The notes beneath the pieces are model-generated. The model saw only the letters and a program-made list of their open reading frames with translations. It did no database searches and was not told where the DNA came from. Shown in pieces: positions 1 to 41,087 of a stretch of DNA of 41,087 nt (within the stretch, counting starts at the first letter, position 1; the number at the start of each line of letters is the position of its first letter). This DNA is from an uncultured Clostridia bacterium. Lineage in GTDB: Bacteria; Bacillota; Clostridia; Christensenellales; Borkfalkiaceae. Made by a program: the position numbers and the translations under genes. Where the stretch lies: contig CANQJJ010000012.1 in assembly GCA_947624215.1 (NCBI GenBank), positions 1-41,087 on the forward strand, in the 5' to 3' direction.

Positions 1-48
1 GACCCCCTGCTTGTAAGGCAGGTGCTCTCCCGGCTGAGCTAAACTTCC
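1..48 (-). tRNA. tRNA-Val (anticodon TAC), 3' part cut by the window edge
   Basis: On the minus strand the 5' end (GGAAGTT acceptor strand, position 48) is followed by the D-arm GCTC...GAGC and an anticodon stem CCTGC/GCAGG. The stem encloses the loop CTTACAA, whose anticodon TAC reads GUA (valine). The variable loop, T-arm and acceptor 3' strand lie outside the window. A promoter sits directly upstream at 61-89. The cloverleaf half that is visible is regular, so the identity is fairly secure. Confidence 0.9.
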
Positions 49-60
49 GATTTCTTGATA

Positions 61-89
61 AATATACCACATTCCCGAAAAGAATGCAA
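61..89 (-). promoter_or_regulatory. sigma-A promoter of tRNA-Val
   Basis: Read on the minus strand: -35 TTGCAT (84-89), 17-bp spacer, -10 TATATT (61-66), with the tRNA 5' end 13 nt downstream of the -10. Confidence 0.75.
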
Positions 90-182
90 GCGATTTTTGC
101 TTAAATTGCAAGATTTCTTTTTTATTTTATGAAATTTTTCCGCCGCGCGTTCCGTTTCAGCCTCTTCGTTTTCAGGCAAAGG

Positions 183-199
183 GGGCGGCGAGACCGCCC
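183..199 (-). terminator. weak GC-rich hairpin downstream of the phosphatase gene
   Basis: GGGCGG/CCGCCC with a 5-nt loop lies about 85 bp after the stop codon of the minus-strand gene at 282-1385. There is no strong U-tract, so a role as terminator is only a guess. The rest of 90-281 holds one copy of the TACCATGTC motif (reverse orientation, 238-250) and nothing else I can name. Confidence 0.3.
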
Positions 200-281
200 G
201 CGCACCGTCACCCGATCGCGTTTTTGAAAGCCCTGTTGCGGACATGGTATGCCCATTTTCTGTCAAATCGTGCAAATTCCC

Positions 282-1385
282 TCAGCCGAGGAGGATGAGC
301 GGCACCTCCATTTCCGCCGTGAGGGAGGTGTGATGGCCCTTAAATGGATGGCTGCGCGGGGACAGGTGCATGATCTTGTCCGTGACGCCGACGGCGATGC
401 AGTCCCCCAAGAGGCGCGCATGCCCGTTTACGAGATCCCCGCCGAAGTAGTTCTCCGCGATGAGTTTTTCGACGGGCAAGAGCAGGAAGTCGGCGCCGTA
501 TTTCTCGCGGAACATGTTCTCAAACTTTTCGCGGCAGCCGGGCTTCACCTTGAATGCGGCCGCGCGCGCCTCCAAATAGGGCGGCCAATCGAGAAGGGAG
601 CAAAGTTCCCCGTCCTTGTAGATCTCAAATATGCCGCCGACGTCCACCTGCCCGTGATCGGCCGTGACGACGAACAGGGTGTCGGGGGTGTTTTTCACGA
701 GGGTCTCGAGGCCGTCGTTGAGGGTGCGGAGGACGCCAGCTGCCTCGGGAGAGGTCACGCCGAAGCGGTGCATGACGGAATCGGGCTCGGTGCAGTAGGC
801 ATAGATGAACTGCGGGCCGTCTTTCTTGCACACGGCCTCGATCTGCCCGAAGAACTCGCCGATGGTGGTCCAGACATACCTGTTCGGCTCGTCGCGCCAG
901 AAGGGAGGAACGACGACGTTGACGGTGTGCTCGGACATGGTACGGCGATAGAAGGGCACGGTGGGGAGCGCTCTCCGCGAATAGCCGCGCTCGATGGGCT
1001 CGCCCGTCTGCGAATCGATGTCCTCGAAGATGTTGACGGCGCGGTGCAATTCCTCAAAATAGAGGCTCCACCCGAACCAGCCGTGCTCCATGGGGTAGGT
1101 GTTGGTCTGGATGGTGGTCGTGGCATTGGTCGTCGTGGAGGGGAAGACGGAGGTGAGCACGCGCGCGATGTTCCTGCGCAGGAAGCTGTCCGCGGGCAGG
1201 TTGCGCACGAGCGGGTTTATCCCCATGCCGTCAAGAACGAGGAGCGCGACGTTGCGGTGGCCGCTTTTGAGTGCTGCGGCGAGGTCGGGCAGGGTGGGGT
1301 TGGCGTTCGGGCTGTGCAAAAATTCCGCGAGCGTGGCGGAGATGTTGATGATATTCCGGGTGAAATCCGGTTTGATAAGGTCCAT
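282..1385 (-). CDS. alkaline phosphatase superfamily enzyme (phosphodiesterase/nucleotide pyrophosphatase-like)
   Basis: A 367-residue cytoplasmic protein of the metal-dependent alkaline phosphatase / NPP-type phosphodiesterase superfamily. Visible motifs: LVLDGMG with metal-binding Asp52; FPSTTTNA around residues 81-88, holding the likely Thr nucleophile (T85 by analogy with FPTKTFPN of NPPs); TADHGQVD (second metal site); and a C-terminal GHHTSL His motif. No signal peptide is seen. The start is placed at the ATG at 1385, preceded by an AGG-containing ribosome site; the longer reading from 1433 has no Shine-Dalgarno and begins inside a copy-like variant of the dispersed TACCATG motif. It lies 64 bp downstream of the Nudix gene in the same orientation and is probably co-transcribed with it. 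The substrate cannot be told from sequence; nucleotide or phosphodiester hydrolysis would fit the Nudix neighbour. Confidence 0.8.
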   Translation of the reverse strand: MDLIKPDFTRNIINISATLAEFLHSPNANPTLPDLAAALKSGHRNVALLVLDGMGINPLVRNLPADSFLRRNIARVLTSVFPSTTTNATTTIQTNTYPMEHGWFGWSLYFEELHRAVNIFEDIDSQTGEPIERGYSRRALPTVPFYRRTMSEHTVNVVVPPFWRDEPNRYVWTTIGEFFGQIEAVCKKDGPQFIYAYCTEPDSVMHRFGVTSPEAAGVLRTLNDGLETLVKNTPDTLFVVTADHGQVDVGGIFEIYKDGELCSLLDWPPYLEARAAAFKVKPGCREKFENMFREKYGADFLLLPVEKLIAENYFGGDLVNGHARLLGDCIAVGVTDKIMHLSPRSHPFKGHHTSLTAEMEVPLILLG

Positions 1386-1449
1386 ATTTACTACCTGCCT
1401 TGTCGGTCCTGTCGCGGCTTTGGAGAGTACCATGCCCGCGGGAACATGC

Positions 1450-1935
1450 TCAGTTGTTCAATTCATCGAGAAATTTGAAGATGCGGACGGTGCAAAGTAG
1501 CCCTCGTTCTTTGAAGGAGAGCAGTTCTTTTCTGCTCACCCAGAGGTGATCCACCGTTTCGCCCGCTTGGAGCGCGATGTTTTGCTTGTCATGATCGGTC
1601 ACGCAGAGAAATTCGGCATAGAGCCTGTTCTCGGCTCTGTCGCGCCCGATCTCGGACATGGTATGGGCTGCGATGCCCGTTTCCTCGAAGAGCTCACGCT
1701 TTGCACAGGCGAGAGGGGACTCTCCTCTCAGGGCGCTCCCGCCCGCCGAGGCCTGCCACATGCCGCCGAACATTTTGTGCGGATCGCGTTTCATGAGGAG
1801 GTAGCTCCCGTCCGTGTGGCGCACGAGGATGTCGGCGACGAGATGGAACATCCCCGCGGGGATTGGCTTGCCGCGCTCAAGGACCGCGCCCTCGATCCGG
1901 TTGAAATTTTCATCGTAAGCGTCCCAAAGTTCCAT
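1450..1935 (-). CDS. Nudix hydrolase
   Basis: A 161-residue Nudix-family hydrolase. The full Nudix box GX5EX7REUXEEXGU is present at residues 66-88: G66, E72, R80-E81 and E84-E85-T-G87. The N-terminal part (PAGMFHLVADILVRH) resembles the IDI-like / YfcD-type Nudix group that acts on nucleoside or isoprenoid diphosphates, but the substrate is not determinable. The start ATG has an AGGAG site 7 nt upstream and a sigma-A promoter at 1966-1994. It is the first gene of a likely two-gene minus-strand operon with the phosphatase-superfamily gene. Its coding sequence contains one copy of the dispersed TACCATGTC motif (TMSE, near 1652-1664). Confidence 0.88.
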   Translation of the reverse strand: MELWDAYDENFNRIEGAVLERGKPIPAGMFHLVADILVRHTDGSYLLMKRDPHKMFGGMWQASAGGSALRGESPLACAKRELFEETGIAAHTMSEIGRDRAENRLYAEFLCVTDHDKQNIALQAGETVDHLWVSRKELLSFKERGLLCTVRIFKFLDELNN

Positions 1936-1965
1936 GCCGCTCCTCCCCGTCCTTGCTCATGAGGC

Positions 1966-1994
1966 ATTATATCACATCTTCTTACAAAAATCAA
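1966..1994 (-). promoter_or_regulatory. sigma-A promoter of the Nudix operon
   Basis: Minus strand: -35 TTGATT (1989-1994), 17-bp spacer, -10 TATAAT (1966-1971). The start codon is about 30 nt downstream of the -10. Confidence 0.8.
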
Positions 1995-2024
1995 CCCCGT
2001 GCCGGGCAATCGTGGCGGTAAGCG

Positions 2025-2140
2025 AATAACACCTTGCTGTCCCTGTAAGGGAAAGTGGCGCACCGCCTTTGCGAGGGGGAAAGGGGTTCCTCCTCCTCAT
2101 CCGCCCTACGGGCACCTTCCCCAAAAGGGAAGGAGAAAAT
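2025..2140. repeat. interspersed repeat modules R1 and R8
   Basis: Contains module R1, core CTTGCTGTCCCTGTAAG (minus-strand form CTTACAGGGACAGCAAG), followed by module R8 with the core CCGCCCTACGGGCACCTTCC. The same pair recurs, in either orientation, near 10770-10860, 16590-16700, 18550-18675, 19060-19350, 19830-20120, 24460-24615 and 36545-36600. Non-coding; apparent open frames through it are accidental. Confidence 0.85.
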
Positions 2141-2222
2141 TTCTCTGTTCCGCAAACCTGCGCATCTGTATTGACTGTAATATTGGGTTGTAAAATCAGT
2201 AGAAAAAATTATTACTAACCGC

Positions 2223-2251
2223 TTGCAAAAATTTTCGTTTGGTGGTAGAAT
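2223..2251 (+). promoter_or_regulatory. sigma-A promoter of the collagen-like lipoprotein gene
   Basis: -35 TTGCAA (2223-2228), 17-bp spacer, -10 TAGAAT (2246-2251). A transcript would start near 2258, exactly at the first base of the leader stem, giving a leader of about 147 nt. Confidence 0.75.
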
Positions 2252-2257
2252 ACTAAT

Positions 2258-2367
2258 GCGTTATATCTTCACATACGGGATACATTGGCATTTTGTATCC
2301 CAATATCCGTATGTGGAGTATAACGCAATCACGGGATACTCTATGCGGGTGTCCCATGCGGACACCC
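2258..2367 (+). promoter_or_regulatory. structured mRNA leader with alternative hairpins
   Basis: GCGTTATA (2258-2265) pairs with TATAACGC (2319-2326), and CACATACGG (2270-2278) pairs with CCGTATGTG (2307-2315). Inside lies GGGATAC (2277-2283), complementary to GTATCCC (2295-2301). A second GGGATAC at 2333-2339 could pair with the same GTATCCC instead. A separate perfect hairpin GGGTGTCC-CATGC-GGACACCC follows at 2347-2367. The arrangement looks like a leader RNA or attenuator, or a large operator palindrome; no known riboswitch consensus was recognised. Confidence 0.55.
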
Positions 2368-2404
2368 TTATTTAATACACTAAAAATGAAAAAGGAGAAG
2401 GGCT

Positions 2405-5400
2405 ATGAAAAAATTTCTTTGTGTGTTACTCTCGGTCGCTTCGGCGTTTTGTCTGCTTCTCGGAATCGCAGCGTGCGATATTACGGGCGCAAATTCGACG
2501 AAATCCACAAACGCAATCCAGAACATAACATCCGAAGTGGTAGATGAAGGGATCAAAATCATTATTACCGCTGAGGACGGCAGTACCTACTCATTCATTG
2601 TGCCGAATGGCCGCAACGGTGCGGACGGAATGGCCCCCTATGTCGGAGAGAATGGTCATTGGTGGGTTGGCAGTGAGGATCTTGGAATTCCCGCGCAAGG
2701 AGTTTCCGGCACCGACGGACAGAACGGCCAGGACGGTCAAAACGGTCAAAACGGCGTGACTCCTCACATCGGTGAGAACGGAAATTGGTGGATCGGTGAA
2801 ACGGACACCAACATCCCCGCACGCGGCCAAGACGGACAAAACGGACAAAACGGACAGGATGGACAGGATGGGCAAAACGGTCAGGACGGAAAAAGCGCTT
2901 ATGAGCTTTATTGTTCCACGTATGGTTACGAGGGTAGTGAGGAACAATGGCTGAGCGATCTTGTCGCGGGCAGATTAAAAAATTCCACGGAGGAAATTTA
3001 CGACTATATTCCCGAGAACAATATCATCGCTGCAGTGGGAGAGGATATCTCCCTGCCGAAACAAGTCACGGCATATCTGGTAAGCGGATCCGCGATCTCC
3101 GTAGATGTAGAATGGGCGTCCCAACCCTCCTCGCGTTTTATCGGAGTCAAGTCGATCAAGGGATATGTAAAAGGCTATCCCGACGCGGTGATTTGCAATA
3201 TTAAGATCGTTGCTTATAATTCCAATGAAAAGTATATAGACGGCTTTGTCAACGGGCTCCTCCCGAACGACGAAACGACGGTCATTATCAGCAACGACGA
3301 CGGGTTTATGGAAAACTGCGTTCCCGCATATAACGGTTATTTCAAGGTAACTGTTCCCGTGGAAGGCCTTTACACCGTAAGGGTCGAAGCGCAAGGGTAC
3401 TATGCGGTCGCCGCACAGGTCGTCGAAATCAAGTCGGTAGCTTCCAATGCAGATAAATATAAAAATATCAAGCATATCAACTTTAATATAACGGCGATCC
3501 GGGATTCGGGCTACTTCTTCATTTGGACGCGCACCGAGACGGGCATTGACTACGAAGTTATCTCCTGTGTAGACAGCCAACCCGAAGTAGAATTCCTGAA
3601 TGAGAATATTGCTACGATCAGCAACATGGGCGCGGCTCCCCTTCTCCGCGATCGCTTCCACATTGTTTTGGACAATGCCAAGGAGCGGTGGACAAACGAG
3701 AATTCTTCGCGTTTTTATCAGCTTTATAGCACGATTCCGATGAGCGTTACAGAAGGGCTGAATTCGGTATGGACGCTTTCGAATGAATATATCCAAAACG
3801 ACATTGAATACTATGAGTTCAATGGAGTGTATTATGTCACTGTCTCCAAGGCGGCGCTTGTAAACGTCACGCCCCGCCGCGTTACGCTGGACGGCGTTGT
3901 AGGCAAATACTTCTCCAACAGGCTTTACAATGCGATGATCCGTTTCGTAACGGATGGCGGGAAAAAAGATGAGGCGTGCGAAACGATCCTCAGAGAAAAT
4001 TTCTGCACCTCCTTTGAAGTCCCCGATTATACAAAACTGACGGAAGGCATCACCGACGAGGGAGCTTGGGCTTTCGAGGAATTCAACCCCGAAGAAAAGC
4101 TTCTCATCCTCACGATGTTCGAGGAGATGCCGGAGGGCATGCACAAGATGCCGGAGTTGAAATACCTTGTCCGCAGAAAGACGGGGATGACGCATCCGCT
4201 CTATCCTGACGCCGCTGCGGTGACTTGGCCTTATGCCGATGAGCCCTATATTGAGTTTATGGACTCGACATTCTCGTCCTCAATGGGATATGCCCAGACC
4301 AAACGGCTGCTCATCCACGAAAAAACGCACATGTACTATGCCTATTATTTCAGCGATGAATTAAAGGCCAAGTGGAACGATGTCGGCGGGTGGTATATAA
4401 ATCCCGACGATCAGGACGGCTGGTCCACAACAAAACAGACTGAGTTCGTTTCCGCCTATGCGCATGCCCACAACCCCAACGAGGATATGGCGGAATCGGT
4501 TGCGGCGTATATTCTGGACCCCGCCCTCTTGAAGTCTCGCTCGATAGAGAAATATAACTTCATCCGCAACTACATCATGCAGGGCGACGTCTACATGCTT
4601 CAATTCCGCGAAGATCTCACCTTCGAAGTCTATAACCTCGATCCCGATTACATTTACCCCGGGCAGATCAAACAGATCATGCTCGATGTAAAAGGCGACG
4701 CCTTTGAAAACAAAGAGGTGACAACGACGATCACGATCAACGGCACAAATCCCAAAGAGGGCGCAAACTCCTTTTATTATCGCTGTACTTCCGCAAACGG
4801 AAAGAACTTTTACGATATTGGCGGAGGAGCAATAGACGACACTTTGCTTACCCTTCGCGGTTCGACAATTTTCTCCAACGAGTCTTACAGCGGATATTGG
4901 TACACCGACCAAATTGTTTTGAGTGACGTTTCCGGGAATGAGCGTTACGAGGGAAGTGCGGACTTCAATTACAAACTTTACATCGACAATCCGCTCATGG
5001 ACGACGAAGATCCCGAATATATCAGGGGAAGTTTGAACCTCGAACTGAGTAAAGTTCCGGACGGCGGACCGTTCAAAGACCAGGTTTTGAAAGTCAGTTA
5101 TTCGTTCAAGGAGAATCGTTGGTTGCAACGCGCCTTAATTAGGCTTGTTTGTATCGGAAACGGAAAAGATTCCATTGATGTAGACGCAGATGGCAGAGAT
5201 ATCGATCAAGTCAATCATACCGCCACACACTATGTCTATATCCCCGAATTTTATTCTTCGGGAGTATATGAAATTAGGGAAATCATATTGGAAGATCGTG
5301 CAGGGAATTATCATTGGGATGACCTGTATGATGGGCAGGATGGCAGCAGGATAACGATTACTACGCCCCGTCCCGACAACAAAGGTCCGGAACTGAATTT

Positions 5401-5752
5401 GAATGACATCTCTGTTTCCGCCGTTCCCGCCAATCCCGCTCATCCCGACGGTGAAACAATCGTTACATTAAAAATAAAGGTCAAGGATGATATTTCGGGG
5501 TTCCGTATAGGTTATGTCAACTTCATGGATCCGTTGGGACATTTATACGGAAACTGGATCTATCCCGAATGGTATGGCGCAAGCGGTTTCGGTGGTGGAG
5601 ACCCTACGGTGGAGCGAGAATTTACATTTACCATTACGCTTCCCAAAGGCAGCATGCCGGGAACTTGGGGGGTCTCCGAAATTACCCTTACCGATTTTGC
5701 AATGAATAACTCCGTTTACAACTTTACAGAGATCGTTCATTTCAAAGTTTGA
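2405..5752 (+). CDS. collagen-like lipoprotein with HExxH zinc metalloprotease motif
   Basis: A 1115-residue predicted surface lipoprotein. It has a signal peptide with lipobox GIAAC (acylated Cys24). Residues about 60-165 hold two copies of a GENGxWW(V/I)G...IPAxG motif alternating with collagen-like G-Q-N/G-Q-D triplets, a layout seen in many clostridial surface proteins, then a KSAYELY...GSEEQWL motif. A region near 275-345 resembles a carboxypeptidase-regulatory/Ig-like fold. Residues 638-642 read HEKTH (HExxH zinc motif), and 55 residues on comes NEDMAES with Glu697, a plausible third zinc ligand of the gluzincin type. The C-terminal third looks like tandem Ig-like domains, each with a DDISG-type motif. 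Start: ATG preceded by AAAGGAGAAGG. It stands alone between its own promoter and a perfect terminator hairpin. It probably acts as a cell-surface protease; the target is unknown. Confidence 0.8.
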   Translation: MKKFLCVLLSVASAFCLLLGIAACDITGANSTKSTNAIQNITSEVVDEGIKIIITAEDGSTYSFIVPNGRNGADGMAPYVGENGHWWVGSEDLGIPAQGVSGTDGQNGQDGQNGQNGVTPHIGENGNWWIGETDTNIPARGQDGQNGQNGQDGQDGQNGQDGKSAYELYCSTYGYEGSEEQWLSDLVAGRLKNSTEEIYDYIPENNIIAAVGEDISLPKQVTAYLVSGSAISVDVEWASQPSSRFIGVKSIKGYVKGYPDAVICNIKIVAYNSNEKYIDGFVNGLLPNDETTVIISNDDGFMENCVPAYNGYFKVTVPVEGLYTVRVEAQGYYAVAAQVVEIKSVASNADKYKNIKHINFNITAIRDSGYFFIWTRTETGIDYEVISCVDSQPEVEFLNENIATISNMGAAPLLRDRFHIVLDNAKERWTNENSSRFYQLYSTIPMSVTEGLNSVWTLSNEYIQNDIEYYEFNGVYYVTVSKAALVNVTPRRVTLDGVVGKYFSNRLYNAMIRFVTDGGKKDEACETILRENFCTSFEVPDYTKLTEGITDEGAWAFEEFNPEEKLLILTMFEEMPEGMHKMPELKYLVRRKTGMTHPLYPDAAAVTWPYADEPYIEFMDSTFSSSMGYAQTKRLLIHEKTHMYYAYYFSDELKAKWNDVGGWYINPDDQDGWSTTKQTEFVSAYAHAHNPNEDMAESVAAYILDPALLKSRSIEKYNFIRNYIMQGDVYMLQFREDLTFEVYNLDPDYIYPGQIKQIMLDVKGDAFENKEVTTTITINGTNPKEGANSFYYRCTSANGKNFYDIGGGAIDDTLLTLRGSTIFSNESYSGYWYTDQIVLSDVSGNERYEGSADFNYKLYIDNPLMDDEDPEYIRGSLNLELSKVPDGGPFKDQVLKVSYSFKENRWLQRALIRLVCIGNGKDSIDVDADGRDIDQVNHTATHYVYIPEFYSSGVYEIREIILEDRAGNYHWDDLYDGQDGSRITITTPRPDNKGPELNLNDISVSAVPANPAHPDGETIVTLKIKVKDDISGFRIGYVNFMDPLGHLYGNWIYPEWYGASGFGGGDPTVEREFTFTITLPKGSMPGTWGVSEITLTDFAMNNSVYNFTEIVHFKV

Positions 5753-5780
5753 CGGAAAAAAGCATTGGATATAGGAGAAG

Positions 5781-5812
5781 CAACAAGGCGGGAGTCGACT
5801 CCCGCCTTGTTG
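5781..5812 (+). terminator. perfect 16-bp palindromic hairpin after the lipoprotein gene
   Basis: CAACAAGGCGGGAGTC is followed immediately by its reverse complement, 28 bp after the stop codon. The U-tract after it is poor (TGTAATAGG), so it may be a bidirectional or processing hairpin rather than a classical intrinsic terminator. Confidence 0.7.
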
Positions 5813-5878
5813 TAATAGGATCAATTAAGTTTTTGTTGTGTCTTATATAAAAATTTATAGATAAGCTGTTTTTTGCAT

Positions 5879-5915
5879 AAAAAATGGGACGCAAGTTTTG
5901 TTCAACTTACGTCCC
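5879..5915 (-). terminator. rho-independent terminator of tRNA-Ser
   Basis: Minus strand: GGGACGTAAGTT pairs with AACTTGCGTCCC (one G-U pair), followed by ATTTTTT. It lies 3 bp beyond the tRNA 3' end. Confidence 0.85.
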
Positions 5916-5918
5916 GGT

Positions 5919-6010
5919 TGGCGCAGAAGACGAGATTCGAACTCGTGCTACCTTTCACAGGTACTACTCCCTTAGCAGGGGAGCCCCTTGAGCCTCTTGG
6001 GTACTTCTGC
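5919..6010 (-). tRNA. tRNA-Ser (anticodon GCT), CCA encoded
   Basis: A 92-nt class II tRNA on the minus strand. The acceptor is GCAGAAG/CTTCTGC, the anticodon loop is CTGCTAAGG giving GCT (reads AGC/AGU), the serine-type variable arm is long, and the T-arm contains GTTCGAATC. It ends with an encoded CCA (TGG at 5919-5921 on the plus strand). Confidence 0.95.
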
Positions 6011-6073
6011 ATGGCTCGATTCCAATAGGGCGATCTCCGCGGCCGAGTCCTTGCTCAATGCCGCTTCCTCTAC

Positions 6074-6102
6074 AATATACCACAATTCCGCGCCGTTGTC
6101 AA
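6074..6102 (-). promoter_or_regulatory. sigma-A promoter of tRNA-Ser
   Basis: Minus strand: -35 TTGACA (6097-6102), 17-bp spacer, -10 TATATT (6074-6079). About 55 nt of 5' leader (6011-6067) precede the mature tRNA; that leader contains no second tRNA. Confidence 0.85.
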
Positions 6103-6155
6103 AGTATATTTGTTGCCAAACGGGAAAATTTTTCGGAAAAATTTATTTGCATGTA

Positions 6156-6184
6156 TTGCACCCACCCCGCAAATGTGGTAAAAT
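6156..6184 (+). promoter_or_regulatory. sigma-A promoter of the pyrophosphatase operon
   Basis: -35 TTGCAC (6156-6161), 17-bp spacer, -10 TAAAAT (6179-6184). The start would fall near 6191, leaving a leader of only about 11 nt that is almost entirely the ribosome binding site. Confidence 0.7.
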
Positions 6185-6201
6185 GAATGCGGAGGACAAG
6201 C

Positions 6202-6732
6202 ATGAATATTTGGCACGACATCAGCGAGGAACGCATCAAACCCAATTCCTTCGAGGCACTCATCGAGATCCCCAAGGGCAGTAAGGCAAAATATGAGCTC
6301 GACAAGGAGACGGGCATCCTCAAACTCGACCGCGTTCTCTATACTTCCACCGTCTATCCCGCCAACTATGGCTTCATCCCGCGGACCTATGCCGACGACG
6401 GCGACCCGCTCGACGTTCTGGTGCTCACCAATGAGACCATCTATCCCATGACGCTCGTCAATTGCTATCCCATCGGCGTCATCAAGATGATCGACGGCGG
6501 CTCCCTCGACGAGAAGATCATCGCCATCCCGCACAAGGATCCGACCTACAACAACTACTACGACATCCACGAACTTCCCAAGCACATCTTCGACGAAATG
6601 ATGCACTTCTTCGAAGTCTACAAGGTGCTCGAACACAAAAAGACGACCGTAAAGGAGATCGCCCACCGCGACGAAGCCGTGGAGATCGTCAAAAAGTGCC
6701 TCGAGCGTTACCGGGATAAATTCGTAAAATAA
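6202..6732 (+). CDS. ppa: inorganic pyrophosphatase, soluble family I
   Basis: A 176-residue cytoplasmic enzyme hydrolysing pyrophosphate to two phosphates and so driving biosynthetic reactions forward. The active-site set of family I PPases is visible: E22 (IEIP), K30, E32, R44, Y52, Y56, the signature D66-G-D68-P-L-D71, D98, D103 and K105. Length matches the bacterial family. The start is taken at 6202, where GGAGG lies 6 nt upstream; an in-frame ATG 15 bp earlier would put that ribosome site inside the gene. The SGNH hydrolase follows 10 bp downstream and is probably co-transcribed. Confidence 0.95.
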   Translation: MNIWHDISEERIKPNSFEALIEIPKGSKAKYELDKETGILKLDRVLYTSTVYPANYGFIPRTYADDGDPLDVLVLTNETIYPMTLVNCYPIGVIKMIDGGSLDEKIIAIPHKDPTYNNYYDIHELPKHIFDEMMHFFEVYKVLEHKKTTVKEIAHRDEAVEIVKKCLERYRDKFVK

Positions 6733-6742
6733 GGGGGTATTT

Positions 6743-7351
6743 ATGAAAATCATCTTCTTCGGAGACTCCATCTCCGAGGCGGGCAGAGACCTGTTCGACG
6801 AAAAGGACCTCGGGGCGGGCTACGTCAAGATCGCTGCGGGCAAACTGCGGCTCTTGTATCCCGACAACGAGTTCGTCATCCTCAACCGCGGCGTCGGCGG
6901 CGACCGCACGGAACAGCTCCTCGCGCGCATCCAAACCGACGTCATCGACGAAAAGCCCGACGTCGTCATCCTGCAAGTGGGCATCAACGACGCGTGGCAC
7001 CGCTTTCTCATCGGCGTCGAGGTGACGGCCGAGGACTTCAGGGCGCGCTACGAGAGCCTCGTGAAGACCGTCAAGGAATCGGGCGCCGCGCTCATCCTGT
7101 TGCAGCCCTACGCATTAAACATGGGGGGCATGTCGCGGGTACGGCCTTATCTAAACAAATTCAACGCCATCATTGACGAGATCGCCGAGCGGGAAAAATT
7201 GCCCGTCATCCGCATGGACGAGATCTTCACGGGGGTCACGCAGGACATTGCGCCCGAGCAGTTCTCGGTGGACGGCGTACACCCGACGCACCGCGGCTGC
7301 CGCTACATTGCCGACCAGGTCGTCAAGGAACTCAAAAAGTACATCAAGTAA
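6743..7351 (+). CDS. SGNH/GDSL-family esterase
   Basis: A 202-residue SGNH hydrolase. Block I GDSIS (Ser9 nucleophile), block II glycine in GVGGD (residues 51-54), block III GIND (Asn82) and block V DGVHPTH (Asp177, His180) are all intact. No signal peptide is present, so it is likely cytoplasmic, similar to the GDSL lipase/acylhydrolases of the TAP/rhamnogalacturonan-acetylesterase-like type that deacetylate sugars or cleave acyl esters; the substrate is unknown. The ribosome site is GGGGG, 6 nt before the ATG. It is second in a two-gene operon with ppa and is closed by a strong terminator. Confidence 0.88.
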   Translation: MKIIFFGDSISEAGRDLFDEKDLGAGYVKIAAGKLRLLYPDNEFVILNRGVGGDRTEQLLARIQTDVIDEKPDVVILQVGINDAWHRFLIGVEVTAEDFRARYESLVKTVKESGAALILLQPYALNMGGMSRVRPYLNKFNAIIDEIAEREKLPVIRMDEIFTGVTQDIAPEQFSVDGVHPTHRGCRYIADQVVKELKKYIK

Positions 7352-7370
7352 ACGGATCTGTTTCTGAAAA

Positions 7371-7400
7371 GCGCACCCTTCGCGGTGCGTTTTTTGTTTT
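7371..7400 (+). terminator. rho-independent terminator of ppa-SGNH operon
   Basis: CGCACC (7372-7377) pairs with GGTGCG (7384-7389) and is followed by TTTTTTTGTTTT. Confidence 0.9.
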
Positions 7401-7409
7401 GTTTGATGA

Positions 7410-7976
7410 AGGGCACCCCCCCCCTTGCTGTCCCTGAAAGGGAAAGTACCCCGAGGCCCTTGCGAGGGGGGAAAGGGTTTCTGTCCTACGGTTCTATGTA
7501 TGAGAAACCCCTCACCGCCGAAAGGACATCGGCGGAGCTCCCCTTACAGGGGCGCCAAGGGTTCGCTCACACGGGCTTGGTTGCCGTGGTTGTAAGCGTG
7601 TCATACCGAAGCCCCATAGGGGCTGAGTGTATCCCCTTATACGAAGTCCGCGTTGTGGTAAGCGCGTCATCCTGAGGCGGAATGACAATACGAAGTCCAA
7701 CACGGCTGTCCCCGAAGGATCCCGAAGAACGAAGTCCGACTATCGCTTACACGATACTTGGTCGTAGCAAGATTCTTCGCGGATGGGCTATTCGATGAAA
7801 GCCATACTCACATGGCTCAGAATGACGCTCGGGTTGGGCTTGGGCGCGATTGTGGTAAGCGTGTCATACCGAGCGCGGCGCCCTTGCCGCGTGAGTGTAT
7901 CCCCTCAAACCGAGTCCACGATTCAGAACAACGCATGAGCCCCGTCGCGGACATGGTACCCGCGGACGGCGTCTCT
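7410..7976. repeat. interspersed repeat mosaic
   Basis: Gene-free stretch made of repeat modules shared with the rest of the window: R1 near 7420-7480, a CCCTTACAGGGGCGCC module near 7535-7565, an ATACCGAAGCCCC/GAGTGTATCCCCT module near 7600-7640, R3 (reverse form CCGAAGGATCCCGAAGAAC) near 7710-7735, the CGTAGCAAGATTCTTCGCGG module near 7763-7785, and a TACCATGTC motif (reverse) at 7947-7959, 18 bp after the spoIIE stop. No gene is supported here. Confidence 0.85.
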
Positions 7977-10247
7977 TCAAGCGGCGGTGAGCTTGACGGT
8001 CACCACCGTCATGTCGTCCTCCGCGACGCCGTGGAACCGGGCAAGGGCGGCGCCGAGGATCTCCTCCGCAAGGGCCTGCGGGTTGAGGGGGTGCAGGCGC
8101 GAGAGGTAGGCGCAGAGGTCGGAGGAGGACCCGAACGCAGCGGGGATGCCGTCGCTCATGAAGATGAGAAAGTCGTCCGCCTTGAGCTCTACGCGCAGGC
8201 AGGTGGGGTGGACCGTATCCAAGACCCCGATGGGCAGCGATTCCCCTTCGAGCACCTGCAACGTCTCCCCCGAGAGCACGAACCCCGCCGGCGAGCCGAT
8301 CTTGACGACGTCGGCCACCCCCGTGTCGAGGTTTACGGCTGCGAGATCGAGGCAGGAGAAGGTCTCCTCGGTCGAATAGGCGATGAGGCGGTTGACGGTC
8401 GCGAGCACCGTCTCGGAGGGCATTTTGGCCTTATAAAAACTCTCGAGGAGGGAGAGCGTCCTGTCGGAGACGGCCCGTGCCGCTTCCCCGCTGCCCATGC
8501 CGTCGGAGAGCGCGACGATGAACCGTCGCTCGTCGATCTTCAAAAAGGAGTGCGTGTCCCCGCTCGCGAGTTCACCCGCCTTGGTCCTCGCCGCCACGCC
8601 GAAGGAGGCGTCGTAGACGGGCTTTCTTTTGAGGAGAAAACAGGCGCGGCCCTCGGTGAGGGTGAATTTTTCCGAGAGGGAGAGGGGCACGCCGAGCGCC
8701 TTTTCCGCAATGCGGCACACCTTTTTCCCGCTCGCGGCCTCGTCAAGGGTGAGGGAGACGGTAAAGCGCTCCCCCTCGCCGTAGAGAAAGATCTCAAAGG
8801 AGAGCAGGCCCTCGCGCGCCAAAGCGGCCGCAAGACGCCGTTCCCCGTCCGAGAAGACGTATTCCTCGCTCTGTTCGAGGGCGATGCTCTGCAAGACTTC
8901 GCTGATCCCCTGTGCCTGTTCGGCGAGCAGTTTTCGGCCCTCGCGCGCAGTCTCGAGCTCGAGGTCGACGCGGGCATACTCGGCGAGGCGGTTGTTGAGG
9001 GAAAAGAGGATCCCCGCCGTGTTGATACAGTGGGCGGAGAGGTCGCAGGGCAGGTCGATGAGGTTGACGCGGCCCTTGGCACGGCCCACCGCGATGAGCT
9101 TGTCGAGGGCGTCAAAGACCCCGTAACTCTCGCAGACATGCCTGTTTGGGCAGGTCTCACACAGCTCGGAGAGTACTTTTGCCTTCATCTGCGCGGCGGT
9201 GACGGAGGGGCGGTCCTGCATGCGGAAGGCGAGCGCGATCTCGCGGAAGAGCGACGAGACCTCGTAGAGCTGTTCCCCCACGGCGCGGCGGGAGCGGTTT
9301 AAGGCGACGCGGGGGAGGGTGCGCTCGCGGTAGAAGAGAAGCGTCTTGTCGAGTTTGCGCAGGGCGGCGTCGGGGATGCAGATAAAGAGCAGAACGGGCA
9401 CAAGGCATGAAAGAAGGGAGAGCAGGATTTGGAGGATGCCGAGGGCATAGACCCCCTTGAGGGCGAGCGCGGCGGCATAGCTAAAAAGGAGAGCGAGGGA
9501 GGAAGCCGTCTTGCCGTACGGGCGGAGCAGGAGGGCGGCGGAGGCATAGATGACGAACTCGGCGAGAGGGGAGACGGCGCGGGAGAAGAGGCAGAGGGGG
9601 AGGGAGAGCACGGCGGCAAAGGGAACGGACGCAGCACTTCGCAAAAGCACCACGCCGCCGAGGAGCAGAAAGAGGGATACGGCATAGAAAAACTCCTCAC
9701 CGACCGCAGAGAGGGCACCCATGCCCGCGACGAGCCACAGGAGAGCGAGTTCCGTGAGTTCTGCGGGATCCAAACGGGTGCGGAAAACACGGGTGAGAAG
9801 GGCAGAGAGCGCGCCGTCGAACAGGACGCAGAGGAGCAGGATGGCGGCGGCAATGACGAGCTTTTGGAGGAGGGGCGAGAGCGGGAATCCATAGCCGTCG
9901 TGGGGGAAGAGAAAGAGGAAGGGGAGCTGGGCCGCGGCGGCATAGAGAAGGCGTTCGGGCCCGGGCTCGCGGTGAAAGCGGCGGGAGATGACGTAGCAAA
10001 GAAGCAAAAAGCAGGCCTGTATGGCGGCGGAGAGGGAGGCGGAAAGGGAGAGCGCGGCGGCGGAGGCGAGAAGATAGGCACCGCATGAGAGGAAGGGATC
10101 GAGACGGCTGAGCGCGGCAAAGAGGAGGGCGAAGGAAAGGGGCTCGCGGAAGGGGAGGGCGAAATTGCAAAGGAGCATGCCGGCGCAGAGGAGGAGATAT
10201 TTGAGGAGGGATGCGAAGGAGAGATGCAGGCGCGGAATTTTTTTCAT
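7977..10247 (-). CDS. spoIIE: stage II sporulation protein E (SpoIIE), PP2C-type serine phosphatase
   Basis: A 756-residue membrane protein that, in endospore formers, dephosphorylates SpoIIAA to release sigma-F in the forespore and takes part in polar septation. The N-terminal ~300 residues form about ten hydrophobic helices. A central regulatory region follows, then the C-terminal PP2C domain (about 568-756) with SDGMGSG (Asp582), a second SDG near 699 and EDDMT (Asp744/745), the metal-binding acidic residues. Bacillus SpoIIE has 827 residues and the same layout. The start MKKIPRL at 10247 is chosen because GGGGG lies 6 nt upstream and the -10 box at 10287 gives a sensible leader; a longer frame to 10379 crosses that promoter. 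The gene stands alone. Confidence 0.93.
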   Translation of the reverse strand: MKKIPRLHLSFASLLKYLLLCAGMLLCNFALPFREPLSFALLFAALSRLDPFLSCGAYLLASAAALSLSASLSAAIQACFLLLCYVISRRFHREPGPERLLYAAAAQLPFLFLFPHDGYGFPLSPLLQKLVIAAAILLLCVLFDGALSALLTRVFRTRLDPAELTELALLWLVAGMGALSAVGEEFFYAVSLFLLLGGVVLLRSAASVPFAAVLSLPLCLFSRAVSPLAEFVIYASAALLLRPYGKTASSLALLFSYAAALALKGVYALGILQILLSLLSCLVPVLLFICIPDAALRKLDKTLLFYRERTLPRVALNRSRRAVGEQLYEVSSLFREIALAFRMQDRPSVTAAQMKAKVLSELCETCPNRHVCESYGVFDALDKLIAVGRAKGRVNLIDLPCDLSAHCINTAGILFSLNNRLAEYARVDLELETAREGRKLLAEQAQGISEVLQSIALEQSEEYVFSDGERRLAAALAREGLLSFEIFLYGEGERFTVSLTLDEAASGKKVCRIAEKALGVPLSLSEKFTLTEGRACFLLKRKPVYDASFGVAARTKAGELASGDTHSFLKIDERRFIVALSDGMGSGEAARAVSDRTLSLLESFYKAKMPSETVLATVNRLIAYSTEETFSCLDLAAVNLDTGVADVVKIGSPAGFVLSGETLQVLEGESLPIGVLDTVHPTCLRVELKADDFLIFMSDGIPAAFGSSSDLCAYLSRLHPLNPQALAEEILGAALARFHGVAEDDMTVVTVKLTAA

Positions 10248-10286
10248 ACAGGCCCCCGTGGGGACGTTCCCCATGATAATGAAAGA

Positions 10287-10331
10287 ATTATAATGAAAAA
10301 ACCTCCGCGCATCACGGCCTGTTTTGACGGA
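10287..10331 (-). promoter_or_regulatory. probable Spo0A-controlled promoter of spoIIE
   Basis: Minus strand: -10 TATAAT (10287-10292) with no good -35. A sequence TCCGTCAAA (10323-10331), 7/9 to the Spo0A box TTTGTCRAA, is centred about 37 bp upstream of the -10. In Bacillus, spoIIE is transcribed by sigma-A with Spo0A~P at such boxes. The -10 is seen directly; the 0A box is inference. Confidence 0.5.
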
Positions 10332-10440
10332 AAAGCGCGAAGTGTGTAGAGGGATCGTGAATACCATGTCTGCGAACACCCCCGATCCAAGTGTGCCCCT
10401 CCATGGGAGGGGTGGAGTGGCGACGGGGATCGTGTATACG

Positions 10441-10571
10441 TCCCGCGCGCTCCGCGCGCGTCATTCTGCCCGACCGAGGCCAATCAAAGCGTCCCGCGCG
10501 CTCCGCGCGCGTCATTCTGCCCGACCGAGGCCAATCAAAGCGTCCCGCGCGCTCCGCGCGCGTCATTCTGA
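10441..10571. repeat. 51-bp tandem repeat, about 2.5 copies
   Basis: Units start at 10441, 10492 and 10543. Each carries the palindrome GCGCGCTCCGCGCGC followed by module R2 (GTCATTCTGCCCGACC). The copies are essentially identical, indicating recent expansion. Confidence 0.9.
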
Positions 10572-10930
10572 GCCGAAAGAGCATGTATGAGAGCGAATTG
10601 CTCATCCGCGAAGAATCTTGCTACGACCAAGCTCGTGTGAGCGCCCCCTTGGCGCCCCTGTAAGGGGAGCTCCACCGATGCCCTTTCGGCGGTGACCGAT
10701 TGAGGTTTCTATTTGTGCTACTAAAATCGACACGAGCGCCCCGCGCGAAGTAGGGGTTTTCTTGCCTTCCCTTCTGGGGAAGGTGCCCGTAGGGCGGATG
10801 AGGAGAAACCCTTTCGGCGCACAAGGACAGTGCGCCACTTTCCTTACAGGGACAGCAAGAGGGGCGTCGCTTACCACCACACGGACTTCGTTTGAGGGTA
10901 CCATGTCTGCGACGGGGCCCAATCGAAGCG
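10572..10930. repeat. interspersed repeat mosaic
   Basis: Holds the CCGCGAAGAATCTTGCTACG module (near 10598), a CCCCTGTAAGGGGAGCTCC module (near 10655), a reverse copy of the TACTTCGC element family (near 10700-10755), R8 and R1 (10760-10862) and a TACCATGTC motif (10898-10910). No gene is supported. Confidence 0.8.
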
Positions 10931-10932
10931 TT

Positions 10933-11082
10933 ACCCCCTCCTTGGGGAGGGGGGTAGGGGAGTGGGGCTACGATCGCCCTTCCTTATGAAATTCAATCGG
11001 TTTTCTTTATAAAAAGCGGAAGGAACGGTTGTATCCCCACCTCAGTCACGATGTGACAGCTCCTCCCCGAGGAGGCGCTTTT
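10933..11082. repeat. R6, MITE-like repeat, copy 1
   Basis: About 150 bp bounded by related inverted ends: CCCCCTCCTTGGGGAGGGG on the left and CTCCTCCCCGAGGAGG on the right. The interior includes AAAAAGCGGAAGGAAC and CCCCACCTCAGTCACG. Other copies lie at 27042-27231 and 32587-32738; ends are conserved while the middle varies in length. No coding capacity. Confidence 0.8.
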
Positions 11083-11140
11083 CGTCGGACTTCGTATCGT
11101 CATTACGGCTCAGGATGACGCGTTCCCCTCCGCACAAGAA

Positions 11141-11178
11141 AAACAGCAAAAAACAACCCCCGCGCAACCGCACGGGGG
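11141..11178 (-). terminator. rho-independent terminator of the structured RNA
   Basis: Minus strand: CCCCCGTGC-GGTT-GCGCGGGGG followed by TTGTTTTTTGCTGTTTTT. Confidence 0.9.
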
Positions 11179-11292
11179 GATCTATTTCTTAATTCAGTTG
11201 TGGAGGGGCTGGCGTGCGCCGACATCCACAGTGCCTTGGTCCTCGACCCTACGCGGGATTACAACTCATCGCGTGTCGTTCGGATGTCTCGT

Positions 11293-11325
11293 TTACGTTT
11301 CCGCCCCTATCATATCCGGGTACAT
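11293..11325 (-). CDS. possible 10-codon ORF inside the structured RNA
   Basis: Reads MYPDMIGAET then TAA. The ATG at 11325 is preceded, 8 nt upstream, by TAGGAGGAGG, among the strongest ribosome sites in the window. That site directly follows a perfect CTTGA/TCAAG hairpin (11344-11356). It could be a real leader peptide or regulatory start, or the purine tract could be a structural element of the RNA. Confidence 0.3.
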   Translation of the reverse strand: MYPDMIGAET

Positions 11326-11545
11326 TGGTGTGTCCTCCTCCTACTTGATCTTCAAGCTCTGAAAGATTCTCATATCGCGTACCTCCCGATATGGCGATGC
11401 GGGCTACACCGCATCAGCGGTGCCCTGTTTACAAACTTTCCCGTCTGCTACCAGCTGCGTCCGGTTTCCAGTTATCTGTCCATCGGAGTTTCCCGCCTTG
11501 TTTGAAAATAACTTTTTTTGTAAGTTATTTTCTTTTTGTACCTTT

Positions 11546-11573
11546 ATTATAGCATGGATTTTTTATCTGTCAA
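11546..11573 (-). promoter_or_regulatory. sigma-A promoter of the structured RNA
   Basis: Minus strand: -35 TTGACA (11568-11573), 16-bp spacer, -10 TATAAT (11546-11551). Predicted start near 11539. It sits in an AT-rich patch (11500-11620) unlike the surrounding GC-rich repeats. Confidence 0.85.
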
Positions 11574-11846
11574 TAGTTTTGGGAAAAATTTTTTGGGTTT
11601 TTTCGCAAATTTTTTTATTGGGAGGGAAGCGACTGAATCAGCAGACTGTGCTGTGAGGATGAGACTTAGGTCTACGCTGTCATACCGAAGCCCCATAAGG
11701 GGCTGAGTGTATCCCCTCATACGCAGTCCGTGTTGTGGTAAGCGCGTCATCCTGAGCCGTAATGATAATACGAAGTCCGTCGCGGCTGTCCTCGAAGGAT
11801 CCCGAAGAACGAAGTCCGACTGTTTGGGAAACAGACCATGTGTTCC

Positions 11847-11930
11847 ATTACGTCATGCTGAGCTCCGTCGAAGCATCACCGCATTTTAAGACTAAGGTGA
11901 CCCTTCGACACAGCTTAGGGTGACGTTATT
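11847..11930. repeat. R4 fold-back palindrome, copy 1
   Basis: About 84 bp. Ends ATTACGTCA...TGACGTTATT are inverted repeats and the inner arms (TCGAAGCATCACC / GGTGACCCTTCGA) also pair, so the unit folds into one long hairpin. The family recurs at 16368-16448, 26797-26875, 28951-29033 and 33884-33964. Confidence 0.8.
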
Positions 11931-11939
11931 GGAATGCCT

Positions 11940-12300
11940 TGGTCGTTCACACGGGCTTGGTCGTAGCAAGATTCTTCGCGGATGAGCAGTTCGCTCTCAT
12001 TCAAACTGTTACGGCTACTTCGCGCTACGCGCTCGTGTCGACCTTAGTAACACAATCAGAAGCCTCGGTCGGGCAGAATGACGCTTCGATTGAGCTTGGT
12101 CGTAGCAAGATTCTTCGCGGATGGGCAATTCGCTCTCATACAAACCCTTTCGGCTACTTCGCGCTACGCGCTCGTGTCGACCTTAGTAGCACAATCAGAA
12201 GCCTCGGTCGGGCAGAATGACGCTTTGGATGAGCTTAGTCGGGCAGAATGACGCTTTGGATGAGCTTAGTCGGGCAGAATGACGCTCGGGATGGGCCCAA
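11940..12300. repeat. tandem arrangement of repeat modules (about 140-bp and 31-bp periods)
   Basis: The block CGTAGCAAGATTCTTCGCGG ... TACTTCGCGCTACGCGCTCG ... GGGCAGAATGACGC occurs twice, offset by 140 bp (11961 and 12101). It is followed by a 31-bp unit (GGGCAGAATGACGC plus GATGAGCTTAGTC) repeated about three times to 12290. No gene is supported. Confidence 0.85.
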
Positions 12301-12408
12301 TCGCGCTCGAAACCCCTCACCGCCGAAAGGGCATTGGCGGAGCTCCCCTTACAGGGGCGCCAAGAGTCGCTCAACCCTTGGTCGCGGACATGGTACCCGC
12401 GGATGCGG

Positions 12409-13611
12409 TCACTTCATCGAGAGGACCTCTGTCTCGATCACCGGCGTGACGGCCGAAAGCAGGACGTCCTTCCACTCCTCATACTTTTTCAGCGAACTCC
12501 GGTAGAGCATGCGGGTCAGCCCGAAAATGTCGCACCCGCTCTCCTTGCCCATGTCCCAAAGCGTCTGCACATAGCCCGTCAGCGTCTTCTTTGCGCTCTC
12601 CAAGATCTTCGGCGAGACGGAATCCGAGGCAATGTCCTCCACGGGCGCCGTCACCCCGCGGCAACACAGGCGCACCGTCACCGAGAGCGAGAGCTCGGCC
12701 TTCGGGGCATGCGCGCTGTCCAATTTCACGCCCCCTTCATTGCGTACGACGGTCAGTGTTACGGGCATGGTACCGTCCTTTGCGTTGAACGTCCCCGTAA
12801 ACACATTTCCCTCGAGCAGGCTGAGCGCGAGCGTCTGTTCTTGCGGGAGGAGCCCGACCATCCGCCCCTCCTTGAAGAGCGCGGTCTGCTCTGCGCTGTA
12901 GATCTGCTGTTTTTCGCCGCCGCTACCGCCGCTGCCGCCGCTACTGCCGCTTCCCCCCGCCGCGGTCTGGCTGTCGTTCTGCCCGCCCTCCTGCTCCTCC
13001 ATGCGCACATAGGGGAGATAACTGCACTTGGAGACGCCGTAGTAGTCGATGGCGAAGTCCTTCAAGGTATTGGTGAGGACCCTCCCCGATTTCACGGCCG
13101 CCTCGGAGAACAGCTTCTCGATGGCGAGGGAGGAGGCGTCGTCGATGGCGCTCGTGGAGGAGATGAGCTCGCCCGCCTTGCCCTCACACACGGCGAGAAG
13201 ACAGGAATCGGGCATGTAGTCGTTGCGCAAAAAGTAGTTGAGGTGGGAGATGATGTCCTCCTCCTTTACGGCGTCCTCCCCGAGCACGATGAGGTCGCAG
13301 AAGACGAGCTTGGGCACCCACCCCGTCTTGGAGAAGATGAGGGAGATACAGTCGGATACCGTCTCGCCCTCCGCTTGGATCTCCACCGAGGAGGTCCCGC
13401 CCGTCGTGCGGTCGCTGCCCTTAGGTACGGCGATCTGCGCCGTCACGGAGAAACCCTCGTCCGTCTTGTCGATGCCTGCGGCGAGGATGATGGCCGTCTT
13501 CTGGATGTCCACGAGCCCGAAATCGTTGGAGAAAAAGGCAAAGAGCACGACCGCCGTGAGGATGAGCCACAGCTTCATGGGGACTGTCTGCAAGAATCTC
13601 TTAAACCGCAC
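12409..13611 (-). CDS. gerC: spore germination protein GerC (Ger(x)C family), no lipobox
   Basis: A 400-residue third subunit of the germinant receptor at the spore inner membrane. The sequence follows the Ger(x)C pattern after the leader (DIQKTAIILAAGIDKT..GFSVTAQI, then the central and C-terminal GerC domains ending in a KTLTGYVQTLWDMGKESGCDIFG-type helix). Family members are normally lipoproteins; here the N-terminus (KLWLILTAVVLFAFFSNDFG) is hydrophobic but has no Cys, so it would be a membrane-anchored form. A low-complexity GGSGSSGGSGG insert sits near residue 230. The start is a GTG overlapping the end of gerB by 11 nt, with AGGAGG 7 nt upstream, giving tight translational coupling. 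Confidence 0.88.
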   Translation of the reverse strand: MRFKRFLQTVPMKLWLILTAVVLFAFFSNDFGLVDIQKTAIILAAGIDKTDEGFSVTAQIAVPKGSDRTTGGTSSVEIQAEGETVSDCISLIFSKTGWVPKLVFCDLIVLGEDAVKEEDIISHLNYFLRNDYMPDSCLLAVCEGKAGELISSTSAIDDASSLAIEKLFSEAAVKSGRVLTNTLKDFAIDYYGVSKCSYLPYVRMEEQEGGQNDSQTAAGGSGSSGGSGGSGGEKQQIYSAEQTALFKEGRMVGLLPQEQTLALSLLEGNVFTGTFNAKDGTMPVTLTVVRNEGGVKLDSAHAPKAELSLSVTVRLCCRGVTAPVEDIASDSVSPKILESAKKTLTGYVQTLWDMGKESGCDIFGLTRMLYRSSLKKYEEWKDVLLSAVTPVIETEVLSMK

Positions 13612-14674
13612 GGCGACGCCTCCTCAAAAGTAACAAAAGCGGCGGGATGACGACGGAGAACAGGGGCATGACCCAGAATGCCCACTTCGTAACGCCGTCG
13701 AGCACCTCGGTAAAGCGGTAGTCGAGGAGGACGTCGAGGGTCAGAAAGACCGCCGTCACGCCGATCGCGAGCAGGGTGGGGAGATAGCGCGGGCGGCCGT
13801 ATGCCTCGAGCGCACACTCGATGCTCCCCTGCAGGGGCAGGGTGACGTAGAAGGCCATCACGAGGGCGAGCGCGAAGATGAAGAGATAGTCGATGCGCCC
13901 GAGCGTGGTGACCCCGGGGAAGTAGCGCGACGTCACCGTGAACGCGAAGAGCTGGTTGGGCGCGGTCTCCTGAAAGATGCCCCAAAAGATGGCCGTGAAC
14001 AGCAATACGGCTGCCCCGCCCGCGAGGTAGCACAGGGTCCCCTTCCACGCGAGGCCCTTTTCATAGTCGAATTTTCCGAGGAGCGGCAGGAGGAGCGCGG
14101 CGTCGAAGAACCACGCCATTGCGGACATGGTACCCTCGAAAAAGCCCTTCTGCCCTGCGGCGCCGACGGGAGCGAGGGCGGAGAAGTCTGCGCTTGCGGC
14201 CGAGAGCACCAAGATCCCGGCAAGGCCGAAGATGGCGAGCGGGGCCAAGATGTCCCACACCCGCCCGTGCGAGGCGAGCGGCTTGGAGAGGACGTAGACG
14301 GCGAACAGGAAGTAGGGGGCAAAGGCCACGAGAGAGGGCAGGGTGTCGTAGAAGACGGACTGCACCATGACCTTCTGTTCGAGCACGGGCAAAAGCCCCG
14401 CAAAGAGCAGAAAGAGGGCGAAGACGGTGAGCAGGATCTTGGATACGACGCGCCCGAAGGTATTTTCGAGCAGTTCTGCAAAGCTCATGCCGCGCTTTGC
14501 AACGAGCAGGGTGCAGAAGACGGCCGCGGCCTGCAAGAGGTAGGCGGCGAGCAGGGGGAAGAGAAGGTCGTTCTTCGAAGTATCGGCGAGGCGGGCGGGG
14601 AGCAGGACGATCTTGCCCACAGGGGCCACGCAGGCGAGGAAGAAGAGCAATTGGCGCGCGGAGATCTTATTCAT
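13601..14674 (-). CDS. gerB: spore germination protein GerB, APC-superfamily permease
   Basis: A 357-residue integral membrane protein with about ten hydrophobic helices, matching the GerAB/spore permease family, which forms the transmembrane germinant-sensing subunit with GerA and GerC. The N-terminus (MNKISARQLLFFLACVAPVGKIVLLPA) is characteristic. Its ATG overlaps the gerA stop (ATGA), and AAGGAGG lies 4 nt upstream inside gerA. The gene contains one TACCATGTC motif, read as TMSA (14121-14133). Confidence 0.92.
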   Translation of the reverse strand: MNKISARQLLFFLACVAPVGKIVLLPARLADTSKNDLLFPLLAAYLLQAAAVFCTLLVAKRGMSFAELLENTFGRVVSKILLTVFALFLLFAGLLPVLEQKVMVQSVFYDTLPSLVAFAPYFLFAVYVLSKPLASHGRVWDILAPLAIFGLAGILVLSAASADFSALAPVGAAGQKGFFEGTMSAMAWFFDAALLLPLLGKFDYEKGLAWKGTLCYLAGGAAVLLFTAIFWGIFQETAPNQLFAFTVTSRYFPGVTTLGRIDYLFIFALALVMAFYVTLPLQGSIECALEAYGRPRYLPTLLAIGVTAVFLTLDVLLDYRFTEVLDGVTKWAFWVMPLFSVVIPPLLLLLRRRRRAV

Positions 14675-16101
14675 GAGAGCCTCCTTCTATTGGGACTTTT
14701 GAGCGTTTGCGGCCGCATTTCGAGAGAGCCGAGGTTGTATTTGATGAGAGAATCCCTCAGATCCCGCCCGCGCAAAGGGGAGAAGGGCGCGACGAGGGGT
14801 GCGGAGAAGTTCTCCGTGGTGACGAGATAGAGGATGACGAAGGCCGTGGCGAGGAGGACGCCGTAGGTGCCCACGCTGCCCGCGACCAACAGCATGGCGA
14901 GGCGGAGAACGCTCGTCTGTTCGATGAGGTTGGGGACGGCATACAGCCCGATGCCCGAGAAGGCGATAATGATGATGGCGGGCGTGGAGACAAATCCCGC
15001 CGAGACGGCCGTCTCCCCGAGCACGAGCGCGCCCACCACCGAGAGCGCCATGCCGACGTATTTGGGCATGCGGATGGAGGCCTCGTTCAAAACCTCTAAG
15101 ACGAGCAGGACGAGCAGCATTTCGAGGGAGGGGGAGAAGGGGATGTCGCGGATGCTCCCCGCAATTGTCAAAAGCAGCTTTACGGGGAACAGCTGTAATT
15201 TGAAGAGTTGTGCGGAGACGTAGAATGCAGGCAGATAAATGGCCACGAGGAGGGCAAAGAGACGCAGGAGGCGGGTGAACGTGGCGCGATAGGGAGGGAC
15301 GAAGTAATCCTCGCTCGATTGAAAGTCCTCGATGAGCAGATAGGGCACGGTCAGGGCGATGGGGGAGCCGTCCACGATGAGACCCACCCTGCCCTCGGCG
15401 AGCTTGGCGCAGAAGATGTCGGGCTTTTCGGTCGTGCCCACCTGTTTGACGAGGGAGTAGGGGCGGGAGGCGAGAAAGTGGGTGAGGTAGGAGGAATCGG
15501 GGATGATGTCGATGTCGATTCCTTGGAGCTTTTGCTTGACGGCCTCCACGGTGGCCTTGGGTGCCGTTCCCTCGAGATAGCAGACGGCGACGGTGGTGGA
15601 GGAGCGGCGGCCCACGTCGGTCGTATCGATTTTGAGCTCGCCCGTTTTGAGGCGGCGGCGGATGAGAGCGGTGTTGGTCTTGAAGTCCTCGATGAAGCCT
15701 TCGCGGGGGCCTTTGAGGGTCACATCCGTCGGGGGCTCGGCGATCGCGCGGACGGGAATTTTTTTGGTGCCGACGACAACGCCCATATCCATGTCCGAGA
15801 AGAGGACGACGGGATTGCCGATGAGCACTTCTTCGGCGAGTTTTTCGAGGGACTTTTCCGTCTTGGCTTCGGGGGAGGAGAGGGCCTTTAAGACCTCCTC
15901 TGCGCGGGGTGCGCCCGTGTATTGGCGGAGGGGGCGGATGACCTGCTCGCCGAGGAGATCCTTGTCGGTGAGGGGGTCGGCGAAGAGGACGCAGAAGGAG
16001 AGCTTGGGGGAAGCGAACTCGAAGGTGAGGAAATCGTCGGCGGGGAGCATTTTTTTGAGTGCCTCTTTGGAGCGTTCCAGATCGGCGGAGACATTTTTCA
16101 T
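14671..16101 (-). CDS. gerA: spore germination protein GerA
   Basis: A 476-residue GerAA-family subunit of the germinant receptor, the usual family length. It has an N-terminal hydrophilic domain (about 1-275, with the conserved ADDFLTFEF, REGFIEDFKTN and RRLKTGELKI stretches) and a C-terminal membrane domain with PPYRATFTRLLR, LLEVLNEASIRMPKYVG and TPAIIIIAFSGI-like helices. The start is placed at MKNVSADLER (16101). An open frame continues upstream to 16314, but only through repeat DNA. No Shine-Dalgarno precedes 16101; instead a sigma-G-like promoter ends at the ATG (see 16107-16136). First gene of the gerA-gerB-gerC operon. Confidence 0.92.
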   Translation of the reverse strand: MKNVSADLERSKEALKKMLPADDFLTFEFASPKLSFCVLFADPLTDKDLLGEQVIRPLRQYTGAPRAEEVLKALSSPEAKTEKSLEKLAEEVLIGNPVVLFSDMDMGVVVGTKKIPVRAIAEPPTDVTLKGPREGFIEDFKTNTALIRRRLKTGELKIDTTDVGRRSSTTVAVCYLEGTAPKATVEAVKQKLQGIDIDIIPDSSYLTHFLASRPYSLVKQVGTTEKPDIFCAKLAEGRVGLIVDGSPIALTVPYLLIEDFQSSEDYFVPPYRATFTRLLRLFALLVAIYLPAFYVSAQLFKLQLFPVKLLLTIAGSIRDIPFSPSLEMLLVLLVLEVLNEASIRMPKYVGMALSVVGALVLGETAVSAGFVSTPAIIIIAFSGIGLYAVPNLIEQTSVLRLAMLLVAGSVGTYGVLLATAFVILYLVTTENFSAPLVAPFSPLRGRDLRDSLIKYNLGSLEMRPQTLKSPNRRRLS

Positions 16102-16106
16102 GATAG

Positions 16107-16136
16107 GAGTATGCCGCCCGCGGCCTGCTTTTATGC
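16107..16136 (-). promoter_or_regulatory. candidate sigma-G promoter of the ger operon
   Basis: Minus strand: -35 GCATA (16132-16136), 18-bp spacer, -10 CATACTC (16107-16113). This agrees with the sigma-G consensus GMATR-N18-CATNHTA except for the last base. Sigma-G is the expected forespore regulator of germinant-receptor operons. The start would fall on or within a base of the gerA ATG, implying a leaderless message. Confidence 0.5.
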
Positions 16137-16189
16137 GGACAGACATAAAGGCCGGGTAGGGCGGAATAAGATAGTTTAAGGTCATGCGG

Positions 16190-16740
16190 GTATAAGAGAG
16201 CTCCTTGGCGCCCCTGCGCGAAGTTGATTGCCGCCCAAACCCGATCGGAGCGTCCGCGCGCTCCGCGCGCGTCATTCTGAGCCGCATTGGCATGGAATAG
16301 AGCGAACTGCCCATCCGCGAAGAATCTTGCTACGACCGAGCCCGTGTGAGCGCCCAAGGCATTCCCAATTACGTCACCCTGAGCCGTGTCGAAGGGTCAC
16401 CGCATTATAAACAAGGTGATGTTTCGACTACGCTCAACATGACGTAACATAGCGCATGGTCTGTTTCCCAAGCAGTCGGACTTCGTTCTTCGGGATCCTT
16501 CGGGGACAGCCGCGTCGGACTTCGTATCGTCATTACGGCTCAGGATGACGCGTTTCCCACCACCGCGGACTTCGTTTGAGCGCCCCCTCGCCTTCCCTTC
16601 TGGGGAAGGTGCCCCGTAAGGGGCGGATGAGGTCGGATGAGGAGAGAAACCCTTTCCCCCCTCGCAAGGGCCTCGGGGTACTTTCCCTTACAGGGACAGC
16701 AAGGGGAGCGTCGCTTACCACACCGCGGACTTCGTTTAAG
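16190..16740. repeat. interspersed repeat mosaic between ger operon and pdaB
   Basis: Contains the GCGCGCTCCGCGCGC-R2 unit (16255-16280), the CCGCGAAGAATCTTGCTACG module (16316-16336), an R4 palindrome (16368-16448), R3 (TTCTTCGGGATCCTTCGGGG, near 16496), and R8 with R1 (16585-16710). No gene is supported. Confidence 0.85.
16368..16448. repeat. R4 fold-back palindrome, copy 2
   Basis: ATTACGTCACCCTGA at one end and a TCAACATGACGTAAC arm at the other; the inner arms are TCGAAGGGTCACC and GGTGATGTTTCGA. The two arms carry different sequence variants. Confidence 0.75.
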
Positions 16741-16826
16741 GGGCGGTTTCGTCAAAACAGGCGAAAATTCGACCGTATTCTCCAAATTTGTTGCGGAAAA
16801 AAATCATATCATAGAGGAGCCATCCG

Positions 16827-17597
16827 ATGAAATTCATCACTCTGCGTCTTAAGTCCCTTTTGCTCGCCTGCGCGCTTTTGTTCGCCGCTGTTGCGGGCAT
16901 GGGTGCCGCCTACGCTGCGGGTGCCGCCGAAGTCTATTATAGCGGCGCTCGCTCCCTCCCCATTTACAGCGTCGAGCGCAGCGACAACAAAGTCGCCCTC
17001 TCCTTCGATTGCGCGTGGGGCGTCGACTACACCGACTCCCTCCTCGCCACCCTCGCCGCCGAAAAGGTGCGCGTCACCTTCTTCACCGTGCAGTTCTGGA
17101 CGGAAAAATACCCCGAATACGTGAAAAAGATCGCCGCCGCGGGCCACGAGATCGGCACGCACAGCGCCACCCATCCCTACATGTCCCGCCTCACCGAGGC
17201 CGAGATCCAAAAGGAACTCGAGACCTCCTCGGCCGCCATCGAAAACCTCACGGGCAAGGACGTCGAGCTCTTCCGCCCTCCCTACGGCGACTACGACGAC
17301 CTCGTCATCGACACCGCGGGCGCCATGGGCCTGTATCCCATCCAGTGGGACGTCGACTCTCTCGACTGGAAAAACCTCTCGGCTTCGGACATCGTCGAGC
17401 GCATCGCCTCGCGCACGAAGAGCGGCAGTATCATCCTCATGCACAACAACGGCCTGCACACCGCCGAGGCCCTGCCCGTCATCATCGACACCCTGCGGGC
17501 GAACGGGTTCGAGTTCGTGCCCATCGGGGAACTCATCTACCGCGAGAACTACACCATCGATCACACGGGGCGGCAGATCCCGAGGGGCGCGGCTTAG
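16827..17597 (+). CDS. polysaccharide deacetylase, PdaB-type sporulation family (CE4)
   Basis: A 256-residue exported CE4-fold protein. Signal peptide 1-30 (cleavage near AYA-A). CE4 motifs: SFDCAWG (catalytic Asp61), HSATH (metal-binding His112 and His116), RPPYG (150-154), WDVDSLDW (174-181) and LMHNN (His206). The second Asp of the classical TFDDG motif is Cys62 here, as in the clostridial PdaB-like sporulation group (FDxAWG), where the position is not acidic. The family is linked to spore cortex maturation. GAGGAG lies 10 nt before the ATG. No clear promoter was identified; upstream is repeat DNA ending near 16740. Confidence 0.85.
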   Translation: MKFITLRLKSLLLACALLFAAVAGMGAAYAAGAAEVYYSGARSLPIYSVERSDNKVALSFDCAWGVDYTDSLLATLAAEKVRVTFFTVQFWTEKYPEYVKKIAAAGHEIGTHSATHPYMSRLTEAEIQKELETSSAAIENLTGKDVELFRPPYGDYDDLVIDTAGAMGLYPIQWDVDSLDWKNLSASDIVERIASRTKSGSIILMHNNGLHTAEALPVIIDTLRANGFEFVPIGELIYRENYTIDHTGRQIPRGAA

Positions 17598-17711
17598 AAA
17601 TCAATATGAAGATCCATCCCGCGGAAGGGCAACTTCTCTCATGAAGACAGAAAAGGAGCCACCCATGTCCGCGAATGACTGTTCGGAAATACTTTGGAGG
17701 TACAAAGATAC

Positions 17712-18389
17712 ATGGATTACAACACAGAAAAGAACAACAAGGTGTACATCTGCGGGGAGATCGTCTCCGAGGCGACCTTCTCCCACGAGGTCTACGGCGA
17801 GGGATTTTACGAATTGTTCGTTAAGGTCATGCGTCTATCGGGACAGGCCGACATCCTCCCCGTGACCGTCTCCGAGCGGCTCATCAAGGGCGGCGAACTC
17901 AAACCGGGGAGCATTCTGAGCGCGGTGGGGCAATTCCGCAGCTACAACAAGCTCGAAGGGGGCCGCAGCAGGCTCATGCTGACTGTATTCGTGCGCGAAC
18001 TCGTGCAGGAGACGGGGGACAGGAATCCCAACTCCGTCGTGCTCTCGGGCTACATCTGCAAGCCGCCCGTCTACCGCACGACGCCCTTCAACCGCGAGAT
18101 CGCCGACCTTCTTCTTGCCGTGAACAGGGCCTATAATAAGTCGGATTACATCCCCTGCATCGCGTGGGGGAGGAACGCGCGGTTCGTGCAAAATCTCAAG
18201 GTGGGAGACAGGGTCGCGCTCTCGGGGCGCATCCAGAGCAGGGAGTATCAGAAGCGGCTTTCGGACACCGAGACGGTGACCATGACCGCGTATGAGGTCT
18301 CCGTATCCAAGCTGGCGGCCTTTGACGAGGGGGAGAGTTTCGACGTGGACGACGCCTTCGACCTCTACGCCCTCCCCGGCAGCGAGTGA
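17712..18389 (+). CDS. two-OB-fold single-stranded DNA-binding-like protein
   Basis: A 225-residue protein with two tandem OB-type halves, about 1-105 (NNKVYICGEIVSEATFSHE...) and 110-210 (NSVVLSGYICKPPVYRTTP...IPCIAWGRNARFVQNLKVGDRVALSGRIQSREYQK). The second half carries the SSB/PriB signature of an entry strand, IPCIAWGxxA and GDRVxLSGRIQSR. Two-domain proteins of this type are annotated as ssDNA-binding or primosomal proteins in clostridia. The start is ATG 17712 with GGAGG 11 nt upstream; a TTG 18 bp earlier would destroy that site. It lies 114 bp after the deacetylase and may be co-transcribed. The C-terminal tail is acidic (DEGESFDVDDAFDLY), as in SSB proteins. Confidence 0.78.
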   Translation: MDYNTEKNNKVYICGEIVSEATFSHEVYGEGFYELFVKVMRLSGQADILPVTVSERLIKGGELKPGSILSAVGQFRSYNKLEGGRSRLMLTVFVRELVQETGDRNPNSVVLSGYICKPPVYRTTPFNREIADLLLAVNRAYNKSDYIPCIAWGRNARFVQNLKVGDRVALSGRIQSREYQKRLSDTETVTMTAYEVSVSKLAAFDEGESFDVDDAFDLYALPGSE

Positions 18390-18691
18390 GGGGTAGAGAA
18401 GAGCGCGACGACAACACGGACTGCGTAAGAGGGGATCGTGTCCGCCCGACCGAGCTCATCCAAAGCGTCATTCTGAGCCAACGAAGAAAAAATAGAGCGA
18501 ATTGCCCATCCGCGAAGGAATCTTGCTACGACCAAGCTCGTGCGAGCGCCCCCTTGCCTTCCCTTCCGGGGAAGGTGCCCGTAGGGCGGATGAGGGGCGG
18601 ATGAGGGCGGATGAGGAGGAGAAACCCTTTCGGCGCACAAGGGCAGTGCGCCACTTTCCCTTACAGGGACAGCGAGGGGGGAGCTTCCGTG

Positions 18692-19397
18692 CCCCGCCCC
18701 TCATTCCGACCGAGGCAGAGCCGAGGGAGTGAATCCTGAGCGACCAAGTGCAATGAAAACATCAGCATTGGCTGATGAGGAAGTATTGTGCCTTTTCGCT
18801 CAAGATACGCTCGCCTACGGCTCGGTATGAGGGTTGGACTTCGTACCTCGGGATCCTTCGGGGACAGCCGCGTCGGACTTCGTATTGCCATTACGGCTCA
18901 GGATGACGCGCTTACCACTACCATGTCCTAAGCCCAATCGAAGCGTCATTCTGCCCGACCAAGCTCATCCAAAGCGTCATTCTGAGCCGATAGAGCATGC
19001 ATGAGAGCGAACTGCCCATCCGCGAAGAATCTTATTACGACCAAGCCTGTGTGAGCGCCCCCTTGCCTTCCCTTCTGGGGAAGGTGCCCGTAGGGCGGAT
19101 GAGGGGCGGATGAGGGCGGATGAGGAGGAGAAACCCTTTCGGCGCACAAGGGCAGTGCGCCACTGTCTCGGGCAGGTAGAGTCCTGCCCTACTTCGCCTA
19201 CGGCTCGTGTCGCGCTTGGAATTGCAAATAGAAGCCTCGCGCGTTCGGTCACCGTTCGCGCCTTCCGATGCGCTCTCTCACCGCAAACGCCGCCCACAGC
19301 ACACTGTGCTGATGTGCGAGAACGCGTTTTGCGACCTTACAGGGACAGCAAGGGGGCGTTCGCTTACCACAACGATAATGCGGTGATGTTTCGACGG
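18692..19397. repeat. tandem duplication, left copy (period 765 bp)
   Basis: Matches 19457-20162 nearly base for base; the few differences include a substitution near 19270 and compensating one-base indels near 19227 and 19320. The near identity indicates a recent duplication (or recent gene conversion). Confidence 0.92.
18699..18832. repeat. R5 fold-back repeat, copy 1
   Basis: About 134 bp, CCTCATTCCGA at the left and TCGGTATGAGG at the right, with TGAGCGACC/CGCTCA inner arms and a central hairpin CATCAGC-ATT-GGCTGATG (18760-18777). The whole unit can fold back on itself. Confidence 0.85.
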
Positions 19398-19456
19398 GGC
19401 TCAACATGACGTAATAGAGAGCAAGGTCTGTTCATCAAGCATCACGGACTACGTAC

Positions 19457-20162
19457 CCCCGCCCCTCATTCCGACCGAGGCAGAGCCGAGGGAGTGAATC
19501 CTGAGCGACCAAGTGCAATGAAAACATCAGCATTGGCTGATGAGGAAGTATTGTGCCTTTTCGCTCAAGATACGCTCGCCTACGGCTCGGTATGAGGGTT
19601 GGACTTCGTACCTCGGGATCCTTCGGGGACAGCCGCGTCGGACTTCGTATTGCCATTACGGCTCAGGATGACGCGCTTACCACTACCATGTCCTAAGCCC
19701 AATCGAAGCGTCATTCTGCCCGACCAAGCTCATCCAAAGCGTCATTCTGAGCCGATAGAGCATGCATGAGAGCGAACTGCCCATCCGCGAAGAATCTTAT
19801 TACGACCAAGCCTGTGTGAGCGCCCCCTTGCCTTCCCTTCTGGGGAAGGTGCCCGTAGGGCGGATGAGGGGCGGATGAGGGCGGATGAGGAGGAGAAACC
19901 CTTTCGGCGCACAAGGGCAGTGCGCCACTGTCTCGGGCAGGTAGAGTCCTGCCCTACTTCGCCTACGGCTCGTGTCGCGCTTGGAATCCCAATAGAAGCC
20001 TCGCGCGTTCGGTCACCGTTCGCGCCTTCCGATGCGCTCACTCACCGCAAACGCCGCCCACAGCACACTGTGCTGATGTGCGAGAAATGCGTTTTGCGAC
20101 CTTACAGGGACAGCAAGAGGGCGTTCGCTTACCACAACGATAATGCGGTGATGCTTCGACTA
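19457..20162. repeat. tandem duplication, right copy
   Basis: Second copy of 18692-19397, offset exactly 765 bp. The copies diverge at their right ends: the left one continues into an R4 arm without insert, the right one into an R4 arm carrying the 54-bp element. Confidence 0.92.
19464..19597. repeat. R5 fold-back repeat, copy 2 (in duplicated block)
   Basis: Identical layout to 18699-18832; central hairpin at 19525-19542. Confidence 0.85.
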
Positions 20163-20165
20163 TGC

Positions 20166-20219
20166 TACTTCGCCTTTGGCTCGTGTCGCGCTTAGAATAC
20201 CAATAGAAGCCTCGCGCGG
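20166..20219. repeat. 54-bp TACTTCGC element inserted in an R4 arm
   Basis: Runs from TACTTCGCC to CTCGCGCGG. Left flank CGACTATGC and right flank TCAGCATGACGTAATA join to a normal R4 arm when the 54 bp are removed. The same insertion occurs at 24737-24790 and 29410-29463. Confidence 0.8.
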
Positions 20220-20392
20220 TCAGCATGACGTAATATAGCGCTTGCTCCGTTTCCCACAACACAGTTCGCGTATTTTCCCCCCAAAAAATACCTATATATC
20301 TATAAAATGGGAAAGATGGGGCGGAAAAGGTAAAAAGTTTTGCAGAAATCCGCCGCAGGGAAAAATTTTTTTAGGTTTTTCAAAAATAACGG

Positions 20393-20421
20393 TTGACAAG
20401 TTACAATTTATGGTGTATTCT
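20393..20421 (+). promoter_or_regulatory. sigma-A promoter of zinc-ribbon gene 1
   Basis: -35 TTGACA (20393-20398), 17-bp spacer ending ATGGTG, -10 TATTCT (20416-20421) followed by ATA. The stretch ATGGTGTATNCTATA recurs at the promoter of the next gene (21570-21598). Confidence 0.85.
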
Positions 20422-20482
20422 ATATATGATTCGATAAAAAGGTACTTTATCATCAACTAATCCCCGAGCGGAGGAAGGAAAA

Positions 20483-21472
20483 ATGGCAGAAACCGACAAG
20501 AAGATCGAAAAACTGCGCGAACGGAATTTCAGGAGCGAGAAATATCCCGCTGTCTGCCCCGAGTGCGGTGAACAACTCAAGGACCGCGTCTGGCACGAAG
20601 GCAAAGATGCCCAAGGCGCGGCGAAGAAGGGCGCAGACCTTCGTGCATGGATGTTGAACGGCGGCAGATGCCCCCGTCCCGCATGCAATGCCCAGATCAT
20701 CTGCCCTACCTGCGGTATCCCCCTTGCACCCGGCGCTACCTATTGCCACGCTTGCCATACGGCCATCGGTTCGCCCCGCCGCACCTGCTCCCGTTGCGGC
20801 ATTACATATGAGCGCAACATGGCTTGCTGCCCGCAATGCGGTCTCCCCGCAACGCTCGTCTGCGAACAAGACGGCACTCAGATGCACTACGAGGAAAAGT
20901 ATTGCCCCCGTTGCAGACATTATAATGATTGGGATAGGATCTACCCCGACGGCAATGCCCGCCAAGAGCCCGTGTACACGCCCTCGCCCCTCAACGGCAG
21001 TTTCGTGATCACGCCCTACGGGCCGATGTTCGTCTTCGATCCCATGCCCGCGCCCGCTCCCGAGCCTCCTCGCAAGCCCGCGCCCATGCTCCCGCCTCCC
21101 CCTCCCGTCTTCACGCCGGAGCCCGAGGAAACCCCCGCACCCGCGCCCGTGCCCGTCAGCGATAAGCGCTCCGTCATCGGCCTCGTGTTCTCGATCCTCG
21201 CGATCCTCTGCACGGCAGGCTTCATCGCCGCATTTGCCTTTGATTATACCATCGTGGGCATTGTGGTGACCGTTGCGGCGTTCCTCTTCGGCTTCATCGG
21301 CATCGGCCTCGGCGTCAGCGGAAAAGACGCGCATCCGAAGACCGGCATCGCAGCTGTTCTGATCGGCTTCATCGCCGTCCTCGCTGCGGCGGCCGCATGC
21401 GTGTGGCTCTTCCTCTACGACGGCATCGCCACCGTGAGAGATTGGTTCGGCATCAAGATCAACAAGAAATAA
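20483..21472 (+). CDS. multi-zinc-ribbon membrane protein with Pro-rich linker
   Basis: A 329-residue protein of unknown function. It has zinc-ribbon Cys pairs at C25/C28 with C63/C68, C74/C77 with C88/C91, C102/C105 with C116/C119, and C127 with C141/C144 (possibly His135 as fourth ligand). A Pro/Ala-rich linker (about 175-225) leads to three hydrophobic helices (about 230-250, 254-276, 288-311) and a short basic tail, so the zinc modules probably face the cytoplasm. GGAGGAAGG lies 4 nt before the ATG. It has its own promoter and terminator. The neighbouring gene shares the zinc-ribbon start and a closely matching promoter, suggesting joint function. Confidence 0.8.
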   Translation: MAETDKKIEKLRERNFRSEKYPAVCPECGEQLKDRVWHEGKDAQGAAKKGADLRAWMLNGGRCPRPACNAQIICPTCGIPLAPGATYCHACHTAIGSPRRTCSRCGITYERNMACCPQCGLPATLVCEQDGTQMHYEEKYCPRCRHYNDWDRIYPDGNARQEPVYTPSPLNGSFVITPYGPMFVFDPMPAPAPEPPRKPAPMLPPPPPVFTPEPEETPAPAPVPVSDKRSVIGLVFSILAILCTAGFIAAFAFDYTIVGIVVTVAAFLFGFIGIGLGVSGKDAHPKTGIAAVLIGFIAVLAAAAACVWLFLYDGIATVRDWFGIKINKK

Positions 21473-21520
21473 GTCTCTCAGACTGTGCGATCGCATCGCA
21501 TAAAACAAAAAATTTCCAAA

Positions 21521-21547
21521 CCGAGGCACGATTGCCTCGGTTTTTTT
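21521..21547 (+). terminator. rho-independent terminator of zinc-ribbon gene 1
   Basis: CCGAGGCA-CGAT-TGCCTCGG followed by TTTTTTT. Confidence 0.92.
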
Positions 21548-21569
21548 ATGAAAAAACAAACAGAAGGGG

Positions 21570-21598
21570 TTGACAACTCTCTTGAAATGGTGTATGCT
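21570..21598 (+). promoter_or_regulatory. sigma-A promoter of zinc-ribbon gene 2
   Basis: -35 TTGACA (21570-21575), 17-bp spacer ending ATGGTG, -10 TATGCT (21593-21598). The core is almost the same as that of gene 1. Confidence 0.85.
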
Positions 21599-21632
21599 AT
21601 AAGGGAAATACCATGAAAATCAGGAGGACTCT

Positions 21633-22775
21633 ATGGCAACCTGTCAAAAATGCGGAGCGGAACTGAAGGCAGATGAGGTGTACTGCCACAATTGCGGCAA
21701 CCCCGTCGCGACCAACGCTGTCTATCCGCTGACCGCACAGCAGTCCTACGGTTATACCGCCCAACAACCCGTCTACGGCTATCCCCAGCCCGCCTATACG
21801 GTCGGCAGCTACGGCCAGCCCTATGGCTACACCCAGCCCGTCTACGGCTACGGCCAGCCCTACGGCTACACCCAGCCCGCATACCCCGCGGCGGACCCCA
21901 ACCAATATGCCGCCGCCGGTTACGGCTACTCCCAGCCCGTACAGGCCGTGCTCGATCCCAACGCGGGCATCCAGATCTACCCGCAACAGGGCAACGGGGA
22001 ACAGCAGGCCCCCAATGACGCACAGCAGCAGTATGCACAGGCCCAATACGGGGCACAGCAACAGTATGCGCAGGCCGCGCAGCAGTCGGCAGAATATACC
22101 CAACAGCAGGCTCAGGAGGCACGGCAGGCCCAAGAGGCGCAGCAGTATGCACAGCAATATGTCCAACAATATGTGCAACAGCCCGCGCCCGCACCCGAGC
22201 CCGAGAAGCCGCGCGTCAACCCCAACTCTCCCGAGGGCAGGGCAATCGCAGAGGCCGAGCCCGTAGAGTTCGCGCTCAAAGCGACCAAGGTCGGCATCCC
22301 CGTCTTCTTCGGCTATGGCTATGACCCGATGTCCCTCGCCAGCACGAAGAAGGCCTACGAGGAGGTCTATCGCGCCATGGGCGTCGAGGCACAGATGGGC
22401 TCGCAGATGGCGGCGCAGATGAGTGCCTATAAGATGGCCTATCACGAGATGAACAACTGTATGCCCGATTACAGCGACTTCTTCAAGCCGCAGCCCCAGC
22501 CGCAACCTCAGCCCCAGCCGCAGTCCCAGCCTTGGTGGCCCTACTACGGCGCTCCGCAGCCCGCTCCTGCCTTGGAGGAACCCGAGGAAGAAGAGCTTCC
22601 CGCTCCCGAGGAGCACGCGGAAGGCGAGCAGACCTTGCAGGAGATGCAGGCCGAGTCCGCGGACACGGAGGAGAACGCCGAGGGATTTACCGACGAGGCC
22701 GAGGCGCGCGAGTATGAGAAACTCAAAAAGCGCGAGGAGAGAAGGGCGCTCCGCAAGATCGACGCGTTCGATTGA
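21633..22775 (+). CDS. zinc-ribbon protein with prion-like Y/G/Q/P domain
   Basis: A 380-residue protein of unknown function. Residues 1-25 form a zinc ribbon (CQKCG...YCHNCG). Residues about 30-95 are a low-complexity array of YGQPYGYTQP-type repeats rich in Tyr, Gly, Gln and Pro. Residues about 125-190 are Gln/Ala-rich (QQQYAQAQYG...). A short ordered segment (about 205-290, ...PEGRAIAEAEPVEFALKAT..., with FFGYGYDPMSL) follows, then a PQPQPQPQ tract, an acidic stretch and a charged C-terminal helix. AGGAGG lies 7 nt before the ATG. The composition resembles eukaryotic prion-like domains, unusual for a bacterial protein. No membrane segment or signal peptide is seen. Confidence 0.8.
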   Translation: MATCQKCGAELKADEVYCHNCGNPVATNAVYPLTAQQSYGYTAQQPVYGYPQPAYTVGSYGQPYGYTQPVYGYGQPYGYTQPAYPAADPNQYAAAGYGYSQPVQAVLDPNAGIQIYPQQGNGEQQAPNDAQQQYAQAQYGAQQQYAQAAQQSAEYTQQQAQEARQAQEAQQYAQQYVQQYVQQPAPAPEPEKPRVNPNSPEGRAIAEAEPVEFALKATKVGIPVFFGYGYDPMSLASTKKAYEEVYRAMGVEAQMGSQMAAQMSAYKMAYHEMNNCMPDYSDFFKPQPQPQPQPQPQSQPWWPYYGAPQPAPALEEPEEEELPAPEEHAEGEQTLQEMQAESADTEENAEGFTDEAEAREYEKLKKREERRALRKIDAFD

Positions 22776-22819
22776 TCGCGGCCGTATTCAAATAGCTCAC
22801 ACTTCATACAACACCTAAA

Positions 22820-22863
22820 AGCAAAAGGGGCGGCGAAAGCTGCCTCTTTTGCTTGACTTTTTT
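22820..22863 (+). terminator. rho-independent terminator of zinc-ribbon gene 2
   Basis: AGCAAAAGGGGCGGC pairs with GCTGCCTCTTTTGCT around a GAAA tetraloop; the following T-run overlaps the -35 box of the next promoter. Confidence 0.85.
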
Positions 22864-22881
22864 GGGGCGGCGGCGTAAAAT
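22853..22881 (+). promoter_or_regulatory. sigma-A promoter of the nicotinamidase-like gene
   Basis: -35 TTGACT (22853-22858), 17-bp spacer, -10 TAAAAT (22876-22881). It overlaps the preceding terminator. Confidence 0.75.
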
Positions 22882-22909
22882 GAAAGAAAAATCCGCTCGG
22901 AGGACAATT

Positions 22910-23464
22910 ATGGATAAGAACAAGACGGCCATTCTCGTGGTAGATATGCTCAACGACTTTGTGACGGGTGCCTTGAAGTGCGACAGGGGGCTCGCCATCG
23001 TGCCCAAGACGGCTGAACTTTTGCGCGGCGCGCGCAAGGCGGGGGTGCCCGTCATCTTCTGCAACGACGCGCACATCAAGGGCGTCGACCATGAACTCAA
23101 ACTTTGGGGGGACCATGCCATCGCAGGGACCAAGGGCGCCGAGGTCATCCCCGAGCTCGAACTCTGCGGCAAGGACTACGTCGTGCCCAAGCGCAGATAC
23201 AGCGGCTTCTTCCACACCGATCTCGACCTGCTCCTCAGGGAGCTCGGCGTTGACACCGTCATCATGACGGGCCTGCACGCGCACATGTGCGTCCGCCATA
23301 CCTCGGCCGACGCCTACTGCCTCGGCTACAACATCGTCGTTGCCACCGACGCCACCGATTCCTTCACGGAGGAGGACTATGTCTATGGCATCAAGTATCT
23401 CAAAGAGGTCTACGGCGCCGAGCTCACCACCGTCGACGCGCTTTTGAAGGAATTCGGCGCGTAA
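22910..23464 (+). CDS. isochorismatase/nicotinamidase-family cysteine hydrolase
   Basis: A 184-residue cytoplasmic amidohydrolase. Catalytic triad: Asp12 (VVDMLNDF), Lys94 (VVPKRRYSGF) and Cys127 (GLHAHMCVRHT). A metal-site pattern D53-A-H55 with H61 points to nicotinamidase (nicotinamide to nicotinate, NAD salvage) rather than isochorismatase, but family members with other substrates share it. Start chosen at 22910 with GGAGG 8 nt upstream; an in-frame ATG 57 bp earlier would precede the predicted transcription start. The next gene overlaps by one base (TAATG). Confidence 0.87.
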   Translation: MDKNKTAILVVDMLNDFVTGALKCDRGLAIVPKTAELLRGARKAGVPVIFCNDAHIKGVDHELKLWGDHAIAGTKGAEVIPELELCGKDYVVPKRRYSGFFHTDLDLLLRELGVDTVIMTGLHAHMCVRHTSADAYCLGYNIVVATDATDSFTEEDYVYGIKYLKEVYGAELTTVDALLKEFGA

Positions 23465-24285
23465 TGGGGAAAAAGAAGCACAAAAAGCGCACCAAGCAGG
23501 AGGTCATCCGCGGCATCCAAAACACGTTGGAGGGGTACCGCCGCTTCGATCTCGACTACATTCCCTACGGCACGGACTGGTCTGCCCCGACGGAGCGGTA
23601 TCATTACCGCCAGCCGTGGTATGAGCGGCCGCTCACGGGATTTTGGCGTACACTGCTCGGCGTGCTCGCCCCGCCCTTCCTCCGCCTCGTCTACGGGGCC
23701 AAGACGCTCGGACGGGAGAACCGCCGCGCCCTGAAGGGGGGAGCGATCTCCGTGTGCAACCATTTCAACTACCTCGACACGCTGTTTATCCGCGACGCGG
23801 TGGGGCACTTCGGGAGCTTCCACACGATGGCGCCTTGGAACAACAAGAAGGGACTCGGGGGGCACATCATCCGCCACGGGGGCATGTGGCCGCTCGGGGG
23901 GAACCTCAAGGCCATGCGCAAATTCGAGGAGGAGATGGGGCGGCGGCTGAAAGAGGGGAAGATCGTCAATTTCTACCCCGAGCAGGCGCTGTGGACAAAC
24001 TATCAAAAACCACGCCCGATGAAGGACGGAGCTTTTCGCTTTGCGGTGAAATACAACGTGCCTGTCCTGCCTGTTTTTTGCACGTTTGACAGAAACAGAG
24101 GGGGGCATGTCCGAAAGCTGCGCATTCATATCCTGCCTGCGGTGTATCCGGACGAAGCGCTTGCGCCCCGTCCCCGTGCGCAGAAGATGAAGGAGGAAGC
24201 GGAGCGCCTCTGGCGGGAATGTTACGTCTCGGCCTACGGCACCCCGCTCGAATATCTGCCCGACAGAAGAAGACCGCAGAAATAG
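23464..24285 (+). CDS. 1-acylglycerol-3-phosphate acyltransferase-like (PlsC family)
   Basis: A 273-residue acyltransferase. The H-x4-D motif is present as NHFNYLD (His100, Asp105), and a degenerate FPEG-type motif as NFYPEQALW (169-177), where the usual Gly/Thr-Arg is replaced. Family role: acylation of lysophosphatidic acid to phosphatidic acid at the membrane. A basic N-terminus (MGKKKHKKRTKQ) may bind phospholipid head groups; a short hydrophobic segment is at about 62-78. The ATG overlaps the upstream stop codon, so translation is coupled to the hydrolase gene. The altered second motif means the substrate is uncertain. Repeat DNA starts within 40 bp after the stop. Confidence 0.8.
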   Translation: MGKKKHKKRTKQEVIRGIQNTLEGYRRFDLDYIPYGTDWSAPTERYHYRQPWYERPLTGFWRTLLGVLAPPFLRLVYGAKTLGRENRRALKGGAISVCNHFNYLDTLFIRDAVGHFGSFHTMAPWNNKKGLGGHIIRHGGMWPLGGNLKAMRKFEEEMGRRLKEGKIVNFYPEQALWTNYQKPRPMKDGAFRFAVKYNVPVLPVFCTFDRNRGGHVRKLRIHILPAVYPDEALAPRPRAQKMKEEAERLWRECYVSAYGTPLEYLPDRRRPQK

Positions 24286-24309
24286 CCGGCAACGGAGAGT
24301 GTGCGAACG

Positions 24310-24895
24310 TCGTTTCTATCAAGCCCAATCAAAGCGTCATTCTGCCCAACCAACCCCAACCCGAGCGTCATTCTGAGCCAAACAGGAGTGGATTTCAACG
24401 AATTGCTCATCCGCGAAGAATCTTGTAACGCCCAAGCCCGTGTGAGCGCCCCCTTGCCTTCCCTTTTGGGGAAGGTGCCCCGTAAGGGGCGGATGAGGGC
24501 GGATGAGGCCTCATCAGTCTCGCCTTGCTCGACAGCTTCCCCATAGGGGAAGCCGAGAAACCCTTTCCCCCCTCGCAAGGGCCTCGGGGTACTTTCCCTT
24601 ACAGGGACAGCAAGAGGGGCGCGCGCTTACCACGACATGGACTTCGTTTGAGGGGTTAAGGCATTCTAATAACGTCATGTTGAGCCTGTCGAAACATCAC
24701 CTTATTATTAAGACTAAGGTGACCCTTCGACACAGCTACTTCGCCTTTGGCTCGTGTCGCGCTTAGAATACCAATAGAAGCCTCGCGCGGTCAGGGTGAC
24801 GTAATAGAACGCTTGGTCGCATACAAAACCCTTTCCCCCCTCGCAAGGGCCTCGGGGTACTTTCCCTTACAGGGACAGCAAGAGGATGGCGGCTT
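24310..24895. repeat. interspersed repeat mosaic
   Basis: R2 copies (near 24335, 24368), CCGCGAAGAATCTTG (24412), R8 (24450-24500), R1 twice (24550-24612 and 24830-24882), and an R4 palindrome (about 24672-24807) interrupted by the 54-bp element. No gene is supported. Confidence 0.85.
24737..24790. repeat. 54-bp TACTTCGC element inserted in an R4 palindrome
   Basis: Flanks CGACACAGC and TCAGGGTGACGTAATA are contiguous in the uninterrupted R4 copy at 26797-26875, giving a matched empty site. Confidence 0.85.
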
Positions 24896-24916
24896 CTATC
24901 AATATTCCCAAAACAA

Positions 24917-24962
24917 TGAAAAAGCGGAGGCGTGTCTGCGGACATGCCCCCGTCGTTTTTTG
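24917..24962 (-). terminator. bidirectional terminator after the glycosyltransferase gene
   Basis: GCGGAGGCGTGTC and GACATGCCCCCGT pair (with mismatches) around TGCG. T-runs are present on both strands; on the minus strand it lies just after the glycosyltransferase stop. It contains a GCGGACATG variant of the dispersed motif. Confidence 0.7.
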
Positions 24963-24969
24963 TCTTGCC

Positions 24970-26250
24970 TTATTTTAAGTTCTTATATTCGAGCCGTTCG
25001 GTCGGCTTCCAATCGTCGGTCTTGTCGTGCCGCACCCGCCACCAGCTCTTCACGTAGATCGGGAAATATTCGAGCATGTAGAAGGGGTTGTAAAAGAGCA
25101 TGGCGAGGCGTTCTCCCGCGCCGAGCGGCCGGAACATCTCTTGGCACGAGAACATTGCAAGCACGCCGTAAGCGAAGAGCAGGACGTACATCACAATGAA
25201 GGGAAGCGCCACGAATCCCGCAAAGGCCGTTGTCCAGAGCGGGTCGCCCGAGAGGAGGTAGTAGATCGTGAGCGCGACGCCCGCGACCATGGTGACCGCC
25301 GTCGTCACCGAGAAGAGGATGGGCGGGAAGAGGCCGAAGAAGTATTCCCGCTCCCCCGCCGTGTATTTGCCCCGCTCGCGCGCCTGCTTTTTGATCCTGT
25401 CGCGGTATTTTTTGTCGCACTGCTTGTACCCCGTGAGCCACCTGAGCCGACGCGTGAAGTTCTCGCCGTGTTCGAGCGCCTCCTCCGTGTAGAGAATGGC
25501 GAAGGGGCAGAACATCGAGCGGTAGCCGCGCAGAAGCGAGTCGAGTTTGAGCTCGTAGTCCTCGGTGAGGGTGCGGTAAGGCCAGCCGCCGAGGTCTTCG
25601 ATGATGCGGCGACGGATCATCATGCCCTGCCCGCACATGTTGAGCGGAATGGCGCGCTCCATGCGGTATGTGTTGCCGAGATCGTCGATCATGGGCCATG
25701 TGAGCGCCGAGCAGTTGGAGAAAATGCTGCGGTTCTCCTTCCCCCCGAGGAAATTTTTGGCATATTTGCGCGCGAGGAAGATGTCGTAATCCGTCTCGAG
25801 CGCGTTGTTGAGTTCCTTCACAAAGGCGGGGTCGAGCACGGCGTCGGCGTCGACGATCACGAAGGCTTCGTAGCGCGCCATCTGCTCTTTTTTGAGAGCT
25901 TTGAAGAAGCCGTCGAGCGCGTCGCCCTTGCAAGTTTGTTGGCTGACGACGTAAACGGAGGCACCCATGTCCGAGGCGATGGCGATCGTAGGGTCGTTTT
26001 CCTCCTTGACGATGACGAAGACGTCGAAGAAATTTTCGTCGTAATCCTGCTTTTTGATGGAGGCAAAGAGGTCGCCGATGATCTTGCTCTCGTTGCGTGC
26101 GGGGACGACGAGTGCGATGCGGCGCTTGGCTGAAGCGGTGTAGCGGACGGGTTTTTTGAAGGCAAAGCGGAAGCCGAAGAGCTTGGGAAGATAGAGGATG
26201 AGCGCGAGCCCCGAGAGGGCAAAATAAAACAAACGGATCCACCAGATCAT
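24970..26250 (-). CDS. family 2 glycosyltransferase, membrane-bound
   Basis: A 426-residue GT2 enzyme. An N-terminal helix (about 4-25) is followed by the GT-A domain (about 44-270) with VVPARNES, DADAV (134-138, nucleotide-sugar/metal binding), TED (229-231, catalytic base) and RRLRW (267-271, the Q/RxxRW motif of processive synthases). Two to three C-terminal helices lie at about 305-375. The pattern resembles N-acetylglucosaminyltransferase/cellulose-synthase-like enzymes making an extracellular or wall polysaccharide; the product is unknown. AAAGGAGG lies 7 nt before the ATG, and a perfect-consensus promoter at 26280-26308 suggests strong expression. It is a single-gene unit. Confidence 0.87.
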   Translation of the reverse strand: MIWWIRLFYFALSGLALILYLPKLFGFRFAFKKPVRYTASAKRRIALVVPARNESKIIGDLFASIKKQDYDENFFDVFVIVKEENDPTIAIASDMGASVYVVSQQTCKGDALDGFFKALKKEQMARYEAFVIVDADAVLDPAFVKELNNALETDYDIFLARKYAKNFLGGKENRSIFSNCSALTWPMIDDLGNTYRMERAIPLNMCGQGMMIRRRIIEDLGGWPYRTLTEDYELKLDSLLRGYRSMFCPFAILYTEEALEHGENFTRRLRWLTGYKQCDKKYRDRIKKQARERGKYTAGEREYFFGLFPPILFSVTTAVTMVAGVALTIYYLLSGDPLWTTAFAGFVALPFIVMYVLLFAYGVLAMFSCQEMFRPLGAGERLAMLFYNPFYMLEYFPIYVKSWWRVRHDKTDDWKPTERLEYKNLK

Positions 26251-26279
26251 GCCGCCACCTCCTTTTTCTATCGATATAG

Positions 26280-26308
26280 ATTATAGCGGCGGCGGGAGGG
26301 GATGTCAA
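26280..26308 (-). promoter_or_regulatory. consensus sigma-A promoter of the glycosyltransferase
   Basis: Minus strand: -35 TTGACA (26303-26308), 17-bp spacer, -10 TATAAT (26280-26285). Confidence 0.92.
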
Positions 26309-26472
26309 CCGTTTTGTCATACTTTTTCATGACAAAAAAATTTTTATTAACCGCTTTACAATTTTTGGGAAAAATGCGACCCTTGGCGGGCCTGTAAGGG
26401 GAGGCCACTCAAAGCGTGCCCCCTCCATGGGAGGGGGTAGGGGGGGGGTGGCGACGGGGCTGGTGCAGAGTT

Positions 26473-26606
26473 CCTCATTCCGAACCCCGTAAGGGGTGAG
26501 TGAATCTTGAGCGACCAAGTTTTATGAAAACATCAGCATTGGCTGATGAGAAACGATTGTGCCCGGTCGCTCAAGATACGCTCGGGCTTACGCCCTCGGT
26601 ATGAGG
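26473..26606. repeat. R5 fold-back repeat, copy 3
   Basis: Arms carry internal hairpins ACCCCGTAAGGGGT and GGGCTTACGCCC, different from copies 1-2; central hairpin CATCAGCATTGGCTGATG at 26531-26548. Confidence 0.85.
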
Positions 26607-26796
26607 GTCCGACTTCGTTTGAGGGGATACACTCGCGCGGTAAGGGCGCCGCGCTCGGTATGACGCGTTTCCCACCACGACCGAGCTCAACCCGAGCGTC
26701 ATTCTGAGCCGAAAGGGTTTGCATGAGAGCGAACTGCTTATCCGCGAAGGAATCTTGTTACGACCAAGCCCGTGTGAGCGAAACAGGTATTCTAAA

Positions 26797-26875
26797 TAAC
26801 GTCACCCTGAACGTAGTTGAAGGGTCGCAGTTTTATAATAAGGTGACCCTTCGACACAGCTCAGGGTGACGTAAT
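26797..26875. repeat. R4 fold-back palindrome, copy 3 (empty-site reference)
   Basis: Uninterrupted copy whose right arm CGACACAGCTCAGGGTGACG matches the flanks of the insertion at 24737-24790. Confidence 0.85.
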
Positions 26876-27041
26876 ATAGTGCATGGTCTGTTTATCAAAC
26901 AGTCGGACTTCGTTCTTCGGGATCCTTCGGGGACAGCCGTCACGGACTTCGTATCGTCATGACGGCTCAGGATGACGCGCTTACCACAATACGAACATTG
27001 TTTGAGGGTACCATGTCTGCGGCGGGGCTTCACAAAAGCGA

Positions 27042-27231
27042 CACCCCCTCCTTGGGGAGGGGGATATGGGGGTGGGGACTATTTTGCCCAGCCTCATAAA
27101 GAAAGACAGGGATATTGATCGGCTTTCATTCGGCTTTATAAAAAATCATAAGGCCTTGTAAAAGCGGAAGAAACAGTTGTGATCCCCACCTCAGTCACGA
27201 TGTGACAGCTCCTCCCCGAGGAGGAGCTTTT
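27042..27231. repeat. R6, MITE-like repeat, copy 2
   Basis: The longest copy (about 190 bp). Same ends as copy 1, with extra sequence in the middle. Confidence 0.8.
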
Positions 27232-27363
27232 CGTCGGACTTCGTATGAGGGGATACACTCAAAGGGCGTTGCCCTTTTCGGTATGACAGCGTACCACACC
27301 ACAGGCCCGTGTGAGCGACCTCTCGTCACCTCTGCAAGGGGGCGGGCGCTTTGTGCGGGTTCC

Positions 27364-28734
27364 TCAAAAACTGCATTTTTCGTGCAGGAAGGCGATGACT
27401 TCGTCGGGGGTGAGGCGGTGCTGCTCCATGGTATCGCGGTCGCGCACGGTCACCGTGCCGTTCTCCAAAGTGTCAAAATCCACCGTCAGACAGTAGGGCG
27501 TGCCGATCTCATCCTGCCGCCGGTAGCGCTTGCCGATCGAGCCCGCCTCGTCGTAAATGACGGAAAAATGTTTTTTGAGCTTTGCCCAGAGCTCCCGTGC
27601 CTGCGGGGCGAGGTTCTTTTGCAGGGGCAACACGGCCGCCTTGTACGCCGCGATCGCAGGGTGGAAGTGTAAGACGTTGCGCACCTCGCCGTTTTCCAGC
27701 GTCTCCTCGTCGTAGGCCTCCGAGAGCACCGCGAGCATGAGCCTGTCCGCCCCGATCGAATACTCGATGACATAGGGGATGTACCGCTCGCCGTTCACGG
27801 GGTCCACATATTGGAGCGACTTGCCCGAGTACTCCTGGTGGCGGGTAAGGTCGTAATCCGTGCGGTTGTGGATGCCGTTGAGCTCCTGCCAGCCCATGGG
27901 GTAGAGATATTGGATGTCACAGGCCTCCTTCGCATAGTGGGCGAGCTTGTCGTGGTCATGGAAACGAAGGTGCTCGGGCTTGAAACCGAGGTCGATGAGG
28001 AAGTCGTAGGCGCGCTTTTTGAACTCTTGGTAATACGCCTCGTCCGTGCCCTCCTTGCAAAACCATTGGTGCTCCATCTGCTCAAACTCGATGGTGCGGA
28101 AGATGAAGTTGCCGGGCGTGATCTCATTGCGGAAGGCCTTGCCGATCTGCGCGATGCCGAAGGGGACCTTGGCACGGGTGGTGCGCTGAACGTTCAGAAA
28201 GTTTACAAATTCCCCCTGAGCCGTCTCGGGGCGGAGGTAGATCTTGTTCTGGCTCTCGTCGGTGACGCCGCGCGAAGTCTCGAACATGAGGTTGAACGTG
28301 CGGATGGGGGTCCAGTCGAACCCGCCGCAGTTGGGGCAGTGCACTTTGTGCTCTTGGATGTATTTTTCCATCTCCTCATTGGACATGGTATCGGGATTTA
28401 CCGTCCCCTTGCTGTGCGTCTCGATGAGATTGTCGGCGCGGTGGCGGGTCTTGCACTGCTTGCAATCCATCTTGGGGTCGGAGAACGACGTGGTGTGGCC
28501 GCTCGCCTCCCACACGCGGGAATTCATGAGGATGGCGGCGTCTACGCCGAAGGAGTTGTCGCTCTCGGTGACGAAGCGCTTCCACCAAGCGCGCTTGATA
28601 TTGTTTTTGATCTCGACGCCGACGGGGCCGTAGTCCCAGGTATTGCCCATGCCGCCGTAGATCTCGCTGCCGGGGAAGATGATGCCGCGCGCCTTGGAGA
28701 GTGCGACGAGCTTATCCATAGTCACATTTGCCAT
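27364..28734 (-). CDS. glyS: glycyl-tRNA synthetase (single-chain alpha2 type)
   Basis: A 456-residue class II synthetase charging tRNA-Gly, the dimeric GlyQS type of Bacillus/Thermus rather than the alpha2beta2 enzyme. Visible: N-terminal KARGIIFPGSEIYGGMGNTWDYGP segment, a zinc-binding insertion with CKQC and CPNC, motif 2 with FRNEITP, motif 3 with GADRLML, and an anticodon-binding domain at the C-terminus. AGAGG lies 8 nt before the ATG. The leader is only about 20-30 nt, so no T-box is present. The coding sequence contains one TACCATGTC motif (TMSN, near 28381-28390). Confidence 0.95.
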   Translation of the reverse strand: MANVTMDKLVALSKARGIIFPGSEIYGGMGNTWDYGPVGVEIKNNIKRAWWKRFVTESDNSFGVDAAILMNSRVWEASGHTTSFSDPKMDCKQCKTRHRADNLIETHSKGTVNPDTMSNEEMEKYIQEHKVHCPNCGGFDWTPIRTFNLMFETSRGVTDESQNKIYLRPETAQGEFVNFLNVQRTTRAKVPFGIAQIGKAFRNEITPGNFIFRTIEFEQMEHQWFCKEGTDEAYYQEFKKRAYDFLIDLGFKPEHLRFHDHDKLAHYAKEACDIQYLYPMGWQELNGIHNRTDYDLTRHQEYSGKSLQYVDPVNGERYIPYVIEYSIGADRLMLAVLSEAYDEETLENGEVRNVLHFHPAIAAYKAAVLPLQKNLAPQARELWAKLKKHFSVIYDEAGSIGKRYRRQDEIGTPYCLTVDFDTLENGTVTVRDRDTMEQHRLTPDEVIAFLHEKCSF

Positions 28735-28765
28735 GATGAAACCTCTTTGATGATTATTCTCAAAT

Positions 28766-28795
28766 ATTATAGCAAGAGAGGGGGTGTGCGGTCAA
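28766..28795 (-). promoter_or_regulatory. sigma-A promoter of glyS
   Basis: Minus strand: -35 TTGACC (28790-28795), 18-bp spacer, -10 TATAAT (28766-28771). Confidence 0.8.
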
Positions 28796-28950
28796 GCGTT
28801 TGGAGGGAAAAAAGTTAGAGCATCATTTCGACCGACCGAGCCCAATCAAGGCGTCATTCTGAGCCGATAGAGCATGAATGAGAGCGAACTGCCCATCCGC
28901 GAAGAATCTTGCTACGACCAAGTGTTGTGTGAGCGAAACAGGTATTCTAA

Positions 28951-29033
28951 ATTACGTCACCCTGAACGTAGTTGAAGGGTCACCTTAGTCTTAATAATGC
29001 GGTGACCCTTCGACCTTGCTCAGGGTGACGTAT
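28951..29033. repeat. R4 fold-back palindrome, copy 4
   Basis: The most symmetric copy: ATTACGTCACCCTGA / TCAGGGTGACGTATT ends and GAAGGGTCACC / GGTGACCCTTC inner arms. Confidence 0.88.
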
Positions 29034-29409
29034 TAGAACGCTTGGTCTGTTTATCAAGCAGTCGGACTTCGTTCTTCGGGATCCTTCGGGGACAGCCGCG
29101 TAGGACTTCGTATCGCCATTCCGCCTCAGGATGACGCGCTTACCACCACGCGGACTTCGTTTGAGCGACCCTCGGCGACCAAGCCCAACCCGAGCGTCAT
29201 TCTGCCCGACCGAGGCTTCTGATTGTGCTACTAAGGTCGACACGAGCGCATAGCGCGAAGTAGCCGAAAAAGAAAGAATGAGAGCGAACTGCCCATCCGC
29301 GAAGAATCTTGCTACGACCAAGTGTTGTGTGAGCGAAACAGGTATTCTAAATTACGTCACCCTGAACGTAGTTGAAGGGTCACCTTAGTCTTAATAATGC
29401 GGTGATGCT

Positions 29410-29463
29410 TACTTCGCCTACGGCTCGTGTCGCGCTTGGAATACCAATAGAAGCCTCGCGCGG
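29410..29463. repeat. 54-bp TACTTCGC element inserted in an R4 palindrome
   Basis: Left flank GCGGTGATGCT and right flank TCGACATGGCTCAGGG restore an R4 arm when the element is removed. The insertion point differs from the other two copies. Confidence 0.8.
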
Positions 29464-29907
29464 TCGACATGGCTCAGGGTGACGTGATCATAGCACATGG
29501 TCTGTTTATCAAGCAGTCGGACTTCGTTCTTCGGGATCCTTCGGGGACAGCCGCGTCGGACTTCGTATCATCATTACGGCTCAGGATGACGCGCTTACCA
29601 CCACGCGGACTGCATACGAAACCCTTTCCCCCCTCGCAAGGGCCTCGGGGTACTTTCCCTTACAGGGACAGCAAGGGGGTGCGCGCTTACCACCACTGCG
29701 GACTGCATACGAAACCCTTTCGGCGCACAAGGACAGTGCGCCACTTTCCCTTACAGGGACAGCAAGGGGGGCGTCGCTTACCACCACGATATTGCGGTGA
29801 TGTTTCGACGGGGCTCAACATGACGTAATAGAGCGCTTGGTCTCTTTCCCACCGCCGCCTCGGTATGGCGCGCTTCCCACCACTGCGGGAGTTTGGAGGC
29901 AAAGTTT

Positions 29908-29937
29908 AGGTTGCGCGGGGTGCAACCTTTTTTATTT
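29908..29937 (+). terminator. terminator-like hairpin upstream of the second lipoprotein promoter
   Basis: AGGTTGC / GCAACCT around a 7-nt loop, followed by TTTTTTATTTT. No plus-strand gene lies close upstream, so it may insulate the promoter at 29942 from read-through. Confidence 0.7.
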
Positions 29938-29941
29938 TCGG

Positions 29942-29970
29942 TTGACAAGCGCACGTTCGTGTATTATAAT
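29942..29970 (+). promoter_or_regulatory. consensus sigma-A promoter of the Cys-repeat lipoprotein
   Basis: -35 TTGACA (29942-29947), 17-bp spacer, -10 TATAAT (29965-29970). Confidence 0.92.
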
Positions 29971-30000
29971 AAAAATGAAAAATGCGCAAGGAGTTTTTAT

Positions 30001-32520
30001 ATGAGAAAATACATCGCACTTCTCATCTCACTCTTTTGTCTGCTCATCGGAGCGGGTCTTGTTTCGGCATGCGACAAAACTTGTTACCATGATAGAGCAA
30101 AGGTGACTATTACGGCAACGTGTACCCGAGCGGGTGTGCGCCGTACAGAGTGTCCCGACTGCGGACGGGTGACTGAGGAGCCCATCGAGGCGCTCGGGCA
30201 TGACTATGTCACGAAAACGGTCGCGCCCACCTGTACCACACCCGGCACGACCACGAAAACTTGCACCGTTTGCGGCGAATCGACCACGGAAAATCTTCCC
30301 GCGACGGGACATCAGTATGTTGTAGAATCCGAGCAGCCTGCCACCTGTACGGTGGCGGGACTGAAAACATCGCGTTGTTCTTTTTGTGGGGACGAAAAGA
30401 CGGAAACTCTTCCCGCGGGGCATCAATATGTCGTTGAGACGCAATCTGCCACCTGCACGACGGCGGGCTATATCAAACGTACCTGCTCTGTTTGTGGAAA
30501 TATCGAACAGGAGACGACAGCCCCTGCCACCGGACATAATTATAGGGAGGAGGTCGTTCAGCCTACCTGCACGGCCAAGGGCTACACGAATCATATCTGT
30601 ACTGTGTGTGGCGAAACGCATGCGGATACTTATACGGACATGATCGCACATACCTACAAGGAGGAGGTCGTTCCTCCCACTTGTACGTCGCAGGGCTATA
30701 AGAAACACACTTGTACTGTCTGCGGCGACACGAAGACGGATACTTACACGGATATGATCGCACATCAATATTCGCCCGATAAGGTTGTCGATGCCACATG
30801 TACGGAAAGGGGCTACACTCTGTATGTTTGTTCGATCTGCAAGGGGACAATGAAAGATAACTGGACTGAAAAAATCGAGCATAAATGGAATCCCAAGAAT
30901 ACAGTCGAACCCACCTGCACGGAGCAGGGCTATACCGTATACGAATGCAGCATGTGTCACACGACGGAAAACCGCGATCAAAAGACGGCTTTGGGACACA
31001 TTCCCTCGCTCATTCCCGAGAAAATCGAACCCACCTGCACAGAAAACGGCGGGGAGGGAGGCAAGGAATGCTCGCGTTGCCATGAGATCGTAGAGGAGCG
31101 CACACCCATTCCCGCGCTCGGGCATGACTATGGTCAACATGGGCTTACCTGCTCGCGCTGTGAGACCGTCATCGGCGGCAAACAGGAGACGGAGGCTCTT
31201 TTCAAGGATGCACCTACCGTGAAACCGGCCGAAATGACCGCTGTACCGGATGTTGTCTCCGCGCAAGAGGGAGATTACGTCGTGTTTGATTTGAGCGACC
31301 TGCCCAACGAATTCGGCAAGACCATTACCCTCGCGACAAAATATACCCGTATTGTTGGCAGGTCTAACATGACCTATCACAACGTCACATTCCAGGTGGA
31401 CCAATCGCTCTCGACCTGCTTTATCTACTTCTGCGACGTTTTGGTACGCAACACCAATTCTAAGCCCGTTCTCATGAGCACATCGGTGAACACCGTTTAT
31501 CTCTGTTCGGGCGGTACAGCCAATAACTTCTATTCGGAGACAGGTAGCGTTGTCTCTATCCCCAAGGGTACGCTCAACATTGTCGGCACGGCAGACCTTA
31601 CTTTGACAAGCGAGAAGGTCACGGGCACCGATACGGAGGTCTCAGCGACGATCGAGGCATCCACGGTCTCTTTCTACCTCTATGCCGGGTCGAATGTCAC
31701 CATAAAGGGCGGAAACGGCTCTTATGAAGGGGAAGGCGGCACGAGCTACAACGTTGATGAATACGATAAAGATTATCAGTATAATGGCGGAGGCGGCGGG
31801 AACGGACAGCGGGGCGGCGACGGCGTCAAGGCTCAGTCGGTTTTCATCTATATGACGGGCGCCATCACCATCACGGGCGGCAACGGCAGAAATGGCGGAA
31901 ACGGCGGCAACGGAAAGGGCTCTAATTTAGAGGGCAATGCTGTAGCCGGTCACGGCGGAGGCGGTGGCCGGGGCGGCAACGGAGGCAATGCCATTACCTG
32001 CAACGACTGTGGTATTCATTTTATTCGCACGGGTAGCGCGCTCACCTTGACAGGTGGCAATGGCGGAAACGGCGGAGACGGCGGCCGCGGCGGGAATCCC
32101 TATGTGGGTAATGCAAGAGATGATGCCGGCAACGGGGGCCGGGGTGGTGACGGTGGTAATGCCGGCTACTGTATCGAGCTCTCGGGGCAAGGCAGCGTTC
32201 CCACGCTCTCGAAGGCCGTTTATTTCCAAGGCGGTACAGGTGGCAACGGAGGAAAAGGCGGCAACGGCGGAAATGGTGCAGGGACAGTTGTGTTTGATCA
32301 TTCTTTGAATGGCTCCGGCGGAGCCGGCGGTAAAGGCGGAGATTCCTATCTCACCAAGAATTGCTCCAGCTGTACCAATGCTTCCACTACGAAAGGGAAA
32401 GGCGGCGGCAGTGGTAGCGGCGGTTCCAAGGGCTCCGGCGGTGTGGATGAGCTTGATGGAAGGCATGCCTATTCCGGCGGCAAAGGTGGGGAAGGCACTA
32501 CTGGTGAGGACCACTCATAA
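30001..32520 (+). CDS. lipoprotein with nine Cys-pair repeats and a glycine-rich tail
   Basis: An 839-residue predicted surface lipoprotein. Signal peptide with lipobox LVSAC (acylated Cys24). Residues about 30-390 hold nine repeats of roughly 35-45 residues of the form (A/P)TCT..G......C..C(G/K/H)......GH.Y, each with three Cys, a pattern known from clostridial surface proteins. A non-repetitive domain (about 390-570) follows. The C-terminal ~260 residues are glycine/asparagine-rich (GGNGGNGG-type runs, reminiscent of PGRS proteins) with spaced beta-like strands (VFIYMTGAITITGG), suggesting a parallel-beta or glycine-helix stalk. Start at 30001 with AAGGAG 8 nt upstream; an in-frame extension to 29893 crosses the promoter. 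Function unknown; probably adhesion or envelope. Confidence 0.8.
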   Translation: MRKYIALLISLFCLLIGAGLVSACDKTCYHDRAKVTITATCTRAGVRRTECPDCGRVTEEPIEALGHDYVTKTVAPTCTTPGTTTKTCTVCGESTTENLPATGHQYVVESEQPATCTVAGLKTSRCSFCGDEKTETLPAGHQYVVETQSATCTTAGYIKRTCSVCGNIEQETTAPATGHNYREEVVQPTCTAKGYTNHICTVCGETHADTYTDMIAHTYKEEVVPPTCTSQGYKKHTCTVCGDTKTDTYTDMIAHQYSPDKVVDATCTERGYTLYVCSICKGTMKDNWTEKIEHKWNPKNTVEPTCTEQGYTVYECSMCHTTENRDQKTALGHIPSLIPEKIEPTCTENGGEGGKECSRCHEIVEERTPIPALGHDYGQHGLTCSRCETVIGGKQETEALFKDAPTVKPAEMTAVPDVVSAQEGDYVVFDLSDLPNEFGKTITLATKYTRIVGRSNMTYHNVTFQVDQSLSTCFIYFCDVLVRNTNSKPVLMSTSVNTVYLCSGGTANNFYSETGSVVSIPKGTLNIVGTADLTLTSEKVTGTDTEVSATIEASTVSFYLYAGSNVTIKGGNGSYEGEGGTSYNVDEYDKDYQYNGGGGGNGQRGGDGVKAQSVFIYMTGAITITGGNGRNGGNGGNGKGSNLEGNAVAGHGGGGGRGGNGGNAITCNDCGIHFIRTGSALTLTGGNGGNGGDGGRGGNPYVGNARDDAGNGGRGGDGGNAGYCIELSGQGSVPTLSKAVYFQGGTGGNGGKGGNGGNGAGTVVFDHSLNGSGGAGGKGGDSYLTKNCSSCTNASTTKGKGGGSGSGGSKGSGGVDELDGRHAYSGGKGGEGTTGEDHS

Positions 32521-32586
32521 CGCTTCCCATCGAAGGCCGCCCTGCGCGCTCCGCGCGAAGTAGCCGATAAAGCCCAATCGAAGCGT

Positions 32587-32738
32587 GCCCCCTCCTTGGG
32601 GAGGGGGGTAGGGGGGTGGGGACCCTATTGATCGACCTTATAAGGGTCTTATAAAAATAAAAAAGCGGAAGGAACAGTTGTATCCCCACCTCAGTCACGC
32701 TCACGCGTGACAGCTCCTCCCCGAGGAGGAGCTTTTTG
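32587..32738. repeat. R6, MITE-like repeat, copy 3
   Basis: Ends as in copies 1 and 2. The interior hairpin near the right end reads CACGCTCACGCGTGA here, against CACGATGTGA in the other copies. Confidence 0.8.
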
Positions 32739-32823
32739 TCGGACTTCGTATATGCCCCCTTATCCGCCCTGCGGGCACCTTCCCCAAGGAGGAAGGCAAG
32801 GCATCCGACTCCGTACCGCCGCC

Positions 32824-32953
32824 CCTCATTCCGAGGGCGTAAGCCCGAGTGAATCTTGAGCGACCAAGAGCAATGAAAAACATCAGCATTGGCTGATGCG
32901 CATCTATTGTGCCAATTCGCTCAGGATACGCTCGCCTACGGCTCGGTATGAGG
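32824..32953. repeat. R5 fold-back repeat, copy 4
   Basis: The left arm carries GAGGGCGTAAGCCCGAG, a third internal-hairpin variant; central hairpin at 32881-32898. Confidence 0.85.
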
Positions 32954-33085
32954 TCAACCCCCTCGCGTGGGTCTCGGGGACAGCGAGAGGGGCGGCCCAC
33001 GGTTTGTATACAACCTATCAATGAGAAACGAGAAAGGGAGGGGCGGGGCCTCTCCTTTTTCCTTCGCGGAAGAAAAGACAATCGC

Positions 33086-33114
33086 TTGATTTCTTCCCGG
33101 AAGTATGCTATAAT
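33086..33114 (+). promoter_or_regulatory. sigma-A promoter of the metallophosphoesterase, leaderless
   Basis: -35 TTGATT (33086-33091), 17-bp spacer, -10 TATAAT (33109-33114). The ATG begins 7 nt after the -10, at the expected transcription start. Confidence 0.85.
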
Positions 33115-33120
33115 CGTCGC

Positions 33121-33813
33121 ATGAAGGTGTGGGCGATTAGCGACCTCCATCTCACCGGCATGGCCAACAAACCCATGGACGTCTTCGGCCCCGGCTGGGA
33201 GGGTCACTTTGAAAAGATCAAGAGCGATTGGCGCGGGAAGGTCGCGGAGGACGACGTTGTTCTCCTCGGCGGCGATACCTCGTGGGGGATGAAACTCGCC
33301 GAGGGCATGTATGACGTGCGCTCCCTCGAGGAACTCCCGGGGAGCAAGGTCTTCATCCGCGGCAACCACGACTATTGGTGGAACGGCATCTCCCGTATCC
33401 GCGCCATGGCTCCCGCCCGCTTCTATTTCTTGCAGAACGACTGTATCCGCTTTGAAAATGTCGTGATCGCGGGCTCCCGCGGGTGGACGTGCCCGGGCAG
33501 TGCCGACTTCAAGGAGCAAGACATGAAGCTCTATCTGCGCGAGGCCGAGCGCTTCCGCCTTGCCTTCCGCGAAGTGGAGCGGGTGAGAGGGGAGGGAGAC
33601 AGACTCATCGCGCTCATCCACTTCCCCCCCTTCTCGGTGAAGAAGGAAGACACGCTGTTCACCGAGCTCTTTGAGAAGAACGGGGTGGAGAAGGTGGTGT
33701 TCGGCCATCTGCACGGCGCGGGATATTTTCCCCTCCGCGCGGAGAAGGCGGGCATTGAATACTATCTCACCTCCTGCGACAAGACAAAATTCTCCCTCAC
33801 GGAGATCTTGTGA
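33121..33813 (+). CDS. calcineurin-like metallophosphoesterase
   Basis: A 230-residue cytoplasmic dimetal phosphoesterase. All family motifs are intact: D8-L-H10, G-D52, G-N82-H83-D84, IALIH and the C-terminal GHLHG. Substrate unknown (phosphodiester or phosphomonoester; family members act on cyclic nucleotides, nucleic acids or sugar phosphates). There is no Shine-Dalgarno: only six bases separate the -10 box from the ATG, so the message is probably leaderless. It is a single-gene unit bounded by repeat DNA. A TACCATGTC motif lies 25 bp after the stop (33838-33850). Confidence 0.9.
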   Translation: MKVWAISDLHLTGMANKPMDVFGPGWEGHFEKIKSDWRGKVAEDDVVLLGGDTSWGMKLAEGMYDVRSLEELPGSKVFIRGNHDYWWNGISRIRAMAPARFYFLQNDCIRFENVVIAGSRGWTCPGSADFKEQDMKLYLREAERFRLAFREVERVRGEGDRLIALIHFPPFSVKKEDTLFTELFEKNGVEKVVFGHLHGAGYFPLRAEKAGIEYYLTSCDKTKFSLTEIL

Positions 33814-33849
33814 GAAGGGTTCAGACCATCTCCGTGGGTACCATGTCCG

Positions 33850-34110
33850 CGGTGGGGCCGTGTGAACGACCAAGGCATTTCCAATTACGTCACCCTGAAC
33901 GTAGTTGAAGGGTCACCGCATTATAAACAAGGTGATGTTTCGACTACGCTCAACATGACGTATTAGAACGCTTGGTCTGTTTATCAAACAGTCGGACTGC
34001 GTTCTTCGGGATCCTTCGGGGACAGCCGCGCAGGACTTCGTATTGCCATTACGGCTCAGGATGACGCGCCTACCACACCGCGGGACTGCGTTTGAGGGTA
34101 CCATGTCCGC
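33850..34110. repeat. interspersed repeat mosaic
   Basis: R4 (33884-33964), R3 (34000-34025) and the ATTACGGCTCAGGATGACGC module, closed at each end by a TACCATGTC motif (33838-33850 and 34098-34110). No gene is supported. Confidence 0.82.
33884..33964. repeat. R4 fold-back palindrome, copy 5
   Basis: ATTACGTCACCCTGA left end and TCAACATGACGTATT right end, with mixed arm variants as in copy 2. Confidence 0.8.
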
Positions 34111-34165
34111 GAAGAGCCCTTAGAAAACCCGTCATAACCCCATATCGAACCCCATACCACGTTAT

Positions 34166-34171
34166 TATAAT
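34166..34171 (+). promoter_or_regulatory. -10 box of the ansA-tcdA-upp operon
   Basis: TATAAT; the sequence 17 bp upstream (TATCGA) is a poor -35, so an activator may be needed. Confidence 0.5.
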
Positions 34172-34197
34172 CCATCATAGATCCATCGGTGAGAACC

Positions 34198-35178
34198 ATG
34201 AAAAATATCCTCCTCATTGCAACGGGCGGCACGATCGCCTCCAAACCCACGGGTCGGGGTCTCGCGCCCTCCATTACGCCCGCCGAACTGCTCTCCTATG
34301 TGCCCGAGCTCCGCACGGTGGCGCACGTCGACGAGGTACAGCCCTATAACCTCGATTCCACCAACGTCTGCCCCGTCCACTGGCTGGAACTTGCGCGCAT
34401 CATCGAGGAGCGCTACGGCGAGTTCGACGGCTTCGTCATCACCCATGGCACAGATACCATGGCCTACACGGCCGCCGCGCTCTCCTATCTCGTGCAGGAC
34501 AGCCCCAAGCCCATCGTTCTCACGGGCTCGCAAAAGTCCGTGTACCTCCGCGATACCGACGCGCGCAAAAACCTCGCCGACGCCTTTTCTTACTGCGCCG
34601 ACGACGGTGCCTCGGGCGTGCATATCGTCTTCGACGGCAACGTCATTCTCGGCACGCGCGCCAAAAAGACCCGCACTCGCAGCTACAACGCCTTTTCGAG
34701 CATCGACTTCCCCGACATCGCCGTCATGCGCGACGGCCGCCCCTTCTACTACATCAACGAGCCCAAGCCCGCGGGCCCGCGTTTTTACAGGGCCCTCGAC
34801 GACGGCGTGGTCGTCTTAAAACTCATCCCCGGCCTCTCCGCGGACATCTTCGACTACCTCGACGGCCATTGCAGCGCGCTCGTCATCGAGTCCTTCGGCA
34901 CGGGCGGCCTGCCTGCCTACGGGGGCTGGGAGGAGCGGCTCGGCGCCTTCTTACAGATGGGAAGAACGGCAGTCTTCACGACGCAGGTCGAACGCGAGGG
35001 GAGCGCGCTGGATAAATACGAGGTCGGGAGCAGGCTCAAAGGCCTCGGCCGCGTGTTCGAAGCGCGGAGCATGACGCTCGAGGCGGCCGTATGCAAACTC
35101 ATGTGGCTGCTGCCGTTTGCGGGCGACGACGACATGGAACAGCTCTTCTACGAGCCCATCATGCACGACATTCTCTGA
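34198..35178 (+). CDS. ansA: type I L-asparaginase
   Basis: A 326-residue cytoplasmic asparaginase hydrolysing asparagine to aspartate and ammonia. Both threonine active-site signatures are present: TGGTIAS (9-15, first catalytic Thr at 12) and THGTDTM (82-88, Thr/Asp pair), with a TGSQKS segment (109-114). The absence of a signal peptide and the length fit the type I (AnsA) group. The start is ATG 34198 with GGTGAG 5 nt upstream; a GTG 9 bp earlier overlaps that site. It is the first gene of an operon: tcdA follows after 19 bp. Confidence 0.93.
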   Translation: MKNILLIATGGTIASKPTGRGLAPSITPAELLSYVPELRTVAHVDEVQPYNLDSTNVCPVHWLELARIIEERYGEFDGFVITHGTDTMAYTAAALSYLVQDSPKPIVLTGSQKSVYLRDTDARKNLADAFSYCADDGASGVHIVFDGNVILGTRAKKTRTRSYNAFSSIDFPDIAVMRDGRPFYYINEPKPAGPRFYRALDDGVVVLKLIPGLSADIFDYLDGHCSALVIESFGTGGLPAYGGWEERLGAFLQMGRTAVFTTQVEREGSALDKYEVGSRLKGLGRVFEARSMTLEAAVCKLMWLLPFAGDDDMEQLFYEPIMHDIL

Positions 35179-35197
35179 TACGACATTCTCGAAGGCC

Positions 35198-35878
35198 ATG
35201 GAAGAAAGATTCGAACGGACAAAACTCGTGCTCGGGGAGGCGGCGATCTCGGCCCTCCTTCTCCGCCGCGTGGCGGTATTCGGGCTCGGCGGGGTGGGGT
35301 GCTATGCCGTCGAGGCGCTTGCCCGCGCCGGGGTGGGGGAGCTCGGGCTCGTGGACTGCGACGTCTACACCCCCTCCAATCTCAACCGCCAGCTCTTTGC
35401 CACGCAGTCGACCCTCGGCCGCAAAAAGACGGAGGCGGCAAGGGAACGCGTCTTGGACGTCTTCCCGCAGTGCCGCGTGGAAATTTACGACATGAAGTTC
35501 CTGCCAGACACGGAATTTGACTTCGGAAAATACGATTACATCGTCGACGCCATGGACATGGTATCGGCCAAACTCGCCATCATCGGGCGTGCGCGTGCGG
35601 CAGGGGTACCCGTGATCAGCTGTATGGGCACGGGGAACAAAAAGGACCCCACCATGCTCGAGGTAGGGCCCATTGAAAAGACGTCTGTATGCCCCCTTGC
35701 GCGCGTCATGCGCAGGGAGCTCAAAGCGCGGGGCATCCGCGGCGTGAAGGTGGTCTTCTCGCGGGAAGAGCCTGCAAAGGGCATGGGCCGCACCCCCGGG
35801 AGCACGCCCTTCGTCCCCGCTGCGGCCGGGCTCATCCTCGCCGCCGAGGTCGTGAAGGACCTCACCCAAACCGAGTAA
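35198..35878 (+). CDS. tcdA: tRNA threonylcarbamoyladenosine dehydratase (TcdA/YgdL, ThiF-E1 fold)
   Basis: A 226-residue E1-like enzyme that cyclises t6A37 of ANN-decoding tRNAs to ct6A using ATP. It has the Rossmann GLGGVG (29-34) with VDCDVYTPSNLNRQ (52-65), the ATP-binding D and the N-x-N-R-Q signature, then a C-terminal domain with STPFVPAAAGLILAAEVV typical of the YgdL/TcdA group. Slightly shorter than the Escherichia coli protein. The start ATG has only a weak GAAGG upstream and probably relies on coupling to ansA. Contains one TACCATGTC motif in reverse (MDMVS, 35551-35564). Confidence 0.88.
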   Translation: MEERFERTKLVLGEAAISALLLRRVAVFGLGGVGCYAVEALARAGVGELGLVDCDVYTPSNLNRQLFATQSTLGRKKTEAARERVLDVFPQCRVEIYDMKFLPDTEFDFGKYDYIVDAMDMVSAKLAIIGRARAAGVPVISCMGTGNKKDPTMLEVGPIEKTSVCPLARVMRRELKARGIRGVKVVFSREEPAKGMGRTPGSTPFVPAAAGLILAAEVVKDLTQTE

Positions 35879-35899
35879 AAATCTCAATGGAGGAAGTAT

Positions 35900-36538
35900 A
35901 TGCAAAAATACCCCAACGTCTTTATCTTCGACCATCCGCTGATCAAGCACAAGGTGTCCATACTGAGGGACAAGGCGACCGGCATGAAGGAGTTCCGCGA
36001 GCTCATCGAGGAGATCACGACGGTCATGACCTATGAGGCGATGAAGGACATCGAGCTCATCCCCGTGGAGGTGGACACCCCCCTCGAGAGGACGGTGCAA
36101 TACCGCGTCCGCGAGGAGAGCGTGGCCATCATCCCCATTCTGAGGGCGGGGCTGGGCATGGTCAACGGCGTGCACCGCGTGCTGCCGACGGCGCGGGTCG
36201 GGCACATCGGCATGTACCGTGACGAGAAGACGCTTGCCCCGCAGGAGTATTACTGCAAACTGCCCGAGGGGATCGAGGAGAAGAAGGTGTTCGTCGTCGA
36301 CCCCATGCTCGCGACGGGCGGCTCGGCTGCGGACGCCATCTCGGCACTCAAGCGGCGGGGGGTGAAGGACATCACGATGATGTGCATCATTGCGGCGCCC
36401 GAGGGGGTAGAGCGGCTAGCGGAGGCCCATCCCGACGTGCGCATTTTTGCCTCCACGCTCGACCGCTGCCTCAACGCGCAGGGTTACATCCTCCCCGGCC
36501 TCGGCGACGCCGGCGACAGACTCTTCGGAACAAAGTGA
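35900..36538 (+). CDS. upp: uracil phosphoribosyltransferase
   Basis: A 212-residue enzyme converting uracil and PRPP to UMP in pyrimidine salvage. The [10 protein letters not shown] segment and the PRPP-binding loop [16 protein letters not shown] are intact, as is the C-terminal [17 protein letters not shown] uracil-binding segment. GGAGG lies 6 nt before the ATG. It is the third gene of ansA-tcdA-upp, 21 bp after tcdA. No terminator hairpin with U-tract was found; repeat DNA begins directly after the stop. Confidence 0.95.
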
Positions 36539-36539
36539 A

Positions 36540-36785
36540 AGGGGTTCTCCTCCTCATCCGCCCTCATCCGCCCTACGGGCACCTTCCCCGGAAGGGAAGG
36601 CAAGAAAACCCCTACTTCGCGCGGGGCGCTCGTGTCGACCTTAGTAGCACAATCAGAAGCCTCGGTCGGTCAGTCCCGCAAAGGACCGCGGGCCAGCTCC
36701 CCTTACAGGGGCGCCAAGGGGGCCTCATCCGCCCCTTACGGGGCACCTTCCCCTCTGGGGAAGGTGAGATGCCGCCCAACCGTCA
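36540..36785. repeat. interspersed repeat modules after upp
   Basis: R8 with doubled CATCCGCCCT (36550-36600), a TACTTCGC-family element (36612-36668) and a CCCCTTACAGGGGCGCC module with a second R8 (36695-36765). No gene is supported. Confidence 0.8.
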
Positions 36786-36789
36786 AAGT

Positions 36790-37641
36790 TCAAATTTTGA
36801 ACAATTTGAAGAAGATCGTGGCAATAAAGGTGCCTGCGCCGACGAGCAGGAACCACTTCAAGAGCGACCAGCCCGGGTCCTCGGGCAAAAAGTAGGTCGC
36901 CGCAAACACGATCCCCACGCACACAAGTCCCACGGGGATCCGCCACAGCCGCCGCACAAACCGCGCGGGCACGTCATAGCGCAAAAACGACGTCAGCGGC
37001 AGGAAAAATGCCCCGCCCGCGAGCATGGCCGTCATGTGCACGAAGTCCGAACTCGGCGCCGTGGGCAGGCCCGCCAGGCAGACGAGCGCGATCGCCATCA
37101 AAAAGAAGTGCCGGTAGGCATACAGATGCGTGAACACCAGCTCCCAAAACAGCGCGATGACCAGCCCGAACGCCGCCCCCGCCAAGAGATCGGTCGGGTA
37201 GTGCACCCCGAAATACAGCCGCGAGGCACAGATGAGCAGCAAGACCGTCACCGCGATCGGCCATGCCCACCACTTCTTAGACCGCATCGCACCCGCCGTC
37301 CACGCCGCTGTGGAACTCATCGCATGTCCGCTCGGGAAGGAGAGCGTGTCGCCGAGGTCGCGCGTCGAGAAGAGAAAATTGTCCACGTCTAACCGCGAGA
37401 CCACCCCCGCCGCATAGGGCCGCGGCCTGTGCACGGCCTCCTTCGCCATCGCATTCATGGCCGCCGACGACATCACCGTGCAGAGCAGTTGCTCCCCCGT
37501 CCTGCCCCCGACGAGCCAATAGAGGAGCAAAACCACCGCGCCCACCGTGAGCCCTTCCCCCAAAAAGGAGAAGACGCCGAATACATAGGTGAGCGCTTCC
37601 GTGCGCAAACTTTCAAAGAATTGTAAGATGACCTGTTCCAT
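36790..37641 (-). CDS. PAP2-family membrane phosphatase
   Basis: A 283-residue membrane protein with about six to eight helices. The phosphatidate phosphatase type 2 active site is complete: K67-x6-R74-P75, P103-S-G-H106, and S140-R141-x5-H147-x3-D151. Likely substrates are undecaprenyl pyrophosphate, phosphatidylglycerophosphate or other lipid phosphates on the outer face of the membrane. There is no Shine-Dalgarno: an extended -10 (TGATATAAT) ends 6 nt before the ATG, so the message is probably leaderless. Divergent from glnS with a shared 140-bp intergenic region. The C-terminal ~80 residues extend beyond the minimal PAP2 domain as extra helices. Confidence 0.88.
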   Translation of the reverse strand: MEQVILQFFESLRTEALTYVFGVFSFLGEGLTVGAVVLLLYWLVGGRTGEQLLCTVMSSAAMNAMAKEAVHRPRPYAAGVVSRLDVDNFLFSTRDLGDTLSFPSGHAMSSTAAWTAGAMRSKKWWAWPIAVTVLLLICASRLYFGVHYPTDLLAGAAFGLVIALFWELVFTHLYAYRHFFLMAIALVCLAGLPTAPSSDFVHMTAMLAGGAFFLPLTSFLRYDVPARFVRRLWRIPVGLVCVGIVFAATYFLPEDPGWSLLKWFLLVGAGTFIATIFFKLFKI

Positions 37642-37647
37642 GTCCCG

Positions 37648-37656
37648 ATTATATCA
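37648..37656 (-). promoter_or_regulatory. extended -10 promoter of the PAP2 gene, leaderless
   Basis: Minus strand: TGATATAAT (-10 TATAAT at 37648-37653), no clear -35. The ATG starts 7 nt after the box. Confidence 0.7.
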
Positions 37657-37705
37657 CATTTTCCAAAAAAATACCCCCGAAAAACTATCATTTTTTCGCA
37701 GAATA

Positions 37706-37714
37706 TGCTATAAT
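37706..37714 (+). promoter_or_regulatory. extended -10 promoter of glnS
   Basis: TGCTATAAT (-10 TATAAT at 37709-37714) with a weak -35; leader about 60 nt. Confidence 0.7.
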
Positions 37715-37780
37715 TATTGCGAAAGCATCTGAGATACGCACGCGGCGTGCACGGGCGCGGCCGCAACAGGGAGGATCACC

Positions 37781-39400
37781 ATGGCAGAAGCGGAAAATTT
37801 CATCCAGTCATTCATCGACGAAGACCTCGCGGCGGGGAAGGTCTCCTGCGTCAAGACGCGCTTTCCCCCCGAGCCCAACGGCTATCTGCACATCGGCCAT
37901 GCCAAGAGCATGTTCGTCAATTTCGGCACCGCGGAGAAGTACGGCGGCACCTGCAACCTCTTCTTCGACGACACCAACCCCTCCAAGGAGAAGACGGAGT
38001 TCGTCGACGCCATCCGCCGCGACATCTCGTGGCTGGGCTACAAGTGGGACAGGGAGGTGTACGCCTCGGATTTCTTCGATACCATCTATGCCTACGCCGA
38101 AAAGCTCATCCTCGACGGGAAGGCCTTCGTGTGCGACCTCTCCGCCGACGAGATCCGCGAGACCCGCGGTACCCTCACGGAGCCCGGCAAGGAGAGCCCG
38201 TACAGAGACCGCACCCCCGCCGAAAACTTAAAGCTCTTCCGTGAGATGCGCGACGGCAAATATGCCGACGGGGAGAAGTGCCTCCGCGCCAAGATAGACA
38301 TGGCCTCGCCCAACATCAACATGCGCGACCCCGTCATCTACCGCATCCTCCGCGCCACCCATCACCGCACGGGGGACAAGTGGTGCATCTACCCCATGTA
38401 TGACTACGCGCATCCCATCTGCGACTACTTGCAGGGCGTGACGCACTCCCTCTGCACCCTCGAATTCGAGGACCACAGGCCGCTCTACGATTGGGTGGGC
38501 GTCAATTTGGGCTTTGCGCCCAAGCCGCGGCAGATCGAGTTCGCGCGGCTCAACGTCACCAACCTCGTCATGAGCAAGCGCTATTTGAAAAAGCTCGTCG
38601 AGGAGGGCTCGGTGCACGGGTGGGACGACCCCCGCATGCCCACGCTCGCAGGCATCCGAAACCGCGGCATCCCCGCCGAGGCCGTCAAGGACTTCTGCGC
38701 CCGCATCGGCGTCGCCAAGGCGCAGTCCGAGTGTGAGATAAGCTACTTCGAAGCCGTCGTCAGGGACTACCTCAACCTGCACGCCCCCCGCGCCATGGCC
38801 GTCGTCGAGCCCCTGAAGCTCACGATCACCAACTATGAGGGGGGGGAAGAGGCCGACTTCGAGGTAAACCAGCTCGACGAACATGCGGGCACGCGCAAGA
38901 TAAGATTTTCGAAGACGCTCTACATCGAGCGCGCGGACTTCTCCCTCGACCCGCCCCCCAAGTATCACAGGCTCAAACTCGGCGGCTATGCGCGGCTGAA
39001 AAATGCCTACATCGTCCGTGCCGACGAGGCCGTGCGCGATGAAAACGGGGAAGTCACCGAGGTCAGGTGCACCTATTTCCCCGAGAGCAGGAGCGGAAAC
39101 GACACGAGCGGCATCAAGGCCAAGGGCGTTCTGCACTGGGTGGACGCGGAGACCTGCGTCGACGCCGAGCTCCGCAAGTATGACCACCTCCTCCGCGACG
39201 CAGACTATGCGGGGCAGGACTTCTCCGAGCGCATCAACTTGGAGAGCGAGCACATCTTCGCCGCCAAGGCCGAGCCCTATCTTCTCACCCACGAGGGGAG
39301 CTACCAGCTCATGCGCACGGGCTACTACCGCGCCTTCCGCGAGGGGGAAAAGCTCGTGCTCTCGGAGATCGTCTCCCTGAAAGATAACTTCAATAAGTAA
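37781..39400 (+). CDS. glnS: glutaminyl-tRNA synthetase
   Basis: A 539-residue class I synthetase attaching glutamine directly to tRNA-Gln. HIGH motif at 37-40 within PPEPNGYLHIGHAKS, the GlnRS-specific FFDDTNP segment (61-67), and the KMSKS equivalent VMSKR (263-267). The catalytic core and the two C-terminal beta-barrel anticodon domains give a length close to the Escherichia coli enzyme (554). PEPNGYLHIGHAK and VMSKR separate it from glutamyl-tRNA synthetases. GGGAGG lies 7 nt before the ATG. Most Firmicutes use the GatCAB transamidation route instead, so a direct GlnRS points to acquisition by a clostridial ancestor. Confidence 0.94.
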   Translation: MAEAENFIQSFIDEDLAAGKVSCVKTRFPPEPNGYLHIGHAKSMFVNFGTAEKYGGTCNLFFDDTNPSKEKTEFVDAIRRDISWLGYKWDREVYASDFFDTIYAYAEKLILDGKAFVCDLSADEIRETRGTLTEPGKESPYRDRTPAENLKLFREMRDGKYADGEKCLRAKIDMASPNINMRDPVIYRILRATHHRTGDKWCIYPMYDYAHPICDYLQGVTHSLCTLEFEDHRPLYDWVGVNLGFAPKPRQIEFARLNVTNLVMSKRYLKKLVEEGSVHGWDDPRMPTLAGIRNRGIPAEAVKDFCARIGVAKAQSECEISYFEAVVRDYLNLHAPRAMAVVEPLKLTITNYEGGEEADFEVNQLDEHAGTRKIRFSKTLYIERADFSLDPPPKYHRLKLGGYARLKNAYIVRADEAVRDENGEVTEVRCTYFPESRSGNDTSGIKAKGVLHWVDAETCVDAELRKYDHLLRDADYAGQDFSERINLESEHIFAAKAEPYLLTHEGSYQLMRTGYYRAFREGEKLVLSEIVSLKDNFNK

Positions 39401-39425
39401 ACAAAAAATCTCGGTAAGACATCAT

Positions 39426-39455
39426 CGGACGGGGGCATGTCCGAAATCTCCCGTC
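39426..39455. terminator. hairpin between glnS and the membrane-protein gene
   Basis: GACGGG (39428-39433) can pair with CCCGTC (39450-39455); a smaller CGGAC/GTCCG stem overlaps it. An A-run follows on the plus strand, so it is a poor plus-strand terminator; read-through into the next gene is likely. Confidence 0.4.
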
Positions 39456-39480
39456 AAAAAAACATTTTTGGAGGTTCCGT

Positions 39481-40560
39481 ATGAACGAAACGCTCACCAC
39501 GATCACCACCATTCTGATCGTTGCGGGGGTCATTTTTGCCGTCGTCTCCGTGGTATATGGCATTTTCCGCAAGTTCACGCAGATGAGCTGGTTTTCCTAC
39601 CAGATCACGCTCGTCTTTCTCCTCGTGGCGCTCCTGCGGGCACTGCCCGCAAACACGTCGGATGCCGCGCGGTTTTGGCTCGGGCTCGTATATCTCATCG
39701 GCGGGACGATCCTCATCGTGGGCGGCGGACAGCTGTTGCGCCGTGCCATGCTCAGAAAGCGCATGCCCGCACATCCCGCGTGGCGGTTCTTGAACAGGTT
39801 CCTCGGCGCGGTCACAGCACTTTGGGATTACATTGTCATCGCGCTCGTCTTGGGCTGCACGGTGCTCTCCTTCTTCCAGAACGTCTACGATCCCGTGGGC
39901 TTCGGACCCTTCTTCGAGAGCGGCATCTGGAAGAACTTCCTCGGGCATCACGCGCTCGACTTCCTGCTCGTCGCCCTGCTCGTGCTCGCCATGCGCGGGG
40001 GCTGGCGCGTCGGGTTCGGCCGCGTCTTCATCATCGTTCTGATGCTCGCGCTGTCATTGGGTTCGGTCGCGCTCGGCATCTACCTTGCCGTCGGCGTTCC
40101 CTTCTTCGCAGACCTTTCGCGGAGCTTGGGCGCGGGCATGGGTGGCGCCGTTGGTGTGATCGTCGGCACGGCGATCGTGGCCTTCATCCTGTTTCTCATC
40201 TTCTTTGTCATCTCGTGCGTGCTCGGTTTCTTCATGGTAAAGCTGATGCGGCTCATCCGCTATGACTACTTCTGGGGCACGCTCGACGCCTGCTTCGGTG
40301 CGGCGCTCTCGCTCATCGTCTCGCTTGCCGTCGTCATCGGGCTGTATGTGGCGGTGGCGGCCGTCTCGGGCGGGGTACTCACGCAGCTCTTCGAGCAGAT
40401 CTCGTCGATGCTCGGGGAGAACGGGCAGGCGATCGGCCCCATGGGAGACATGATCGCGGGCCTGCAAGACATTTTCAAGGGCGTGGGAGTATGGCTGGAA
40501 TCGGCTCCGCTCTCCAATGCCTTCTTCCACAATCCCATCATCGTCGTCCGCTTCGTTTAA
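39481..40560 (+). CDS. multi-pass membrane protein, function unknown (possibly CvpA-like)
   Basis: A 359-residue integral membrane protein with about eight hydrophobic helices. The segments VVYGIFRKFTQMSW near residue 25 and a later polar loop hint at CvpA-type (colicin V production) topology, possibly as two halves, but the match is weak and I do not assign a function. GGAGG lies 6 nt before the ATG. It lies 80 bp after glnS in the same orientation, with no obvious promoter of its own, so it may be co-transcribed. Repeat DNA begins within 20 bp after the stop. Confidence 0.7.
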   Translation: MNETLTTITTILIVAGVIFAVVSVVYGIFRKFTQMSWFSYQITLVFLLVALLRALPANTSDAARFWLGLVYLIGGTILIVGGGQLLRRAMLRKRMPAHPAWRFLNRFLGAVTALWDYIVIALVLGCTVLSFFQNVYDPVGFGPFFESGIWKNFLGHHALDFLLVALLVLAMRGGWRVGFGRVFIIVLMLALSLGSVALGIYLAVGVPFFADLSRSLGAGMGGAVGVIVGTAIVAFILFLIFFVISCVLGFFMVKLMRLIRYDYFWGTLDACFGAALSLIVSLAVVIGLYVAVAAVSGGVLTQLFEQISSMLGENGQAIGPMGDMIAGLQDIFKGVGVWLESAPLSNAFFHNPIIVVRFV

Positions 40561-41087
40561 GGCCAATGAGGCTCAATACGAGCGTCATTCTGCCCGACCG
40601 AGCCCAACCCGAACGTCATTCTGCCCGACCGAGGCTTCTGATTGTGCTACTAAGGTCGACACGAGCGCGTAGCGCGAAGTAGCCGATAAAACATGCATGA
40701 GAGCGAACTGCTCATCCGCGAAGAATCTTGCTACGACCAAGCATGGTTTTCAACGAACATCGGACTTCGTTCTTCGGGATCCTTCGGGGACAGCCGTCAA
40801 GGACTCCGTATCATCATTACGGCTCAGGATGACGCGCTTACCACCACGATAATGCGGTGATGTTTCGACGGGGCTCAACATGACGTAATAGAACGCTTGG
40901 CCTGCCGCCTAAGCCCACTCGAAGCGTCATTCTGAGCCGATAAGGCATGCATGAGAGCGAATTGCCCATCCTCGAAGAATCTTGCTACGACCAAGCATGG
41001 TTTTCAACGGACATCGGACTTCGTTCTTCGGGATCCTTCGGGGACAGCCGTCAAGGACTCCGTATCATCATTACGGCTCAGGATGAC
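40561..41087. repeat. interspersed repeat mosaic at the window end
   Basis: R2 copies, a reverse TACTTCGC element (40630-40685), CCGCGAAGAATCTTG, R3 (40761 and 41017) and an R4 fragment. The block 40696-40833 recurs at 40950-41087, offset 254 bp, and the window ends inside the second copy. No gene is supported. Confidence 0.87.

What the first reader, a model, noticed from the sequence alone, without database searches (positions are those of the whole stretch)
11141..11540. Unrecognised ~400-nt structured RNA with its own promoter and terminator
Seen: TTGACA-16-TATAAT promoter, strong intrinsic terminator, unique AT/GC-mixed sequence set in repeat DNA, no long ORF and many perfect hairpins. 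Two hairpin pairs are mutually exclusive: GATGCGG/CCGCATC (11396-11415) against CACCGC/GCGGTG (11407-11422), and CTTGA/TCAAG (11344-11356) against an ATCTT/AAGAT stem sharing the same bases. The loop of 11371-11393 reads GGAGGTACG and could pair with CCCCTCC near the RNA 3' end as a pseudoknot. Known families recalled (RNase P, tmRNA, SRP, T-box) do not fit. Inference: an abundant housekeeping or regulatory RNA, possibly raiA-like, or a new class.
Basis: partly seen in the sequence, partly recalled or inferred. Interest (0 to 1): 0.8.

Follow-up and report, generated by a model that had tools for sequence, protein, structure and literature searches.

The report
Strongly promoted array of tiny ORFs
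Between two sets of spore genes of a gut bacterium lies a short RNA gene with a near-perfect promoter that is not a classical structured RNA but carries several minute coding frames of about 2 to 13 codons, kept across three genera; no published description was found in the searches made here.

Summary
The transcription unit is real: perfect TTGACA-16-TATAAT promoter and a terminator, no Rfam match. It recurs in 86 of 101 congeneric genomes, own included, and in 3 of 18 genera of the family: probably Gallimonas, Borkfalkia and an unnamed one. Of 111 loci with a readable promoter, 98 are exactly TTGACA-16-TATAAT. In 86 genus loci the first stop of ORF2 falls at 7-14 codons in 86 and of ORF1 in 83, against 7-32 in shifted frames; the three exceptions fuse both ORFs in frame. 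The RNA lies between gerABC and spoIIE in either orientation (59 co-oriented, 17 inverted, 10 undetermined), so it is autonomous. raiA and a CsrA sponge fail. Best reading: an abundant, translated minigene-array RNA, probably a translation-coupled regulator. Translation is supported by sequence only; expression, mechanism and targets are inferred.

The parts
11546..11573 (-). Promoter TTGACA-16-TATAAT with extended TG
   Evidence: 12/12; the best-scoring site upstream of ORF1 is exactly TTGACA/TATAAT in 98 of 111 loci, spacer 16 in 111 of 111, TG in 110 of 111
11504..11532 (-). 5' hairpin GAAAATAACTTAC...GTTATTTTC near the inferred RNA start
   Evidence: Located; RNAalifold did not keep it, direct count on 38 loci: 85.1% of cells paired, 3 of 9 pairs with changes on both sides, covariation score reached by 32 of 500 shuffles: modest support
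11472..11483 (-). ORF0: ATG GAC AGA TAA (MDR*)
   Evidence: recognised by pattern in 61 of 70 genus loci and by eye in 7 of 16 others, e.g. MDK*, MDRKA*, MHN*, MNR*, MH*, MG*, MHIRYLKS*
11431..11448 (-). Small hairpin GCAGAC-GGGAAA-GTTTGT
   Evidence: The only helix of the consensus fold of 38 five-prime regions: 4 pairs, 2 with changes on both sides
11371..11393 (-). Hairpin CATATCG-GGAGGTACG-CGATATG: Shine-Dalgarno of ORF1 in the loop, start codon in the stem
   Evidence: 57 of 86 loci CATATC/GATATG, 7 of 86 CATAAC/GTTATG, 3 more with a G-U pair, the other 19 without this stem or with part of it; on 30 loci 92.8% of cells paired, covariation score above all 500 shuffles, one pair with changes on both sides
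11341..11373 (-). ORF1: MRIFQSLKIK*
   Evidence: First in-frame stop after 7-14 codons in 83 of 86 genus loci, 19 of 19 g10 loci, 5 of 7 g8 loci
11327..11338 (-). Shine-Dalgarno and conserved CC of ORF2 (GGAGGACACACC)
   Evidence: GGAGG and CC columns invariant in 30 aligned cores
11293..11325 (-). ORF2: MYPDMIGAET*
   Evidence: First in-frame stop after 7-14 codons in 86 of 86 genus loci, 19 of 19 g10, 7 of 7 g8; start ATG 99, GTG 9, ACG 4 of 112
11209..11292 (-). Variable region, unconserved in length
   Evidence: From the ORF2 start codons to the 3' motif 105-604 nt in the genus loci where the motif was found
11192..11208 (-). C-rich element plus conserved motif CCCCTCC-ACAACTGAAT
   Evidence: Motif or close variant within 950 nt of ORF2 in 101 of 111 loci: 76 of 85 genus, 19 of 19 g10, 6 of 7 g8
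11147..11178 (-). Intrinsic terminator
   Evidence: in 30 loci 7 of 8 consensus pairs have changes on both sides
7977..10379 (-). spoIIE (context, not part of the RNA)
   Evidence: Pfam SpoIIE 5.2e-27 and SpoIIE_N 5e-16
12409..16314 (-). Spore germination genes GerAC, permease, GerA (context)
   Evidence: Pfam Spore_GerAC_N 3.7e-32, Spore_permease 1.9e-13, GerA 1.6e-135

Best explanation
It is a free-standing, probably very abundant RNA gene that is translated: an array of tiny ORFs (minigenes) of 2-13 codons, each with a Shine-Dalgarno, read from a consensus sigma-A type promoter and closed by a terminator. Shown by sequence: promoter, terminator, conserved frames, autonomy from its neighbours. 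Inferred: rapid rounds of initiation and termination on the minigenes, coupled from ORF1 to ORF2 (usually 15 nt apart in the genus; 6 nt or overlapping in g8), hold the RNA in a ribosome-covered state. When initiation or elongation fails, the SD hairpin closes and the C-rich 3' element can pair with the exposed Shine-Dalgarno, changing the stability or the trans activity of the RNA. It would thus report translation status to the cell. The ORF1 peptide sequence matters at least in Borkfalkia, as a nascent chain or as a product.
For: 98 of 111 promoters exactly consensus with the same 16-nt spacer. First stop at 7-14 codons in frame in 83 (ORF1) and 86 (ORF2) of 86 genus loci, against 17 and 9 or 7 and 32 in shifted frames. 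2.38 SD-led frames of 2-13 codons per RNA (5' part, to 40 nt past the ORF2 start) against 0.31 in dinucleotide shuffles and 0.12 on the reverse strand, n 111. ORF2 starts switch ATG/GTG, and all three stop codons are used. In L136 an inserted and a deleted base relative to L059 cancel and the same stop is kept (an assembly error cannot be excluded). In 3 of 86 loci loss of the ORF1 stop and of the ORF2 ATG goes with an in-frame fusion. ORF1 in Borkfalkia, 6 pairs: 17 synonymous to 5 non-synonymous codon changes, 5.4 synonymous expected. ORFs of 2-3 codons (MG*, MH*, MHN*, MDR*) are unlikely products by themselves. RNA inverted between the same neighbours in 17 of 86.
Against: No expression, ribosome-profiling or peptide data, and no trans target was sought or found. 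SD to C-rich element pairing shows no locus-specific covariation in the genus or g10. The SD hairpin in its exact forms is missing in 22 of 86 loci, 3 of these keeping it with a G-U pair. The ORF1-ORF2 fusion and the Borkfalkia synonymous excess fit functional peptides at least as well as a sensor. In the genus ORF1 (16 synonymous, 15.4 expected) and ORF2 (15, 17.9 expected) show no synonymous excess among close pairs. ORF0 was not recognised in 9 of 70 loci by pattern (5 of these without a recognised promoter; one of the other four, L061, reads MIM* by eye) nor in 9 of 16 others by eye. At least four genus genomes with spoIIE (G036, G037, G068, G083) gave no copy.
Confidence: 0.42

Rival explanations
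1. A micropeptide mRNA: ORF1 (basic, often ending -LKI[KS]*) and ORF2 (MY....GAE.) make peptides that act in trans, and the RNA is only their messenger.
For: Recognisable peptide consensus in the genus; Borkfalkia ORF1 synonymous excess and, over all genera, ORF1 33 synonymous against 20.7 expected; ORF2 third-position excess 64 against 51.4 (P 0.012); in-frame fusion of ORF1 and ORF2 in three loci.
Against: No synonymous excess for ORF2 or for ORF1 within the genus; additional ORFs of 2-5 codons; the cancelling frameshifts of L136 change the middle of the ORF2 peptide.
Confidence: 0.27
2. A cis-acting leader or attenuator of the next gene.
For: Promoter, small ORFs and terminator are the parts of an attenuator. 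A candidate relative in f82 lies directly upstream of a choloylglycine hydrolase gene in both genomes that have it.
Against: In the genus the RNA points towards spoIIE in some species and away from it in others (59 co-oriented, 17 inverted, 10 undetermined of 86); the f9 and both f13 candidates face convergent genes.
Confidence: 0.07
3. A structured non-coding RNA in which the SD, AUG and stop triplets are incidental.
For: Folds better than shuffles (z -3.27); local hairpins with some covariation.
Against: Consensus folds keep little outside the terminator; frame conservation and start-codon switches.
Confidence: 0.05
4. A CsrB-like sponge presenting GGA motifs to CsrA.
For: GGAGG in a hairpin loop and repeated GGA motifs (sequence).
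Against: CsrA (PF02599) found in 0 of 21 genomes (13 of the genus, 8 of other families of the order; no g10 or g8 genome was in this set), while the control found it in E. coli, B. subtilis and T. maritima. A sponge for another SD-binding protein is not excluded.
Confidence: 0.02
5. A divergent copy of a common housekeeping RNA (RNase P, tmRNA, SRP, 6S, raiA).
For: Length and strong promoter.
Against: No Rfam hit, only tRNA-Ser by ARAGORN in the window, raiA absent from 13 of 13 genus genomes, coding evidence. Whether RNase P, SRP, tmRNA and 6S lie elsewhere in the genome was not tested.
Confidence: 0.02

Closest known systems
Two-codon minigene mg2 in the axe-txe toxin-antitoxin leader (PMC8708949, abstract and outline seen)
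   Same: A two-codon ORF whose translation has an effect; proposed to protect the mRNA from endonuclease attack
   Different: There it acts in cis on a following gene; here several minigenes make up a free-standing RNA with its own terminator
sORF and uORF motifs of intergenic RNA screens (PMC6429828 and PMC11109978, passages seen)
   Same: Conserved start and stop codons with an SD in an intergenic transcript; sORFs without a consistent downstream gene
   Different: No tandem array of ORFs of 2-13 codons appears in the passages seen; supplements were not read
raiA RNA (RF03072)
   Same: An RNA gene found in related families
   Different: RF03072 has 209 positions, about half this length; this RNA does not match it and the tested genus genomes have none
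Dual-function sRNAs such as SgrS/SgrT (recalled, not looked up)
   Same: A small RNA that is also translated
   Different: One ORF of tens of codons plus a base-pairing region; here several ORFs of at most 13 codons and no known target
Phage lambda bar minigenes (recalled, not looked up)
   Same: Dicodon ORFs with an SD
   Different: Known for toxicity in pth mutants; here conserved chromosomal genes

Membership tests
raiA RNA | Match to covariance model RF03072 | tested here: not met
   No raiA hit in 11050-11650 at E up to 10; 0 of 13 genus genomes, 3 of 8 genomes of other families, 2 above cut-off
Any Rfam 15 family | Score above gathering threshold | tested here: not met
   14 homologous loci at E up to 1 give only a 5S rRNA at the edge of L005 and two sub-threshold hits
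Highly structured large ncRNA (OLE, ROOL, GOLLD kind; kinds recalled) | Extensive covarying secondary structure | tested here: not met
   Consensus folds keep 2, 4 and 8 pairs in three regions, two further local hairpins supported to different degrees; the variable region was not tested
CsrB/RsmZ sponge | Genome encodes CsrA | tested here: not met
   0 of 21 genomes, controls positive
Attenuator / uORF leader | Consistent downstream gene in the same orientation | tested here: not met
   59 co-oriented, 17 inverted, 10 undetermined of 86; the tentative f82 relatives do have one
sORF-encoding RNA | Conserved start, stop, frame and SD | tested here: met
sORF-encoding RNA | Amino-acid-level selection | tested here: inconclusive
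   Clear for Borkfalkia ORF1, no synonymous excess in the genus or for ORF2
Minigene RNA | Ribosomes translate the 2-5 codon ORFs | not testable with these tools
   Needs ribosome profiling
tmRNA | tRNA-like domain and tag ORF | tested here: not met
   ARAGORN finds only tRNA-Ser in the window

The most novel reading that the evidence does not exclude
A new class of bacterial RNA, the minigene-array RNA: a housekeeping-level transcript whose function is to be translated in tandem micro-cycles, acting as a translation sensor or ribosome reservoir, present in three genera of one family (Borkfalkiaceae by name, recalled) and, in divergent forms with fMet-Tyr-stop units, in other families of the same order and perhaps further Clostridia.
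Probability: 0.3. Interest if true: 0.9.

Novelty: categorically new. Interest (0 to 1): 0.72.

Why it matters
Annotation usually passes over ORFs this short, and structure-based RNA searches pass over translated RNAs, so a class like this falls between both (general knowledge). It comes with a near-invariant consensus promoter and three genera in which frames rather than folds are conserved. If translation itself is the function, it gives a natural and testable case of an RNA that works by being translated rather than by its product, in little-studied, spore-gene-bearing gut bacteria.

Tried and rejected
Rejected: raiA, CsrA sponge, cis leader of spoIIE or trailer of the ger operon, phage or plasmid element (no hit in phages or plasmids; no viral contig with the core pattern), common structure with switching hairpins.

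The 4 class-wide matches for MY-stop units (331 genomes) have no TTGACA/TATAAT-type promoter in the 400 nt upstream, so that search gave no support for a wider spread. The R2 search of 391 class genomes had 18 matching genomes; of the 14 loci looked at, one (L324, f82) fits, 9 had no start motif near the centre, 3 start longer frames, one is a 3-codon frame with a poor promoter. In the f82 family 2 of 21 genomes have it. Of the seven non-family order hits viewed (L165-L171) L166 fits, L170 partly, five do not; two more had no locus; L161 fits. Of the 30 loci of the order-wide pattern search (297 genomes), most are ordinary frames or poor promoters. These distant candidates were chosen by eye after the search; homology is not shown. 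SD to 3' element covariation: none in genus or g10. Genus amino-acid constraint: none seen. Presence of the RNA does not track SpoIIE strictly.

Rows left out: of 26 g10 genomes matched, 19 were fetched and counted; of the 86 genus genomes, G027 (weak, E 0.004) was not fetched and G281 was added, so 86 were counted; 16 of these missed the first pattern and were placed with model R1, so no fetched genus locus was dropped. Of g8, the 7 genomes matched were counted. L028 has no promoter because its contig ends there. The second place in G005 (C36) was not counted. The 59 five-prime and 57 three-prime regions listed were cut to 38 and 30.

Full report
What is there. The minus strand of 11147-11573 is a complete transcription unit: TTGACA-16-TATAAT with an extended TG, 12 of 12 consensus bases, and a 9-pair terminator-like stem with a T-rich tail. 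Rfam has no match there at its thresholds and only sub-threshold hits at E up to 10; 14 homologous loci give none either. The genome gives one match.

Conservation. BLASTN finds it in 86 of 101 genomes of the genus at E up to 0.01, the own genome included. A model of the central 114 positions (R1) finds it in 74 of 301 genomes of the family, in 3 of 18 genera. Equal contig lengths tie the genus to Candidatus Gallimonas and g10 to Candidatus Borkfalkia (inference); g8 is unnamed. I collected 112 loci: 86 genus, 19 g10, 7 g8. Of 111 with a readable promoter (best-scoring site upstream of ORF1), 98 read exactly TTGACA and TATAAT, all have a 16-nt spacer, 110 have TG before the -10. Such constancy is what one expects of a very strongly transcribed gene (inference). 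Approximate RNA length, promoter to terminator: median 430 nt in 76 genus loci (368-909), 521 in 19 g10, 399 in 6 g8.

It is translated, by sequence evidence. Read 5' to 3', the RNA has three small ORFs in the window: MDR* (11472-11483), MRIFQSLKIK* (11341-11373) and MYPDMIGAET* (11293-11325). In the genus ORF1 is 8-13 codons (83 of 86), ORF2 9-13 (86 of 86); the first stop falls at 7-14 codons in frame in 83 and 86 of 86, but in only 17 and 9 (shift 1) or 7 and 32 (shift 2) when the frame is shifted. In g10 it is 19 and 19 of 19 against 0-8; in g8 5 and 7 of 7 against 0-4. The ORF1 stop lies 15 nt before the ORF2 start in 71 of 86. ORF2 starts with ATG 99, GTG 9 and ACG 4 times of 112, and all three stop codons are used in both ORFs. 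L136 carries an inserted and a deleted base relative to L059 that cancel, keeping the same stop. In L138, L140 and L141 the ORF1 stop is out of frame, the ORF2 start is ACG, and the two frames are fused into one of 29 codons; these three are near-identical and may share one event. In L128 the ORF2 start is ACG without fusion. SD-led frames of 2-13 codons occur 2.38 times per RNA, against 0.31 in shuffles and 0.12 on the reverse strand. ORF0 varies from 2 to 11 codons (MG*, MH*, MDR*, MDRKA*, MHIRYLKS* and others); it was recognised by pattern in 61 of 70 loci and by eye in 7 of 16 others, where it is doubled in L128 (MH*, MY*) and tripled in L138, L140 and L141 (MCT*, MHN*, MTM*).

Peptide or act of translation. 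Among nearest pairs, ORF1 of Borkfalkia (6 pairs) shows 17 synonymous and 5 non-synonymous codon changes where 5.4 synonymous are expected, so that peptide is constrained. ORF1 in the genus (22 pairs, 16 against 15.4 expected) and ORF2 (42 pairs, 25 against 25.1) are not by this test, though ORF2 has a mild third-position excess (64 against 51.4, P 0.012). Frame and length are kept more strictly than sequence.

Structure. The 30-locus core folds to 2 consensus pairs, 38 five-prime regions to one 4-pair hairpin, 30 three-prime ends to the terminator alone. The hairpin that holds the ORF1 Shine-Dalgarno in its loop and the AUG in its stem is kept as CATATC/GATATG in 57 and as CATAAC/GTTATG in 7 of 86 loci, 3 more have a G-U pair; on 30 loci its covariation score exceeds all 500 shuffles. 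The 5' hairpin at 11504-11532 has modest support (85.1% of cells paired, 32 of 500 shuffles reach its score). A C-rich stretch before the motif ACAACTGAAT is more complementary to the Shine-Dalgarno than its shuffles but does not covary with it in the genus or g10.

Autonomy. Upstream lie GerA, permease and GerAC, downstream spoIIE. Of 86 genus loci, 59 have the RNA co-oriented with the neighbours found, 17 have it inverted, 10 have no neighbour in reach. It is therefore no leader or trailer in the genus. SpoIIE_N is found in 95 of 101 genus genomes, including G036, G037, G068 and G083, where no RNA was found, so a strict tie to sporulation is not shown.

Wider relatives (tentative). In f13 (L319, L320) an RNA with a 12-of-12 promoter, spacer 17, carries short basic ORFs (MKKLCNFKI* in L319; MIKRYYLEI* and MRKFIICKIFR* in L320) alternating with an SD followed by CCAATG minigenes; in L320 two of these are ATG TAC TAA and the last frame runs into ACAACTGAATA before a terminator. 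f9 (L312, promoter 11 of 12) has MNWLKNIFVGNN* and MYHSINKSEEFVN* with AAAATTGAATA (ORFs not printed there were read by eye). In f82 two of 21 genomes share five small ORFs with an ATG/GTG swap, but there the RNA lies upstream of a choloylglycine hydrolase gene in both, so it may be a leader. These were picked by eye from weak hits and are leads, not proof of homology. A class-wide search for MY-stop units gave no supporting case.

What it is not. raiA is absent from 13 of 13 genus genomes; CsrA from 21 of 21 genomes tested, none of them g10 or g8; phage, plasmid and viral collections gave nothing.

Literature. Searches showed no description of such an RNA in their listings; from PMC6429828 and PMC11109978 I saw passages, from PMC8708949 the abstract and outline. 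Subscription papers and supplements are not covered, so absence from print is not proven.

Verdict. A new RNA class at the level of sequence evidence (about 0.9 that ORF1 and ORF2 are translated, my estimate); mechanism open between a translation-coupled regulator (0.42) and a micropeptide messenger (0.27).

Noticed in passing
L338 and L339 (f82); RNA at about 1501-2091 of L338, minus strand: Five small ORFs (MRMIRAV[HY]*, [MV]KMIRAVYFIRK*, MYNH*, MLKFISSKQIKRILLNPIA*, LNN*) upstream of a choloylglycine hydrolase gene in both genomes; a possible leader of that gene.
   Followed up: partly
L319 and L320 (f13): Dicodon ORFs such as ATG TAC TAA preceded by AAAGGAA...CCA, repeated with short basic ORFs between a consensus promoter and a terminator.
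   Followed up: partly
L138, L140, L141: Three extra minigenes (MCT*, MHN*, MTM*) in the 5' part and an in-frame fusion of ORF1 and ORF2.
   Followed up: partly
L299 (G183) and L315 (G390): Single tiny ORFs MYTCCV* and MYETCP* with an SD and promoters of 11 and 12 of 12, each followed by another possible ORF start (by eye).
   Followed up: no
G005:C11 and G005:C36: Two places match the RNA in one genome bin; the bin has 4% contamination, so this may be a mixed assembly.
   Followed up: no
window 10440-10600 and 11900-12290: Repeated units (CCCGCGCGCTCCGCGCGCGTCATTCTG and TAGTCGGGCAGAATGACGCT...) flank the RNA on both sides; seen by eye.
   Followed up: no
window 2405-5752, plus strand: 1115-aa frame with a Big_4 domain match, perhaps a surface protein.
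   Followed up: no
window 5919-6010 and 1-48, minus strand: tRNA-Ser (gct) gene; a second tRNA is cut off at the window start.
   Followed up: no
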